Shown here: positions 1 through 45,934 of the stretch, piece after piece
Numbering within the stretch: position 1 is the stretch's first letter
Layout: every line of letters begins with the position of its first letter
Program-made: the position numbers and the translations under genes
Virus record (IMG/VR): IMGVR_UViG_3300028536_000126
Span: 1-45,934 of that record
Length of the DNA: 45,934 bases
Source: a virus
Reading direction: 5' to 3' (one strand)
Notes under the pieces: generated by a model
What the model was told of the DNA's origin: nothing
What the model saw: only the letters and a program-made list of their open reading frames with translations
The model's database searches: none

Positions 1-2
1 CC

Positions 3-2363
3 GCCGCGATGGTCACCACCGTGCAGGTCGGCATCACCCCGTACACCGCCGCCACCCGGGACGCGACCGTCGCCAGCGCCTCGCACACCTCAGCCACGAA
101 GGCCTCCACCTCGGCGACCAGCTCGGGCACTTCGGCGACGAGCTCGCACACCTCGGCCACCTCTTCCTCGGCCAAGGCGACCGCCTCGCACACCACCGCG
201 ACCCAAGCCGCCACCGCCGCGACCACCGCGCACGCCGCGGCGACCACCTCGAGCTCCACGGCCATGAAGGACTCGGCCGCCGAAATGGGTGCCCTGACCA
301 AGGCCACCCAGGAATTCACCGCGGCGGCCAAGGACGCGGAGCCAGCCTGGGCGGCGTTCGTCAAGGAGACCGCCGACTTCGATGCCCAGATCAAGTCCGT
401 GGAGCCGATCTGGGCCGCGTTCGTCGCGGACTTCACCAACTTCGGCACCGAGGAGAAGGTGGCCGGTCCACTGTGGACCACGTTCGTCACCGACTACACC
501 AATTTCGGGGTGGAGCTCAAGGCCGCCGGGCCACTGTGGACCACCTTCGTGGTCGACTGGACCACCTTTACCAATCAAGAGAAGATTGCTATCCCGCTGT
601 GGACCACATTTGTCAAGGACTACACCACATTCTCCACCCACCTCAAGGCGTCGGCCCCATTGTGGACGACCTTTGTTAAGGATTTCTCGACCTTTACCGC
701 GCAACTAAAGATAGCAGTCCCATTGTGGACCACCTATGTGAAGAATTTCGCCACCTGGGAGACTCAGCTCAAGGCCGCCTCGCCATTGTGGACCACGTAC
801 GTGAAGGACTTCACCGCGTGGGTGGCCCAGCTGAAGATCGCCTCGCCGCTGTGGACCACCTACGTGAAGGATTTCACCACGTGGGAGGTCCAGCTCAAGG
901 CGGCCAGCCCCCTGTGGACCCTGTACGTGAAGGACTTCACCACCTGGGGCGCTCAGCTCAAGCTGGCCTCGCCATTGTGGAGTACCTACGTCAAGGACTT
1001 CACGACCTGGGGCGCACAGCTTAAGGCCGCGTCCCCATTGTGGGCGACGTTCGTGAAGAATTTCGCCACCTGGGCCGCCCAGCTCAAGGCCATTGCCGCG
1101 CTGTGGGCGACATTCGTCAAGAACTTCCAGACCTTCGCCCAATTGCTGCAGCAGGCCACCTCCTCGGTCACGCAATTCGTGAAGGCGATGCAGCAGCTGC
1201 GGTCGACCATGCAGCAGATGGGTCAGCTATTCCAGGACTTCAATAAGCAACTGGATACGCTTGATCAGCATCTGCAGCGGGCCAATGGTGACCTGCAGCA
1301 ATTCGATACGACCATGCAGCAGGTGGCGCAGGATCTGCAGCAGGTCGCCGATGCGCTGAAGAACGTGGCCAAGCAGCTGGATGCCGCTGACCAGGCGGCC
1401 AAGAAGCTGCAGCAGGACACCCAGCAGCTCGGGCAGGCCCTTCAGCAGGTCGCCCAGCAGGGCAACCAGGCCGGACAGGCCATCAAGAAGGCCATGGACG
1501 ACGGCACCCAGGGGGTCCGCAAGCTCGACGAAGAGGTCAAGAAGCTGATCGACGACCTCAAGAAGCTGATCGACCTGATGTCCCAGGCCGGCATCTCCGG
1601 CGGCGGCGGCGGAGGGGGCGGGGGTGGCGCCGGGGGCGCGGGCGCGGCGGTCGGCGCCTCGGCGGTCGGCGGCCTGACCGGCTCCAGCGGCATCGCCTCG
1701 GCGTCCCCGTCGGCGAAGACGGCGCAGGCCGGTCGGGACTTCGTGGCCGGTTTCACCAACGCCATCGACGACGGCCAGAGTGCCGCGGCGTCGTCCGCCT
1801 CCGACCTGGGCGCCGGCTCGGTGGCGGCCACCGCGCAGGCCATCGGGGCGGCCTCGGAGTCGCGGCTGCTGCGCGAGATCGGCCGCTGGTTCGTGCTGGG
1901 CTTCATCCACGGTCTCGAGGAGGAGCGCGAGCACTGCCGCCGGGCCTGCGAGGACGTCGCCACTGTGGCGACCCAGACCTTCTCGGCCACTTCCACGCTG
2001 AACGCCCAGTACAACACCGGGGTTCTGTACGGCAAGAACCTGGCCAACGGCATCGTGAGCCAGATCAACGCGGTGAAGCTGGCCTCGGGCAAGTTGTCCC
2101 AAGCGGCCACCGCCGAGGCCACCGCGACCCTGGCCCGGATGGGTTACGTCGGGCAGGCCGGCTCCGGCGCGCAGATTCAGTCGCCCGCGCCCAGCGTGAT
2201 CACCCCGAACGAGGTCGCGGCGTCGTCCGGCGGTGGCAGCCGGCACTGCGTGCACGAGCACCGGCTCTACATCGACGGCCGGGAGATCCGGGACATCACC
2301 GACAAGCAGGTGGCCAAGGCATTGGACCGCCTCACTGACGCCTACAGCCAGCAGAAGAGGTAG
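3..2363 (+). CDS. Tape measure protein (5' end outside window)
   Basis: The reading frame is open to the left edge; the first Met codon in the window is at 9 but the gene very probably starts upstream. The protein sets tail length and sits inside the tail tube. Counting from that Met, residues 1-85 are a Thr/Ser/Ala-rich stretch, residues about 111-383 are 13 tandem 21-residue repeats of the type PLWTTFVKDFTTW with Trp and Phe at fixed positions, residues about 385-530 are Gln/Leu/Asp-rich and coiled-coil-like, and a run of about 10 Gly near residue 535 leads to an Ala/Gly-rich C-terminal part. Fixed-spacing Trp/Phe repeats are typical of siphophage tape measures. Minor tail genes follow directly, as expected. 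Function is confident; the true start is unknown. Confidence 0.85.
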   Translation, partial: AAMVTTVQVGITPYTAATRDATVASASHTSATKASTSATSSGTSATSSHTSATSSSAKATASHTTATQAATAATTAHAAATTSSSTAMKDSAAEMGALTKATQEFTAAAKDAEPAWAAFVKETADFDAQIKSVEPIWAAFVADFTNFGTEEKVAGPLWTTFVTDYTNFGVELKAAGPLWTTFVVDWTTFTNQEKIAIPLWTTFVKDYTTFSTHLKASAPLWTTFVKDFSTFTAQLKIAVPLWTTYVKNFATWETQLKAASPLWTTYVKDFTAWVAQLKIASPLWTTYVKDFTTWEVQLKAASPLWTLYVKDFTTWGAQLKLASPLWSTYVKDFTTWGAQLKAASPLWATFVKNFATWAAQLKAIAALWATFVKNFQTFAQLLQQATSSVTQFVKAMQQLRSTMQQMGQLFQDFNKQLDTLDQHLQRANGDLQQFDTTMQQVAQDLQQVADALKNVAKQLDAADQAAKKLQQDTQQLGQALQQVAQQGNQAGQAIKKAMDDGTQGVRKLDEEVKKLIDDLKKLIDLMSQAGISGGGGGGGGGGAGGAGAAVGASAVGGLTGSSGIASASPSAKTAQAGRDFVAGFTNAIDDGQSAAASSASDLGAGSVAATAQAIGAASESRLLREIGRWFVLGFIHGLEEEREHCRRACEDVATVATQTFSATSTLNAQYNTGVLYGKNLANGIVSQINAVKLASGKLSQAATAEATATLARMGYVGQAGSGAQIQSPAPSVITPNEVAASSGGGSRHCVHEHRLYIDGREIRDITDKQVAKALDRLTDAYSQQKR
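339..1157 (+). repeat. 13 x 63-bp coding repeat in the tape measure gene
   Basis: Thirteen in-frame units of 63 bp each encode 21 residues with the pattern x-P-L-W-x-T-[FY]-V-K-x-[FY]-x-T-[FW]-x-x-Q-L-K-x-A. The middle units are the most alike; the first two and last one are degenerate. The spacing has no indels, so each unit adds a fixed helical increment. Confidence 0.85.
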
Positions 2364-2371
2364 GGCGGACA

Positions 2372-3967
2372 TTGACCACGACGACCGTCCGGCCGAACGG
2401 TGTGGCGCAGCAGGGGTCCTGGACGGTGGTCGGCGCGGCTGACGCCGCCGTCGCGCTGAGCGACAACACCGATTCGACCTATGTGCAGCTGACCCCCCGG
2501 TGTCGGTTGGACATCGACCGGATGCGGGTCACCGTGCCGGCGCCCACCCTGCCGTCCGGGGCGCAGATCTCCTCGGTGGGCATCCGGATGCGGATCCAGA
2601 CCGTGGTGTGGCCGGCGCCGCAGCCGCAGTGCCTGGGCTGGTTCCGCTGCCACCGCCCGCCGAACATCATCACCGCGATCATCGACCTGATTCTGCTGCT
2701 GCTGTTCGGCTGGCGTTGCCCGCAGCAACCCACCGTCGTGTGGGTGACCCAGTCGCTGCAGAACCAGACCAGCGACCCCTCCGGCAACCCGTGGACCCTG
2801 GCCAGCTTCAACAACTTCGAAGTCAACATCGGCCGCGACGACGTGTACGCCAACCCGCTGCGGGTGGCCGAGGTCTACGTGGACGTGGTGTACACCCAGC
2901 AGTCCGCGGTGACCGTCACCGCGCCGACCGGGACCGTCACTACCACCTGTCGCCCCACCGTGGCCTGGTCCTACACCCAGCCCGACGCCAACCCGCAGGC
3001 CAAATATTGGGTGGTCATCTACACGGCGGCGCAGGTCGCCGCGAGCGGCTTCGTGCCATTCGTGTCCACCCCGCTGCAGTCCTCCGGGTGGGTGTTCGGC
3101 ACCGACCTGCAATGGACGCTGAACTCCGACATCACCAACGGCACGTACTACGCCTACGTGCAGGTCGGCCAGACCTGGCCGGGCGCGGGCGACTTCATCT
3201 CCCCGTACGCCTCGATCAACTGGACCCAGTCGATCGCGGGCGCGCCGAACGCGGTGCTGTCCTCGGCGGTGTTCGACACCATCTACAACCGGGTGACCCT
3301 GCAGCTCACCCAGGGCGGGTCGAGCCCGGCCACCGCCGCCTTCGCGGTGCAGTGCAGCCGGGACTCCGGCATCACCTGGGGCCCGGTGCGCGGCGGGCTG
3401 CTGCTGACCAACACCGGCGGCACGCTGACCGTCTACGACCAGCAGGCGCCGCTGAACGTGCCCAGCCAGTACCGCGTGCTGGCCTACGGACAGACCGGTT
3501 CGCTGCTGTTCGCCGCCGCCGGCTACTCCAACGTGCTGACCGTGACACCCACCGGCAGCACGTTCTGGATCAAGGACCTGATGGATCCGACGATGAACAC
3601 GCCGCTGCCGGTGAAGTACCAGGGCGACCAGGTCACGCAGCGCCGGATCCAGGGCACCTTCGAGGTGCTCTCGGGCAACCTGACCACCCAGAAGCTGGTG
3701 GTCAACGGCCCGATGTACGGCATCGAAGGCACCCTGACGCTGATCTTCCACAGCCGCCAGCCGGTGGACTACTGGGCGGCGTTCCGCCGGGCGGATCAGT
3801 CCGGGCACGTGCTGCTCATGCAGTACCCGTCCGGTGAGCAGCACTTCGTGATGTTCGGTCCCGGCGCGGTCGGCTCCGACATGACCTGGACGTATGAGTA
3901 CCAGCCGAACTACCGCGAGGTGACCGTCTCCTACACCGAGGTCGCGGAGCCGGCGATCACCTCGTAG
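2372..3967 (+). CDS. Minor tail protein
   Basis: 531 residues starting with TTG eight bases after the tape measure stop, with only a weak purine-rich stretch before it. The middle part (about residues 180-300) looks like a fibronectin-III or Ig-type beta sandwich (TVTAPTGTVTTTCRPTVAWSY), and the C-terminal part has the length and position of a distal tail or tail-tip adaptor. Its place right after the tape measure and before the DUF5047-type genes fits a distal tail/minor tail protein. The exact structural role is inferred from gene order rather than from a diagnostic motif. Confidence 0.65.
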   Translation: MTTTTVRPNGVAQQGSWTVVGAADAAVALSDNTDSTYVQLTPRCRLDIDRMRVTVPAPTLPSGAQISSVGIRMRIQTVVWPAPQPQCLGWFRCHRPPNIITAIIDLILLLLFGWRCPQQPTVVWVTQSLQNQTSDPSGNPWTLASFNNFEVNIGRDDVYANPLRVAEVYVDVVYTQQSAVTVTAPTGTVTTTCRPTVAWSYTQPDANPQAKYWVVIYTAAQVAASGFVPFVSTPLQSSGWVFGTDLQWTLNSDITNGTYYAYVQVGQTWPGAGDFISPYASINWTQSIAGAPNAVLSSAVFDTIYNRVTLQLTQGGSSPATAAFAVQCSRDSGITWGPVRGGLLLTNTGGTLTVYDQQAPLNVPSQYRVLAYGQTGSLLFAAAGYSNVLTVTPTGSTFWIKDLMDPTMNTPLPVKYQGDQVTQRRIQGTFEVLSGNLTTQKLVVNGPMYGIEGTLTLIFHSRQPVDYWAAFRRADQSGHVLLMQYPSGEQHFVMFGPGAVGSDMTWTYEYQPNYREVTVSYTEVAEPAITS

Positions 3968-3975
3968 GGAGCGCC

Positions 3976-4362
3976 GTGCAAGCAACCTCGCTGGCTTTCC
4001 AAGCCGCGATCCAGGGTTCGCACCAGGCCGTCTGTCAGGTCAACGTGCTGCAAAAGGGCCAGATCGTCATGCAGCTGCCGATCTTCGACGGCATCGTGAC
4101 GGCGGACCAGACCTCGGCGCAGATGCGGTCGTTCACCGCCTCGGTGGGTGATCCCACCGGGACGCTCACCCCGAAGGACATGACCTCGCTGCTGTCCCCA
4201 TTCGGAACCATGGTGCAGATCTTCAAGGGCGTGCGGCTGTTCTCCATTGCCGCCGTGACGGATCTGGACAATTCGGCCGCCGCGTTCAATCAGGGCACCA
4301 ATAACGGCACCATCGGCGACCCGTCCACGGGGCACCTCATTCTCGCGTGGGGCAATATCTAG
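3976..4362 (+). CDS. DUF5047-type tail protein, N-terminal part only
   Basis: 128 residues with a GTG start. The segment FQAAIQGSHQAVCQVNVL, then PIFDGIVTAD and DPTGTLTPKDMTSLLSPFGT matches, by eye, the N-terminal part of the actinophage DUF5047 minor tail family. After residue about 90 (KGVRL) the family sequence stops and a different segment (DNSAAAFNQGTNNGTI, then LILAWGNI) runs to the stop. The missing C-terminal part of the family is found in the gene at 4836-6956. The gene therefore looks like one half of a split ancestral protein. Confidence 0.6.
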   Translation: MQATSLAFQAAIQGSHQAVCQVNVLQKGQIVMQLPIFDGIVTADQTSAQMRSFTASVGDPTGTLTPKDMTSLLSPFGTMVQIFKGVRLFSIAAVTDLDNSAAAFNQGTNNGTIGDPSTGHLILAWGNI

Positions 4363-4375
4363 GAGCGTTTGCTAC

Positions 4376-4834
4376 ATGGGTAATGGGATTGCCACTTACG
4401 CTAAAGGCCGGTTTATTCAATGGAGTACGGTCTCGGCCGGCTCTGATGCCATCCTGGTTATTCTGCTGCAAACCACCGGCCTGGTCGCCGATGCCACCAT
4501 GAAGAACTACGCCACGCTGGCGGCGGTATTTTCCGGTGGCAATGTCGAGGCGACGTTCACCAACTATGCCCGGAAGGTGCTCACCACCGGGCTGACCATC
4601 ACGGTGAGCACCGGCGCCTCCACCGCGACGCTAACCATGGCCAACTACACCTGGTCGGCCGCGGGCGGCGCGACCAACAACACGCTCGGCAAGCTGATCA
4701 CCGCCTACCGGCCGACCGCGAGCAGCACCGACTCGCAGTGCATCCCGCTGTCGTATCACGACTGCACGGCCACCACGACCGGGTCCGACCTGCTGGTGTC
4801 CATCGCCGGGACCGGTCTGGCGCTGGCCTCCTGA
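4376..4834 (+). CDS. Small tail-associated protein, inserted between the two DUF5047 halves
   Basis: 152 residues, Ala/Thr/Ser/Gly-rich, no membrane segment. AGGAG at 4361-4365, overlapping the preceding stop codon, lies ten bases before ATG. The composition and the motif pattern (GLTITVSTGASTATLTMANYTW, positions 65-85) suggest a beta-rich virion surface or fibre-associated protein such as those placed among actinophage minor tail genes. The first 180 bases are richer in A/T than the neighbouring genes. Function is not recognised beyond a probable virion role. Confidence 0.55.
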   Translation: MGNGIATYAKGRFIQWSTVSAGSDAILVILLQTTGLVADATMKNYATLAAVFSGGNVEATFTNYARKVLTTGLTITVSTGASTATLTMANYTWSAAGGATNNTLGKLITAYRPTASSTDSQCIPLSYHDCTATTTGSDLLVSIAGTGLALAS

Positions 4835-4835
4835 G

Positions 4836-6956
4836 ATGCCCTATCCGCTTCAGCTCCTGGACGCCGAAACCGTCATTCCCCCCAACACGGGGCTGGCCAC
4901 CTTCACCGTCGGGGAGAACTTCCAGCCCGGCGACATGCGCATCGTCGGCCTGTTCTGGGAGACGCAGTCCCGGTGGTCGGACGGCAGCAGTCCCGGCAAC
5001 TATGGGGTGCTCACCACGCCGACCGGGTGGTTGCGGCGCACCAATGGCACGCTGTCCAACACCTCCCACGACAACACCCTGAACCTGGACTTCACCGTCA
5101 CCTACGGAGTGCCCACCTACACGAGGGTGCTGCAGGCCGGTGACTCCGATTTCCCGCTGACCTGGTCCCAGGTGACCGGCGCCTATTACTGGGCGGTCAC
5201 CCTCCGGAACCCGAACTTCAATCAGTCGTGGTCGGTCGGCACCAACGTGTCCTCCGCTATTCACAGCTTCAACAGCGACGGCAGCACCAGTTACGTCTCC
5301 ACCATGAATCACCAGAGCCTGTCGGTGGTGGCCAACAGCGTGGCGCTGTTCTTCGACATCGACTCCATGACGGTGAACACCGGCCAAGCGTCGGTTGTGG
5401 TGCCGGCCGCCTCGGTGACCCTGCTCGACGCAGCTGGTGTCGGGGCCGGCGTCACCCTGCAGCTGAACACCATCGGATTCAACTCTTCCGGCTCCTCGGG
5501 TGCCCAGCAAACCCAGTTCGGCAACAGCGTGCTGTCCCCGCCCTACCCGCAGGCCGTGTGCTCGTTCTACACCACTACCACGGTCATCCTGACGCAGAAC
5601 CCGGACGTCTCCGTCGCGCTCGGCACCGCCTCGCCCAACGAGGTCGACACGGCCGGCGCGACCACCGCGGCACTGCAGAACCTGGTGTCGTTCCAGATCG
5701 GCACGGCTGTCGCCGAGCGGGACACCGCTAACCAGATCGCCACCCCGCTGACCGGCTACCGGATCTCGCCGCCACTGGCGCTACCGCAGTACCCGATCAC
5801 CAACTCGGTGATCCACTGGGATCAGTTCCTCTACGCCGCCGGCTCGACGATCTTGGTCGAGACCTCGGTGGACAACGGCGCGACCTGGCAGAAGGCCACC
5901 AACGATGCGCCGGTGCCACGGTTGATCTACGGCTACAACAGCGCCACCACCGTGATCAGCCGGGTGACGCTGTACCGGGCCAACATCACCGACCCGACGC
6001 CGCGGGTGGCGAACCTCGAGATTCGGGTGGCCACCGACTCCAGTCAGAACGAGCTGGTCAGCCTCGGCGTCTTCTACATCACCTCGACCGACATCCAGCT
6101 CTCCGGCGGCTCCGGCACCGGCTCCGGCGGCTCCGGCGGTGGCGGGTCGGGCGTCACCGGCTCCGGCGGCGGGTCCACCGGCGGTGGGTTGACCATCCAG
6201 ATCTCCGGGGTGGACCAGTCCCGGCAGGTCTCCCGCAACACCTGGCAGGACGTCTACTACATCGCCGCGAACACCAACTACGCGACGGCGATCCAGTCCA
6301 TCATCGACAACCGGCTGCCAGGGCTGACCTACAACTTCCAGTCCACCCCGATGAAGACGCCGAAGATCGTCCTCGGCACCCAGCTGGGCAACGACCCGTG
6401 GCAGGACGCCCAGGACATGGCGACCGCGATCGGCTTCCAGCTGTACTTCGACGCCGCCGGGGTGTGCACGCTGCGCGAGGTGCCGAACCCGGCGACCGGG
6501 CAGAGCGTGTGGACGTTCTCCGACTCGGCGAACCCGACGATCGCGCAGCTGGACCGGACGCTGACCGACCAGACCACCTACAACTACGTGATCGTCTACG
6601 GCGAGTCGGTGGACAACGCGGTGCCGGTGCAGGCCGTCGCGTTCGACAACGACCCGAACTCCCCGACGTACTACCTGGGGCCCTACGGGATCGTCTCGAC
6701 CACCTTCCAGTCCCCGCAGATCATCACCACCGCGCAGGCCCAGCAGGCGGCCAACGCGCTGCTGTTGGCCGTCAAGGGCGCTTCGGAGAACGTGGCGCTG
6801 ACGGTGGTGCCCAACCCGGCCCTGGAGCCGGGCGACGTGGTGACGGTGAACGTGTCCGACGCGCAGATCTCCGGCACCTTCCTGATCAACGACATCCAGA
6901 CTCCGCTGAGCGCGGCGCAGGGTCAGACCCTGACCGTGTACCGCCAGTCCTCCTAG
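4836..6956 (+). CDS. Minor tail protein: new N-terminal module fused to the DUF5047 C-terminal part
   Basis: 706 residues; ATG one base after the preceding stop. Residues 1 to about 285 form a beta-rich module (start MPYPLQLLDAETVIPPNTGL) resembling fibre or adhesin-type domains. Residues about 300-400 (GYRISPPLALP, then VETSVDNGATWQKATN) look like the second half of a sandwich domain whose first half ends the gene at 3976-4362. Residues about 405-415 (ELVSLGVFYITS) resume the DUF5047 pattern, a Gly/Ser linker follows at about 421-448, and LTIQISGVDQSRQVSR through DPWQDAQDMATAIG matches the family's C-terminal part. Probable baseplate or tail-tip protein. Confidence 0.65.
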   Translation: MPYPLQLLDAETVIPPNTGLATFTVGENFQPGDMRIVGLFWETQSRWSDGSSPGNYGVLTTPTGWLRRTNGTLSNTSHDNTLNLDFTVTYGVPTYTRVLQAGDSDFPLTWSQVTGAYYWAVTLRNPNFNQSWSVGTNVSSAIHSFNSDGSTSYVSTMNHQSLSVVANSVALFFDIDSMTVNTGQASVVVPAASVTLLDAAGVGAGVTLQLNTIGFNSSGSSGAQQTQFGNSVLSPPYPQAVCSFYTTTTVILTQNPDVSVALGTASPNEVDTAGATTAALQNLVSFQIGTAVAERDTANQIATPLTGYRISPPLALPQYPITNSVIHWDQFLYAAGSTILVETSVDNGATWQKATNDAPVPRLIYGYNSATTVISRVTLYRANITDPTPRVANLEIRVATDSSQNELVSLGVFYITSTDIQLSGGSGTGSGGSGGGGSGVTGSGGGSTGGGLTIQISGVDQSRQVSRNTWQDVYYIAANTNYATAIQSIIDNRLPGLTYNFQSTPMKTPKIVLGTQLGNDPWQDAQDMATAIGFQLYFDAAGVCTLREVPNPATGQSVWTFSDSANPTIAQLDRTLTDQTTYNYVIVYGESVDNAVPVQAVAFDNDPNSPTYYLGPYGIVSTTFQSPQIITTAQAQQAANALLLAVKGASENVALTVVPNPALEPGDVVTVNVSDAQISGTFLINDIQTPLSAAQGQTLTVYRQSS

Positions 6957-6965
6957 GAGCTCCCC

Positions 6966-7247
6966 ATGGCCGATTCGGACATCTACGGCGCGGTCTCCCG
7001 GGCCTCGCGGATGCTGGCGCGGAAGTCCCGTTCCCAGGTGCGCGTGCCGCCGCCGCCGCAGACGTTCTGGCACCAGGTCACCGTGCAGTCGGTGAACGTC
7101 CCCAACAAGACCGCGTCGGTGCTGAAGGCGAACTCGGCGGTGCCGTTCGACACCGCGTACGCGCCGCACTACGTGCCGGTCGCCAACGACTCCGCGTGGT
7201 TGGTGATGATCGGCACCACGCCGTTGCTCATGGCCAAGTGCCAGTAA
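6966..7247 (+). CDS. Small tail protein, family not recognised
   Basis: 93 residues, ATG with GGAG at 6957-6960 just upstream. The sequence has a basic N-terminal stretch (RASRMLARKSRSQVRV) and a probable OB-like beta segment (VTVQSVNVPNKTASVLK, then YVPVANDSAWLVMIG). Such short beta proteins often follow the baseplate genes in actinophages. The gene overlaps the next start by ten bases. Role inferred from position only. Confidence 0.6.
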   Translation: MADSDIYGAVSRASRMLARKSRSQVRVPPPPQTFWHQVTVQSVNVPNKTASVLKANSAVPFDTAYAPHYVPVANDSAWLVMIGTTPLLMAKCQ

Positions 7248-7558
7248 CGGAACCCATTCCCGCCCCAGCGGCCGACACCGGCGGCACATCCTCCACGACC
7301 GGGCTGGACCTGACCGCGCCGCTGGTGCAGTACGGCGCGGTGGGACTGCTCGCGCTGGCCGCCATGTTCTGGGCCTGGACGCTCTACAAGCAGGCCCTGG
7401 AGGGCCAGAAGCGGGAACGGGAGCGCGCCGACCGGCTCGAAGCCGAGGTCAAGAAGCTAAACGACGACATCCACGAGAAGTACATCCCCGTGCTGACCCG
7501 AGTCACCGACGCACTGCAGAACTTCCTGTGGCAGGGCGGACGGAAGGGTGACCCATGA
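7238..7558 (+). CDS. Single-pass membrane protein with coiled coil
   Basis: 106 residues from GTG at 7238, which overlaps the preceding stop. One hydrophobic segment lies at about residues 28-50 (YGAVGLLALAAMFWAWTLY) and is followed by a charged heptad-like helix rich in Glu, Arg and Lys. This layout is common in small phage proteins encoded between tail and lysis genes and could serve as a holin-like or membrane-anchored factor. There is no conserved catalytic motif. Confidence 0.65.
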   Translation: MPVTEPIPAPAADTGGTSSTTGLDLTAPLVQYGAVGLLALAAMFWAWTLYKQALEGQKRERERADRLEAEVKKLNDDIHEKYIPVLTRVTDALQNFLWQGGRKGDP

Positions 7559-7725
7559 GCCCACTGTGGCGTCGACCTCGAGACGTCGACAGGTTGCTGG
7601 CCGAGTCCCAGGAGCTGCGCGCGCAGCTGGTGGCCACGGTGGCGATGTTGGACCGCTTCGTCGAGGCCTTCAACGACGAGGTCGAGCACGAGCAAGAACC
7701 CGGGAGCGACAGTGACCAACAGTGA
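7555..7725 (+). CDS. Small protein, 56 residues
   Basis: ATG at 7555 overlaps the preceding TGA (ATGA), and the reading frame overlaps the next GTG start. The product begins MSPLWRRPRDVDRLLAESQE and ends with an acidic tail (EVEHEQEPGSDSDQQ). It looks like one amphipathic helix with an acidic end. Tight coupling on both sides and GC-rich third codon positions support it as a real gene; function unknown. Confidence 0.6.
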   Translation: MSPLWRRPRDVDRLLAESQELRAQLVATVAMLDRFVEAFNDEVEHEQEPGSDSDQQ

Positions 7726-8149
7726 GGACCGCGAGCCGAGCTCCTCGCTGGGGGCGACCGGGCGAGCCCTGAGCGCCGCGGTGAACGGGCTGACCAAGGC
7801 CGTGGACAACCTGATCGAGCGGGCGACGAAGTCCGAGAAGCGGACCCGGGGTATCGCCGTGGCGGTCATCCTGGATCTGCTGTTCACCGCCGCGTTCGCG
7901 CTGCTGTACTACAACCAGCACCGCACTGAGGTGGAGCTGACCGACACCCGATCGCAGGTGCTGTGCCCGCTCTACAGCGTGTTCCTGGGCTCCTACAACC
8001 CGAACACCCGCGCGCCAGGGGTGGACCGGCAGACCTACGAGCAGATCTTCAGCCAGTTCCGGGACAGCTACAACCACCTGCAGTGCACCACCCCGCTGGT
8101 GCCCAAGCCGACCACCCCCGCGCCCACGCCCACACCGACGCCGCGCTGA
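7712..8149 (+). CDS. Single-pass membrane protein with Pro/Thr-rich tail
   Basis: 145 residues from GTG at 7712. A charged N-terminal helix of about 45 residues precedes one membrane segment (GIAVAVILDLLFTAAFALLYY, residues about 50-69), then an outside domain with two Cys (LCPLYSVFL and LQCTTPLV) and a Pro/Thr-rich end. The topology suggests a type II membrane protein with its C-terminus outside. It sits in a run of small membrane-protein genes. Function unknown. Confidence 0.65.
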   Translation: MTNSEDREPSSSLGATGRALSAAVNGLTKAVDNLIERATKSEKRTRGIAVAVILDLLFTAAFALLYYNQHRTEVELTDTRSQVLCPLYSVFLGSYNPNTRAPGVDRQTYEQIFSQFRDSYNHLQCTTPLVPKPTTPAPTPTPTPR

Positions 8150-8967
8150 TGGGTGACCACCGGAGCGAGCCGGCGGTCACCCGGAGACGGTGGTGGCGCC
8201 GCCCCCCGAACCTGGGCGCCTTCTTAGTGGCGGCGGCGTTGGCGGTCGGCGGCATCGGCTGGATCGCGTTCAACGAGTCGCACCGCCAGGTGGTGGCGGT
8301 GCAAGGCGCGGCCACCCAGGCCGGCACCGAGGCGGATCGCACTCTCGAGTTGTGCGCCGGGCACGACGAAGTGGCCGCGAAACTTCTGGCGAACGGGTCC
8401 TGCGATCTGGCGCAGAGCGTGAAGCAGAACCCGATCACGGCGCCGGTCGGGCTGACCCGCGAGCAGGTCCAGGCGATGATCGACGCGGCACTGGCGCGCC
8501 GACAGCTGCAGGGCCCACCCGGACCTCCCGGGCCCGCTGGCCCGCCCGGCCCGATCGGGGGCGCCGGGCCGCCCGGTCGGGAAGGGCAGGTCGGCCTACC
8601 CGGACGTGCCGGCGAGATCGGCCTACCGGGGCGGCAGGGTGCGGCGGGTGACTACCGGGGCCGGGGCTACCCGTACTCCGGACGGGGGAATCCGGGCACG
8701 GGTGGGCGACCCAACCCGTATCCCGGCGGCGGGAGTGGCGGTTATCCCGGTCAAGGCGGCCAGCCGCCGCCCACCACAACACCGCCCACCACGACACAAC
8801 CACCGCCCACGCAGGAACAACCGCCGCCCACCGAGCAGCAGCAGCCGCCCACACAGCAGCAACAACCGCCGCAGCAGCCACCGGAGCAGATGCAGCAGCC
8901 CCAACCAATGCAGCAGCCCGACCGCGGCCTTGTGGGCGATCTCACCCATGATCTTCTCGGCAGTTAG
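8149..8967 (+). CDS. Membrane-anchored collagen-like protein
   Basis: 272 residues from ATG at 8149 (overlapping the preceding TGA). Residues 1-22 are basic, one membrane segment follows (LGAFLVAAALAVGGIGWIAF), then a soluble region with two Cys. From about residue 120 there are uninterrupted Gly-X-Y triplets (GPPGPPGPAGPPGPIGGAGP), the signature of a collagen-like triple helix. Residues about 160-200 are Gly/Tyr/Pro-rich, and the end is Pro/Gln/Thr-rich low complexity. Collagen-like triplets are common in phage tail fibres; a membrane anchor is less usual. It lies two genes before a sortase, but no LPXTG motif is visible. Confidence 0.75.
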   Translation: MGDHRSEPAVTRRRWWRRPPNLGAFLVAAALAVGGIGWIAFNESHRQVVAVQGAATQAGTEADRTLELCAGHDEVAAKLLANGSCDLAQSVKQNPITAPVGLTREQVQAMIDAALARRQLQGPPGPPGPAGPPGPIGGAGPPGREGQVGLPGRAGEIGLPGRQGAAGDYRGRGYPYSGRGNPGTGGRPNPYPGGGSGGYPGQGGQPPPTTTPPTTTQPPPTQEQPPPTEQQQPPTQQQQPPQQPPEQMQQPQPMQQPDRGLVGDLTHDLLGS

Positions 8968-9011
8968 ACGCAACCGAATGCGTGCTCGAACGTCCACAAG
9001 GAGCACGACGA

Positions 9012-9056
9012 ATGTCCAAACCGGACACAACCGGAAGGTTCGATCATGCTTCGTAA
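9012..9056 (+). other. Possible 14-residue leader peptide
   Basis: ATG at 9012 is preceded by AAGGAG at 8998-9003, and the short frame ends in TAA at 9054-9056, ten bases inside the next gene. It might couple translation of the secreted protein that starts at 9046. Short frames with good ribosome sites also occur by chance, so this is only a candidate. Confidence 0.25.
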
Positions 9057-9531
9057 GACTCTGACCGTGCTGGCCGCCTCGGCCGTTATCGCGGGGGGGA
9101 CGGCGGGCGTGGCTTACGCGGACACGCCCGTGAAGTCCTCCACCAGCTGTGTGGTCTCCACCGGCGGGGTGCTCGGCACCATCACCGGCGTGCTGGGCGG
9201 CGGCGGCTCGTGTCTGCTCCCCGGCGGTACCGACACCGATGGCGACAACGACCATCACCGTGGCGGCCACTTCCCCGGCGGCGGCTTCTACGGCGGCGGC
9301 CTCTACGGCTCCTACTGGCAGCGCGGCGGGGTCATCCTGCCCTACAGCCAGGTGGCCAGCTCCTGTGGCTGCTCCAGCCCGGCAAGCTACGGATACACCC
9401 TGGTCGAGCAGCCGCAGCAGGTGCAGGTGGTCCCGGTGGGTGTCGCGGCCGGTGACGGCTCTTGCGCGCTGAACCAGGTCAACTGGGGCGACCCCCGGTT
9501 CCGTGGCGGCGTGCGGTACTTCCGCCGCTGA
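9046..9531 (+). CDS. Secreted Gly-rich protein
   Basis: 161 residues. The N-terminus is a clear signal peptide (MLRKTLTVLAASAVIAGGTA, cleavage probably after AYA at about residue 25). The mature part has a Cys-containing region, an Asp/His stretch (DTDGDNDHHRGGH), a Gly/Tyr-rich segment and a CGC motif, and ends in RRGVRY-like basic residues (FRGGVRYFRR). GGAAGG at 9031-9036 gives the ribosome site. An exported phage product next to a collagen-like membrane protein and a sortase suggests action at the host surface. Family not recognised. Confidence 0.7.
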   Translation: MLRKTLTVLAASAVIAGGTAGVAYADTPVKSSTSCVVSTGGVLGTITGVLGGGGSCLLPGGTDTDGDNDHHRGGHFPGGGFYGGGLYGSYWQRGGVILPYSQVASSCGCSSPASYGYTLVEQPQQVQVVPVGVAAGDGSCALNQVNWGDPRFRGGVRYFRR

Positions 9532-9537
9532 CGGCTG

Positions 9538-9900
9538 ATGCCGCCCATCGCAGTCAGGTGCGTGGACGGCGGTGTGACCGTGGAGGTCGGCGCGGATGGG
9601 CTCACCCGGCTCATCGTGTTCGGCCTCCACGGGTCGGTAAGCGAAGTTTCGTGCTCTCCCGAACAGGTGCAGGAGCTGCTGTGCGCGCTGATCGCTACCC
9701 GTCGGGACGCTTCCCCTGGTGGCTGGTCGCGGTCTGCGCCCTCATCCTCGGCACCGGCTACGCCGTCGGGCACCACGCCGGGCCGCCGCCAGCCCCGGCC
9801 TACTCCGCCCCCGAGCTTTACTCCCCCGGAGTCGTCGGACCACTGGCACCTCCGCCCAACCCACCACACCGGGCTGAGCAGCCCGTGGGGCCAGTACTGA
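9538..9900 (+). CDS. Possible small gene overlapping the sortase start
   Basis: 120 codons from ATG at 9538. The first 55 residues look like a real small domain (VTVEVGADGLTRLIVFG, then SCSPEQVQELLCALIATRR). From 9681 onward the frame overlaps the sortase gene by 220 bases and becomes Ser/Pro-rich, with third-position usage that favours the sortase frame. Either the gene is real with a long overlap, or a shorter gene has lost its stop. The protein is not recognised. Confidence 0.45.
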   Translation: MPPIAVRCVDGGVTVEVGADGLTRLIVFGLHGSVSEVSCSPEQVQELLCALIATRRDASPGGWSRSAPSSSAPATPSGTTPGRRQPRPTPPPSFTPPESSDHWHLRPTHHTGLSSPWGQY

Positions 9901-10469
9901 CCTCGGTCCCGGCGCATGTACCGGCGGTCGACTCCAGCCCCCTGGCGACCGTCTCAGCCCCGGCTCCGGCGTATCCGAGCGTGACCGGGCTGACCATTCC
10001 CGCGCTGGGCATCAACACCGGCCTGGTGATCAAGGTGGGGGTGCAGCCGGACGGCTCGATGGAAACCCCGCCCCTCTCCCGGGTCCAGGAGCTGGGCTGG
10101 TACTGCCCGAACCTGCACACCGACGCGCCCGGTTGCGGCGCCCCGGTGCCCGGCGACCCGGGCCCGGCGACCCTGGTCGCGCACGTGGACGGCCAAGGCA
10201 AGCTGGGCCTGTTCGCCAAGCTGTTCCAGCTCAAGACCGGCGATCAGGTCACCGTGCACCGTTCCGATCACCAGGTGGCCATCTTCACCGTCACCGACCT
10301 GGCCATGGCCGACAAGGCCAGCTTCCCCGGCCAGCAGATCTTCGGCGACACCGCCGACCCCGAACTCCGGTTGATCACCTGCGGTGGCCCGTTCGACCCG
10401 GCCGCGCGCAGCTACACCCAGAACGTGGTGGTCTCCGCCCGACTCACCTCATTGCGTGCCGCCGGCTAG
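9681..10469 (+). CDS. Sortase, class E/F-like
   Basis: 262 residues from GTG at 9681, with AGGAG at 9671-9675. Sortases are membrane-bound cysteine transpeptidases that cut a sorting motif and join proteins to the cell wall or to each other. Residues about 12-30 form the membrane anchor (FPWWLVAVCALILGTGYAV), then a Pro-rich linker, then the sortase domain from about residue 110 (GLTIPALGINTGLVIKVG). The triad is visible: His168 in LVAHVDG, Cys234 in LRLITCGG, Arg243 in PAARSYTQNVVV. Domain length and Cys-to-Arg spacing fit the actinobacterial class E/F group. A phage-coded sortase is unusual. Upstream in-frame sequence to 9462 exists but overlaps the preceding gene and looks non-coding. Confidence 0.85.
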   Translation: MRADRYPSGRFPWWLVAVCALILGTGYAVGHHAGPPPAPAYSAPELYSPGVVGPLAPPPNPPHRAEQPVGPVLTSVPAHVPAVDSSPLATVSAPAPAYPSVTGLTIPALGINTGLVIKVGVQPDGSMETPPLSRVQELGWYCPNLHTDAPGCGAPVPGDPGPATLVAHVDGQGKLGLFAKLFQLKTGDQVTVHRSDHQVAIFTVTDLAMADKASFPGQQIFGDTADPELRLITCGGPFDPAARSYTQNVVVSARLTSLRAAG

Positions 10470-10471
10470 TC

Positions 10472-10699
10472 GTGACGCCGGGCGAACGGACCTGGTCGGG
10501 CGCCCTGCGGTTCTTATGCCTGGACATCGGGCGCGCCCTCTACCTGCAAGAAGTGCACGCCGACGACGGCTCCGGGCACTGCCGCGGCTGCCACTCGCAG
10601 ACAACGTGGAGCTGTCATCCGTGCGCCGCACGCCAGCTGGCCGACGAGGCGGTGGCGCGCCTCATTCCCCTGCAGAGAGGTAGCGATGACCGCACGTAA
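10472..10699 (+). CDS. Small Cys-rich (zinc-binding-like) protein
   Basis: 75 residues from GTG two bases after the sortase stop. The central part has CRGCH and CHPC pairs spaced 8 residues apart, a typical small zinc ribbon or knuckle, followed by an Ala/Arg-rich helix. It overlaps the next gene by 14 bases. Function unknown; DNA or protein binding is possible. Confidence 0.6.
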   Translation: MTPGERTWSGALRFLCLDIGRALYLQEVHADDGSGHCRGCHSQTTWSCHPCAARQLADEAVARLIPLQRGSDDRT

Positions 10700-11114
10700 G
10701 CCCCCCGAGGAGCCGGTGGTTGCACCGCCCACCCACCCGCTACCAACTCAGCCGGAGGCCGCCAACCCGGGCTGGTTCCCGGTGACCAGCGACGAGTTCG
10801 AACGCCGCATGGCCGGGGTCGATCAGGCCCTCCACATCATCGGCCGCCACATCCGGGCGGTCGAGCAGATCGTTACCCAGTTAGGAGAGACCATCGTGTC
10901 TTCCGCACAGGACGTCATCAACGCTGTCGCCGCCGAGCTCCAGCAGGAGGACTCGGACCTGAACGCCGCGGTCGCCGCCATCCAGGCGTGGATTGCCGCG
11001 CAGCCGGCCAGCGTGGATGTCAGCGCCCTGCAGCCGATCGCGGACCAGCTCAAGGCCACGGTGGCCGCGACCGCCGCGCTGGTACCGCCCGTTACGCCCC
11101 CGGCCGGGGGCTGA
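10686..11114 (+). CDS. Helical virion-type protein with possible internal start
   Basis: 142 residues. Residues 1-40 are Pro-rich; the remainder is Ala/Gln/Val-rich helix (DLNAAVAAIQAWIAAQ). An internal GTG at 10896 is preceded by AGGAGA at 10883-10888 with ideal spacing. The resulting 72-residue product (VSSAQDVINAV, ending ALVPPVTPPAGG) resembles small stand-alone helical proteins seen in actinophage tail/lysis regions. The gene may therefore give a long and a short form. Confidence 0.65.
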   Translation: MTARKPPEEPVVAPPTHPLPTQPEAANPGWFPVTSDEFERRMAGVDQALHIIGRHIRAVEQIVTQLGETIVSSAQDVINAVAAELQQEDSDLNAAVAAIQAWIAAQPASVDVSALQPIADQLKATVAATAALVPPVTPPAGG

Positions 11115-11201
11115 TCAACCCCTCGCACAAGACCCGGTCGGTGGCGCGTTCCTCGCCTGTGCGCGCCACCGACCGGCCCTTAGCCCAGGAAAGGCGAGTT
11201 C

Positions 11202-12173
11202 ATGGGCAGATGGGATTGGACCGGCGAGCGCTGGGAGCACAGCGACGCACCCGATGATCCGGTGACCGACAAGCTGCCGACGTTCCCGAAGATCACCACC
11301 GTGGAGCAGGCCCAGGCGGTCGCCGACGCGCTGCTGGAGAAGGTGCGCGGCGCCGCCTCGGAGGTGACGCTGACCCGCTCGGTGATCGACATTCTTACCA
11401 CCAACGGCGTTATCCGGGCACCGGAGGTGGTGGAGCTGGCCGGCGCCGCTGGGCTCGACCTGGCGGCGGCGGCCACGCTCCTGGAGAAGGAATCCGGCGG
11501 TGGCCTGAACCTGTGGGGCCATGATCCGGTGAACACCGGCGGCATCTACACCAAGGGCGGCCAGGTCACCCAGGGCGCCTACATGGCCTACAAGACGCAG
11601 CGCTCCCGACTGGGCTGCCAGGGGGTCGGACCGTGCCAGCTGACCTACGGGCCGCTGCAGGACCAGGCCGACGCGGCCGGTGGCTGTTGGGACTGGCGCA
11701 CCAACGTCAAGATCGGGTTCCGGCTGCTGGCCAACTACGCCAACGGCGCGGATCTGCGGACCGCGTTCCGCCGCTACAACGGCAGCGGGCCGGCCGCCGA
11801 GAACTACGCCAACGACGCGATGGGCCGCTACACCGCGTGGCGGGCCCGGCTCAACGGAGCGGAGACAGAAGACATGGCCTCGGTTCCGCAGGACCAGTGG
11901 AACGCGGTCTACCAGCAGCTGTGCGGGGTATTCGCCGCATGGGGTGGCGGGCTGACCGACGACAAGGGCACACCGTATGACCTGCTGCAATTTATGCTGC
12001 GGGCGAACGTGCAGCTGCATCAGCTCACCCTGCAACTCGATGCGCTGGAAAACCGGCTGAATTCGCTGCCGCTCGGCGCGCCCACTGGTAATGCGCTCAC
12101 CAGCGAGGACGATGTGAATCGCATCGTGGCCGGGGTATTGGACAAGCTCAGTAGCAGCATGAAGGGAAAGTGA
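11202..12173 (+). CDS. Endolysin, lysozyme/transglycosylase-like
   Basis: 323 residues; AAGG at 11189-11192 precedes ATG. It should cut the glycan strands of peptidoglycan at lysis. Residues about 85-225 form a lysozyme-like fold: LEKESGGGLNLWGHDP with the likely catalytic Glu97, GCQGVGPCQLTYGPLQDQ, and RRYNGSGPAAENYANDAM, all characteristic of actinophage lysins of the goose-type/transglycosylase kind. The C-terminal about 90 residues are helical and carry no recognisable wall-binding domain. There is no signal peptide, so release should depend on the holin encoded downstream. Confidence 0.85.
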   Translation: MGRWDWTGERWEHSDAPDDPVTDKLPTFPKITTVEQAQAVADALLEKVRGAASEVTLTRSVIDILTTNGVIRAPEVVELAGAAGLDLAAAATLLEKESGGGLNLWGHDPVNTGGIYTKGGQVTQGAYMAYKTQRSRLGCQGVGPCQLTYGPLQDQADAAGGCWDWRTNVKIGFRLLANYANGADLRTAFRRYNGSGPAAENYANDAMGRYTAWRARLNGAETEDMASVPQDQWNAVYQQLCGVFAAWGGGLTDDKGTPYDLLQFMLRANVQLHQLTLQLDALENRLNSLPLGAPTGNALTSEDDVNRIVAGVLDKLSSSMKGK

Positions 12174-12826
12174 TGCGCGCACTGCTGGTGGCGCTGTCGC
12201 TGACCCTGCTGGCCGCGTGTGCCCCGCTGTACGTTTCCCCGGCGCCCGCTCCCTCACCGGCGCCCGCTCCCTCACCCGCCGCGACCAACGCCGGGATGAC
12301 GCCCCCGGCGGACCTGGCCGCGCCCCCGGTGCAGATCCTGCCGGCCAGCTCGCACGTGTCCGGCCTGCCGTACTCGGCGCACTGCGTGGCCCCGGTGGTG
12401 GCCGGTGGCACCCTGCCGGACCACACCTGCACCCCGGGCGCCGCGTCGTCGGCCGTCACCCAGGCCAACATCCACACCACCATCTGCGTGTCCGGCTATA
12501 CCGCGAAGATCCGCCCGTCGGCGTCCGAGACCGGCGCGGTGAAGAAGGCCGCGATGAAGGCGTACGGCGAGGCCTCCTCGGCCAGCACCGACACCGAGCT
12601 CGACCACTTGGTGCCACTGGAGCTCGGTGGCTCCAACGACGTGTCCAACCTCTGGCCGGAGCCCTCGGACGAGCCCGGCCAGGGCTTCCGCAACACCAAG
12701 GACACCGTGGAGAACGACCTGCGTTCGGCGCTGTGCCACGCCGGTTCCACGCTGCGCCTGACCGATCTGCAGTCCTGGATTGCCGCCGACTGGACGACCG
12801 CCGAGCACAAGGCCGGCCTCAACTAG
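12173..12826 (+). CDS. Exported lipoprotein with HNH-like nuclease domain
   Basis: 217 residues from ATG at 12173, which overlaps the endolysin stop. The N-terminus is a lipoprotein signal with lipobox LLAAC (Cys at residue 16), followed by a Pro/Ala repeat linker (PAPSPAPAPSPA). The C-terminal part contains ELDHLVPLELGGSNDVSNLW and KDTVENDLRSALC, the pattern of an HNH-type nuclease family found in secreted bacterial proteins. A nuclease tethered outside the membrane could degrade incoming DNA (superinfection exclusion) or host DNA at lysis; this is inference. Four Cys in the mature region may form disulfides. Confidence 0.75.
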   Translation: MRALLVALSLTLLAACAPLYVSPAPAPSPAPAPSPAATNAGMTPPADLAAPPVQILPASSHVSGLPYSAHCVAPVVAGGTLPDHTCTPGAASSAVTQANIHTTICVSGYTAKIRPSASETGAVKKAAMKAYGEASSASTDTELDHLVPLELGGSNDVSNLWPEPSDEPGQGFRNTKDTVENDLRSALCHAGSTLRLTDLQSWIAADWTTAEHKAGLN

Positions 12827-12837
12827 TCGATCACTGT

Positions 12838-12870
12838 AACTTTTCGCCGAATTTTATAACGGCGGAAGTT
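12838..12870. other. A/T-rich stem-loop between lipoprotein and holin genes
   Basis: An imperfect inverted repeat of about 11 bp (AACTTTTCGCCG paired with CGGCGGAAGTT, one bulge) closes a 10-base A/T loop. It is the most A/T-rich spot in the region and has no T-run after it. It may slow or attenuate transcription, stabilise the holin message or hold a promoter. Confidence 0.4.
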
Positions 12871-12900
12871 AATAACCCCCGTTGAGAGGGGCATTTCCCC

Positions 12901-13221
12901 GTGTTCTCTGCCGCCTTCTGGGCGCAGGCCATCGAGCGCGCGCTGAAGACCGCCGCGCAGGCCCTGCTGATCGTCTGGGGCGCCTCCCAGGTCAACGTGC
13001 TGTCCGTGGCCAGCTGGACCACCGCGCTGTCGGTGGTCCTCTCGGCCGGTGTGGTGTCGCTGGTGACATCGCTGGGCAGCCTGCCGTTCGGGCCCACCGC
13101 GTCGCCGTCTCTGGTCGAGCCGCTGCCGCCGCTGCCCGTTCCTCCTGTCCCGGCCGCGCCGGTCGCGGCGCCGCCGAAGACCCGGTCCACGCCGGCCCGC
13201 GGTGTCCACGAGAAGGAGTGA
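12901..13221 (+). CDS. Holin, phage r1t-like
   Basis: 106 residues from GTG at 12901. The protein forms membrane lesions that release the endolysin. Two hydrophobic segments are visible (ALKTAAQALLIVWGASQVNV and TALSVVLSAGVVSLVTSLGS), and the start (FWAQAIERALKTAAQALL) plus the end of the second segment (TSPSL-like ASPSL) match the pattern of r1t-type holins common in actinophages. A Pro-rich, then charged C-terminal tail follows. It sits just after the endolysin and before two more small membrane proteins. Confidence 0.8.
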   Translation: MFSAAFWAQAIERALKTAAQALLIVWGASQVNVLSVASWTTALSVVLSAGVVSLVTSLGSLPFGPTASPSLVEPLPPLPVPPVPAAPVAAPPKTRSTPARGVHEKE

Positions 13222-13225
13222 TCCC

Positions 13226-13387
13226 GTGATCGTCCTTGGTGTGATCTTGCTGCTGCTCGGCTGGCTGCTCGGCATCGGGCTGCTCTACACGCTGGGCATC
13301 ATCGTGTTGGTCGTCGGCCTGGTGCTGCTGCTGCTCGGCTCGATGGGTCACGGCCCGGCGGGACCGTGGAACGGCCGGTGGTACTGA
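13226..13387 (+). CDS. Small two-pass membrane protein, DUF6131-like
   Basis: 53 residues from GTG at 13226 with AAGGAG at 13213-13218. Almost the whole chain is hydrophobic (VILLLLGWLLGIGLLYTLGI, then a second Leu/Val/Gly segment), ending GPWNGRWY. This resembles small DUF6131-type actinobacterial membrane proteins. In a lysis cassette it could be a second holin or an antiholin. An in-frame upstream start would overlap the holin gene and is less likely. Confidence 0.65.
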   Translation: MIVLGVILLLLGWLLGIGLLYTLGIIVLVVGLVLLLLGSMGHGPAGPWNGRWY

Positions 13388-13605
13388 TGCTGCTCGCCGC
13401 CTCCGAGATCCTGCCGGCCTGGACCGGCATCGCGGCGGCCCTGATCGGGTTCATCTGCTCGATCATCGGCCTGATCTTCTACCTGATCCCGCAGACCTCG
13501 CCACGCTGGGGCATCTGGATCATCGTGGCGTGCCTGCTGTACGGCTTCGCCCTGCTGTTCGGCAACGTCGGGATCGTCTTCTCGCACGCCGGATTCACTG
13601 GCTGA
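13387..13605 (+). CDS. Small two-pass membrane protein of the lysis cassette
   Basis: 72 residues from ATG at 13387, sharing a base with the preceding stop; GTG codons at 13366 and 13378 are alternatives. Two membrane segments (TGIAAALIGFICSIIGLIFY and WGIWIIVACLLYGFALLF) are joined by a short Pro/Arg loop. Possible holin partner; no specific family recognised. Confidence 0.65.
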   Translation: MLLAASEILPAWTGIAAALIGFICSIIGLIFYLIPQTSPRWGIWIIVACLLYGFALLFGNVGIVFSHAGFTG

Positions 13606-13949
13606 TGGCGGCGCTGGAATACGACCTGGTGATCAACCAGGGGGAGACCTGGTCCGTCGCCTTCCCGGTGATGGACGGCGCCGGGGCGCCGCTGGTGGTG
13701 GACGGCTGGCACGCCCGCGCGCAGGTCCGCCCGACCATCAGCTCAGCGGCGGTATTCGAGTGGAACAACACCACCCTGGACAACGCCGTCGTCTCCGGCA
13801 CCAGCGTGCAGCTCAAGCTCGACCCGCGCGACACCGCCTTCTGGGCGTTCGCCACCGCGCTGTACGACCTGGAGCTGACCGACCCGCAAGGCGGCATCAC
13901 GCGTATCGCCGAGGGCAAGGTCATCCTCAAGGCGGAAGTCACTCGCTAG
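13605..13949 (+). CDS. Baseplate/tail-fibre adaptor-like protein
   Basis: 114 residues from ATG at 13605, overlapping the previous stop. The opening YDLVINQGETWSVAFPVMDG and the following short beta strands match the small Ig-like phage proteins that begin with an INQGxTW motif and are usually coded next to baseplate or fibre genes. The gene is the last before a terminator. Confidence 0.65.
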   Translation: MAALEYDLVINQGETWSVAFPVMDGAGAPLVVDGWHARAQVRPTISSAAVFEWNNTTLDNAVVSGTSVQLKLDPRDTAFWAFATALYDLELTDPQGGITRIAEGKVILKAEVTR

Positions 13950-13965
13950 TCGCTCCCTAAGTCAG

Positions 13966-13991
13966 GGCCCCGTTCACGCGGGGCCTTTTTT
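13966..13991 (+). terminator. Rho-independent terminator
   Basis: A perfect 7-bp stem (GGCCCCG / CGGGGCC) with a 6-base loop is followed at once by six T. It lies 16 bases after the stop of the preceding gene and should end the lysis transcript. Confidence 0.9.
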
Positions 13992-14013
13992 GATGTCAAG
14001 AGAAGGGGTCCCC

Positions 14014-14241
14014 GTGGCCGCCAATCCGATTCGCACCTGCCTGGCGTGCGGGCAGACCGACGATCACCCGCGCCACGTGATCGCCCTGCCCGATGGCAAC
14101 GACGTCAATTACCACATGGACTGCCACAAGATCGTCACGAACTGCGAGCACTGCACGCCGGTCGTGGACAGTTCCGACGGCGCCAAGGGCGACGACCTGC
14201 GCGCCCACATCATCAGCATCAACGCCGAGGGAGCCGAGTAG
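14014..14241 (+). CDS. Small zinc-finger-like protein
   Basis: 75 residues from GTG at 14014, with AAGGGG about seven bases upstream. Cys/His pairs are visible in RTCLACGQTDDHPRH, HMDCH and CEHC, consistent with two metal sites. Similar short Cys/His proteins are common in actinophages; function unknown. It begins the fibre gene block after the terminator. Confidence 0.65.
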   Translation: MAANPIRTCLACGQTDDHPRHVIALPDGNDVNYHMDCHKIVTNCEHCTPVVDSSDGAKGDDLRAHIISINAEGAE

Positions 14242-14646
14242 ATGGCCGCCAATGTCATTCAGGCCGAGGCGAACAAGCTTCTCGATGCCAGTCTCGCTGG
14301 GACCGCCTACACGACACACCCGACGCCGATCAACCTGCGGCTGATGACCGCCAACGGATCGAGCACGTCGGCCGGCACTGAGGTGACCAACGCTGGCGGC
14401 TCGACCTACGCGGCGCAGGCCACGGCGTGGGCCGCGGCGTCGGCTGGCTCGAAGGCCACCAACGCGGCGATCACGTTCACCAACATGCCCGGAACTGGCG
14501 GCGTGACCGTCAACGGTATCGAGCTGTGGGATTCCACCGGTACCCCGCTGCGGGTCTGGTGGGGAGCGCTGACCACCCCCAAGACCACCGGCCTGGGCGA
14601 CACGCTGACCTTCCCGTCCGGCTCGATCGTCGCCACTCTGACGTAG
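14242..14646 (+). CDS. Tail-fibre-associated protein
   Basis: 134 residues, starting on the base after the preceding stop. It is Ala/Thr/Gly/Ser-rich with predicted beta structure (NLRLMTANGSSTSAGTEVTN, later GGVTVNGIELWDSTGTP). Proteins of this size and pattern accompany fibre genes in several actinophages, where they probably form part of the tail tip or capsid decoration. No catalytic motif. Confidence 0.6.
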   Translation: MAANVIQAEANKLLDASLAGTAYTTHPTPINLRLMTANGSSTSAGTEVTNAGGSTYAAQATAWAAASAGSKATNAAITFTNMPGTGGVTVNGIELWDSTGTPLRVWWGALTTPKTTGLGDTLTFPSGSIVATLT

Positions 14647-14653
14647 TTGCTCA

Positions 14654-15346
14654 GTGGCTGACACGATCAGCGCGAGCGGCTCGTTCGTCAGCGCGACCGG
14701 AACGAGCCTGGTCACCTTGTCGGTCAATCCGACCGCCGTGGGCGACGCGTTCATGTTCACCACGTCCTACATCGCCTCCGCCACCCTGAGCTCGGTGTCG
14801 GGCGGCGGGTGCACCACCTGGACGAAGCTCGTGGGGGCATTCACCGCCTACTCGGGGTCCGCCAAGCTGGATCTATGGATGGGCGTCGTCACCGCCACCG
14901 GGTCGTCCACCATCACCATCTCCGGTACGGGCCTGACCAACACGCAGCGCCTCTGTGCGCAGCAGTTCACCTCGGGCGGCGGCTCGGGCACCACGTGGGC
15001 GCAGGACGGATCCGGCGGCACGAAAACGAATGCGTCGAGTGCCACCATCACATTCCCCACGATGACTCCGGGGGGCAGTAACCGGCTGTTTATGGGTTAC
15101 GGCTTGGTGGCCAACTCGGCGAGCGCCGGCAGCCAGACCGCCGGCTACACGCTGGACTTGGATCCGGGCAGCAACCCGTTCATGTTCAATCCGAGCGTCT
15201 CCACGGCTCAAACACCGACCTGCACGCAAACGGCGGGCCTATCAGGAACGATCGCCGCTTTGGTAACGGCGACGAATCCGGTCACTTTTCGCCCGCAGAT
15301 CTTAATGCCGTATCGCGCGGCTGTTCAGCGCGCCGCCACCTTCTAA
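14654..15346 (+). CDS. Beta-rich virion protein, possible fibre or decoration
   Basis: 230 residues from GTG at 14654. The sequence is Thr/Ser/Gly-rich and resembles adhesin-like sandwich domains (VTLSVNPTAVGDAFMFTTSY, then SSTITISGTGLTN). Its layout recalls the N-terminal module of the gene at 4836-6956. It lies in the fibre block and is probably structural. Confidence 0.55.
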   Translation: MADTISASGSFVSATGTSLVTLSVNPTAVGDAFMFTTSYIASATLSSVSGGGCTTWTKLVGAFTAYSGSAKLDLWMGVVTATGSSTITISGTGLTNTQRLCAQQFTSGGGSGTTWAQDGSGGTKTNASSATITFPTMTPGGSNRLFMGYGLVANSASAGSQTAGYTLDLDPGSNPFMFNPSVSTAQTPTCTQTAGLSGTIAALVTATNPVTFRPQILMPYRAAVQRAATF

Positions 15347-15355
15347 GGAGCCTCT

Positions 15356-15841
15356 GTGGCTGATCAGTATTTCGCCGCGTCCGAGGCGATCAACCTGGGG
15401 GCGGCGACCGCGCTCGTCACGCTGGACGTCGCGTCCGCCGCCGCTGCCCGGCGCATGAATCTCAACGAGCTGGGCGTGACGTTCAATGGCACCGTGGCCA
15501 CCGCTGTGCCGGTAATCGTGCGGCTGGTTCGCCTCACGGTCGCGCCGGTGGGTGGCGGCACGGTGACCCAGGCGGCGACACCGCTGGACTCGTCCTCTCC
15601 GGCGTCGTCCTACACCGCGTACCAGCCCACCACCGCAACGCCCGGCGTTTACGGCACCACGGCGCCAACGGTGGGTGTCACGCTGCGCACCTGGTACGTG
15701 CCGCCCACCAGCGGCATTGTGGTTCAGTTCCCGCTCGGACAGGAGCCGGATGGGCCGGCCACCACGGCGGCGGGCCTCGGCATCCAGTGCGTGGCCCCGG
15801 CCGCCGTAGCCTGCAGCAGCTACTTCGTCTGGACCGAGTAG
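15356..15841 (+). CDS. Virion-associated protein
   Basis: 161 residues from GTG at 15356 with AAGGAG at 15345-15350. The sequence is beta-rich (RMNLNELGVTFNGTVATAVP, later TLRTWYVPPTSGIVVQFPLG) and ends SSYFVWTE. It resembles small capsid- or tail-decorating proteins of actinophages. Exact role not recognised. Confidence 0.55.
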   Translation: MADQYFAASEAINLGAATALVTLDVASAAAARRMNLNELGVTFNGTVATAVPVIVRLVRLTVAPVGGGTVTQAATPLDSSSPASSYTAYQPTTATPGVYGTTAPTVGVTLRTWYVPPTSGIVVQFPLGQEPDGPATTAAGLGIQCVAPAAVACSSYFVWTE

Positions 15842-15847
15842 CACCTG

Positions 15848-18526
15848 ATGGCGCGTCTCGGTAGGGCATACCCGGCGCACGTCCGCTGGATCCGCCCCGC
15901 TGGCGCGCCCATCACCCAGGCCGGCGCCGTGTCGCTGGCTGCCGCGACCAACCTGTCCGACACCGGCACCTTCGTCACCGCGATCAGTGCCTCGTCGATG
16001 TCGGCGGCGTCCGGCCTCACCGACACCGCGACCTACGTCGGCATCGGCGCGGTCGCCATGTCGGCGGCGTCGGGGCTCACCAGTGCGGCCACCTACACGG
16101 CGCTGGCCAACGTCACACTGTCCAGCGGCACCACCCTGACCGCGGCGGACATCTACACCGGGGTCTCCGCCTCGGCCATGTCGGCCAGCTCGGGCCTGAC
16201 GGCCGCCGCCGTCTACACCGGCGTGAGCGCGGTCAGCATGTCCGCCACGAGCTCGGTCACGGCTGCGGTGGTCTACACCGGGGTCAGCGCCTCGGCCATG
16301 AGCGCCGCGAGTTCGCTCACCGACACAGCCACCTACACCGGCGTGAGTGCGGTCGCGGTGTCGGCGGCCTCGAACCTGACCGCTGCCGCGGTGATGACCG
16401 ACCTGGGCGCGGTCGCCCTGAGTGCGTCGTCCGGCCTGACGGCAGCTGCGGTCTACACCGGCGCGTCCACGGTGGCCATGTCGGCGGCCAGCGCGCTGAC
16501 TCCGGTGCCGCTGTACGACGCTCACGGGGCCGTGGCGCTCTCGGCGGTGTCCGGGCTGACGTCGGCCGCGGTGATGACGGATGTGGCCGCCAGCGCGCTC
16601 TCAGCGGCTTCTGGGCTGACTGCAGCCGCCGTGATGACCGACGTTGGCGCCGTAGCGATGGCCGCCAGCTCCGGGCTGTCGTCGACCGCGACCTACGTCG
16701 GGGTCTCGGCGTGCGCCATGGATGCCGCCAGCGGTCTGTCCACGGCGGGCATCTACGTGGGCGTGGCCGCTGCCAGCATGTCCGGCGCCTCGACCCTGAC
16801 CAGCGCGGCCGTGTTCACCGGGTTTGTGGCCGTCGCCCTGGACGCGGCCTCGGGTCTGTCCGCCACCGCCCTCTACACGGCGCGGGCGGCGTGCGCGATG
16901 GATGCCGCCTCGGGCCTCGCCACGTCCGCGATTGACGTGGTGTCCGCCGCGTGCGCCGTGGATGCCAGCACCGGTCTCACCACCGGTGGGGTCTATGTCG
17001 CGGTGGCGTCGGTAGCGATGGCGTGCTCCACCGCCCTGCAAACGGACGCCATCGCTACCGACCTGGCCGCCGTGGGGATGGACGCATCCACGGCGCTGCT
17101 TACCTCGGCTCGCTACGAAGCCATCGCCGCCGTCGCCATGGGCGTTACCAGCGCCCTGACGGCGTCCGCGCTCGGTGTCGCCGAGGGCGCGGTGGCGCTG
17201 TCCGCCGACAGCGCACTGTCCGCCAGTGCCCTCTACATCGGGGTCGCGGCCTGCGCGATGGACGCCAGCTCGGCGCTGTCGCCGTCCGGGCAGCTGGAGC
17301 TGTTTGTGGCCGTGGCGATGTCGAGCTCGAGCTCGCTGTCCACCCAGGCCGTGTATGTGGGTGTCGCGGCGTGTCAGATGAGTGGCGCCACTACTTTGAC
17401 GGCCGGTCCGACTATGGTCGCGCTGGGGCTGGTGGCGCTCGGTGCAGATAGCGGCCTGAGCGCCACCGCCATGGGCATCTATCTGGCCGCCGTGGCCATG
17501 GCCGCCGACGCCTCGCTTCTGACCGACACCCAGAACCTGGTGCTGGCCGACGTCACCATGTCGGCCAGCACGGGGCTCACCAGTGCCGTCCGCTACACCG
17601 GTGTCGCCGCGGTCGGCATGGATGCCGTCTCCGGGCTGGTCCCGGCCGGCACCGCTACCCTGTTCGTGGCGGTCACCCTCGCGGCCCAGACGTCCCTATT
17701 GGCAACCGGGACGTACGTGGGGGTGGCCGCCGCCGCCATGTCCGCGAGCTCGACACTGACCAGCTCGGCGCTCTACATCGGGGTTGCTTCGGCGGCACTG
17801 AGCGCGACGTCGAGCATGGTCGCCGACGTGCTCCCGCAGCGGTTCGGCGCGGTGGCCATCAGTGCCGCGTCGGCGTTGACGGCGACGGGGGTCTACGACG
17901 CGCACGGGCTGGTGAACCTCACCGCGTTGACCGGGCTGGCCGCCGTGGCCCTCTACGTCGCCCAGCCGACGGTGGCCGTTACCGCGCAGACCGGCCTGAC
18001 CTCGGCCGCCCAGAGCACCCAGTTCCCGGCGGTGGCCCTGTCCGCGCTGTCCAACGTGATTGCCATCGCGCACACCGGTCAATTCGGCGCGGTTGCCATG
18101 GCCGAGCAGAGCGGGCTGGCCGCCGGTGGCGTGTACGTCGGGGTCAGCCTGGTGGGCATGTCTGGGCTGTCCGGGCTGACCGTCACCCCGCACGTCGTCG
18201 TGCTGCCCAGTGTCGGCATGGCCGCGGTCGGGCTGCTGATCTCGGACGCGGAATTCCACCTCGGCGCGTTCGTGCACATGGACGCCCAGGGCGCGCTGCA
18301 GGTCATCGCGGTCTACACCAAGCCGATCACTTCCGGCCCGCCGCGGTACATCTTCGGCGCCTACGCCGGCATCCCCGGGTTGCTGTCGAAACCGCGAGCC
18401 GGCACCCCCCTAGTCTTCCTCGGCGTGCGCAGCGGAACCCCCACCGTCACCCGGCGACCCGGTGTCGGTGCACCGGATGTCGACACCGAGGCCCAGTCCG
18501 GACCGCCGGTGACCACGATCGGATGA
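15848..18526 (+). CDS. Giant repetitive tail-fibre protein
   Basis: 892 residues from ATG at 15848. After a basic head (RLGRAYPAHVRWIRPAGAPI) residues about 27-800 are some 38 tandem 20-residue repeats with consensus V-[SG]-A-x-A-M-S-A-x-S-[GS]-L-T-x-x-A-x-Y-T-G. Small residues at fixed places suggest a beta-solenoid or long fibrous rod. The last about 90 residues are Pro/Gly/Arg-rich and repeat-free (PPRYIFGAYAGIPGLLSKPR) and could be the tip or attachment end. It follows tail genes, so a receptor-binding fibre is the best guess. Confidence 0.7.
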   Translation: MARLGRAYPAHVRWIRPAGAPITQAGAVSLAAATNLSDTGTFVTAISASSMSAASGLTDTATYVGIGAVAMSAASGLTSAATYTALANVTLSSGTTLTAADIYTGVSASAMSASSGLTAAAVYTGVSAVSMSATSSVTAAVVYTGVSASAMSAASSLTDTATYTGVSAVAVSAASNLTAAAVMTDLGAVALSASSGLTAAAVYTGASTVAMSAASALTPVPLYDAHGAVALSAVSGLTSAAVMTDVAASALSAASGLTAAAVMTDVGAVAMAASSGLSSTATYVGVSACAMDAASGLSTAGIYVGVAAASMSGASTLTSAAVFTGFVAVALDAASGLSATALYTARAACAMDAASGLATSAIDVVSAACAVDASTGLTTGGVYVAVASVAMACSTALQTDAIATDLAAVGMDASTALLTSARYEAIAAVAMGVTSALTASALGVAEGAVALSADSALSASALYIGVAACAMDASSALSPSGQLELFVAVAMSSSSSLSTQAVYVGVAACQMSGATTLTAGPTMVALGLVALGADSGLSATAMGIYLAAVAMAADASLLTDTQNLVLADVTMSASTGLTSAVRYTGVAAVGMDAVSGLVPAGTATLFVAVTLAAQTSLLATGTYVGVAAAAMSASSTLTSSALYIGVASAALSATSSMVADVLPQRFGAVAISAASALTATGVYDAHGLVNLTALTGLAAVALYVAQPTVAVTAQTGLTSAAQSTQFPAVALSALSNVIAIAHTGQFGAVAMAEQSGLAAGGVYVGVSLVGMSGLSGLTVTPHVVVLPSVGMAAVGLLISDAEFHLGAFVHMDAQGALQVIAVYTKPITSGPPRYIFGAYAGIPGLLSKPRAGTPLVFLGVRSGTPTVTRRPGVGAPDVDTEAQSGPPVTTIG
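15925..18240 (+). repeat. About 38 x 60-bp coding repeat in the fibre gene
   Basis: The period is exactly 60 bases over about 2.3 kb, with no visible indel. Units differ at many positions but keep the A-M-S/D-A and G-L-T cores. Units such as MDAASGL and MSAASGL recur in blocks, suggesting growth by local duplication. Confidence 0.85.
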
Positions 18527-18690
18527 GCAGCCCGGAGCAGACCGCCAACTACCTGCGGTGCCGGTTCACGCCGTTCGGCTGCCACTGGCTGACCCGGTGG
18601 GAGCCCGGCGAGGAAGAGCAAGCCCGGGGCGAGCGGGCGGTACACCAGCAGGTTTGCCTGTTCCGGTTCCATGAGCGCCACGAGGAGTGA
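18523..18690 (+). CDS. Small protein, 55 residues
   Basis: ATG at 18523 overlaps the fibre stop. The product has three Cys and Trp/Arg-rich motifs (RCRFTPFGCHWLTRWEPGEE) and an acidic-basic C-terminal helix. The end of the gene carries the ribosome site GAGGAG for the next gene, supporting coupled translation. Function unknown. Confidence 0.6.
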   Translation: MSSPEQTANYLRCRFTPFGCHWLTRWEPGEEEQARGERAVHQQVCLFRFHERHEE

Positions 18691-18692
18691 CC

Positions 18693-18986
18693 ATGACCTA
18701 CATTCCGACCGCCAACCTGAGCCCGCTCTACAACTTCGTGCAGTTCTCCGGCACCGTGTCCGCGTTCGGCACCGCGCTGGGCACCGCGTTCCCCGGCTTC
18801 ACCATCCAGACCGTCGCCGACGCCACCTCCGGGCAGACCTCCAACGCGGTGGTCATCATCAACGACTCGATCGTGCTGTCGGTGGCCCCGAACAACTACC
18901 TGGGCTACAACCTGGGCCTGTGGCAGCAGTACCCGGCGGCGAAGATGGCCGGCGGCGCGAACTCCCTGTTCACCGTGTACCCGTAA
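18693..18986 (+). CDS. Small virion-type protein, first of a tandem pair
   Basis: 97 residues from ATG at 18693 with GAGGAG at 18682-18687. It shares a layout with the next gene: a Thr/Pro head, NFVQFSGTVSAFGTALGTA, a Gln/Val strand region, YLGYN, then a Trp and Tyr-Pro. Both probably come from one duplication. Likely part of the tail or fibre; function unknown. Confidence 0.6.
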   Translation: MTYIPTANLSPLYNFVQFSGTVSAFGTALGTAFPGFTIQTVADATSGQTSNAVVIINDSIVLSVAPNNYLGYNLGLWQQYPAAKMAGGANSLFTVYP

Positions 18987-18997
18987 GGAGTCGCGCC

Positions 18998-19300
18998 ATG
19001 ACTATTGGGACGTTCCTGCCCACCGACACGGTGGGCTCCTACGCCACCTTCGTGAAGTTCTCCGGCACGGTGTCCACCCTGGCCACCGAGCTGGCGACCG
19101 CGGCGCCGGGCAAGGTGCTGCAGGTGGTGGCCGACAGCAACGTGTCCGGCCAGGCCTTGGTCATCGTGTCCGAGTCGACGATCATCCCGGTGCAGCCGAA
19201 TCAGTGGGTGGGGTTTGTGGACAACTCCTGGCAGGTATATCCGGACGCGGAGATGGCCGGCACCTTCAACACCCTGTGGGCGCCGTTCACCCCAGCCTGA
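18998..19300 (+). CDS. Small virion-type protein, second of a tandem pair
   Basis: 100 residues from ATG at 18998, with AAGGAG at 18985-18990. The segment TFVKFSGTVSTLATELATA lines up with NFVQFSGTVSAFGTALGTA of the preceding gene, and WQVYPDAEMAGTFNTLW with WQQYPAAKMAGGANSLF. It is the last gene of the rightward structural block. Confidence 0.6.
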   Translation: MTIGTFLPTDTVGSYATFVKFSGTVSTLATELATAAPGKVLQVVADSNVSGQALVIVSESTIIPVQPNQWVGFVDNSWQVYPDAEMAGTFNTLWAPFTPA

Positions 19301-19356
19301 GACCTGCTCCCCAGGTCGCTCCCCGCGTTCGCCGGTTTGAGGGCCCGGCGAACAAC

Positions 19357-19400
19357 AGCCCCGCCCCGCTCTCCCTTCGGGTTGAGAGCGGGGCGGGGCT
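19357..19400. terminator. Strong stem-loop between convergent gene blocks
   Basis: A perfect 17-bp inverted repeat (AGCCCCGCCCCGCTCTC and its complement) closes a 10-base loop and is followed by GCTTTCT. It lies 57 bases after the last rightward gene and should stop rightward transcription; it could also act on leftward transcripts. The rest of the 19301-19543 gap holds only a short hairpin at 19442-19459 and no convincing gene. Confidence 0.8.
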
Positions 19401-19543
19401 GCTTTCTGTGCTGGTGAGACCATTCGCCTAGGTACGACCTACCCGGTGACCAAGCCGGGCGGTACCGCAAGTGCGGCCGGAGCAGGATCTCCAGTGAGCT
19501 ACGTGTCCGGCATCTGTCCGTGCCCCTCGGGGGTCAGCCCTAC

Positions 19544-19762
19544 TCACACGGAATTCTTGTGCACCCCGTCGGCGCCGTCGGGGATCTTGGTCGGCGTCCG
19601 GGCCCACTCGCGGGCCGCCTCGTAGGCGGCTTCGCTCGCCTCGTGGTTACGTCCGTCGTCGCAGGTGTAGCCGTCCAGCCCTTCGCCGGTCTCCCAGTCC
19701 CCATCCAGTCCCGGGCCTACCTGGCGCCCGCACTTGAGGCAGGGCCACGTCGGCCAGCTCAT
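19544..19762 (-). CDS. Small zinc-finger-like protein after the Ro60 gene
   Basis: 72 residues; ATG at 19762 overlaps the TGA of the TROVE gene (ATGA), so translation is coupled. The head WPCLKCGRQVG with a later YTCDDGRNH suggests a small metal site; the rest is acidic helix (EASEAAYEAAREWART). It is the last leftward gene. Whether it works with Ro60 is unknown, but the coupling makes it a candidate partner. Confidence 0.6.
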   Translation of the reverse strand: MSWPTWPCLKCGRQVGPGLDGDWETGEGLDGYTCDDGRNHEASEAAYEAAREWARTPTKIPDGADGVHKNSV

Positions 19763-21402
19763 GACGTGCTCACCTCCCACGGCCACCGGCCGTTGGTGCC
19801 GACCGACTCCAGCATCGGGATCATCTTGAACCCCTGATCCGTCAGGCCGCCGAAGGTGTGCCGATTGGACGAACCCGACGCGGCGTGGCCACGCTCGTAG
19901 CCGGCCAGGTTCCAGGTGTAGATGGGCGTGGCCGGGATCTGCGCGCCCACCTCACCCTGTCCACCCCAGGCCTGCTCGTCGGTCAGGATGACCACCCGGT
20001 CGTGCCCGCTGAAGTGCGCGCGCAGCGCGAGCTCGGTCTGCGTGCCACCGCCCAGGAAGAACCCGTCCCGGTCCCAGCGCGCCACCATCGCCAGCAGCGA
20101 CTCACCGGCCCGCAGCGGGTACACCTTGGATGCGCCGCCCACCGGGTCGCTGTAGTAGTGCTGGCTGGAGGAGAACGACACCAGGTCCACGCGGTGGCAG
20201 CGGGTGGCCAGGGCGCAGCCGAACAGCGCCGCCGCGTCCCAGCGCATCAGGCCCGAGCGGTCCGACATCGGCGAGTGCATCGAGCTCGAGGTGTCCACCA
20301 GGATCAGGGTGCGGCCGGTGACCGTCGGGATGTTGCGCAAAGCCAGGTTCACCGCCTGATCCAGCGGCCACTTCCACCGGTCCGACGGCGCGTTGCGGTA
20401 GGCGGACAGGAACCGCATCGGCAGCTGCCGGGACCGCGCCACCTCCTCCGGGCTGGACAGCTTCGCCGCCACCTTCTGCGCCACCTGATCGGACACCCCG
20501 GCCTGATCGAAATTCCTCAAGTTCCTGAGCAAGGCCATGTAGCCCATGTTCGGGATGATCGCCTCCCAGGCCTGGCGGTCCATCGGGCCCTGTAGCCAGC
20601 CCGCCAGCGCCTCCCAGGTCATCCCGGCGTCCTTCAGGCGCACCGGGTCCAGGGCGGCCCGGCGCTCGTTCACCGGCAGCGCCATCAGGGCCTTGCGCCG
20701 GGTCAGGGTCTGCAGGCCCTCCGGGATCTGGGCGTCCGGCTCGTACTTGGCCTTGATGATGTGCCCGAACAGGTCGTTCTGCCAGCCGGCGCGGATGCGC
20801 TGATTCGACCGCTTGGCGTCGCCCGGGTGGGTCAGGTTCAGCAGCCGGTCGAAGGTGTAGCCGCCGGACTCGCCGTACTTGAGGTAGTTCATCTCCGAGC
20901 CCAGCCGGATCATGGCGTCGGCCACGCCGCGCTTGACCGGCCACGGGATGGACTTGCCGTACTGGGTGGTCCAGTAGGCGATCATCTCGCCCGGCTCGTC
21001 GGCCCGCAGGATCACCGAGTCGACCACCTTGCGCCCGGTCGGCGCGCCCAGCACGGCCGAGGTGCGGGCGATGGCCGTCTTCACGTACTCGGCCGCGCCC
21101 ACGATGGCCGCGCTGCGCATGTTCGCCTCGGTGCGCAGCCAGCGCAGGAACGCGGCCACCCAGGCGGGGTCCTCGGCGGTCACCTGGCGGATCAGGTGGA
21201 CGTAGCGCAGGTCGCCCTTCTTGGCGTCCTCGTAGAACGAACCCTCCCCGCTGAACCGCGAGACCGCGTAGAGGAAGAGCTCGGAGCGTCCATCCCGGGC
21301 GAAGCCGGGGCCACCCTCGAAGGTCGTGCCGGAGGGGGTGCGCTCGGAGGCGACAGGGGAGTAGACCTGCGGCTTGGCGCTGGTCGTGTTAAAGCGGGCC
21401 AT
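19759..21402 (-). CDS. TROVE-domain RNA-binding protein (Ro60/Rsr-like)
   Basis: 547 residues. ATG at 21402 has AAAGGAGG eight bases upstream. Ro60 proteins are ring-shaped: a TROVE HEAT-repeat ring binds Y RNA outside and misfolded RNA ends in the hole. The first about 360 residues show the TROVE pattern (DGRSELFLYAVSRFSGEGSF, LRWLRTEANMRSAAIVGAAE, SGGYTFDRLLNLTHP). A vWA domain fills residues about 366-530 with MIDAS residues Asp370-Thr-Ser-Ser-Ser, Thr at about 454 in GGGTQT and Asp475 in LTDEQ. Length equals cellular Ro60. An array of six Y-RNA-like units ends 21 bases upstream on the same strand, strongly supporting a Ro60/Y-RNA pair. Confidence 0.92.
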   Translation of the reverse strand: MARFNTTSAKPQVYSPVASERTPSGTTFEGGPGFARDGRSELFLYAVSRFSGEGSFYEDAKKGDLRYVHLIRQVTAEDPAWVAAFLRWLRTEANMRSAAIVGAAEYVKTAIARTSAVLGAPTGRKVVDSVILRADEPGEMIAYWTTQYGKSIPWPVKRGVADAMIRLGSEMNYLKYGESGGYTFDRLLNLTHPGDAKRSNQRIRAGWQNDLFGHIIKAKYEPDAQIPEGLQTLTRRKALMALPVNERRAALDPVRLKDAGMTWEALAGWLQGPMDRQAWEAIIPNMGYMALLRNLRNFDQAGVSDQVAQKVAAKLSSPEEVARSRQLPMRFLSAYRNAPSDRWKWPLDQAVNLALRNIPTVTGRTLILVDTSSSMHSPMSDRSGLMRWDAAALFGCALATRCHRVDLVSFSSSQHYYSDPVGGASKVYPLRAGESLLAMVARWDRDGFFLGGGTQTELALRAHFSGHDRVVILTDEQAWGGQGEVGAQIPATPIYTWNLAGYERGHAASGSSNRHTFGGLTDQGFKMIPMLESVGTNGRWPWEVSTS

Positions 21403-21423
21403 GGCAATGGCCTCCTTTGTATA

Positions 21424-21527
21424 GGTTCCGCGATAGAAGTGATTGCCACGGTCTTGCCGTATCGAAACGGCGGCCCCGGATTAGGGGGCTTCATCCACGA
21501 AGTAACCGTAGCGTGGGCGTCGGTACC
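21424..21527 (-). ncRNA. Y-RNA-like unit 1 (nearest to Ro60 gene)
   Basis: 104 nt. The RNA starts GGTACCGACGCCC and ends ATCGCGGAACC, giving the same closing stem as its neighbours with one A-A mismatch. GGTTACTTC follows as in other units and sits in a hairpin closed by CCACG/CGTGG. The insert differs from units 2 and 3: it has hairpins GCCCC/GGGGC and GCCGT-TTCGAT-ACGGC, the latter T-loop-like, but no clear D-arm in the tRNA order. Confidence 0.75.
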
Positions 21528-21542
21528 AGATATTCAGTTAGA

Positions 21543-21661
21543 GGTTCCGCGATCAGGCAGGCGACGGTTAGCCGGCATGCCAAGTCGCCGGCAAATGGGC
21601 CCGTGAGGTGACCCATCCAGGATTCGAACCAGGAAGTAACCGCTTCCAGGGCGTCGGAACC
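21543..21661 (-). ncRNA. Y-RNA-like unit 2 with circularly permuted tRNA mimic (YrlA-like)
   Basis: 119 nt; closing stem GGTTCC/GGAACC with GACGCC and ATCGC on the two sides. The insert reads in the order T-arm, acceptor, D-arm: T-arm at 21617-21633 with 7-base loop TTCGAAT, a 7-bp acceptor-like stem at 21595-21616 abutting it with no gap and closed by an 8-base loop, two nucleotides, then a D-arm at 21571-21592 (GCCGGC stem, loop containing GG). These spacings equal those of tRNA. Known YrlA RNAs have this permuted layout. Confidence 0.85.
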
Positions 21662-21676
21662 AAATATTGAGTTAGA

Positions 21677-21817
21677 AGATCCGCGATTAAAGGCGACCAC
21701 AGTTCTTACGCCTGTTGCTCTACCAACTGAGCTACCCTCCCACGAGTGGAAGGGCCTGGACTCGAACCAGGGACCCACAGTTTCCATTGAAGTATCTGTA
21801 ATCTGGGCGTCGGATCT
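21677..21817 (-). ncRNA. Y-RNA-like unit 3 with near-perfect permuted tRNA mimic (YrlA-like)
   Basis: 141 nt, closing stem AGATCC/GGATCT. T-arm at 21755-21771: CCTGG, loop TTCGAGT, CCAGG. Acceptor-like stem at 21735-21754: CCCTTCC with GGGAGGG, 7 bp, 6-base loop. Then TA, as tRNA positions 8-9, then D-arm at 21717-21732: GCTC, loop AGTTGGTA, GAGC. CTGT before the T-arm can pair with ACAG after the D-arm, as an anticodon-stem remnant leading into the Y stem. It is not a normal tRNA because ends and order are permuted and no anticodon loop exists. Confidence 0.9.
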
Positions 21818-21835
21818 CGCTATCGAATTATGAGG

Positions 21836-21910
21836 AGGGCCGCGATTAAAATTACCGGCGACGGTGGCACTTTTGAAAGAAGTAACCGTCTGTGGCGGGG
21901 CGTCGGCCCT
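21836..21910 (-). ncRNA. Y-RNA-like unit 4, short form
   Basis: 75 nt, closing stem AGGGCC/GGCCCT with the conserved GACGCCCC and ATCGC. GGTTACTTC is conserved within ACGGTTACTTC, and ACGGT can pair with a downstream ACCGT. There is no room for a tRNA-like insert, so this is a minimal Y RNA. Confidence 0.8.
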
Positions 21911-21930
21911 CAATGCATATGGAGTTGTGG

Positions 21931-22014
21931 AGGGTTCCGCGATCGGTAGTGCTGCCGGTCCAGGGGGTACTTTTAGCGGAAGTAACCTGAGTTGGCCTAG
22001 GGCGTCGGAACCCT
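21931..22014 (-). ncRNA. Y-RNA-like unit 5, short form
   Basis: 84 nt with the strongest closing stem of the array, 8 bp (AGGGTTCC/GGAACCCT), then GACGCCC and, near the 3' end, ATCGC. GGTTACTTC is kept. The apical part (CCGGCAGCACTACCG) may form a small hairpin. No tRNA-like arms. Confidence 0.82.
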
Positions 22015-22027
22015 GTTGAGTTGTAGG

Positions 22028-22108
22028 GAGGTCCGCGATACTAGTTGACCTATGTCCGGCGTAGTTTCACCAAAAGAAGTAGCCGGGGCGGTCGGGGCGT
22101 CGGACCTC
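22028..22108 (-). ncRNA. Y-RNA-like unit 6, short form, first in the transcript
   Basis: 81 nt, closing stem GAGGTCC/GGACCTC followed by GACGCC and preceded by ATCGC at the 3' side. The 5' strand GGTCCGACG closely recalls the GGUCCGA of vertebrate Y RNAs that binds Ro60. The conserved box is changed to GGCTACTTC. Upstream (22109-22158) I see no clear promoter, so the array is probably part of the long leftward transcript or uses a non-consensus promoter. Confidence 0.8.
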
Positions 22109-22158
22109 TGTAGCGCGTGGAGAACCGTAGCAGGAGTCTTGTCAGTGGATCTAGCGGG

Positions 22159-22413
22159 TTATCGCCGCTTGGCTGGCTTCACGCGCCGCTTGACGATTGG
22201 TGCCTGCCAGGGCCAGGTCGGCGCCGTCCCCGGGGACCACCGGAAGGACCGGGAGTCGAGTGCCCAGAGTTCGTCGTCGGGATCCAGGCCGTTCTCCCAG
22301 GGCTCCTGGATGATCTCCCACAGCTCCCGGGCGTACTGCACGCCCTCCTCTCCTCGATCTTCTCGGACGTCAGGGTCGGTGTAGAGCGGCACACCGGGCA
22401 CCCAGGGGCCCAT
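22159..22413 (-). CDS. Small acidic-aromatic protein
   Basis: 84 residues; ATG at 22413 shares a base with the upstream TGA. The sequence is Trp-rich and acidic in the middle (YARELWEIIQEPWENGLDPD) and basic at the end (VKRRVKPAKRR). It is the last protein gene before the Y-RNA array. Family not recognised; the basic tail could bind nucleic acid. Confidence 0.6.
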   Translation of the reverse strand: MGPWVPGVPLYTDPDVREDRGEEGVQYARELWEIIQEPWENGLDPDDELWALDSRSFRWSPGTAPTWPWQAPIVKRRVKPAKRR

Positions 22414-22643
22414 CAGATCCTCCAGTAGGTGCCGGTGACCATTCCTCGGCCGTGCGTGGTGTGCGCCATCTGAGCGGCTGTCAGCATGGCCTCGACCAGG
22501 TCAGGGGCGTCGATGACGATGCGATGGTGTCGGTGCCGGACCTGGTCGGTGCCCGGTAGAAGCTCATCAGAGGTCGCCTCGGTCACCCCCTGCCGCAGCA
22601 GGTCGTGGGTCGACATCGTGATGTCGATCGAGAACACGGTCAT
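22413..22643 (-). CDS. Small protein of unknown function
   Basis: 76 residues from ATG at 22643 with GGAAGG about eight bases upstream; a second Met at 22616 is an alternative start with less overlap. The product starts MTVFSIDITMSTHDLLRQG and has a His-rich centre (VRHRHHRIVIDAPDLVEAML). It overlaps the end of the XRE gene by 77 bases if the first start is used. Confidence 0.5.
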   Translation of the reverse strand: MTVFSIDITMSTHDLLRQGVTEATSDELLPGTDQVRHRHHRIVIDAPDLVEAMLTAAQMAHTTHGRGMVTGTYWRI

Positions 22644-22920
22644 CGGGCCACGCCTTCCGCAGCTTCGCAACCTCCCCGGCCGTCGCGGGGGTTGCCCAGT
22701 CCAGCCAGATCAGGATGGCCACCACGTTGGGCAGGGCGGGCGCGGAGGTGCCCTGTTCCATGCGGTGCAGCACCGAGGGGGCCAGGCCCATCTCGGTGGC
22801 CGCCGCGCGCATCGACAGCCGGCGCGCCCGGCGGCACTCCCGGACCAGGAACGTCAGGTTGCCCAGCACGTTGGCCATCTCGGCGTAGGTGGTGAGCTCG
22901 CAGTCGTCGAGGCCGCTCAC
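22567..22920 (-). CDS. XRE-family helix-turn-helix regulator
   Basis: 117 residues from GTG at 22920, chosen because it forms a GTGA overlap with the preceding gene (ATG at 22944 is an alternative). Residues about 20-75 form an XRE-type DNA-binding domain: LVRECRRARRLSMRAAATEM, LAPSVLHRMEQGTSAP and LPNVVAILIWL. It lies in the leftward train between the Ter/nucleotidyltransferase genes and the Y-RNA array and could set expression of this cassette. Confidence 0.75.
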   Translation of the reverse strand: MSGLDDCELTTYAEMANVLGNLTFLVRECRRARRLSMRAAATEMGLAPSVLHRMEQGTSAPALPNVVAILIWLDWATPATAGEVAKLRKAWPDDRVLDRHHDVDPRPAAAGGDRGDL

Positions 22921-23024
22921 CGCCGACCCCGGCACACTCGACACTCGCCGGTGTCCGGGTCGATGTTGTAGATGTCGGAGCAGTCGTGACGGTCGATCTC
23001 GACGTCGCCTTCCATGAAGTTCAT
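22917..23024 (-). CDS. Very small Cys-containing protein, 35 residues
   Basis: ATG at 23024 overlaps the stop of the nucleotidyltransferase gene (TGATGA) and the stop overlaps the next GTG. The product is MNFMEGDVEIDRHDCSDIYN followed by an acidic stretch and CRVCRGRR; three Cys and one His could bind a metal. Coupling on both sides supports translation. Function unknown. Confidence 0.5.
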   Translation of the reverse strand: MNFMEGDVEIDRHDCSDIYNIDPDTGECRVCRGRR

Positions 23025-23908
23025 CAGTGCAGTCCCCAGTGTCGTAGGTGCGCGTCCACCAGCCAGGTGTTGATCCGGCCCCAGTCCGGCTCCTTGGGTA
23101 GCGTGCTGTGCTCCATGGCCGCCTCCAGCTGCGGCTCCAGACGCAGCGCCTCCTCCAGGCACCACTCCTTGGTGCGCTGGCCGTTGCGCACCGCGCGGCA
23201 GATCTCCAGCACGTGTCCTTCCATCGGCAGGGTGATCTCCCCGGTGCGCAGCAACTCGAGACCCTGATACCCCAGCCGCAGCATGTGCATGGCGAACTTG
23301 ACGTCGAACCCGTAGCGGGCCCGGATGTCGGCGCGGCCCTGGTTGCGGGTGCCGCCGGAGCGCAGCCCCATCAGGCCCTCCCGCTGGCTGTGCATGTAGC
23401 CCTTGAACCGCAGGCCGCACTGCTTGGACAGGAACATGTCCCGGTGGGCCCGCAGCTCCTCGCCGAGCTCCGTGCAGTAGCGCACCGCGCTGTTGGGCAC
23501 GAACAGCGGCAGCAGCACGGTGGGGTTTCCCCTGGCGGCCAGGCCGGCGTACTTGCGCAGGCTGTAGACGATCAGGTCCAGGTCACCGGGCCCGGACACC
23601 ACCGACTGGCCGCCGACCGGGCCGTGCGGCTCCACGGTGCGGTAGACGTAGTGCTCGAAGGAATCCAGGCCGAGCGTGGTGTGCGGCTGCTCGACGGCGA
23701 TGCCCATCTCGTCGATGTCGTCTTGGCCGTCGATGGCGGTGCCGTGCACGGTGGACCCGACCAGCACCCGCAGGATCATCCCGGCCTTGGCGGTCCACTG
23801 CTCGATGTCGTTGGAGTACAGCGGCACCATCTCCCCGAGCGCCTCGGTGTGCACCTCGACCGGCACGGGGTTGGTCGCGCCGTAGTTCATGCCTCGGATC
23901 CCCTTCAC
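23024..23908 (-). CDS. Nucleotidyltransferase, RlaP/COG3541-like
   Basis: 294 residues from GTG at 23908, which overlaps the upstream TGA; ATG at 23890 is an alternative. The core motif LVGSTVHGTAIDGQDDIDEMGI is the polymerase-beta-type active site with paired Asp, as in the RlaP group, whose members are often coded beside RNA ligases. Further conserved blocks are LDLIVYSLRKYAGLAARGNP and FKGYMHSQREGLMG. RlaP-type enzymes are predicted to add nucleotides to RNA ends. Its place in the same train as Ro60 and Y RNAs suggests RNA end processing, but no ligase is seen in the window. Confidence 0.8.
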   Translation of the reverse strand: MKGIRGMNYGATNPVPVEVHTEALGEMVPLYSNDIEQWTAKAGMILRVLVGSTVHGTAIDGQDDIDEMGIAVEQPHTTLGLDSFEHYVYRTVEPHGPVGGQSVVSGPGDLDLIVYSLRKYAGLAARGNPTVLLPLFVPNSAVRYCTELGEELRAHRDMFLSKQCGLRFKGYMHSQREGLMGLRSGGTRNQGRADIRARYGFDVKFAMHMLRLGYQGLELLRTGEITLPMEGHVLEICRAVRNGQRTKEWCLEEALRLEPQLEAAMEHSTLPKEPDWGRINTWLVDAHLRHWGLH

Positions 23909-24180
23909 GGCTTCCTCTCTCGGATCAGGGCGCGGTGGATGTGTCCCAGGTCTAGCCCGTAGCCGGTGGGCAGGCCGTGGAAAACCAGCTCGCCGGTGCG
24001 GGCATTGACCAGGCAGTAGGTGCCGTAGCCGAAGGCGTACCGGTCACGCAGCCGGGACTTCATCAGGCGCAAGCCCTGGCGGTCGGCCATCCGGCGCAGC
24101 CGGTTCTCGTAGGCCTTGAGCTGGCCCCCGGTCATCTGGTCGAGCTCCTGGTCGGTCGGGATCACGTCGGGATCGCGCAT
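23905..24180 (-). CDS. Small actinophage protein of unknown function
   Basis: 91 residues from ATG at 24180. The helical head (ELDQMTGGQLKAYENRLRRM) and basic middle (ADRQGLRLMKSRLRDRYAFG) followed by YCLVNARTGELVFHG are typical of a short actinophage family, in which the first part may bind nucleic acid. It overlaps the nucleotidyltransferase start by GTGA. Longer in-frame sequence upstream runs into the TerC-like gene and is rejected. Confidence 0.65.
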   Translation of the reverse strand: MRDPDVIPTDQELDQMTGGQLKAYENRLRRMADRQGLRLMKSRLRDRYAFGYGTYCLVNARTGELVFHGLPTGYGLDLGHIHRALIRERKP

Positions 24181-24187
24181 GCCCGAA

Positions 24188-24210
24188 CCGTACCAGAAGC
24201 CATACCAGAA
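24188..24210. repeat. Short direct repeat before the gene at 24180
   Basis: On the minus strand TTCTGGTATGG and TTCTGGTACGG occur 12 bases apart in the 35-base gap after the TerC-like gene. They could be a regulator site or a repeated -10-like element; the gap is otherwise empty. Confidence 0.35.
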
Positions 24211-24215
24211 TAGTA

Positions 24216-25283
24216 CTACGCGCGCTGTCGGGTGATGCTGGTGGCCAACGCCGCGCCGATGAACACGATGCCCAGCGAGCCAACCAGCCACTCCGGCAGG
24301 TCCACCCCGTAGAGCTTCGACATCATCACCAGGCCCAGGAACAGGATCGCCCAGTGCGCGCCGTGCTCCAGGAACTCGTACTTGGCCAGGGTGCCGGTGC
24401 GGACCAAGTGCACGGTCATCGACCGCACCCACATCGCCCCGGCGCCCAGCCCGGCCATGATGACCAGGACCGAGGTGGTGATGGCGAACGCACCGATCAC
24501 CCCATCGAAGGAGAAGCTGGCGTCCAGCACCTCCAGGCGGACGAACATGACGGCCGCGGCGGCCCCGATCAGCGTGGTCAGCTTGCCGCGCCCCGGCTTG
24601 CCCTCATCCTCCTCATCCTCGCCGTCGAACACGGCGCCGAACAGGTCCAGGCCGACGTGCAGCAGTACTCCGATGATCGCGGCGGCGAAGACCGCGGTCC
24701 GCTCGGCCGGGCCCACGGTGAAGAACGCGAGCACCGCGACGGTGAGCATCACGAAGATGGTGATGTTGTCGAACCGGCCCAGCGGGGCCAGCCGAGACTC
24801 CAGCCAGCCGATCCAGTGCACGTCCTTCTCCGTGTCGAGGAAGTAGCTGACCCCGATCATGAGCAGGAACGTGCCGCCGAACGCGTCGATCATCGGGCCG
24901 GCCTCGGCCAGGTGCTGCGCGTACACGGTCGGCTGGTGCACGGCCAGGCTGACAACCTCGGTGAAGCCCAGCCCGGCCGCCAGCTGCACGATGAAGATCG
25001 GCAGCGCGAACCGCACCACAAAGACCGCGATGACGATGCCCACCGTCATGAACGCCCGCTGCCAGCCCGGCGACAGGCGCTGGATCAGCTTCGAGTTCAC
25101 GATGGCGTTGTCGAACGAGAACGTCACCTCGAGCGCGGTCAGGATCATGACGGTCAGCAGCGATACCCAGCCGCCGTAGAACCCCACGCTGGCCCAGGCC
25201 AGCAGGGTGACGCCAGCCGAGGGCCCGTAGATGGCCCACAGGTTCACCTGGTCCCGCGCCGACACCTCGGTCTCGGCGATCAC
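24216..25283 (-). CDS. TerC/DUF475-like integral membrane protein
   Basis: 355 residues from GTG at 25283 (GTGA overlap with the vWA gene). About nine hydrophobic segments are visible. The motif ALEVTFSFDNAIVNSKLIQR and the later DASFSFDGVIGAF match the paired acidic membrane motifs of the TerC/DUF475 superfamily. A charged loop (FDGEDEEDEGKPGRGK) separates the halves. TerC-like proteins act with TerD and vWA proteins in Ter stress systems, possibly as metal-ion transporters. All three kinds are adjacent here. Confidence 0.85.
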   Translation of the reverse strand: MIAETEVSARDQVNLWAIYGPSAGVTLLAWASVGFYGGWVSLLTVMILTALEVTFSFDNAIVNSKLIQRLSPGWQRAFMTVGIVIAVFVVRFALPIFIVQLAAGLGFTEVVSLAVHQPTVYAQHLAEAGPMIDAFGGTFLLMIGVSYFLDTEKDVHWIGWLESRLAPLGRFDNITIFVMLTVAVLAFFTVGPAERTAVFAAAIIGVLLHVGLDLFGAVFDGEDEEDEGKPGRGKLTTLIGAAAAVMFVRLEVLDASFSFDGVIGAFAITTSVLVIMAGLGAGAMWVRSMTVHLVRTGTLAKYEFLEHGAHWAILFLGLVMMSKLYGVDLPEWLVGSLGIVFIGAALATSITRQRA

Positions 25284-26053
25284 GTCAGCACCCCGGCCTT
25301 CTGGGCGGCGGCGACCCAGAGGTCCCACTCGTCGGCCATGGCGTCGGCGAACTCCAGGTCGGACACGGACGAGGGGTCCGCGAACGACTTCGAGTTGACG
25401 TTGTCGAGCAGCCGCTGGTCCGGGCTCATGTTGTCGAGCTCGTCCAGGTAGGAGACGGAGCGGATGGCCAGGAACTTCAGGAACACCGGGTAGCCGGCCA
25501 GTTGGCACACGATCTTCGTCGTGTTGGCCTTGGAGTCCGGGTTCCCGTCGGTGACGACCACGCAGAAGATCGGCTCGTCGGTGGTCTCGGCCAGTCCCCG
25601 GACCGCGACCAGGGCGGACGCCAGGTCGGTGGTGCCCATCCTGCGCGGGTTCCAGAGCTGGTTGTCGACGACGCCGCGGTAGTTGTCGACGGTCACATCG
25701 ACGGCGTCGTGCACGAACGAGTCGAACGCGATCACCGGGACGGTGCCGTCCACGTCGATCTGCAGGGCGAACCCGAGGACGCGTTCCACCAAGGTCTGCA
25801 CCTTGCCGTTGGCGTAGTCGGCGTGCATCGAGCCGGAGTGATCCAGCACCAGCACGGCCTGCGCGCGGATCCCGGCCAGGCCCCGCTTGGACAGGGCAAT
25901 GCCGGCCTTGTCGGCGCGCTTGGCCAGGTCGATGTGCCCGGCCTCCCTCACCTTGGACAGGTTGATCGCCGAGGAGCCGGTGGCGTCCTTGGTCAGGCGG
26001 ATGGTCCGGGCCGGACCGGTTGGGTCCTCGGATTGGCGATTGAACAAACGCAT
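25280..26053 (-). CDS. vWA-domain protein of the Ter cassette (TerF/TerY-like)
   Basis: 257 residues. Residues about 18-60 contain repeated INLSK/IDLAK/IALSK motifs like the TerD N-terminus. A vWA domain follows, with MIDAS motif Asp71-His-Ser-Gly-Ser in LVLDHSGSMHAD, MGTTDLA and VVVTDGNPDS. Metal-ion-dependent vWA proteins are a core part of Ter systems. It lies between TerD and the TerC-like protein, the usual cassette order, and is translationally coupled to the latter. Confidence 0.85.
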   Translation of the reverse strand: MRLFNRQSEDPTGPARTIRLTKDATGSSAINLSKVREAGHIDLAKRADKAGIALSKRGLAGIRAQAVLVLDHSGSMHADYANGKVQTLVERVLGFALQIDVDGTVPVIAFDSFVHDAVDVTVDNYRGVVDNQLWNPRRMGTTDLASALVAVRGLAETTDEPIFCVVVTDGNPDSKANTTKIVCQLAGYPVFLKFLAIRSVSYLDELDNMSPDQRLLDNVNSKSFADPSSVSDLEFADAMADEWDLWVAAAQKAGVLT

Positions 26054-26096
26054 GGTCGTGGTCTCTCTCTTAGCGGGGAAGGGGGCGGGTTGGGGG

Positions 26097-27113
26097 TCAG
26101 CCGATGTGGTAGGCGGTCACGAGCCCCTGCAGCTCGTCTTTGAACCCGTCGCCGATGGCCCGGAAGTTCCACGACGCACCGTGGCGGTAGAGCTTGCCGA
26201 ACACCAGCGAGTTGACCCCCACGCTGGCGTCCTCGGTGAGGTCGAACCGGGCGAGCTCGGTGTTGCTGGACTCGTCGATGATCCGGACGAACGCGTTCTC
26301 CACCAGCCCGAAGTTCTGGCCGCCGCGGGCCTGCGCCTCGTGGATGGTCACCGCCACCACCAGCTCGGTGACCTCGGCCGGCACCCGGGCCAGGTCCACC
26401 ACGATCTGCTCGTCGTCGCCGTCGCCACCACCGGTGAGGTTGTCGCCCTGGTGCACGATCACGTCGCCCGGGGCCGCCATGTGGTTGTAGAAGACGAACC
26501 ACTCGGGACTGACGCACGCGCCGGAGGAGTTGAGTCCGATCACGGAGGCGTCCAGGTCGTAGGCCGGGCCGTCGGTGCGCCGCACGTCCCAACCCAGTCC
26601 GACGCGCACCTTGTTCAGGGTGCCGCCGGCTTCCTTGGTGAGGTCGACCTTGCCGCCCTTGGACAAGTTGATAGCCATGGGATTTCCTTTCGTTGGTTTA
26701 CCGCTGATGACCACGCCTGAGGGGGCGGTGGCCAGGGTCATGCCGATCTCACTCAGCCACGGGTGTAGCGGGGTGTCGGCAAGCTTGGAGAGTTCGTGGG
26801 TGTCGCGGTAGCGCCCGGCTTCGGAGGTGCGGCAGATTCCAGCGGCCACCACAGAGATGCCGTTCCACTGGCCGATCTGCACCCACTCGGCCGGGTCGAC
26901 GGCCATGATGACCGCGCCCCAGTGGTTGGCCAGGGCGGTGGGGACGTAGGCGTCGCGCCCGGCCATCTGGTCGGTGGAGCGCCCGCCGGCCACGCTGACG
27001 AACTGGCGCAGCAGGTACCAGCCCCGGTTGGTGATAGCGAGCGAGCGAGCGGAGAAGTCCCTGGCGGACAGGCCGAGGTCGGCCCGGTTGGCGGGTGTCC
27101 AGCGTGTGGCCAT
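26097..27113 (-). CDS. TerD-family protein with in-frame N-terminal extension
   Basis: 338 residues from ATG at 27113. The C-terminal 193 residues, starting at Met 26678, are a complete TerD protein: AINLSKGGKVDLTKEAGG, GLGWD, DLDASV, FVFYNH, and the calcium-binding acidic loop DNLTGGGDGDDEQI. The first 145 residues (RWTPANRADLGLSARDFSAR, then LANHWGAVIMAVDPAEWVQI) are not a family I recognise. No stop separates the parts, but a good ribosome site precedes the TerD Met, so both a fusion and a separate TerD may be made. TerD proteins are Ca-binding stress proteins. Confidence 0.75.
   Translation of the reverse strand: MATRWTPANRADLGLSARDFSARSLAITNRGWYLLRQFVSVAGGRSTDQMAGRDAYVPTALANHWGAVIMAVDPAEWVQIGQWNGISVVAAGICRTSEAGRYRDTHELSKLADTPLHPWLSEIGMTLATAPSGVVISGKPTKGNPMAINLSKGGKVDLTKEAGGTLNKVRVGLGWDVRRTDGPAYDLDASVIGLNSSGACVSPEWFVFYNHMAAPGDVIVHQGDNLTGGGDGDDEQIVVDLARVPAEVTELVVAVTIHEAQARGGQNFGLVENAFVRIIDESSNTELARFDLTEDASVGVNSLVFGKLYRHGASWNFRAIGDGFKDELQGLVTAYHIG
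26683..26690 (-). promoter_or_regulatory. Internal ribosome-binding site for TerD
   Basis: AAAGGAAA on the minus strand lies a few bases before ATG at 26678, which opens the canonical TerD start MAINLSKGG. It supports independent initiation of TerD inside the longer frame. Confidence 0.55.
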
Positions 27114-27466
27114 CACGGACCCGCCTTCCCCTCCAGCTCGTCGGCCTTGTCCCGCAGGTGGTCGGCGGCGTCGTCCAGTCCGTTGGCCTGCTGGTCGACC
27201 GCTTCCCGGGCCTCAATGTCCTGGTCGCCCTGCGGCAGCGGCTTGCGCTTCTCGGTGGCCCACTCCTCCAGCTCGTCGGCGGTGGTCCGCAGTAGGGCCA
27301 CGTTGGACGCGCGGGCCACGATGGTGATCTCCTGCACCCGCCTGGCCGCTTCGCTGGCGTTCTTCAGGGCGAGCTCCCGGGCGCACTGCACGCAGATCGT
27401 CGGGCCGCCGCAGCGGTCCTTGCTGCCGTCCTCGCGGGGGTGAACCCAGCCGTGGCCGCCGGTCAT
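27113..27466 (-). CDS. Helical protein with Cys pair
   Basis: 117 residues; ATG at 27466 overlaps the upstream stop. Cys residues in DRCGGPTICVQCAREL suggest a small zinc site; the rest is charged helix, partly coiled-coil (EAVDQQANGLDDAADHLRDK). The stop overlaps the next start. Function unknown. Confidence 0.6.
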   Translation of the reverse strand: MTGGHGWVHPREDGSKDRCGGPTICVQCARELALKNASEAARRVQEITIVARASNVALLRTTADELEEWATEKRKPLPQGDQDIEAREAVDQQANGLDDAADHLRDKADELEGKAGP

Positions 27467-27726
27467 CGCCGGCCACGCTCCAGCCCATCCGCCTCGATCT
27501 CCAGCATGGATGCCATCCAGCTCAGCCTCTCGGCCACGTAGTCCTCGGCCTGCGGCAAGTTCGCCGCCTCGCGGTAGCGCACAGCCATCTCACGCAGCTT
27601 CGAGACCTGGGCCGCCTTGGCGATGAACGGGGCGGCCCTCCGGGCGCCCTGCAGTCCGTCCAGGCCGCCGATCACCAGCGCGGCGGACTGGCCCTCGTAG
27701 GGAATGAGCTCGAGGCCGCCGGTCAC
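27463..27726 (-). CDS. Small helical protein
   Basis: 87 residues from ATG at 27726. The sequence is Ala/Arg/Glu-rich with helices (QVSKLREMAVRYREAANLPQ, YVAERLSWMASMLEIEADGL). Coupled to both neighbours by short overlaps. Family not recognised. Confidence 0.6.
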   Translation of the reverse strand: MTGGLELIPYEGQSAALVIGGLDGLQGARRAAPFIAKAAQVSKLREMAVRYREAANLPQAEDYVAERLSWMASMLEIEADGLERGRR

Positions 27727-28061
27727 AACTGGTCACCGATCGGCATATTCGGGCCCTGGTCGGGCTCGTCGGGCTGCGGCTCGTCGGTGTACAGCGGGGT
27801 TTCCCTGGGCGCCTGTGCGAGCCACTCCTGGTGGGCTTCCTCCTGGTCGTAGCGCGCCTGCACCCGGGCGCGCTCCTCCTCGGTCAGTCCGAGGTGGTCG
27901 GCGTGCTTCAGGATCGCCGCCCGGCGCTGCTGGGTGGCCGGCCCTTCCGGCGGACCGACTTCGGTCAGGAACTCGGCGAACTCTCGGATGCGCTCGGCGT
28001 CGTCTGGGGTGATCTTCTCCTCGGCCACCGCGTCCGAGAGCTGCCGGTCCAGGTCGCTCAC
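27723..28061 (-). CDS. Small acidic helical protein
   Basis: 112 residues from GTG at 28061, in GTGA overlap with the lipoprotein stop. Two helical regions (RQLSDAVAEEKITPDDAERI and LKHADHLGLTEEERARVQAR) are followed by an acidic Pro-rich tail. The frame is open further upstream but that part overlaps the lipoprotein gene. Function unknown. Confidence 0.6.
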   Translation of the reverse strand: MSDLDRQLSDAVAEEKITPDDAERIREFAEFLTEVGPPEGPATQQRRAAILKHADHLGLTEEERARVQARYDQEEAHQEWLAQAPRETPLYTDEPQPDEPDQGPNMPIGDQL

Positions 28062-28669
28062 TTGCCTGCCTTCCCGCTGGAGCTGAACGAGCCGCCAGAG
28101 CTGCGGGCACCCGAGCTGTAGGTACCGAGGGGGCGCGGCGTGCTGGTCGTCTTGGGCGCGCTGGGGGCCCCGAAACCGCCCCGCTTGATGGAGGGGCTCG
28201 CCGCCGGAGCCGCCGATGCGGGTGCCGCTGGCTTCGCGTTGCCCGCCGGGCTGGTTGCCGGGACCGCGGTGGTCGCGGCCCGGCCGATGCCGTTGTTCAC
28301 CACCACGGTCTTGTTGTTGATGATGGTGGTCTGTCGCGGCGGCAGACCGCGCTGGATCTGCAGCGTGGAGTAGCCGTAGGGGCGGCCGACGCCGTAGTAC
28401 ACCGGCACCGGGTAGCCGACCATCGGGTAGTCGAACGCGCCGTTGTCCAGGGTCGAGTTGTAGACCCAGTGGAACGGGTAGCCGGGCACGTCGCCATCCC
28501 CGATCGGACACGAGGTGTCGTCCACTCGCAGGTGCGGTGCGGCGCTGGTGGTGCAGATCGCCGCCACCCCGTACTGCGGCGGCGGCGCTGCGACGTAGTG
28601 GTTGTGGTCGGCGCAGCCGGCGAGTCCGAGGATCAGCGCGGTGGCAATCAGCGGAGTGCGGAGCCTCAT
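28058..28669 (-). CDS. Putative lipoprotein, Tyr/Pro then Ala/Ser-rich
   Basis: 203 residues from ATG at 28669. The signal MRLRTPLIATALILGLAGC ends in a lipobox with Cys19. The mature part has two more Cys (ICTTSAAP and DTSCPIGDGD), a Tyr/Pro/Gly region (YPMVGYPVPVYYGVGRPYGY) and a low-complexity Ala/Pro/Ser/Gly end. A phage lipoprotein can alter the host surface, for instance to block superinfection. An in-frame upstream extension to 28846 overlaps another gene and is rejected. Confidence 0.7.
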   Translation of the reverse strand: MRLRTPLIATALILGLAGCADHNHYVAAPPPQYGVAAICTTSAAPHLRVDDTSCPIGDGDVPGYPFHWVYNSTLDNGAFDYPMVGYPVPVYYGVGRPYGYSTLQIQRGLPPRQTTIINNKTVVVNNGIGRAATTAVPATSPAGNAKPAAPASAAPAASPSIKRGGFGAPSAPKTTSTPRPLGTYSSGARSSGGSFSSSGKAGK

Positions 28670-28715
28670 CGGAGTGCTCACCTTCTCGGAAGTGTTGTCG
28701 GCTGCCCTGGACGGG

Positions 28716-28889
28716 TCAGTCGTGGATCGAGTTCCAGACGTTCGCCCGCTCAGCGATCTCCCGATCGAACTGCTCGTCAGCCGAGTCCGGCCTAGCCTGC
28801 TGCTCGTAGCACTGGCCCACGGTGTAGCCGCCAATGTCGTTGCCAAGGCCGGCTTCGTCAGGGGTGTGGTCGGGGGTGCGGGAAGACAT
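28716..28889 (-). CDS. Small acidic protein, 57 residues
   Basis: ATG at 28889 is preceded by AAGGAG about nine bases upstream. The product begins MSSRTPDHTPDEAGLGNDIG and ends in an acidic helix with Trp (DREIAERANVWNSIHD). Good ribosome site and GC-rich third positions support it. Function unknown. Confidence 0.6.
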   Translation of the reverse strand: MSSRTPDHTPDEAGLGNDIGGYTVGQCYEQQARPDSADEQFDREIAERANVWNSIHD

Positions 28890-28913
28890 CTCTGATCTCC
28901 TTCTCGGTTGTTG

Positions 28914-29111
28914 TCATTTCCAGAGGTGCCAGGCCCAGCGGGCCAGTACGACCGTGCCGAACACCATCAGTCCGGCGGCGAACCAGGTGATCAAGCCGCC
29001 GAGCTCGATCGCCGCCCAGGTCAGCACCACCGTCATGACGGCGTACACCGCGACACCGACCCACAGCAGCCGCAGCAGGGTGCGCCACCACGGCTCCCGC
29101 TTGGTGCTCAT
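28914..29111 (-). CDS. Two-pass membrane protein
   Basis: 65 residues from ATG at 29111 (ATGA overlap). Two hydrophobic segments (LLWVGVAVYAVMTVVLTWAA and LITWFAAGLMVFGTVVLARW) follow a basic head. Topology only; function unknown. Confidence 0.6.
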   Translation of the reverse strand: MSTKREPWWRTLLRLLWVGVAVYAVMTVVLTWAAIELGGLITWFAAGLMVFGTVVLARWAWHLWK

Positions 29112-29401
29112 GACGTCAGCCCGCACCTGCGGGCCTGCGCGGCGGTCAGTGTCGATACCACGTAGTCCCGGACCTGCCGGAATGTGGCGCTGAACTTGCC
29201 CTCGTCATCGGTGCCGACGCCGCGCAGCTCGATCTGCTTGGAGCCGTTCTGGGAGTGGGTGTAGGTCAGCACGGCGTTGCACTCGATCCACCGGTTGCCG
29301 TCTTCGTACTGGCCCAGCCACCACATGCCCGGCCGGACCTTCTCCATGCATCGGTCGGTGGCCAGGGACGCCGGGATCGGGACCATCTTCTTGGTGGCCA
29401 T
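29108..29401 (-). CDS. Small beta-rich protein
   Basis: 97 residues from ATG at 29401 (ATGA overlap). The middle has strands with aromatic residues (GMWWLGQYEDGNRWIECNAV, LTYTHSQNGSKQIELRGVG), followed by a helical end with one Cys. Family not recognised. Confidence 0.6.
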   Translation of the reverse strand: MATKKMVPIPASLATDRCMEKVRPGMWWLGQYEDGNRWIECNAVLTYTHSQNGSKQIELRGVGTDDEGKFSATFRQVRDYVVSTLTAAQARRCGLTS

Positions 29402-29655
29402 CAGTCCCACACCTGCCCTTCGATGTACTCGTCACCGCGCTGCCGCGCTGCCTGCAACCGGGCGTTGCCGTCGACCACCTTGCCGCCGCGCACCTGGATG
29501 GGGTCCTTCTCGTGGCCCTTGGCCGGCGCCCGCTTGTCCGGGGTGTGGTCGTGGCGGAGGCGGCCGACGCGCAGTCGCACCACCGGGGGCTCGTCGTCCG
29601 GCTCCTGCCGGTTGGGGTTGTTCGCCTCGCCCCAGTACATGCCGAGGAAGGCCAT
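29401..29655 (-). CDS. Short ParB-like domain protein
   Basis: 84 residues. The C-terminal part GGKVVDGNARLQAARQRGDE with a preceding IQVRG resembles the start of a ParB/sulfiredoxin-like fold, in which a G-x-V-x-D-G-x-x-R-L motif forms the nucleotide pocket; the canonical His/Arg positions are only partly kept. At this length it is either a minimal domain or a fragment. A related DGQHRL motif occurs in the gene at the right end of the window. Confidence 0.5.
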   Translation of the reverse strand: MAFLGMYWGEANNPNRQEPDDEPPVVRLRVGRLRHDHTPDKRAPAKGHEKDPIQVRGGKVVDGNARLQAARQRGDEYIEGQVWD

Positions 29656-29656
29656 G

Positions 29657-29887
29657 TCAGTTGATGCCCTCGATCCACTCGCGCAGCTGCTCGGGGGTCT
29701 TCAGGTGCTGGTTCATGGCCAGCTGGAAGCCCAGCACGATCGCCGGGTGGTCGGCGGTGTCGGGGTGCTTTCTCAGGTCCGAACTGAGCGAGGCGAGTGC
29801 GCGAGTAGGGCCGGTGCCGGGGTCGCCGTACTCCAGCTCCTTGAGGGCGCGTTCCTTCACCCAGGCGACGTGTTCGGCGCGGTTCAC
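29657..29887 (-). CDS. Small helical protein
   Basis: 76 residues. Mostly helical (RAEHVAWVKERALKELEYGD, ALASLSSDLRKHPDTADHPA), ending MNQHLKTPEQLREWIEGIN. Similar short proteins are frequent in actinophage early regions. Function unknown. Confidence 0.6.
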   Translation of the reverse strand: MNRAEHVAWVKERALKELEYGDPGTGPTRALASLSSDLRKHPDTADHPAIVLGFQLAMNQHLKTPEQLREWIEGIN

Positions 29888-30111
29888 CAGCCCCTCGATT
29901 CGAACTCGTCGACAACGGCGCTGGCCAGCCGTCGCGCGTCGGCGACACGGACCGCCTCGGCGCGCTCGGCGGTCTTCCGGTCCGCGGCGGCCTTGGCCTC
30001 GACCTTGGCTTGAGCCTCGGCCTGCTCGCGCTGCCGTTTGGCGGCCAGGTGCGCGACCATCTCCGGCTGTAGGGCAGTGTCGCTGGGCTTGCTTCGTGAG
30101 TACCCGAGCAT
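29884..30111 (-). CDS. Small coiled-coil protein
   Basis: 75 residues. After MLGYSRSKPSD the chain is a continuous charged helix rich in Ala, Glu, Lys and Arg (AAKRQREQAEAQAKVEAKAA). Overlaps the next gene by four bases. AGGAG about nine bases upstream of ATG. Probable oligomerisation or scaffold role; not recognised. Confidence 0.6.
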   Translation of the reverse strand: MLGYSRSKPSDTALQPEMVAHLAAKRQREQAEAQAKVEAKAAADRKTAERAEAVRVADARRLASAVVDEFESRGW

Positions 30112-30154
30112 GTTGATCTCTCCTAGTTGGGCGCGGGGTTGACGGTTGTGGCGG

Positions 30155-30706
30155 TCAGCGCCGAGGCGCGGTGGAGTTGATGACGCCGCCGAGGAGCTCG
30201 CCGGCCCGGTCCTTGACCGCCTCGGCGACCTGCTTGCGGGCCTCGACGATCGTCGCCTTCAGCTCCTGGGTCAGGGCGTCGTTGACCTCGGTCTTGAGGA
30301 GCTCGGAGATCCCCGGGACCTTGTTGCCGTAGCGGTCCGAGGTGGACCTGGCGGTGAGGAACTCAGTGGCCTGCTTGGCGATCATCTCGCGCAGCGTGGT
30401 CGGTTCACCGATGGATTCACCCCACGCGTTGGTCGTCCGGAGCCCGCCGGTCAGTGTCTCGGTGACGATGCCGGCGACCTGCTCGCGGATCTGCTCGGCC
30501 AGGGCCTCCTTGACGGCCGTCTTCACGTCCCGGCGCACCTCGTCGATCAGCCGGTGGGCCAGCACATCGACGACCTGCGAGCCGATGGTGACGGGCTCGT
30601 ACTCCGGCGGGTCATCGAAGCCGCCGGTGCCGCTGTTGTGGTAGCCGACCACGGTGTCCCAGGAGACGGTCAGTAGCGGGGTGCCGGGGGGCGGAAGGTT
30701 GGGCAT
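30155..30706 (-). CDS. Helical protein of unknown function
   Basis: 183 residues. A Pro-rich head (MPNLPPPGTPLLTVSWDTVV) precedes amphipathic helices (LIDEVRRDVKTAVKEALAEQ, IREQVAGIVTETLTGGL, LKTEVNDALTQELKATIVEA). No Cys, no membrane segment. The 43-base gap downstream is empty. Not recognised; a structural or adaptor role is possible. Confidence 0.6.
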   Translation of the reverse strand: MPNLPPPGTPLLTVSWDTVVGYHNSGTGGFDDPPEYEPVTIGSQVVDVLAHRLIDEVRRDVKTAVKEALAEQIREQVAGIVTETLTGGLRTTNAWGESIGEPTTLREMIAKQATEFLTARSTSDRYGNKVPGISELLKTEVNDALTQELKATIVEARKQVAEAVKDRAGELLGGVINSTAPRR

Positions 30707-30721
30707 GTCGGTGCTCCAGTT

Positions 30722-30967
30722 CTAGATTGGCGAGCCGGCGCGGCGCCGGTTGCGTGTCCGGATATAGCTGCGCCGCCACTCGTACCAGAGGTTCAGCCAC
30801 AGCCACCCCAGGATCGACAGCTCCTCGTACACCTCGTTCAGGTGCCCGTAGACCTCATCGGCGTCTTCGGTGGTGCCGAACTCTTCGGCCGCCTGGACGG
30901 CCAGCTGCAGCTCCGCCTCGCGGCGGCGCCAGTCGAACCAGAGGGCGCGGCGGGATGCTTTCGACAT
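30722..30967 (-). CDS. Small Trp-rich helical protein
   Basis: 81 residues from ATG at 30967; AAGGAG lies eleven bases upstream. Trp-rich (LWFDWRRREAELQLAVQAAE, LGWLWLNLWYEWRRSYIR). The WLWLNLWYEW stretch may touch the membrane. Ends in a basic tail. Function unknown. Confidence 0.6.
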   Translation of the reverse strand: MSKASRRALWFDWRRREAELQLAVQAAEEFGTTEDADEVYGHLNEVYEELSILGWLWLNLWYEWRRSYIRTRNRRRAGSPI

Positions 30968-30972
30968 GGCGG

Positions 30973-31212
30973 TCAGTTCTCCTTGTCGATCAGTCGGCTG
31001 AGCGCCCACCAGAGCAGCCCGAATGTGACGGCGGTGCCGGCCGCGAACACGCCGATGATCGGCGCGGGCGAGGACGCGCTCTGCGGAACGAGCCCGCAGA
31101 GCAGTAGGACAACGACGTACACCCCGCGAGCGGCGACCATCAGGGCCCCGCAGAGGACGCTGGCCAGCACGAGCAGGCCGAGGACGGCGCGGATCTTGTC
31201 CAGCTCAGGCAT
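30973..31212 (-). CDS. Two-pass membrane protein
   Basis: 79 residues. Hydrophobic segments at about residues 9-42 (VLGLLVLASVLCGALMVAAR, GVYVVVLLLCGL) and 50-70 (IIGVFAAGTAVTFGLLWWAL). Short charged ends. Topology only. Confidence 0.6.
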   Translation of the reverse strand: MPELDKIRAVLGLLVLASVLCGALMVAARGVYVVVLLLCGLVPQSASSPAPIIGVFAAGTAVTFGLLWWALSRLIDKEN

Positions 31213-31213
31213 G

Positions 31214-31411
31214 TCAGCCCTTCTCGAGGTCGGTGCGGTAGCCCCTGCCTTTGCGGCGGGCCCGGTAGCGGCGCACCAGCTCGGCCGGGTAGCCGTGCAG
31301 GGACCGGATGCCGGCGCGGGTCATCTCCTTGCGGGCCGCGGCCGGCGTGAGCGGGTGGGACTCGTTCAGCTCCCGGCCCACCCGCTCGGCGTCCCACAGC
31401 TCCTCGTCCAT
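31214..31411 (-). CDS. Small DNA-binding-like (HTH) protein
   Basis: 65 residues. The pattern WDAERVGRELNESHPLTPAA, then ARKEMTRAGIRSLHGYPAEL and a basic end (VRRYRARRKGRGYR), resembles short winged-helix/excisionase-like DNA binders of actinobacteria. Coupled to the gene upstream. Could be a regulator. Confidence 0.55.
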   Translation of the reverse strand: MDEELWDAERVGRELNESHPLTPAAARKEMTRAGIRSLHGYPAELVRRYRARRKGRGYRTDLEKG

Positions 31412-31656
31412 CAGGCCGAGTGGAAGTCGCGCATCAGGATTCCCTCGGACTGCTCAGGTAGCGCCTGTCCAACCAGGTGGCATCGAGTCTTTTTTACGTC
31501 GCGCCACGGCCACGGGCCCTCGTCGCCATGGCGGTAAGTGGCCAGGTGGCGTGCCGCGCCCTCGTCCTCGGCCGCGATCACGAAACCGGCCACCTCGTCG
31601 AAGTCGGCGCCCTCGCTGCCGTCCTCGTTGATCCGAGTGAGTACGTAGAGGTTCAT
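31411..31656 (-). CDS. Small protein of unknown function
   Basis: 81 residues beginning MNLYVLTRINEDGSEGADFD, a beta-alpha layout, with AAEDEGAARHLATYRHGDEG and KKTRCHLVGQALPEQSEG later. It resembles short phage or plasmid proteins of mixed alpha/beta fold. The gap 31657-31701 that follows upstream is empty. Confidence 0.6.
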   Translation of the reverse strand: MNLYVLTRINEDGSEGADFDEVAGFVIAAEDEGAARHLATYRHGDEGPWPWRDVKKTRCHLVGQALPEQSEGILMRDFHSA

Positions 31657-31701
31657 GCCCTAACCATGCCGCATGAAGCGGCGTCGTGTCAAGTGACTGG
31701 A

Positions 31702-31884
31702 CTACTCGTCCTTGTTGCAGTCGTCCGACATCGGCGGCACCAGCACCGACCAGCCGCACGGGTACGCGCCCAGGCGCATCCGACACACGTACTGGTCGTG
31801 CCCGCCGCACTCGCACGGCACCGGCACCGACGACACCACGTAGTGCCCGTGCTCGCACACCACCACCTGCTGACCCGAGCTCAT
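31702..31884 (-). CDS. Small zinc-finger-like protein
   Basis: 60 residues from ATG at 31884 (ATGA overlap with the homing endonuclease gene). CEHGHYVVS, PCECGGHDQYVC and a later Cys could bind one or two zinc ions. Ends PPMSDDCNKDE. Function unknown. Confidence 0.6.
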   Translation of the reverse strand: MSSGQQVVVCEHGHYVVSSVPVPCECGGHDQYVCRMRLGAYPCGWSVLVPPMSDDCNKDE

Positions 31885-32480
31885 GCCGCGGCCCTCCCCC
31901 TCCGTGGACGCCAACCGGACAGCAGCGCCCGGTAGTACTGGTCGCTCACCGCCTGGAAGTCGAAGCTTCCCCCGTTGCGTTTCACGGTGCGTCCGATGCC
32001 TCGCGCCAACTGGCAGGACCAGCAGCCCCGCTGCCCGCGTCGAATGGCGGAGGGGACGAGGTTGGGGCTCTCCAGTGGATGCTTGCGCGGGCAGCGCTTG
32101 CGCCGCGTCATCTGATGAGTCCCGTGGCGCACCGCGTCTCGGATGTTCTCCCCGCGAGTGCCCCACTTGAGATTCATCCGCCGGGGGTCAGTCCGATCGC
32201 CGTTGAGGTGACGCCCCTCCATCCCGGCCGGGGGGGCGCCCTCGAACGCCTCCAGCACCAGGACGTGCACCCGCCGCAGGACACTGGTCCCGTCTCGATA
32301 CAGGGTGACCGCCGGGTACCCCTCGTTCAGGGTGGGCTTCATGTCGACACCAGGGAACCGGCGGGGAGTGGAGCGTCCGTGGATCATCTGAGTGACCACG
32401 CGCGGCAGCGAACGCATCCGACCCAGGTCGGACACCTCGTAGATCCCCTCGAACCCGACGACGGGCAGCCAGATTTCCAT
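31881..32480 (-). CDS. HNH homing endonuclease with NUMOD4 domain
   Basis: 199 residues from ATG at 32480, with GGAGG just upstream. The N-terminus EIWLPVVGFEGIYEVSDLGR is the NUMOD4 motif found in HNH homing nucleases. The HNH part is RRVHVLVLEAFEGAPPAGME, then RHLNGDRTDPRRMNLKWGT. A C-terminal Cys pair (CPRKHPLESPN and CWSC) adds a zinc site. A mobile gene of no direct use to the phage; it sits between two small genes with intact overlaps. Confidence 0.85.
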   Translation of the reverse strand: MEIWLPVVGFEGIYEVSDLGRMRSLPRVVTQMIHGRSTPRRFPGVDMKPTLNEGYPAVTLYRDGTSVLRRVHVLVLEAFEGAPPAGMEGRHLNGDRTDPRRMNLKWGTRGENIRDAVRHGTHQMTRRKRCPRKHPLESPNLVPSAIRRGQRGCWSCQLARGIGRTVKRNGGSFDFQAVSDQYYRALLSGWRPRRGRAAA

Positions 32481-32701
32481 CACATCCTCCCGAGGCCGCG
32501 GCCCAGGACCACGGCCCAGAACCGCCGTCGCTGACCGGTTCCGGAGCAAATGAGGCACCGGTGCCAATTCCTGCCCTTGCCGGATTGGTCGCGTCGCTTC
32601 GGGTGCTCGTGACACCAGAAGCACCCCGTCCATGGCGACCACAGCGAAGTGCCGATCCACCAGAGCAGCGCGGCAGCGCCGAGCACGATCAGGGTCGTCA
32701 C
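32480..32701 (-). CDS. Membrane-anchored zinc-ribbon-like protein
   Basis: 73 residues from GTG at 32701 (GTGA overlap). One membrane segment (LIVLGAAALLWWIGTSLW) is followed by CFWCHEHPKRRD and CLICSGTGQRRR, two Cys pairs typical of a zinc ribbon. Short basic tail. Role unknown. Confidence 0.65.
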   Translation of the reverse strand: MTTLIVLGAAALLWWIGTSLWSPWTGCFWCHEHPKRRDQSGKGRNWHRCLICSGTGQRRRFWAVVLGRGLGRM

Positions 32702-33063
32702 GCGCCGTCGTCCTCTTCGCTGACCGACACGCCGTCGTCGTCCTCGGCTGGCGGTGGCTTGCCGTACTTCAGGTCCATCGGGCTGCCCGGCCAGTACCGG
32801 GCCCGCTCCGCCGAGCACGGCGGCACCGGGTCCTTGCGGATGCACTCGTGCTGCAGCGACACCGAGTCCCAGATCCACGCCGCCAGGCCGCCGATAGCCG
32901 CGGTCACCACCGTCACGAACAGCGCGTAGACCAGGGCGTCGTCCAGCCACGGAATCCGGGAGGAGACCCCGGCCACGGTGCCCAGCAGGATCAGCCACAG
33001 CCAGATCTTCCACCGGGACTTCTTGTTGGCGAACGGCAGGTTGTCGCCCAGCGGATCGCTCAC
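32698..33063 (-). CDS. Two-pass membrane protein with acidic tail
   Basis: 121 residues from GTG at 33063. Two hydrophobic stretches (IWLWLILLGTVAGVSSRIPW, ALVYALFVTVVTAAIGGLAAW), then a soluble part with two Cys and an acidic end (EDDDGVSVSEEDDGA). Coupled to both neighbours. Family not recognised. Confidence 0.65.
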   Translation of the reverse strand: MSDPLGDNLPFANKKSRWKIWLWLILLGTVAGVSSRIPWLDDALVYALFVTVVTAAIGGLAAWIWDSVSLQHECIRKDPVPPCSAERARYWPGSPMDLKYGKPPPAEDDDGVSVSEEDDGA

Positions 33064-33557
33064 GGGTTCGCCTTCTTCTGGACTCGAGCCTGCTTCTTCA
33101 TCACCGGCGAGTTGAGCTGCGTTTTGGTGACCTGAGCGCCGGCCGCGCGCTGCGGGCCGTGGTTCTTGCCACCGCAGCTGCAGTTGCAGGTGCTGGCCGG
33201 CCTGGTGGAGCGCTGACACCGGGCCGAGCACTTGGGCCGCTTGCGTGTGCCGGCCGGGCGCGCGGCTGATCTTGATTTGCCCTTTCCCCCGGGGGATGGC
33301 TTTCGGTCGGTCGACGCGCGCCGGTGTGTCACGGCCATCCGGTCGCCCGCCGCGAGGGTGGCGATCAGCCCGACCAGCGAGATCAGCGCCACCACGATGG
33401 TGGTCACGGACTGCACCGTGATGGCGATCAAACTGAACGCCGCGGTGAACACGGCGAAGCCGCCGGTCGCCTTGCTGACGTGTGGCATGCGCAGCTGGAT
33501 GGTGTGGGTCTTGCCCTTCCGGTTGCGCTTCGCGGCGCGGCTGGACCAGGTGCTCAT
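33060..33557 (-). CDS. Basic membrane protein with Cys-rich tail
   Basis: 165 residues from ATG at 33557. A basic head (SRAAKRNRKGKTHTIQLRMP), two membrane segments (GGFAVFTAAFSLIAITVQSV, TIVVALISLVGLIATLAAG), then a long Arg/Lys-rich region with Cys pairs (CSARC and CNCSCGG). Possibly binds nucleic acid at the membrane. The context next to a YdjM-like protein and FtsK-like ATPase gives no firm function. Confidence 0.6.
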   Translation of the reverse strand: MSTWSSRAAKRNRKGKTHTIQLRMPHVSKATGGFAVFTAAFSLIAITVQSVTTIVVALISLVGLIATLAAGDRMAVTHRRASTDRKPSPGGKGKSRSAARPAGTRKRPKCSARCQRSTRPASTCNCSCGGKNHGPQRAAGAQVTKTQLNSPVMKKQARVQKKANP

Positions 33558-34387
33558 GACACCACCAGGTGGATCAGCAGCTGTGCCATGCCGGTGACGA
33601 AGCCCAGCGCGGTGACGAACCCGACGCCGAGCAGCGGGGTGACCGTGTGGGTCTCCTCTTCCTGGCCGGTTTCGAAGGTGACCGGGAGCTTGACCTTGCT
33701 CCAGCGCCGGTCTCCGCGTGCCCGCGGGAACCACAGTGGCACCCCGGAGTTGGTGCAGGCGTCACCGCCCACGTGTGCCATGGCACCCAGGAACACCGCG
33801 ACCGGCCAGAGCCACAGCCAGCTTGGGTAGTCGGCCATCACCGTGTAGGCCAGATACACCCCGGCCAGCGCAAAGACCATGCCGGCGTTGCGCAGCAGCA
33901 GTGCCATCAGCTCGGTGACACTCTTCGGTGACACAGCTTTGATGACACCACCGAGCTCCCGCTGAGCCTTCCGGCCGAGCTGTCTGACCCAGCCGGTGAG
34001 CAGCCCGAGCAGCAGTGCCAGGTGCACCGCGCCGACGATCGGGTGGATCAGTTCGGCGACACCGCACTCGACACCGAAGAACAGACACCCTGGCACGGTG
34101 TGGGTGACCAGTCGGTGACCCCCTTCCCGATGCGATGGGTCTCCGTTCAGCCGGGTGGCGTGGTAGATGGCGACACTGATCTCATCGGTCACCTTGGCCA
34201 GGAACCGGGTCACGAACCCGAGGCTGTGCGCGATCTTGGAGCCGACGTGATCCAGGTCCGGGAGCAGCGCGGCGCCGCCGGTGACCGGAACAACCAGCAG
34301 CCGCACCGGTAACGGTGCGTAAGGGAACGCGGCGGCCAGGCCCACCCCGACGATCAGTCCGCACAGCGCGTGCGACCTACCCATCAT
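33554..34387 (-). CDS. YdjM/DUF457-like membrane metal-dependent hydrolase
   Basis: 277 residues from ATG at 34387 (a second Met follows). The start GRSHALCGLIVGVGLAAAF, then ALLPDLDHVGSKIAHSLG and HREGGHRLVTHTVPG, is the His/Asp pattern of the YdjM/DUF457 membrane-bound hydrolase family. Several membrane segments follow and a further MAHVGGDACT motif. The family's substrate is unknown; LexA-regulated relatives occur in bacteria. The 106-base gap upstream (34388-34493) is GC-rich with no gene. Confidence 0.75.
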   Translation of the reverse strand: MMGRSHALCGLIVGVGLAAAFPYAPLPVRLLVVPVTGGAALLPDLDHVGSKIAHSLGFVTRFLAKVTDEISVAIYHATRLNGDPSHREGGHRLVTHTVPGCLFFGVECGVAELIHPIVGAVHLALLLGLLTGWVRQLGRKAQRELGGVIKAVSPKSVTELMALLLRNAGMVFALAGVYLAYTVMADYPSWLWLWPVAVFLGAMAHVGGDACTNSGVPLWFPRARGDRRWSKVKLPVTFETGQEEETHTVTPLLGVGFVTALGFVTGMAQLLIHLVVS

Positions 34388-34493
34388 CTGGCACGGCTCC
34401 TGTCGCGGCCCCGTCGCGCGCCGGACTGTGCCGGGGCGTGCCGGGGCCCGTGTCGGAGCCGGAACAGGGCTGCGCTTGTCGCGCCACGTCGCG

Positions 34494-36368
34494 TCACCCG
34501 TACCGCCCGAGCGCCGCGCGGACGTCGGCCAGCGCGTAGCCGCGCACCGATTCGGCGCCCGGGGTGGGTCGCCACCGTGCGTTAGGGCGCAGCTTCGACG
34601 GGGCCAGCGCCTCGGCCAGTTGCCGCCCGTCCAGCTGGTGTCCGTACTCGGTCAGCAGGGCCAGCAGCTCCTTGGTGGGCATCTGCTCCGGGTTGTCGGC
34701 CATGGCGAACGCCTGCTCGACATCGACCAGGATGGTCGGTACCTCGGTCGCCTCGATCACCCCGACGTCGGCCCGCTGGCCCATCTCCCGGTCCAGGCGC
34801 CGCACGTCGGCCTGGGTGAGCCGGAAGGCGCGGCGCATCTCCGGGGTGGAGCTGGCGGCGGACTGCACGAACGCCTTGCCGGCGTCGCGGACCTCCTCGC
34901 CTTGGGCCGGCTCCAGCAGGTCCGGGCGGTACCCGGCGTCGCGGGCGTCCTTACCGAACACCTGCAGCACGTCCATCCGGGAGCAGGCCATCATGATCTT
35001 CAGCATGATCTGGTTGCGGACGATGGAGGAGCCGAAGTCGTCGTTGCCGCCACCCTGGGAGGCGAAGCCCAGCACCACGGCGGCCTTCGCCCCGTAGCGC
35101 AGGATGTACTCCACCAGCGGCAGCAGCGCGGGGTTCTCGGTGACCCGGGCACCTTCGTCGATCAGGATGATCCGCTGCGGTTGCTCCGGGGTGGGCTGGA
35201 AGTTCTCCTCGAAGTCGTCCGGGGTGTCGTCGTCCTCGGCCAGTCGGGACAGCTCCGCCACCCGCGACTTGATCAGTGTGATGGCCTCGGTGAGGATCTC
35301 CCTGGCGCCCTTCTCGTCCACGGCGCGCTTGCGGAACGCCCGGCGGCACGCGGAGAAACACGGCCCGTTGGTCAGGTCGATGGAGTCCAGCTCGACCTCC
35401 CGGCACATCCGCAGCACCTTGATGATCTGCCAGAACAGCGAGCTCTTACCGGAGCGGGAAGCGCCCACGAGCAGGAAATGCGCGCGCAGGAACGACTCGA
35501 CCCACTCCCCGCCGTTGGCGCAGCGACCCAGCCCGAGCAGGTCGTAGATCGACTGGGGCGGCAGCTCCGGGGAGGCCAACACCTCGGCCAGCGGATCGAC
35601 CAGGGAGATCCACAACTCGCCGAGGGCGGCGTTGTCGACGTTGCGGACCTGACTGACCCCGTTGCGGCGCCATTGCAGCGACCGCTCGATCTGGCGCAGG
35701 TTGACGTCCTCGATCGGCGACCCGGCGTGGTACGGCACCCGCCACCCGTTCTTGATCGGGATGGGCATGCCGACGGTCGTGGTGGTCGGGTCGAAGCCGT
35801 CGATCTCCAGCACGCGTTGCAGCTCGGCGCGCAGCATGGACAGCGGCGCGTCGGCGGTCAGCGAGGTCGTTGGGAACACGATTACCGGATCACGATCGAG
35901 CCCCCTTCGCCCGACCGCGTCCAGCATCCCCACCACCGCGAACCCGGCCAGCAGCAGGATCAGTGGGTTGGCCAGGTAGGCCCACAGGCCCAGCCCGAAC
36001 AGCGTCAGGCCGGCCAGCAGGGTCAGCCGCCTGCGGCCCTCCTTGCGCGACTCGTACTTCTCGATGCCCTTCTGGGTGGCGTCGGTGGCGTCCTTCAGGC
36101 CCTGCTTGTGCGACCGGGCCGAGCACCACTCCACCCACAGGGAGGTGACCCGGCCCAGGCCACGGAAGATCGGCCACAGCTCGCGCAGCGCCAGGTACGG
36201 CGTCTTGAGCACCAGCGCGGCCAGGTGTAGCGCGCCTCGGGTGCACCACCACTTGACGGTGCGGACCACCCGCTCCGGGGACGGCAGCGCGGACCGCTCG
36301 ACCAGCCAGCCGGCGCCCGGCGGGTCCGGCTCATCCTCTGGCGGCTGGTAGGGGACGACGGCGGTCAT
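34494..36368 (-). CDS. FtsK/SpoIIIE-like DNA-translocase ATPase
   Basis: 624 residues. Two membrane segments at about 115-150 (LTLLAGLTLFGLGLWAYLAN, PLILLLAGFAVVGMLDAVG) anchor it. The motor has Walker A GASRSGKS (302-309) and Walker B ILIDE (401-405), with FASQGGGNDDFGSSIVRNQI resembling the sensor region of FtsK and TraB-type proteins. The C-terminal part contains DADRRLDREMG-like helices but no clear gamma DNA-reading domain. Similar ATPases drive DNA transfer in actinobacterial integrative elements; in a phage the role is open. ATGA overlap with the DUF2637-like gene upstream. Confidence 0.8.
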   Translation of the reverse strand: MTAVVPYQPPEDEPDPPGAGWLVERSALPSPERVVRTVKWWCTRGALHLAALVLKTPYLALRELWPIFRGLGRVTSLWVEWCSARSHKQGLKDATDATQKGIEKYESRKEGRRRLTLLAGLTLFGLGLWAYLANPLILLLAGFAVVGMLDAVGRRGLDRDPVIVFPTTSLTADAPLSMLRAELQRVLEIDGFDPTTTTVGMPIPIKNGWRVPYHAGSPIEDVNLRQIERSLQWRRNGVSQVRNVDNAALGELWISLVDPLAEVLASPELPPQSIYDLLGLGRCANGGEWVESFLRAHFLLVGASRSGKSSLFWQIIKVLRMCREVELDSIDLTNGPCFSACRRAFRKRAVDEKGAREILTEAITLIKSRVAELSRLAEDDDTPDDFEENFQPTPEQPQRIILIDEGARVTENPALLPLVEYILRYGAKAAVVLGFASQGGGNDDFGSSIVRNQIMLKIMMACSRMDVLQVFGKDARDAGYRPDLLEPAQGEEVRDAGKAFVQSAASSTPEMRRAFRLTQADVRRLDREMGQRADVGVIEATEVPTILVDVEQAFAMADNPEQMPTKELLALLTEYGHQLDGRQLAEALAPSKLRPNARWRPTPGAESVRGYALADVRAALGRYG

Positions 36369-36961
36369 CCGACGGCCCTCGCATCACGCAGCGCGCGGTT
36401 CGCGGTGGACCGCGAGCACTTGAAATGGGCCTGGATGGCCTTCGGAGTGGGCGGCGCCTTCAGGGTGGCCGCCCAGGCGATGATCTCGTCACGCTGACTG
36501 CGGTGCGACTCGATCTCGTTGGGAGCGGACGACTCGGGGCCGGGGGGGGTGTCCCGAGTCGTCCGCTGCTTGGGGGCGGCCTTCGCCGCTTTGACCACCT
36601 TGGCCTTCGGCTGGCGCGCGAGTACCGCCAACACGACCAGAAGCTCAGTGACCACCGGATAGGAGTAGGCCAGCCACTGGTTCTCGCCGTGTTCCATCAG
36701 CAGCGACGACGCGTGCACCAGCGTGGTGACGGCGGCCAGCGCGGCGATGGCGGACATGGCCACGTTGCGCACCGCGCCGGTGATCCTGGTGTGCGCCTGC
36801 ACCTGCGGCCACATATGAATGGCGGCCGGCAGGGCGATGGAGGCCAGCGCACCGCCCAGGATCCGCACCGGGCCGCCCGGCCAGGTCCACAGCAGGTTGG
36901 CCGCGAGGGAGAACGAGAAGCCCACGGTGAGCACCACCAGTGGGGTGCCGGGGCTACGCAT
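36365..36961 (-). CDS. DUF2637-like membrane protein with C-terminal HTH
   Basis: 198 residues. Four hydrophobic segments (VVLTVGFSFSLAANLLWTWP onward) match the DUF2637 type found next to FtsK/TraB-like genes in actinobacterial integrative elements. The C-terminal 40 residues (APPTPKAIQAHFKCSRSTAN, RALRDAR) form a helix-turn-helix. A linker of basic and Pro residues joins them. The pairing with the FtsK-like ATPase is the main clue to function. Confidence 0.7.
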   Translation of the reverse strand: MRSPGTPLVVLTVGFSFSLAANLLWTWPGGPVRILGGALASIALPAAIHMWPQVQAHTRITGAVRNVAMSAIAALAAVTTLVHASSLLMEHGENQWLAYSYPVVTELLVVLAVLARQPKAKVVKAAKAAPKQRTTRDTPPGPESSAPNEIESHRSQRDEIIAWAATLKAPPTPKAIQAHFKCSRSTANRALRDARAVG

Positions 36962-36964
36962 GGG

Positions 36965-37195
36965 CTACGCCAGCTCGAGATACATCCGCAGCCAGCGCCG
37001 GGCCGTCGAGTGCGGTACGTCGGTCAGGTCCGAGATCTTGCGCCAGGACAGGCCGCGTCGGCGCATCTCCTCGATCGCACTGCCGCGCCGCCGGAGCAGG
37101 TGCTCCTCGTCCGTGTACAGCCGCAGCAACTCGACGATTTCGCTCAGGGGTGCCTCCGACAACAGGGTCGCTGGCCCGCGGGGGTCGGCACGCAT
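36965..37195 (-). CDS. Small HTH DNA-binding protein, first gene of the leftward train
   Basis: 76 residues from ATG at 37195. RRRGLSWRKISDLTDVPHST, then ARRWLRMYLEL is a clear helix-turn-helix of the sigma-region-4/resolvase type. It is the first gene after the divergent control region and may regulate this promoter or its own transcription. Confidence 0.75.
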   Translation of the reverse strand: MRADPRGPATLLSEAPLSEIVELLRLYTDEEHLLRRRGSAIEEMRRRGLSWRKISDLTDVPHSTARRWLRMYLELA

Positions 37196-37242
37196 AGGCG
37201 GGGAGCCTAACGATCAGGGGGGAGGGGCCCGGCATGCGAGTA

Positions 37243-37261
37243 GTGTGCCATATATGCACAC
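37243..37261. promoter_or_regulatory. Inverted-repeat operator in the divergent region
   Basis: GTGTGC and GCACAC flank a 7-base A/T centre (CATATAT). It lies 48 bases upstream of the leftward HTH gene and about 98 bases upstream of the rightward XRE gene, so either regulator could bind it. The A/T centre may overlap a -10 element of the leftward promoter. The surrounding 37196-37358 region is otherwise non-coding and contains a short direct repeat CATGCGAG (37234 and 37358). Confidence 0.6.
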
Positions 37262-37358
37262 CCTGTGAATGGGCCCACCCTACGCGCCTGGCATGATGGC
37301 GCGACCGCCCCCCGTGGATTGCTTGCATTCCCCGCGAAAGTCTGCGAGTGTCTGTGCC

Positions 37359-37601
37359 ATGCGAGATCGACAGATCATTGGGTTCCGGCTCCGGACCCTC
37401 CGAGAACGCGCCGGTCTGCGCCCCGCTGTGCTGGCCCAGATGGTCGGCTGCTCGGAGGGCCACCTGCGGAACATCGAGGGCGGCAGAGATCAGCCCGGCG
37501 GCATCCTGACCTGGGCACTGGCCAAGGCGCTGGACGTGGAGATCGACGCCTTCACCGAGCTCAACGAGCCGGTCCCCGACGTGGAATCGAGGACGGCGTA
37601 A
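37359..37601 (+). CDS. XRE-family regulator
   Basis: 80 residues from ATG at 37359. Residues about 8-70 form an XRE domain: FRLRTLRERAGLRPAVLAQM, VGCSEGHLRNIEGGRDQPGG and ILTWALAKALDVEIDAF. There is no clear ribosome site, so leaderless translation is possible. Being first in the rightward block and opposite the leftward HTH gene, it may control the switch between the two. In-frame sequence upstream to 37269 is an alternative start. Confidence 0.75.
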   Translation: MRDRQIIGFRLRTLRERAGLRPAVLAQMVGCSEGHLRNIEGGRDQPGGILTWALAKALDVEIDAFTELNEPVPDVESRTA

Positions 37602-37631
37602 CCGAGCTCAACTGACCCCTGAACAGCGGAA

Positions 37632-37666
37632 AACCCCCGCATTGGCCTGGCAGCTGCACGGGGGTT
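37632..37666 (+). terminator. Possible terminator or attenuator hairpin
   Basis: AACCCCCG and CGGGGGTT form an 8-bp stem with a 19-base loop, 30 bases after the XRE stop. There is no T-run, so it may be a weak terminator or an attenuator for the genes that follow. The remaining 37667-37724 region shows AGGAAAGG but no gene. Confidence 0.45.
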
Positions 37667-37724
37667 CCATCCGGTTAACGACCGAACCTACAGGAAAGGT
37701 ACGGGCCGCTAGGCCCAGGTTAGC

Positions 37725-37901
37725 GTGACCATTGACGACTCTCTACCGCTTGTCGCGGCAGACACCACCCCGGCGTTGCGGGCCACCCACAAGCGCCGCA
37801 TCGGTCGCGGTGTCCTCAGGAGCCTCCTGCTGGTGTCGCTGCCGGCGCGTAGCCGGAAGACCTCGACCGGGCGGCACCGCCGGATCCGAGGCGAGCAGTG
37901 A
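37725..37901 (+). CDS. Small basic protein, 58 residues
   Basis: GTG at 37725; an in-frame TAG at 37710 limits the start. The product MTIDDSLPLVAADTTPALRA continues with a basic end (THKRRIGRGVLRSLLLVSLP, ARSRKTSTGRHRRIRGEQ). Its stop overlaps the next GTG. No family recognised; the basic tail could bind nucleic acid. No good ribosome site is seen, so confidence is moderate. Confidence 0.45.
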   Translation: MTIDDSLPLVAADTTPALRATHKRRIGRGVLRSLLLVSLPARSRKTSTGRHRRIRGEQ

Positions 37902-38260
37902 GCGCCCGGGACGCGTCCGGCCGCTTCGCCGCGGTCCGACCGATTCGCCCCGCCCAGTGGATCGAGCCGGGCGCCGACCCCACCCTCACCCCCGAGCAAT
38001 CCATCTGGGTGAAGTCGGCGATCGACCACATCGTGGCCGGCCTTGAGCCGTTGCCCGTACTAGACCCGGCCACCGGGCTGTGCGAGCTGCCGATCAGCGT
38101 GCCGTTCGAGGGCACCACGCTGGAGTTTCTCTGCGGCCGGCCGGTCGGTCACCGTGGCGAGGCGTGTGCCCCGTTGGACACGCAGGGCCGCAACGTGTTG
38201 GAGGAGCTGGAAGCCGCCGAGGTGCGCGAGCAGCCCTCCCCGAAGCACGGAGGTTCGTGA
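37898..38260 (+). CDS. Small protein with Cys/His site
   Basis: 120 residues from GTG at 37898. The start RDASGRFAAVRPIRPAQWIE, later CELPISVPFEGTTLEFLCGR, PVGHRGEACA suggests a small zinc site of three Cys and one His. Ends with an acidic helix. Similar short proteins occur in actinophage early regions. Function unknown. Confidence 0.6.
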   Translation: MSARDASGRFAAVRPIRPAQWIEPGADPTLTPEQSIWVKSAIDHIVAGLEPLPVLDPATGLCELPISVPFEGTTLEFLCGRPVGHRGEACAPLDTQGRNVLEELEAAEVREQPSPKHGGS

Positions 38261-38261
38261 G

Positions 38262-38507
38262 ATGGACAGCGCATACCACTTCGCGGCGGCCGAGTACGCC
38301 CTGGCCAGCCTGTCCACCGCCGACCCGATACCGGCGCCGGAGACCTGCGAGTTGTGGCTGCGCGCGGCGGCGGTGCACGCCCAGCTGGCCGCTGTCGCGC
38401 TGGAGGCGGAGAAGGCGCTGGGCGGGGTGATGCGGGAGTCGTGGATGTTCACCCTGCACGCGCGCCCGGGGGGCGCCGCCGAGACGAAGTGTGCGTGCAC
38501 GGCATGA
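38262..38507 (+). CDS. Small helical protein
   Basis: 81 residues from ATG at 38262, GGAGG at 38249-38253. Two helices (AAAEYALASLSTADPIPAPE, LWLRAAAVHAQLAAVALEAE), ending HARPGGAAETKCACTA with two Cys. Its stop overlaps the next ATG. It resembles the gene at 42815-43030 in layout (a Tyr-Ala-rich helix and alternating Ala/Leu). Function unknown. Confidence 0.6.
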   Translation: MDSAYHFAAAEYALASLSTADPIPAPETCELWLRAAAVHAQLAAVALEAEKALGGVMRESWMFTLHARPGGAAETKCACTA

Positions 38508-38632
38508 CAACGGGGGCATGGAACGTGGTCGAGGTGTTGGTTCTGATCGGCATCGTGGCGGCGATGTGGTGTGCGCTGCTGCTGCCCGGTCGGTCCGAGC
38601 GCGACCCGAACAAGAGAGCGGGCAAGCGGTGA
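38504..38632 (+). CDS. Very small membrane protein, 42 residues
   Basis: ATG at 38504 (ATGA overlap). One membrane segment (VVEVLVLIGIVAAMWCALLL) and a basic tail (PGRSERDPNKRAGKR). Coupled to both neighbours. Confidence 0.55.
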   Translation: MTTGAWNVVEVLVLIGIVAAMWCALLLPGRSERDPNKRAGKR

Positions 38633-38763
38633 GCCGCCGAGGACGGATCGTGGTCGCCGCGGCCATCCTGGCGGCTGTCGCCCTGGGTGTCCAAGGCGGT
38701 CTGCTGGCCGGCGCTACGGCGGCCGAGCGGCGTCGCGCGCGCCGGAGCATGGGGGTGGCGTGA
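38629..38763 (+). CDS. Very small membrane-anchored protein, 44 residues
   Basis: GTG at 38629 (GTGA overlap). MSRRGRIVVAAAILAAVALG is a basic head plus membrane segment, followed by an Arg-rich end (AAERRRARRSMGVA). The stop shares a base with the next ATG. Confidence 0.5.
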   Translation: MSRRGRIVVAAAILAAVALGVQGGLLAGATAAERRRARRSMGVA

Positions 38764-39056
38764 TGGCCCTCCCGGAGCTGGTGTGCGCGGTGTGCAACAA
38801 CGAGCCGGCGGTTGGCGTGGCGGCCATCCCCGGCATGCCGATGAGCGAGGCGTACGGGCGCAAATGCCTGGACGCCAACGCCCATCCCTGGTGGGCCCTG
38901 GCGCTGCAGACGGCGTGCCTCGGCGGCCTGGAGCACGCCGCGCCTTGGTGGCGGGAGATGGTCGAGGCCACCTGCGCGCACCTGGGCCGGACGCTGGAGG
39001 AGTTCAACGCCGAGGTGGCCCGCGACATCGCGCAGATGGAGGCCGACGGTGTCTGA
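38763..39056 (+). CDS. Small Cys-rich helical protein
   Basis: 97 residues from ATG at 38763. CAVCNNEPAVG and later Cys in RKCLDANAHPWWALALQTAC and EATCAHLGRTLEEF suggest a metal or disulfide site. Helical end EVARDIAQMEADGV. Function unknown. Confidence 0.6.
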   Translation: MALPELVCAVCNNEPAVGVAAIPGMPMSEAYGRKCLDANAHPWWALALQTACLGGLEHAAPWWREMVEATCAHLGRTLEEFNAEVARDIAQMEADGV

Positions 39057-39261
39057 GATCAAACCGGACACGCCGGTCGTATTCGAGGACCGCGACGGGT
39101 TCCCGCACTGGGGTGTCGCGCTGTCCAGTGTCATCGCGTCCGGCCCGTGGCCGATCGTGCTGGTGCGGGTGGGCAAGACGCAGGTACGGGTGCCGGCCCG
39201 CGATGTGGCGATCTGGCTGCCCGGGGTCGCCGTCCTGCAGGCGAGGGCGGCGACCTCATGA
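39049..39261 (+). CDS. Small beta-rich protein
   Basis: 70 residues from GTG at 39049. Strand-rich (PVVFEDRDGFPHWGVALSSV, PIVLVRVGKTQVRVPARDVA), probably a small SH3-like or KOW-like barrel. Overlaps both neighbours by a few bases. Function unknown. Confidence 0.55.
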   Translation: MSEIKPDTPVVFEDRDGFPHWGVALSSVIASGPWPIVLVRVGKTQVRVPARDVAIWLPGVAVLQARAATS

Positions 39262-39434
39262 GCTGGAGCTGGCCGAAGTGCCCCACCTGCCGCCAAGACA
39301 TGGGCATCGCCAAGATCGGCGCCCCGGTGCGCACCTATCACCTGTGCGGCACCTGCGACATCAAGATCCAGGTAGACCCGCCGGTGGTCGAGGACGTGCA
39401 GCTGCCGCTGTTCGAGCTTGAGGAGGAGCCGTGA
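39258..39434 (+). CDS. Small zinc-ribbon protein
   Basis: 58 residues from ATG at 39258. CPTCRQDMG and CGTCDIKI are two CxxC knuckles 19 residues apart, a typical zinc ribbon. Acidic C-terminus (FELEEEP). Possible role in transcription or DNA processing; not recognised further. Confidence 0.65.
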   Translation: MSWSWPKCPTCRQDMGIAKIGAPVRTYHLCGTCDIKIQVDPPVVEDVQLPLFELEEEP

Positions 39435-39658
39435 CGGCCACCATCCCGGCCCGGGTCACCTGGCTGGAGCAGACCGAGAAGCTGCGCGCCAATCCTGGCG
39501 TGTGGTTCCCGCTGGTGACCCGGGCGACCCGGGACGGGGCCCGCTCGCTGGTGTCCCAGATTAACCGTGGCGTGCTGTACGCGTGGCGCCCGGCCGGCGA
39601 CTTCGAGGCCCGCGCCGAGGGTCTCGAAGTGCACGCCCGTTTCCTCGGCGACGGCTAG
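39431..39658 (+). CDS. Small protein of unknown function
   Basis: 75 residues from GTG at 39431 (GTGA overlap). The sequence ARVTWLEQTEKLRANPGVWF, then ARSLVSQINRGVLYAWRPAG and DFEARAEGLEVHARFLGDG recalls short actinophage proteins of mixed fold. Function unknown. Confidence 0.6.
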   Translation: MTATIPARVTWLEQTEKLRANPGVWFPLVTRATRDGARSLVSQINRGVLYAWRPAGDFEARAEGLEVHARFLGDG

Positions 39659-39681
39659 ACCGCGTTGGGCCAGGAGGAGTC

Positions 39682-39969
39682 GTGTCAGCAACCGAAGAGC
39701 TACCCCAAGCGTCCTACCAAGACCTCCGCCAAGTGGGCGTCTCCCCTCGCCAGATCGACATCTGGACGCGCTACGGCTTTCTGATCACGACGACTCCCCG
39801 CCCCGGCTCCGGCTACGCCCGGCGCTGGCCGGTGGAAGAACTCGAAGTGGCACGACGAATGGTGGCGTACATGCAGGTCGGCCTGTCGGTTCGAGCGGCC
39901 AATCACGCGGCGCGCCACGACGGATTGCTCCCCGGTGGGGCCTGGCGAATTTCGGAGACGACGACGTGA
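39682..39969 (+). CDS. MerR-like HTH protein
   Basis: 95 residues from GTG at 39682 with AGGAGG at 39672-39677. YQDLRQVGVSPRQIDIWTRY, GFLITTTPRPGSGYARRWPV and EELEVARRMVAYMQVGLSVR form the winged helix-turn-helix of MerR-type proteins, where the first helix finds DNA. It is short, with no effector domain. Possible transcription regulator of the early genes. Confidence 0.7.
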   Translation: MSATEELPQASYQDLRQVGVSPRQIDIWTRYGFLITTTPRPGSGYARRWPVEELEVARRMVAYMQVGLSVRAANHAARHDGLLPGGAWRISETTT

Positions 39970-40247
39970 TGCTCATCCATCGGTGCACCTGCGGACACCC
40001 TGACATCTACCACCACAAGCGGCTGCTGTGCTCGCACGGGCAGTGCCTACAGAAGTGCAAGCAGTTCGACTCGATCAGCCCGGAGCCGGAGCTGGTTCCG
40101 ACGTTCCTGTGGCGGGACGGCCGGGTCGAACAGAACGACGCGATCCTGACGCCCGGCTCGGCGTACGGGCCGCCCGCACAACCGGACCGGCTGTGCAACT
40201 GCGAGCGCTGCCAGGAGATTTACGCCAACTCCTCGCTGGTGGCGTGA
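39969..40247 (+). CDS. Small Cys/His-rich protein
   Basis: 92 residues from ATG at 39969 (a GTG codon directly precedes it). RCTCGHPDIYHHKRLLCSHG, CLQKCKQF and CNCERCQEIY give about two zinc sites. Between them is an acidic, Trp-containing segment. Function unknown. Confidence 0.6.
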   Translation: MLIHRCTCGHPDIYHHKRLLCSHGQCLQKCKQFDSISPEPELVPTFLWRDGRVEQNDAILTPGSAYGPPAQPDRLCNCERCQEIYANSSLVA

Positions 40248-40248
40248 G

Positions 40249-40692
40249 ATGGCCGCCAAGCGCAGCAGCTGCGCCTCCTGTGCGCGACCGATGTGCACGT
40301 CTTCGAAGCAGCGCAAGGATCCGAAGGCCAAGGCCGCCCTGCGGAAGATCACCCCGAAGCTGGTGTTCCACACCGCGCACGGGTTGTGCGAGGGCTGCTC
40401 CAGTCGGGAGCGCCGGGCGGCGGGCGCGTTGCAGGTGACCCTGATCGCGCCGGACCGCCCGGCCTGGATGCGCGCCGGCCTGGGCGCCTGCGCCTCGGTG
40501 GACCCGGAGCTGTGGTACCCGGAGGAAGGCGGCCCGGCCAATCGCACGGCTCGGCGGATCTGCCGGGGCTGTCCGTTCCGGGCGCCGTGCCTGGAGTGGG
40601 CCCTACAGAACCAGGAGAAGTGGGGCATCTGGGGGGACACCACCCCGGATGAGCGCCGGCAACTGATCAAGGCCCGGAGTGACGCGGCATGA
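40249..40692 (+). CDS. WhiB-family regulator with extra N-terminal Cys region
   Basis: 147 residues. WhiB proteins are iron-sulfur transcription factors found only in actinobacteria and their phages. The four cluster Cys are Cys81 (GACASVDPELWY), Cys105, Cys108 and Cys114 in CRGCPFRAPCLEWAL, and GIWGDTTPDERR is the WhiB turn (GxWGG-type, with Asp for Gly). Residues 1-60 add a Cys-rich basic region (CASCARPMC and CEGC) that is not part of the core family and may bind zinc. Likely an anti-host or phage transcription control protein. Confidence 0.88.
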   Translation: MAAKRSSCASCARPMCTSSKQRKDPKAKAALRKITPKLVFHTAHGLCEGCSSRERRAAGALQVTLIAPDRPAWMRAGLGACASVDPELWYPEEGGPANRTARRICRGCPFRAPCLEWALQNQEKWGIWGDTTPDERRQLIKARSDAA

Positions 40693-40703
40693 TGACCATC
40701 AAC

Positions 40704-40733
40704 TTGACCCGAGATCTACATAGGGTCTATTGT
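40704..40733 (+). promoter_or_regulatory. Sigma-70-type promoter with internal inverted repeat
   Basis: TTGACC (40704-40709) and TATTGT (40728-40733) are 18 bases apart. GACCC and GGGTC flank 12 bases in the spacer region (40706-40727), so a dimeric regulator could bind over the promoter. It lies in the 124-base gap after the WhiB gene and should drive the recombination genes. Confidence 0.65.
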
Positions 40734-40743
40734 GTGGACAGCA

Positions 40744-40782
40744 CCAACCCCCGCACTTTGCTTGGCGGCAGACGGGGATTGG
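40744..40782 (+). promoter_or_regulatory. Leader hairpin downstream of the promoter
   Basis: CCAACCCCCG and CGGGGATTGG form a 10-base-pair stem with one mismatch around a 19-base loop, just after the expected transcription start. It may affect stability or translation of the message. Confidence 0.45.
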
Positions 40783-40816
40783 TGGCAACCGAAACTGTCA
40801 GAGAAGGGCTGCGCTC

Positions 40817-41182
40817 GTGAGTGTACCCGGCATGCTTCCCGAGCTCGTCGACTCCGTCATGGAGCCCCTGGAGCTGGAGTACGTGCTCGCCCGGTTCGAT
40901 CGGCAGGTCGAGTTCAAGGCGGTGCCGTTCCGCGAGCTCCCGGCCTGTGAGTGCGGCACCCCGGACTGCGCGGGCCTGGCCGCCGAGGCCGTCGTTTCCT
41001 ACCACCACTGGGTGCCGCCGGTTAGCCCATTCGGCACTGGTTACCGCAGTCACACCTACCGCCATGCCCTCAACGGTGGCTGCCTCGGTTGGGAATTGCG
41101 CCAGCTGACCAGTTCGGGAGCACGCCTGGTGCCAGAAAAATTGACCGTCGAGATTCTCATGATCAAAAAGGAGCGGGCCTGA
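40817..41182 (+). CDS. Small protein, first gene of the recombination operon
   Basis: 121 residues from GTG at 40817, with AAGGG about ten bases upstream. The acidic head (VDSVMEPLELEYVLARFDRQ) is followed by CECGTPDCAG, a likely metal site, and a region with several His and Trp (YHHWVPPVSPFGTGYRSHTY). Not recognised. Coupled to the next gene. Confidence 0.6.
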   Translation: MSVPGMLPELVDSVMEPLELEYVLARFDRQVEFKAVPFRELPACECGTPDCAGLAAEAVVSYHHWVPPVSPFGTGYRSHTYRHALNGGCLGWELRQLTSSGARLVPEKLTVEILMIKKERA

Positions 41183-41670
41183 TGTCCAGCCAGAATGACC
41201 GCGAGCTGGCCGGGCGGGCTGTTTTCGCCAAGATCCTGTCCGAGCAGGTCGCCGGCCTGGTCGGCGCGGTGCGCAAGCATGTCGAGCCGAACCTGGAGCC
41301 CGGTGAGCACGTTGTCGGCCAGCTCGCCGATGGCACCCGGATCGGCAAGGTGATGCGCACCGAGACCCCGGTCACCGTGGACGTCATCGACGAAGACGCC
41401 CTGGTGCAGTGGATCCTCGACAACCGCCCCGACGAGATCGTGCCCGCCGTCCGACCCTCCTACATGGACCACCTGCGCGCGCAGGTCAAGAAGCACGGCT
41501 ATGCGTTCGACCCGGTCACCGGTGAGATCATCCCCGGCCTCAAGATCGGCCAGGGCACACCGGCCTACAAGCCGGTCCCCACCGACGAAGGTCGCGCGCT
41601 GGTCCAGGCCAAGCTGTCCGAGCTCATCGCGGGCGGCCTTCTCGAGCTACCACCCTCCGGTGAGTCGTGA
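41182..41670 (+). CDS. Protein of unknown function near the annealing protein
   Basis: 162 residues from ATG at 41182; AAAGGAG is about nine bases upstream. Helical start (ELAGRAVFAKILSEQVAGLV), a strand region (EHVVGQLADGTRIGKVMRTE, TPVTVDVIDEDALVQWIL) and an Ile/Leu-rich end. Proteins like this precede recombination genes in Streptomyces-type phages; a role in replication or recombination is plausible. Confidence 0.6.
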   Translation: MSSQNDRELAGRAVFAKILSEQVAGLVGAVRKHVEPNLEPGEHVVGQLADGTRIGKVMRTETPVTVDVIDEDALVQWILDNRPDEIVPAVRPSYMDHLRAQVKKHGYAFDPVTGEIIPGLKIGQGTPAYKPVPTDEGRALVQAKLSELIAGGLLELPPSGES

Positions 41671-41870
41671 GGAGCGAGCGGCCACCGGCGCACACCCGGA
41701 TCCAGTGGGCCATCGAGTTCATCAACCGCTACGACCCGGGCCAGAAGCACGTCCTGCTCAAGGACAACGAGGCCGCTGCGCGCAGCCACAGCAGCAACAC
41801 CGGCGCGGTGCTGCTGCGCCGCACGGTGACCTACTCCGAGTTCGAGGAGGTCCGCGATGGGCCGCCGTGA
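41667..41870 (+). CDS. Small protein of unknown function
   Basis: 67 residues from GTG at 41667. HTRIQWAIEFINRYDPGQKH, then AAARSHSSNTGAVLLRRTVT and an acidic end. Overlaps the next gene by 14 bases. Not recognised. Confidence 0.55.
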   Translation: MRSERPPAHTRIQWAIEFINRYDPGQKHVLLKDNEAAARSHSSNTGAVLLRRTVTYSEFEEVRDGPP

Positions 41871-42051
41871 CCACCGCGCCTACGTCCTGACCTCGCTGGC
41901 CACCCTGTGCAAGGTCTGCGCCGGCCGGCCGATGCAGCTGCGGTTTCTGGACGGGCACACCGCCATCACCCCGGTCCCGTGCCCGCACTGCGGCTACCGC
42001 TACGGCATCCCCTACCTCTCCGCCCCCTCATATCAAGATCGGAAAATCTGA
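41857..42051 (+). CDS. Small zinc-finger-like protein
   Basis: 64 residues. LCKVCAGRPMQLRFLDGHTA and CPHCGYRYG form two CxxC pairs, a zinc ribbon. Coupled to the ERF gene by TGATG. Function unknown. Confidence 0.6.
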   Translation: MGRRDHRAYVLTSLATLCKVCAGRPMQLRFLDGHTAITPVPCPHCGYRYGIPYLSAPSYQDRKI

Positions 42052-42818
42052 TGACTGACCAGCCGACCGTTGTACAGGCCCTGGCCGCGGTGATGGAAGA
42101 CGTCCGCGCGGTGGGCAAGGGCGAGCGCAACCAGCAGCAGGGCTACCAGTTCCGGGGTATCGACTCGCTGCTCAACGCGGTGGGCCCGGCGTTCCGCAAG
42201 CACGGCGTGGTGGCCATGCCGATGTTGGAGGAGTCGTCCTGGCGGGACGTGAAGACCAATAGCGGCAAGGACTCCCGCGAGGTCACCGTCAAGGTGCGGT
42301 ACCGCTTCTACGGGCCCGCTGGCGACTACATCGACGCGGTGGTGCCCGGCGAGAGTATGGACTTCGGCGACAAGGGCGCTCCGAAGGCGATGAGTGTGGC
42401 GTACCGCATCGCGCTGATTCAGGCACTGTGCCTGCCGACGCACGACACCGACCCGGACTCCGAGTCCTTCGAGCGCGCCACCTCCGAGCAGTCCAGCGAG
42501 AGCCGGCCGGCCAACAACACGCAGGCCAGCAGCAACGGCGCCGGCTCGCGCTCACCGGCCCGGCGGGCGAACGACCTGGTGAAGATCCTGCTCACGGTGG
42601 ACAACAACGAGCGGGCCGCGACCGGCATCGAGCGCGCCGCGGAGTCGCCGGGCAAGGACATCAACGTGGTCCCGCTGCTCACCCCGGCGCAGCTCAAGGT
42701 GGTCGGTATCGAGCCGGGCACGGTGATCACGCTGACCCAGTTCGCCGCGCTGGTCGCCGACCACGTCAAGGACAACTCCACGCCCATCGAGCCGGTGGCC
42801 GAGGAGGCGAAGGCGTGA
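42051..42818 (+). CDS. erf: ERF-family single-strand annealing protein
   Basis: 255 residues from ATG at 42051. The ERF core is clear: QALAAVMEDVRAVGKGERNQ, QGYQFRGIDSLLNAVGPAFR, KHGVVAMPML, and VKVRYRFYGPAGDYIDAVVP, GESMDFGDKGAPKAMSVAYR. ERF proteins anneal complementary single strands in phage recombination and repair. Residues about 145-180 are a Ser/Asn-rich linker; the C-terminal part holds a helical domain (LLTPAQLKVVGIEPGTVITL). SSB and HNH genes follow, completing a recombination module. No exonuclease partner is seen in the window. Confidence 0.88.
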   Translation: MTDQPTVVQALAAVMEDVRAVGKGERNQQQGYQFRGIDSLLNAVGPAFRKHGVVAMPMLEESSWRDVKTNSGKDSREVTVKVRYRFYGPAGDYIDAVVPGESMDFGDKGAPKAMSVAYRIALIQALCLPTHDTDPDSESFERATSEQSSESRPANNTQASSNGAGSRSPARRANDLVKILLTVDNNERAATGIERAAESPGKDINVVPLLTPAQLKVVGIEPGTVITLTQFAALVADHVKDNSTPIEPVAEEAKA

Positions 42819-43030
42819 CGGGCCCGGAGCACTACCTGGAGGCCGAGAACATTCTGAAGCTCGTCGCTAGCCCGGACAGCGGCATAGCGTCCTACTCCGA
42901 TGCCGGAACGCTCTTCGCTTGCGCCCAGGTGCACGCGACGCTGGCACTGGCCGCCGCGTACGGCACCCAGTGCGGCGAGATGGACGTTGTCGAGCCGATC
43001 GCCGACAAGTGGCGCGCGGTGGCGTCATGA
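42815..43030 (+). CDS. Small helical protein
   Basis: 71 residues from GTG at 42815 (GTGA overlap). HYLEAENILKLVASPDSGIA, then CAQVHATLALAAAYGTQCGE gives helices with two Cys. Similar in layout to the gene at 38262-38507, perhaps a distant paralogue. Function unknown. Confidence 0.6.
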   Translation: MTGPEHYLEAENILKLVASPDSGIASYSDAGTLFACAQVHATLALAAAYGTQCGEMDVVEPIADKWRAVAS

Positions 43031-43494
43031 CCGAGGAGGAGCCGGACTACCGGCCGATCTCCCCGGAGGACCGCATCCAGGTGATCAAGGAGGTGGTGGC
43101 CGGGCTGATCCCGGCGACCGCCGCCCAGATCGGCGCCGCCCTGGGGCACCTGTCCCGCGAGCTCGGCCGGGTGAACAGGGAGATCACCGTCCAGCAGCGG
43201 GTGGTGACCATGTGCGAACGCGACTACGAGCACGAGTTCGACTTGAAGATGCTCTCTTTCGCGCACCCGCCCGACGAGAACGACGTGCCGGTGATGGTGA
43301 CCATCGCTAAGGCGATGGCACGGGTCGACCCGAAGGTTTATCAGCTCGGACTGGACCTGGACCTGGCCAAGGACCGACTGAAGGAACTGAACAACCTGTT
43401 CAAAGAGCTGGAGGACCGCATCTGGGTCGGGAAGACCAACGCGGCCACGGTTCGATCCGAGCACCAGAACTTGGGATATGGGGGAGGGTCATGA
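43027..43494 (+). CDS. Coiled-coil protein of unknown function
   Basis: 155 residues from ATG at 43027. Long helices (EDRIQVIKEVVAGLIPATAA, LDLAKDRLKELNNLFKELED) enclose a central segment with VTMCERDYEHEFDLKMLSFA. No membrane segments. It lies between the ERF and SSB genes and may act in replication or recombination, but this is context only. Confidence 0.6.
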   Translation: MTEEEPDYRPISPEDRIQVIKEVVAGLIPATAAQIGAALGHLSRELGRVNREITVQQRVVTMCERDYEHEFDLKMLSFAHPPDENDVPVMVTIAKAMARVDPKVYQLGLDLDLAKDRLKELNNLFKELEDRIWVGKTNAATVRSEHQNLGYGGGS

Positions 43495-43931
43495 ACCAGT
43501 TCTCGATGGAAGACCTGCGTCAGATGACCACCGACTGGCAGGAGGCCGCGATGGCCTCGGTGCTGGGCGACTCGGAGCGCGTCAAGGGGCTGCTCGTCCC
43601 GTCCATGGGGTGCTGGGTGAACTACGGCGCGATGATGACCATCGCCATGTTGGGCGCCACCCTCACCGCGTCAGCGATGCGGGAGCGCGCCGGTGTGCCG
43701 CCCGACGCGGATTGCGTGATTGGCGCCACCGATCTCTCCCCGCATATCGAGCAGAGCGCGGCCCAGCGGTTGGCACTCAACATGCTCCTGGCCGCCGGTA
43801 ACCGGGACTACCCAACGCTGGAGAAGGCGCTGCGGACGTTCTGCCCGCCGGACCAGGCCGGCTTGGACAACCTGGTGGCCGTGCAGTTGGAGCTGCTGGC
43901 CCTCTATCGGATGGTGATCGAATGCCCCTGA
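43491..43931 (+). CDS. Helical protein of unknown function
   Basis: 146 residues from ATG at 43491. Helices with Met/Ala (QMTTDWQEAAMASVLGDSER, GAMMTIAMLGATLTASAMRE) and a Cys/Asp stretch (PPDADCVIGATDLSPHIEQS). Ends LLALYRMVIECP. Not recognised; overlaps the HNH gene by ten bases. Confidence 0.55.
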   Translation: MNQFSMEDLRQMTTDWQEAAMASVLGDSERVKGLLVPSMGCWVNYGAMMTIAMLGATLTASAMRERAGVPPDADCVIGATDLSPHIEQSAAQRLALNMLLAAGNRDYPTLEKALRTFCPPDQAGLDNLVAVQLELLALYRMVIECP

Positions 43932-44326
43932 AGCGCGGTTCCGGTCCGAAGCGCGGCGCGGCGCTCAAGCGCGCCCGGATGGTGGTCAAGCGCAAGCCGG
44001 TGAGCCGGGAGGAGAAGGCCGGCAAGAAGCGCTGCCGGGCCCGCTCAGGGGGCGTGTGCGAGCGCTGCGGGCACCGGGGCGCCCGCGAGTGCCACCACCG
44101 CAAGAACCGCTCTCAGGGCGGCACCTGGGAGCTGTCCAATCTGCTGGACCTGTGCTCGGAGTGCCACCGCGAGGTGACCTCGTTCAAGGAGATCGCCCTG
44201 GAGCAGGGCTGGTCGGTGCGCCGCGAGCACGACCCGGCGCGGGCGTACGTGTGGTTGGCCGGCCGGGGCTATTGCTACCTGTCGGATACAGGCGAGATTT
44301 CTGACGCACAGGAAGAGGCGAGCTGA
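43922..44326 (+). CDS. HNH endonuclease
   Basis: 134 residues from ATG at 43922. After a basic head of about 35 residues the zinc-bound HNH core is visible: CERCGHRGARECHHRKNRSQ, GGTWELSNLLDLCSECHREV. The His pair is catalytic/metal binding; two CxxC pairs hold zinc. The compact core resembles phage HNH proteins linked to packaging or recombination; a mobile nuclease is also possible. Its stop overlaps the SSB start. Confidence 0.8.
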   Translation: MPLKRGSGPKRGAALKRARMVVKRKPVSREEKAGKKRCRARSGGVCERCGHRGARECHHRKNRSQGGTWELSNLLDLCSECHREVTSFKEIALEQGWSVRREHDPARAYVWLAGRGYCYLSDTGEISDAQEEAS

Positions 44327-44772
44327 TGCTGCCGAAGATTGCCGAAGTGGGCAAATTGTGGGCGGATCCGGAGATTCGGTTCACGCCGGGCGGTAAGGCG
44401 GTGTGTGATTTGCCGCTGGTGTTCAACAAGCGCAAGAAGACCGACAACGGCGGCTATGTAGACGACGGAATCTTCTGGGTGCGCGGCACCGTGTGGGGCC
44501 TGTACGCGGAGAACTGCGCCGAGACCCTGGCCAAGGGTGACCAGGTGTTTGTGATGGGCGAGCTCTACGAGGATGAGTACGTCGACAAGAAGACAAGCGA
44601 AAAACGGAAGACGATCAAATTGCGGGTCTTCGATATCGGACCAATTTTGAAGTGGAATTCTGCCAAGATCAACAGGGCTGAGCGGTCTTCCAAGACCGAG
44701 AAGCCGGACGACGACCCGTGGGCCAATCCGCCGGCCCCGGCGCTCGATTCCGACACCGAGGTGCCGTTTTGA
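44326..44772 (+). CDS. ssb: Single-stranded DNA-binding protein
   Basis: 148 residues from ATG at 44326. OB-fold pattern: EVGKLWADPEIRFTPGGKAV, CDLPLVFNKRKK, FWVRGTVWGLYAENCAETLA, KGDQVFVMGELYEDEYVDKK. The tail is acidic and ends DTEVPF, like the DDDIPF tip that recruits repair proteins. It coats single strands in replication and recombination and fits with the ERF gene upstream. Confidence 0.9.
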   Translation: MLPKIAEVGKLWADPEIRFTPGGKAVCDLPLVFNKRKKTDNGGYVDDGIFWVRGTVWGLYAENCAETLAKGDQVFVMGELYEDEYVDKKTSEKRKTIKLRVFDIGPILKWNSAKINRAERSSKTEKPDDDPWANPPAPALDSDTEVPF

Positions 44773-45224
44773 TCATCACCTCGATCCCCGAGCGCGTTGT
44801 GGAGCGCATTCGGGACAAGGTCGCCATGGGGCCGAAGGGGTGCCACATCAGCACCTACTCGGTGGCGAGCCATGGCTACGCCCAGGTCGGCTGGGGCGAG
44901 GCAGGCGAGCGCTTCCTGGTCCTAGTCCACCAGGCCATCTGGCTGATCGAGCACGGACCCATTCCTGACGGTATGACCGTCGACCACGAGTGCAAGAACA
45001 GGCGCTGCATGCGTCTGTCGCATCTCAGGTTGATCACCAACCTGGAGAACGCCCGTCGTACCCATGGACGTGATTGGCCGCTCGGGGAGTGCGCTCAAGG
45101 CCATCTCGACGCCGACCACTGGGTTCCGGCCCGCGGGCGAACCAAGGGCCACTGCGGGCTCTGCCTGAGCATCGCCCGCGCCAAGTACGACCTGAAGATA
45201 CGGCGCGAGCGCGCCGCCGCTTGA
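44769..45224 (+). CDS. HNH homing-type endonuclease
   Basis: 151 residues from TTG at 44769, which overlaps the SSB stop. The HNH core reads LVHQAIWLIEHGPIPDGMTV, DHECKNRRCMRLSHLRLITN, LENARR, the classical group found in free-standing phage homing enzymes, with a Cys pair in RRCMRL and CGLC at the end for zinc. It sits between replication genes, a common site for such mobile genes. Confidence 0.8.
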   Translation: MIITSIPERVVERIRDKVAMGPKGCHISTYSVASHGYAQVGWGEAGERFLVLVHQAIWLIEHGPIPDGMTVDHECKNRRCMRLSHLRLITNLENARRTHGRDWPLGECAQGHLDADHWVPARGRTKGHCGLCLSIARAKYDLKIRRERAAA

Positions 45225-45269
45225 TCACCGCTCCCCGCGTTTTCAACCGGATGAACAAGGAGAATGACC

Positions 45270-45934
45270 GTGACAAGATCTGCCAGGAAGACCACCACTA
45301 CCGCGCCAGAGATGACCGTCGAGCTGGTCAACCCCGAGCTCGCGCAGGACTGGCTGGGCCGCAACGCCTGTATCCGCAACCTGCGCCGGGGCATCGTCAA
45401 CGCCTACGCCCGGGACATGGCGGCCGGCGAGTGGGCGTTCACCGGGGAGCCGATCAAGTTCGACCTGACCGGCTCACTGATCGACGGCCAGCACCGGCTG
45501 CATGCGCTGGTGAAGTCGGATAGCACGCTGTCGCTGGCGGTGTTCCGCAACATCGACCCCTCCGCCGTGCACGTGATGGACTCCGGGGCGCGGCGGACCG
45601 CCGGGGACGCGCTGAAGTTCCAGGGCTACAAGACACCCACCCTGCTGGCCAGTGCGGCCGGCATGGTGCTCACCGAGGGCAGCACCAAGCGCCGCGGCCT
45701 GACCCACTCGGAGATCCTCGGCGTGGTCGAGGCGGACCCGTCGATCCCGTTCATCGTCGATGAGGTGCTGCCGAAGCTGCGGATGTCCCAGCTCACCACC
45801 GGCACGGTTGCCTTCTACGCCTACTGGCGGCTGCACCAGGTCGACGCCGCCGCCGCGGTGGCGTTCTTCGACGCGCTGTCCTCACTGGCCGGCCAGGACC
45901 AGAACAGCCCGATCCTGGCGCTGCACCGGCGGCT
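45270..45934 (+). CDS. ParB-like/DGQHRL-motif protein (3' end outside window)
   Basis: At least 221 residues, open to the right edge. GTG at 45270 is preferred because AAGGAG lies seven bases upstream; ATG at 45264 is too close to it. The region WAFTGEPIKFDLTGSLIDGQ followed by HRLHALVKSD matches the DGQHRL motif of phage ParB/Spo0J-like proteins, and AGDALKFQGYKTPTLLASAA continues the family pattern. Function in the phage is unknown; DNA or nucleotide binding is likely. Confidence 0.7.
   Translation, partial: MTRSARKTTTTAPEMTVELVNPELAQDWLGRNACIRNLRRGIVNAYARDMAAGEWAFTGEPIKFDLTGSLIDGQHRLHALVKSDSTLSLAVFRNIDPSAVHVMDSGARRTAGDALKFQGYKTPTLLASAAGMVLTEGSTKRRGLTHSEILGVVEADPSIPFIVDEVLPKLRMSQLTTGTVAFYAYWRLHQVDAAAAVAFFDALSSLAGQDQNSPILALHRR

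Follow-up and report, generated by a model that had tools for sequence, protein, structure and literature searches.

The virus record IMGVR_UViG_3300028536_000126 was analysed over its whole length of 45,934 bases, and this stretch is referred to here as the window. It carries tailed-phage genes, with a tape measure and tail proteins upstream of the cassette and a holin downstream, and every gene called up to position 18,986 lies on the + strand. Between the tail and the lysis genes we noticed, in this order, the membrane protein TM-A, a Gly-X-Y membrane protein (TM-B), a secreted Gly-rich protein and a sortase. The features of this block and its neighbours are as follows.

7712..8149, + strand: TM-A, one-helix membrane protein; two conserved Cys, LGSYNP...DR.YE region; left edge of the conserved block
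8149..8967, + strand: TM-B, membrane protein; a single hydrophobic segment near the N-terminus, Gly-X-Y repeats, tail rich in Pro and Gln
8512..8649, + strand: Gly-X-Y (collagen-like) repeat of about 46 residues (PF01391, E 4.5e-6, 26.8 bits against a cut-off of 27.2)
9046..9531, + strand: secreted Gly-rich protein with an ATG start, the proposed sortase substrate; partner upstream of the sortase in 13 loci
9046..9120, + strand: signal peptide MLRKTLTVLAASAVIAGGTAGVAYA, read from the sequence by eye; it ends in AYA, with DT following
9418..9453, + strand: putative sorting-signal variant QVQVVPVGVAAG (19.1 bits against a profile built solely from bacterial partners)
9681..10469, + strand: class F-like sortase with an N-terminal membrane segment and a Pro-rich linker
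10182..10184, + strand: active-site His codon (His in 47/47 homologues)
10380..10382, + strand: active-site Cys codon, in LITCGG (Cys in 47/47 homologues)
10422..10424, + strand: Asn codon aligned with the SrtA catalytic Arg
10686..11114, + strand: small conserved protein with no assigned function, 3' of the sortase; homologues in L002, L006 and L022
11202..12173, + strand: lysin-like protein with a presumed lytic role, right edge of the block; about 50% identity in L002, L006 and L022
12170..12826, + strand: lipoprotein-like (LLAAC) protein with a weak HNH match, a possible exported nuclease
12901..13221, + strand: holin (phrog_443, E 1.8e-18)

TM-A has homologues in the viral records L002, L006, L022, L109 and L181, and also in a Pseudonocardiaceae prophage where no sortase lies nearby. 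The lysin-like protein has relatives in prophages of the same family, and in these prophages the relatives of TM-A, TM-B and the lysin mostly occur without a sortase. The counterpart of the exported nuclease-like neighbour in L002 is an SNase. The window yielded neither an integrase nor a structured RNA. The L006 record has a tyrosine integrase and the L109 record a serine recombinase.

TM-B had been described in the initial annotation as an anchored Gly-X-Y protein, and it indeed has a single N-terminal hydrophobic segment followed by the repeat at 8512-8649, which is plain in the sequence though its PF01391 score falls under the cut-off. A collagen-like neighbour also occurs in L022. Gly-X-Y repeats were absent from the TM-B homologues of L006, L104, L109 and L178, and L171, a related prophage region, carries them with no sortase. 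Judged from these sequences, the sortase system does not include the collagen-like repeats.

The sortase, its active site and its relatives

The sortase gene likely starts at GTG 9681, which has AGGAG ahead of it, and the listed open reading frame (9462-10469) begins too early. The protein scored 56.3 bits against PF04203 (curated cut-off 26.6), which makes it a member of the Sortase superfamily, and 147.2 bits (E 3e-43) against the NCBIfam model class_F_sortase (NF033748), below the curated cut-off of 166, as was every scored phage copy; models of the other sortase classes gave far lower scores. The AlphaFold model of the window sortase (pLDDT 94.5) found its best PDB matches in sortases A and E (E ~1e-9, TM 0.61-0.74). 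The family score and the sortase-fold model confirmed that this phage encodes a sortase, and all three genes of the cassette lie on the + strand at the coordinates originally given.

Across all 47 aligned phage and bacterial sortases the His (codon 10182) and the Cys (codon 10380) are invariant. An Arg lies at C+9 (codon 10407, in RSY), and Arg is found there in 12 of the 47 homologues and in three of the six phage copies of the alignment. The place of the SrtA catalytic Arg, which we take to be five residues ahead of the Ala closing the last strand, is filled by Asn in 43 of the 47 sequences and by Gln in three phages. Of the complete His-Cys-Arg triad that had been read at this locus, the His and the Cys are upheld, while the Arg position is not conserved. 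The three residues are reported to be present in all sortases (PMC13257024); the alignment suggests that such a universal rule may fit the class F-like group poorly.

When compared with the bacterial class F sortases of Actinomycetota (NF033748; C. acnes SrtF; A. missouriensis SrtF1-4), the phage copies share the sortase fold, the invariant His and the Cys of LITC, as well as the gene of an exported partner directly upstream. They differ in being phage-encoded and mostly lipoprotein-like, in the lower model score (147 bits for the window against the cut-off of 166) and, in three copies, in the replacement of Asn by Gln at the Arg place. In three trees, built without the other sortase classes, the phage copies branch near Pseudonocardiaceae class F sequences, and the sortases of the window's group cluster in a single branch with support of 98/98 (six members) or 95/90 (eight members: window, L002, L006, L022, L104, L109, L178 and L182). 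A single origin of all 13 phage sortases gave a p-AU of 0.40, which is compatible with one or several origins. Since the nearest bacterial sortases are those of Pseudonocardiaceae, and TM-A and the lysin have relatives in prophages of this family, the host is probably an actinobacterium of the family Pseudonocardiaceae.

Alignment-based scans of IMG/VR recovered a class F-like sortase in eleven more records (L002, L006, L022, L104, L109, L178, L180, L181, L182, L186 and L187), and a single-sequence scan of viral contigs with the sortase returned no relatives. On a bacterial contig of the Pseudonocardiaceae sample, L176, there is a prophage fragment that contains a sortase, a relative of the lysin-like protein and a holin. 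The arrangement is found in several actinophage lineages, the exported protein being followed by the sortase in 13 loci (the window, the eleven records and L176). A tblastn search of 50,697 phage genomes with the window, L002 and Amycolatopsis queries, whose reach did not extend to sortases of other classes, gave no relative. No match to the sortase at E <= 0.001 was obtained among the viral predicted structures of BFVD, and the literature searched held nothing relevant on phage-encoded sortases. The carriers are uncultivated viruses of soil actinobacteria, and none of the isolated phages searched had such a sortase.

Export signals and the C-terminal motif of the partner protein

The suggestion that the cassette is built for the cell exterior was supported by export signals on both substrate and sortase. 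The sortase does lie next to a protein with a signal peptide, as had been noted, and by inspection a signal peptide stands at the start of all 12 virus-record partners. A hydrophobic N-terminus is equally present in 12 of 12 virus-record sortases; in ten it is followed by a lipobox Cys, and in the remaining two, those of the window and L186, the membrane segment is plain. The phage substrates lack a C-terminal membrane segment: within their last 45 residues the maximum hydropathy never exceeds 1.03, while seven anchored partners from bacteria reach 1.69-2.16. These export signals bear upon the proposal that the sortase links components of the virion, for example collagen-like fibres. The adjacent tail genes and, in the window and L022, the collagen-like neighbour would suit such a role, but both proteins are marked for export whereas tails assemble in the cytoplasm, several relatives have a sortase but no Gly-X-Y repeats, and the pair can sit far from tail genes; a function in joining virion fibres is therefore very improbable.

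The secreted protein (9046-9531) matched no known family. It had been noted that no LPXTG motif is visible and that the substrate may carry another motif or be a host protein. Indeed no LPXTG- or LAXTG-type C-terminus was found among the real window genes, and a different sorting motif is present in the secreted neighbour, which makes the phage's own protein, rather than one of the host, the most likely substrate. LPXTG is the target of C. acnes SrtF (PMC13257024), from which the window differs in this respect.

The motif was traced through bacterial class F loci, where the upstream gene usually encodes an exported protein. With simple ORF calling in 80 bacterial loci (L024-L103), P-x-G-x3-[TA]-G occurred within the C-terminal 90 residues of the ORF preceding the sortase in 53 of 80 loci, which are not independent events because many of the Streptomyces loci are closely related, and in 19 of 516 other ORFs from these loci. 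This motif is already modelled by NCBI as the GVDTG sorting domain (NCBIfam NF058571). Most bacterial partners continue beyond it with a hydrophobic stretch and then a tail rich in Arg, and some Pseudonocardiaceae partners stop shortly after it (L028, L029 and L030).

The window protein carries a variant which is one residue shorter than the consensus P-x-G-x3-[T/A]-G and has Ala instead of Thr; its C-terminal part reads QVQVVPVGVAAGDGSCALNQVNW..., to be compared with QVSIVPAGAPQTGDGS of Amycolatopsis L029. A strict profile of the motif, with no deletion, did not match it. When one deletion was allowed in the variable stretch, a rule brought in after the window sequence had been seen, the window protein scored 19.1 bits, L002 20.6 and L006 18.9. 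The window score was the highest among 56 window genes (runner-up 9.7), and none of 5000 shuffles scored at least 19.1 bits. Furthermore, when the bacteria-trained profile was run on the ORFs of four phage records, the partners of L002, L022 and L006 ranked 1-3 with E values of 8e-4 to 4e-3, the next ORF having 0.42.

Altogether the motif or a near variant is present in ten of 13 partner proteins: exact P-x-G-x3-TG in seven (L002, L006, L022, L181, L182, L186 and L187) and variants in three (window, L180 and L176), while it is absent from L104, L109 and L178. It lies 2-25 residues from the C-terminal end, as in VPVGPAETGGM, VPVGAVDTGLA, VPEGSASTGAI, GVDTGDGSLA, VPSGPVQTGGDSAAFVLAHNRAV and IPQGSVNTGGEGPGWFRKLLDWVTYLVS, all given up to the stop codon; the L176 partner ends in VPSKAAETGGGPA.

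The phage partners resemble the GVDTG sorting-domain proteins (NF058571) in their C-terminal P-x-G-x3-[T/A]-G and in a gene that adjoins a class F sortase. They differ in having neither the hydrophobic segment nor the basic tail, and in matching neither this model nor any other of NCBIfam; in the window the motif is also one residue shorter. A closer likeness was seen with the anchor-less Pseudonocardiaceae partners, namely the choice-of-anchor P protein of Amycolatopsis GM8 (L029) and those of Crossiella (L028) and Pseudonocardia (L030), which likewise have the motif at the C-terminal end and no membrane segment (C-termini VPAGAPQTGDGSLATLIEK, KPVGGVETGGGGPA and YPNGGVATGGAARP, each up to the stop codon), and the L029 sortase is lipoprotein-like, as are most phage copies. 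Unlike the phage genes these are chromosomal with no phage neighbours, and their mature domains are unrelated. Taken at the level of sequence, the phage pair most probably employs a sorting motif that is already known, though little studied, and does so in a version that lacks the anchor. Neither a genome-contig scan nor 395 genomes of the class yielded a bacterial source of the Cys-containing domain of the substrate, a search run with no positive control, and the AlphaFold model of the L006 substrate (pLDDT 44.8) was too low in confidence to interpret.

We also considered whether host proteins are the main targets of the sortase, which would then alter what the host wall displays. Class F sortases occur in 79 of 100 sampled Pseudonocardiaceae genomes, and members of this family hold several of them together with partners bearing the same motif. 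Against this, an exported partner accompanies the sortase in 13 of 13 phage loci, and ten of these partners have the motif; a dedicated substrate is the simpler explanation, and we hold the host-protein target to be quite improbable.

Proposed anchoring to the cell wall and its possible purpose

We argue that the two genes form a phage-owned cell-wall anchoring pair, in which the sortase fastens the secreted Gly-rich protein to the wall of the infected cell, and the sequences make this likely. In such a scheme the protein would be exported via its signal peptide, and the membrane-held class F-like sortase would recognise the C-terminal P-x-G-x(2,3)-[T/A]-G signal. The Cys (codon 10380) would then attack the [T/A]-G bond, the presumed cleavage site, and the enzyme would transfer the substrate to the peptidoglycan of the infected actinobacterium. 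Because the block lies between the tail genes and the holin, the pair is probably expressed late in infection.

Several observations speak against anchoring. The substrate has no membrane anchor that would hold it for the sortase, the window motif fits only if one residue is deleted and Ala is accepted in place of Thr, three of the 13 phage partners are without the motif, and Asn or Gln stands at the catalytic Arg place. In addition, Actinoplanes missouriensis showed no phenotype when its four class F sortases were all deleted (PMC13251363), and in that study the adjacent exported proteins were not analysed further because they lacked a recognisable pentapeptide motif. The missing membrane segment also means that the substrate need not stay in the envelope, as would be expected if the sortase cut its substrate without anchoring it, releasing the mature protein by hydrolysis or joining it to some other soluble amine. 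But tails of two residues (TGGM, TGLA and TGAI before the stop codon) leave almost nothing to release, and the pairing mirrors a bacterial arrangement that is modelled as a sorting domain, which renders cutting without anchoring improbable.

What the anchored protein would do is a separate matter, for which remodelling of the host surface appears to be the leading reading. It could form a coat on the wall that keeps other phages, or progeny meeting spent cells, from binding; masking of this kind is favoured since it fits a wall-fixed exported protein with exported nuclease-like proteins as neighbours, and we put it forward as a serious possibility, though short of an even chance. T5 Llp and Ltp of phage TP-J34 are phage lipoproteins which serve superinfection exclusion or protection of progeny. 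The likeness drawn to them is one of role and proposed benefit, as small exported phage proteins kept on the infected cell; they are lipid-held, whereas the protein described here is proposed to be sortase-linked to peptidoglycan.

The main alternative for the purpose, which is compatible with the anchoring mechanism, is that the pair serves lysis, the secreted protein being fixed late so as to weaken the wall or to place a lytic function. In the window's group, in L181 and in L176 the pair indeed stands at the lysis end, directly ahead of lysin, endolysin or holin genes. In L186 and L187, on the other hand, it lies beside terminase genes (in L186 also beside portal), and in the 107-kb record L180 it is found among small genes with no known function; the phage substrates matched no lytic domain, and related prophages retain their lysis genes with the pair absent. 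A role in lysis is accordingly rather unlikely in our estimate.

Going beyond surface masking by a single phage, we tentatively picture a covalent wall-decoration system of phages, consisting of a sortase and a dedicated substrate whose truncated signal is captured anchor-free, directed against competing phages or the loss of progeny on spent cells, and either gained on several occasions or passed from one phage lineage to another; this fuller picture is possible, though less likely than not. Class F sortases are common in actinobacteria and have no known role, and if the proposal is true the pair would offer a compact and testable model for what they recognise and do, as well as a route by which a phage changes the wall of its host, of which the literature searched gave no description. 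Candidate sortase substrate peptides from these loci are QVQVVPVGVAAGDGS, VPSGPVQTGGDS, QVQVVPVGVAAGDGSCAL, TIPQGSVNTGGEG and VPVGAVDTGLA.

Ends of the proposed sortase substrates

Proposed substrate genes (exported-protein genes upstream of the class F-like sortase) in related virus records
Starts, signal peptide MRRLLVAG.AALAVVLGLVV: L006 11184; L022 8001; L109 1611; L182 19
Ends, tail GG.D.A[FY]VLAHAR[AV]: L104 4558; L109 2645; L178 5700

The signal peptide was near-identical among the four substrates listed for it, and the region after it varied strongly. The substrates of L104, L109 and L178 have lost the proposed sorting motif P-x-G-x3-TG and retained the C-terminal tail, which suggests that the tail itself may be recognised.

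Proteins around the sortase

Protease-like proteins near the sortase
L006 13653-14579
L022 10471-11388
L109 3974-5038
L002 14628-15494
L178 6936-8075, subtilase (PF00082, E 4.7e-9)
Exported nuclease-like proteins near the cassette
Window 12170-12826, HNH-like
L006 15673-16281, HNH-like
L022 12390-13121, HNH-like
L002 19120-19752, (-), lipoprotein-like SNase (PF00565, E 5.6e-15)

In most relatives a protein resembling papain-like proteases by eye, or the subtilase in L178, was found near the sortase; Pfam gave no convincing match for the papain-like resemblance, and the window has neither type at the corresponding place. The HNH-like proteins shared the pattern DHLVPLE...NLW..PSD...KD.VEN, with a lipobox in those of the window and L006. 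Incoming DNA could be destroyed by such a putative cell-surface nuclease.

Further ORFs of the window

Window 9538-9900, ORF of 120 aa (candidate gene), overlapping the sortase start in a different frame
Window 19759-21402, (-), TROVE/Ro-like protein

The candidate gene appeared protein-like in its initial ~55 residues. The phage also encodes the TROVE/Ro-like protein, an RNA-binding type that matched PF05731 (E 1.3e-15) and phrog_850.

What the first reader, a model, noticed from the sequence alone, without database searches (positions are those of the whole stretch)
21424..22108. Array of six tandem Y-RNA-like genes directly upstream of a phage Ro60 gene
Seen: six units of 75-141 nt on the minus strand, separated by 13-20 bases. 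Each starts GGnnCC-GACGCC and ends ATCGC-GGnnCC with compensating base changes in the closing stem (AGGGTTCC/GGAACCCT, GAGGTCC/GGACCTC, AGGGCC/GGCCCT, AGATCC/GGATCT). All but one keep GGTTACTTC or a one-base variant, and unit 3 has a weaker match. The array ends 21 bases before the ATG of a full-length TROVE/vWA gene. Known: bacterial Ro60 genes are often next to one or two Y RNAs. Inference: the phage carries an expanded Y-RNA set for one Ro60, so Ro60 might be tethered to several different partners.
Basis: partly seen in the sequence, partly recalled or inferred. Interest (0 to 1): 0.92.

Follow-up and report, generated by a model that had tools for sequence, protein, structure and literature searches.

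The report
Phage Y-RNA array beside Ro60 gene
This soil actinobacterial virus carries six different small-RNA genes of the Y-RNA kind in a row in front of a Ro60 gene; related viruses carry three to nine, so one Ro60 protein can probably be fitted with several interchangeable RNA handles, some of which imitate tRNA.

Summary
Six minus-strand units (22108 to 21424) precede an intact Ro60 gene. They share a fixed 5'/3' junction (CCGACGCC ... ATCGCGG), an ACTTC core and a unit-specific closing stem, and are separated by short AT-rich linkers.

In 13 units from the window and a sister phage, each stem pairs with its own partner better than in any of 20,000 permutations. Covariance models built only from other loci find all six units on the right strand. 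Unit 4 scores 106.9 bits (E 8e-29) and is a permuted-tRNA (YrlA-type) Y RNA. Units 1, 3 and 5 are significant, unit 6 weakly so (E 0.0025), and unit 2 is borderline (E 0.09).

The Ro60 model matches solved Ro60 structures. The sister phage, binned with Streptosporangiaceae, has seven orthologous but partly turned-over units. In the loci I counted, chromosomal Ro60 genes have two or three units and phages three to nine, so six is expanded but not the maximum.

An RlaP RNA-repair gene lies nearby. I read the array as Y-RNA adaptors for one Ro60: constant address, variable payload. Different partners, or decoys against tRNA cleavage, are plausible but untested. Phage Y RNAs were already known: a new variant of a known kind.

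The parts
22028..22108 (-). Y-RNA unit 1, short type (81 nt), no tRNA part; core GGCTACTTC; payload hairpin like short Y RNAs of other phages and of chromosomal Ro60 loci
   Evidence: R1 28.9 bits, E 1.2e-4, model built without window or sister phage; ortholog S1 in L012, where an inner helix GACC/GGTC is kept as GGTC/GACC
21931..22014 (-). Y-RNA unit 2, short type (84 nt)
   Evidence: R1 16.9 bits, E 0.086 on its own; same 5'/3' address and 9-bp closing stem; nearest unit in the sister phage is S6
21835..21911 (-). Y-RNA unit 3, short type (77 nt)
   Evidence: R1 31.0 bits, E 3.7e-5; fold z-score -3.4; ortholog S3
21677..21818 (-). Y-RNA unit 4, YrlA type (142 nt): circularly permuted tRNA, T arm, then acceptor, then D arm
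   Evidence: R2 106.9 bits, E 7.6e-29; Rfam YrlA 38.7 bits, E 9e-7, at 21690-21793
21543..21661 (-). Y-RNA unit 5 (119 nt): T-arm-like motif without a D arm, plus two further hairpins
   Evidence: R2 25.8 bits, E 8.7e-6; R1 19.4 bits, E 0.021; ortholog S5
21424..21527 (-). Y-RNA unit 6 (104 nt): T-arm-like hairpin GTTTCGATAC; closing stem with an A-A mismatch shared with the sister phage
   Evidence: R2 17.2 bits, E 0.0025; ortholog S7
21424..22108 (-). whole array; inter-unit linkers of about 13-19 nt carrying an AACTnAA-like element, possible RNA-processing sites
   Evidence: all 11 linkers of window plus L012 carry an AA(C/T)T-type element; similar CACAACTTCA linkers in other phage and chromosomal arrays
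19759..21402 (-). Ro60 ortholog (TROVE + vWA, 547 aa), MIDAS DTSSS at residue 370
   Evidence: Pfam TROVE 58 bits; PHROG 850 'RNA-binding protein', E 1.3e-45; AlphaFold2 model matches Thermus phage phiLo Ro60 and vertebrate Ro60; MIDAS intact
23024..23908 (-). RlaP nucleotidyltransferase (RNA-repair pathway), neighbouring gene; RlaP is also near Ro60 in the sister phage and in two Gordonia phages
   Evidence: Pfam RlaP, E 7.8e-30; same family in L055, L021, L026
24216..27116 (-). Ter-type stress genes (TerC-like/DUF475, vWA-TerF-like, TerD)
   Evidence: Pfam matches

Best explanation
The array is a set of six Y RNAs made for the adjacent phage Ro60. It is probably transcribed as one precursor, possibly with the Ro60 message, and cut at the AT-rich linkers. 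Each mature RNA keeps the same Ro60-binding address (closing helix with GACGCC/ATCGC junction) and a conserved ACTTC core, but carries a different payload: three short hairpin RNAs, one permuted tRNA, and two with only a T-arm-like element. Ro60 rings loaded with different Y RNAs would differ in what they bring along, for example PNPase or tRNA-binding and tRNA-modifying enzymes, as YrlA does in Salmonella. The RlaP gene nearby suggests that this serves tRNA/RNA repair or quality control during infection. Shown here: homology, structure, covariation, conservation and gene context. Inferred: transcription, processing, Ro60 binding, and distinct partners.
For: Stem complementarity exceeds all 20,000 permutations. 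Models built from other loci find the units: W4 106.9 bits (E 7.6e-29), W3 31.0, W1 28.9, W5 25.8, W6 17.2, W2 16.9, all on the minus strand. 23 of 27 pairs covary in 26 tRNA-type units. The sister phage has seven units with turnover. Nearly every one of 26 curated loci has both short units and a permuted-tRNA unit. Ro60 fold. RlaP near Ro60 in four phages. No promoter-like site and no minus-strand terminator-like site between array and Ro60. Literature: YrlA basal stem binds Rsr and its tRNA-like domain serves PNPase and tRNA-modifying enzymes (PMC8394870); abundant RNA species near an Rsr-like gene in a Listeria phage were proposed to be Y RNAs (PMC12282133).
Against: No expression data exist for this phage. 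Rfam YrlA stays below its gathering score (38.7 against 69), although chromosomal Y RNAs next to Ro60 score only 30-56. Unit 2 alone is not significant, and unit 6 has an imperfect stem. No partner of the short or T-only payloads is known. The promoter and terminator scans are weak tests in a G+C-rich actinophage.
Confidence: 0.62

Rival explanations
1. Decoy set: the tRNA-like payloads (unit 4, parts of 5 and 6) are baits that occupy host tRNA-cleaving or tRNA-modifying enzymes, with Ro60 acting mainly as a stabiliser. The array would then be a counter-defence RNA sponge in an RNA-repair neighbourhood.
For: RlaP next to the array; an RNA ligase gene next to Ro60 in phage Kela; some related units enclose a tRNA in canonical order, e.g. 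L002 unit 3 with an Rfam tRNA score of 52.5 bits; phage TROVE proteins are placed among anti-tRNase repair genes (PMC7824862) and YrlA was suggested as a competitive inhibitor of an anticodon nuclease (PMC7790460).
Against: Payloads in the window lack an anticodon arm (unit 4 is a permuted T-acceptor-D module), so anticodon nucleases would not see their cutting site; half of the units have no tRNA part. YrlA is not itself cut in Salmonella (PMC7790460).
Confidence: 0.17
2. The units are mainly an mRNA leader: Ro60 not occupied by Y RNA binds the array in its own transcript and feedback-regulates its synthesis.
For: The array ends 21 nt before the start codon with no terminator-like site between. 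Four related loci have an SD-sequestering hairpin carrying the address CCGGTGCG.
Against: Units lie on both sides of Ro60, between tRNA genes, in Arthrobacter phage Atuin (L022), and Salmonella has rsr before yrlBA (PMC9879122). Payload variety is not needed for a leader. No such hairpin was found in the window.
Confidence: 0.1
3. Degenerate tRNA genes or recombination debris accumulated next to Ro60, without function.
For: Phage genomes of this group are rich in tRNA genes near Ro60.
Against: Compensatory stem changes, invariant core and address, and orthology across phages with independent address changes.
Confidence: 0.03

Closest known systems
YrlA (Rfam RF02553), bacterial Y RNA with tRNA-like domain (Salmonella yrlBA, actinobacterial Ro60 loci)
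   Same: Basal stem of 5' and 3' ends, permuted T-acceptor-D module, gene next to Ro60; unit 4 aligns over the whole model.
   Different: The window has one such unit among six. The others are short, or carry only a T-arm-like element. Score is below the Rfam cut-off, as for the actinobacterial chromosomal ones.
YrlB / short Y RNAs beside chromosomal Ro60
   Same: 72-86 nt, same core and, for unit 1, a similar payload hairpin.
   Different: Two to three Y RNAs per chromosomal locus against six here. The address sequence ACGCC/ATCG was seen only in this phage pair.
Putative Y RNAs of mycobacteriophages (Chen et al. 2014, cited in PMC12282133) and Listeria phage CKA15 (PMC12282133)
   Same: Phage Ro60 with putative Y RNAs nearby; in CKA15 three highly transcribed RNA regions lie near an Rsr-like gene.
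   Different: In CKA15 the identity of the RNAs as Y RNAs is a proposal only. I could not read Chen et al. 2014, so the number of units per phage that it reports is unknown to me.
Vertebrate Y RNA (Rfam RF00019)
   Same: Stem that binds Ro60, loop that serves other proteins.
   Different: No match in the region at E up to 5; the bacterial RNAs are described as not homologous to the vertebrate clades (PMC4726728).

Membership tests
Bacterial Y RNA (Yrl) family | Gene adjacent to a Ro60/Rsr gene | tested here: met
   21 nt upstream of an intact TROVE/vWA gene, Pfam 58 bits, Ro60 fold
Bacterial Y RNA (Yrl) family | Closing helix of 5' and 3' ends with a conserved junction, kept by covariation | tested here: met
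   66 pairs observed against a maximum of 63 in 20,000 permutations; invariant CCGACGCC/ATCGCGG in six units
Bacterial Y RNA (Yrl) family | At least one RNA of the locus has a tRNA-like (T, acceptor, D) domain | tested here: met
   Unit 4: R2 106.9 bits, E 7.6e-29; Rfam YrlA 38.7 bits
Bacterial Y RNA (Yrl) family | Expressed as a discrete small RNA bound by Ro60 | not testable with these tools
   No RNA-seq or binding data available
YrlA, Rfam RF02553 | Score at or above the curated gathering cut-off of 69 bits | tested here: not met
   38.7 bits for unit 4, none for the others; chromosomal actinobacterial relatives 30-56 bits, also below
Vertebrate Y RNA, Rfam RF00019 | Match to the Rfam model | tested here: not met
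   No hit at E up to 5
Ro60/Rsr protein | TROVE HEAT-repeat ring plus vWA domain with MIDAS motif | tested here: met
   Pfam TROVE, Foldseek to 9kop, 9l5y, 1yvp and 2nvo, DTSSS motif

The most novel reading that the evidence does not exclude
Phages have turned the Ro60-Y RNA pair into a modular adaptor cassette: one Ro60, an evolving array of three to nine RNAs with a lineage-specific address and exchangeable payloads (short hairpins, permuted tRNAs, T-arm-only modules, whole tRNAs), used with RlaP and RNA ligases to recruit or deceive different host tRNA and RNA enzymes during infection.
Probability: 0.35. Interest if true: 0.82.

Novelty: new variant of a known kind. Interest (0 to 1): 0.62.

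Why it matters
From what I could read, the partners described for bacterial Y RNAs are few: Ro60, PNPase and some tRNA-modifying enzymes. An array in which one Ro60 meets many payloads with the same address is a natural experiment: the payloads can be compared, pulled down one by one, and followed as they are gained and lost between sister phages. It also shows that phage Ro60 systems are common (432 confirmed relatives in viral contigs) and that their RNAs fall below Rfam cut-offs or are annotated as tRNA genes.

Tried and rejected
Rfam at gathering thresholds gives nothing in the window. ARAGORN finds no tRNA in the window or its units. A coding reading of the array was rejected because orthologous units differ by indels that are not multiples of three (unit 3: 79 against 83 nt; unit 5: 123 against 122 nt by motif anchors). 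Minimum-free-energy z-scores are modest (-0.9 to -3.4) and were not used as main evidence. The automatic consistency scan for array size is noisy for small arrays: it gave spurious units inside genes and missed some true ones, so I quote only counts backed by covariance-model hits or by reading the sequence. An SD-hairpin mimic of the address occurs in only 4 of 106 loci and not in the window, so it was not taken as a general mechanism. The key reviews and Chen et al. 2014 are not held, so what they report on unit numbers could not be checked.

Full report
WHAT IS THERE. On the minus strand between 22108 and 21424 lie six units, followed after 21 nt by the ATG of a 547-aa gene. Numbered in the direction of transcription they are 81, 84, 77, 142, 119 and 104 nt long (boundaries refined). 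Each has CCGACGCC at the 5' side and ATCGCGG at the 3' side, flanked by a stem that differs from unit to unit, and an ACTTC core further in. In order-1 Markov-resampled versions of the whole window the pair of motifs at 60-150 nt distance is found 0.175 times per 46 kb, at most once.

IS IT STRUCTURED RNA. I anchored the units on the two motifs only, not on pairing, and asked whether each 5' arm pairs better with its own 3' arm than with the arms of other units. With the 13 units of the window and its sister phage, 66 outer pairs form; 20,000 permutations never exceeded 63. For the window alone 4 of 720 permutations are as good. Inner helices are also kept: unit 1 has GACC/GGTC where its ortholog has GGTC/GACC.

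NON-CIRCULAR TEST. I built two covariance models from other phages and from chromosomal Ro60 loci, leaving out the window and the sister phage: R1 for the short type (25 sequences) and R2 for the tRNA type (20 sequences). R2 gives unit 4 106.9 bits (E 7.6e-29 for window plus L012), unit 5 25.8 bits (8.7e-6) and unit 6 17.2 bits (0.0025). R1 gives unit 3 31.0 bits (3.7e-5), unit 1 28.9 bits (1.2e-4) and unit 2 16.9 bits (0.086). All are on the minus strand. With the filters off, every unit still ranks at the top under the model of its own class; units 1 and 2 rank lower under R2, and unit 6 lower under R1. Across 26 tRNA-type units RNAalifold predicts 27 pairs, 23 with changes on both sides. 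The RNA reading is therefore firm for units 1, 3, 4 and 5, good for 6, and rests on array membership and its 9-bp stem for 2.

WHAT THE UNITS CARRY. Unit 4 is a circularly permuted tRNA: T arm, acceptor stem with a short loop, D arm. Rfam's YrlA model finds it at 38.7 bits, E 9e-7, below the gathering score of 69. Chromosomal actinobacterial Y RNAs next to Ro60 score 30-56 with the same model, so the cut-off does not speak against unit 4. Units 5 and 6 have a T-arm-like element but no D arm. Units 1-3 are short and have none. A survey of 122 curated units in 26 loci gives the same classes: 53 without tRNA parts, 42 permuted T-then-D, 23 T only, 2 in canonical tRNA order, 2 D only (motif-based, so approximate).

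RO60. The protein has the TROVE domain, the MIDAS motif DTSSS, and an AlphaFold2 model (mean pLDDT 78.8) whose best structural matches are a TROVE-domain crystal structure (9kop) and the Ro60 of Thermus phage phiLo (9l5y), then vertebrate Ro60 and D. radiodurans Rsr.

RELATIVES. The contig JAOPYH010000448.1 (L012), binned in a Streptosporangiaceae genome, is a sister phage: many of its stretches match the window at 70-84% DNA identity. It has seven units before a Ro60 of 79% identity. S1, S3, S5 and S7 correspond to window units 1, 3, 5 and 6; S4 stands at the place of unit 4 with a different tRNA-like module; S2 is an extra YrlA-type unit; S6 is nearest to unit 2 but at another place. In the two phages Ro60 and array have changed sides relative to the RlaP gene, so the pair moves as a block. 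Actinobacterial chromosomal loci have two or three units (L036-L041, L044). Phages have three to nine: for example GiJojo five, VanLee four, Neville four, L004 six, L108 nine by reading and by covariance models. These counts come from chosen loci, not from a full census. Each phage lineage has its own junction (address), e.g. C|GATGCG..TTTCTA|G in GiJojo and CCGGT|GCG..GTTA|ACCGG in Quantum, while the ACTTC core and payload classes stay. Unit 1 of the window and a unit of L002 share a payload hairpin but not the address. A constant address within an array and a shared payload between phages is what an adaptor set would show.

LINKERS. All eleven linkers of the two sister arrays contain an AACTnAA-like element and are AT-rich; CACAACTTCA-like linkers recur in many other arrays, including chromosomal ones. 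No promoter-like site is found in the region, and the only terminator-like site is on the other strand. I take the linkers as likely processing sites of a common transcript; this is inference.

CONTEXT. An RlaP nucleotidyltransferase gene lies about 0.9 kb upstream of the array on the same strand (Pfam E 7.8e-30). RlaP also lies near Ro60 in the sister phage and in Gordonia phages Neville and Rabbitrun, and Streptomyces phage Kela has an RNA ligase gene immediately before Ro60. RlaP is predicted to restore nucleotides lost from cleaved tRNA before ligation, and phage TROVE proteins have been placed with RNA repair (PMC7824862). Further along are TerC-like, vWA-TerF-like and TerD genes.

MECHANISM. 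Most likely the array yields six Y RNAs that load the same Ro60. The YrlA basal stem is described as binding Rsr, and its tRNA-like domain as serving PNPase and the tRNA-modifying enzymes DusA and TruB (PMC8394870). By analogy, unit 4 would do the same, while the other payloads would bring other partners or keep Ro60 closed. Shown here: homology, structure, conservation, turnover, context. Not shown: transcription, processing, binding, partners. The decoy reading is a serious rival, because payloads imitate tRNA in an RNA-repair setting; against it, the window's payloads have no anticodon arm and half of them no tRNA part.

KNOWN OR NEW. Y RNAs near bacterial and phage Ro60 genes are known, and tRNA mimicry is known. 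In Listeria phage CKA15 strongly transcribed RNAs near an Rsr-like gene were proposed to be Y RNAs, and that paper cites mycobacteriophage Y RNAs from Chen et al. 2014 (PMC12282133). I could not read Chen et al. 2014 or the later reviews, so I cannot exclude that arrays of this size were already listed there. What I add is the size of the arrays (up to nine), the constant-address/variable-payload organisation, the linkers, turnover between sister phages, whole tRNAs inside some units, and the RlaP association. I rate it a new variant of a known kind.

Noticed in passing
L017 2769-2843, L020 2704-2775, L025 2774-2847, L023 2745-2835: tRNA genes annotated in phages GiJojo (Arg cct), VanLee (Arg tct), Alone3 (Ser gct) and Frankenweenie (Pro tgg) overlap Y-RNA units. 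For the first three, ARAGORN joins the Y-RNA 5' address to the T arm, so they are probably not tRNAs.
   Followed up: partly
L002 3365-3502 (tRNA at 3408-3478) and L108 2181-2327: Y-RNA units that enclose a tRNA in canonical order, with an anticodon-like arm (Rfam tRNA 52.5 bits in L002). Possible baits for anticodon nucleases.
   Followed up: partly
L013, L014, L015, L075: last 40 nt before the Ro60 ATG: A hairpin pairs the Shine-Dalgarno sequence (GGAAGGAG) with CTCCT(C/T)CC and shows CCGGTGCG, the Y-RNA 5' address of these loci, in its loop. Suggests Ro60 autoregulation competing with Y RNA.
   Followed up: partly
L022 2446-5330: Arthrobacter phage Atuin has Y-RNA units on both sides of Ro60, interleaved with tRNA genes.
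   Followed up: no
window 23024-23908: RlaP RNA-repair nucleotidyltransferase near the array; found near Ro60 in four phages.
   Followed up: partly
window 24216-27116: Cluster of Ter-type stress genes (TerC-like/DUF475, vWA-TerF-like, TerD) on the same strand as Ro60; TerD-family or stress genes also lie near Ro60 in Streptomyces phages Alone3 and BRock.
   Followed up: no
L010: One viral Ro60 locus with a dense tRNA cluster in which no Y-RNA unit was found near the gene by scan or model R1.
   Followed up: no
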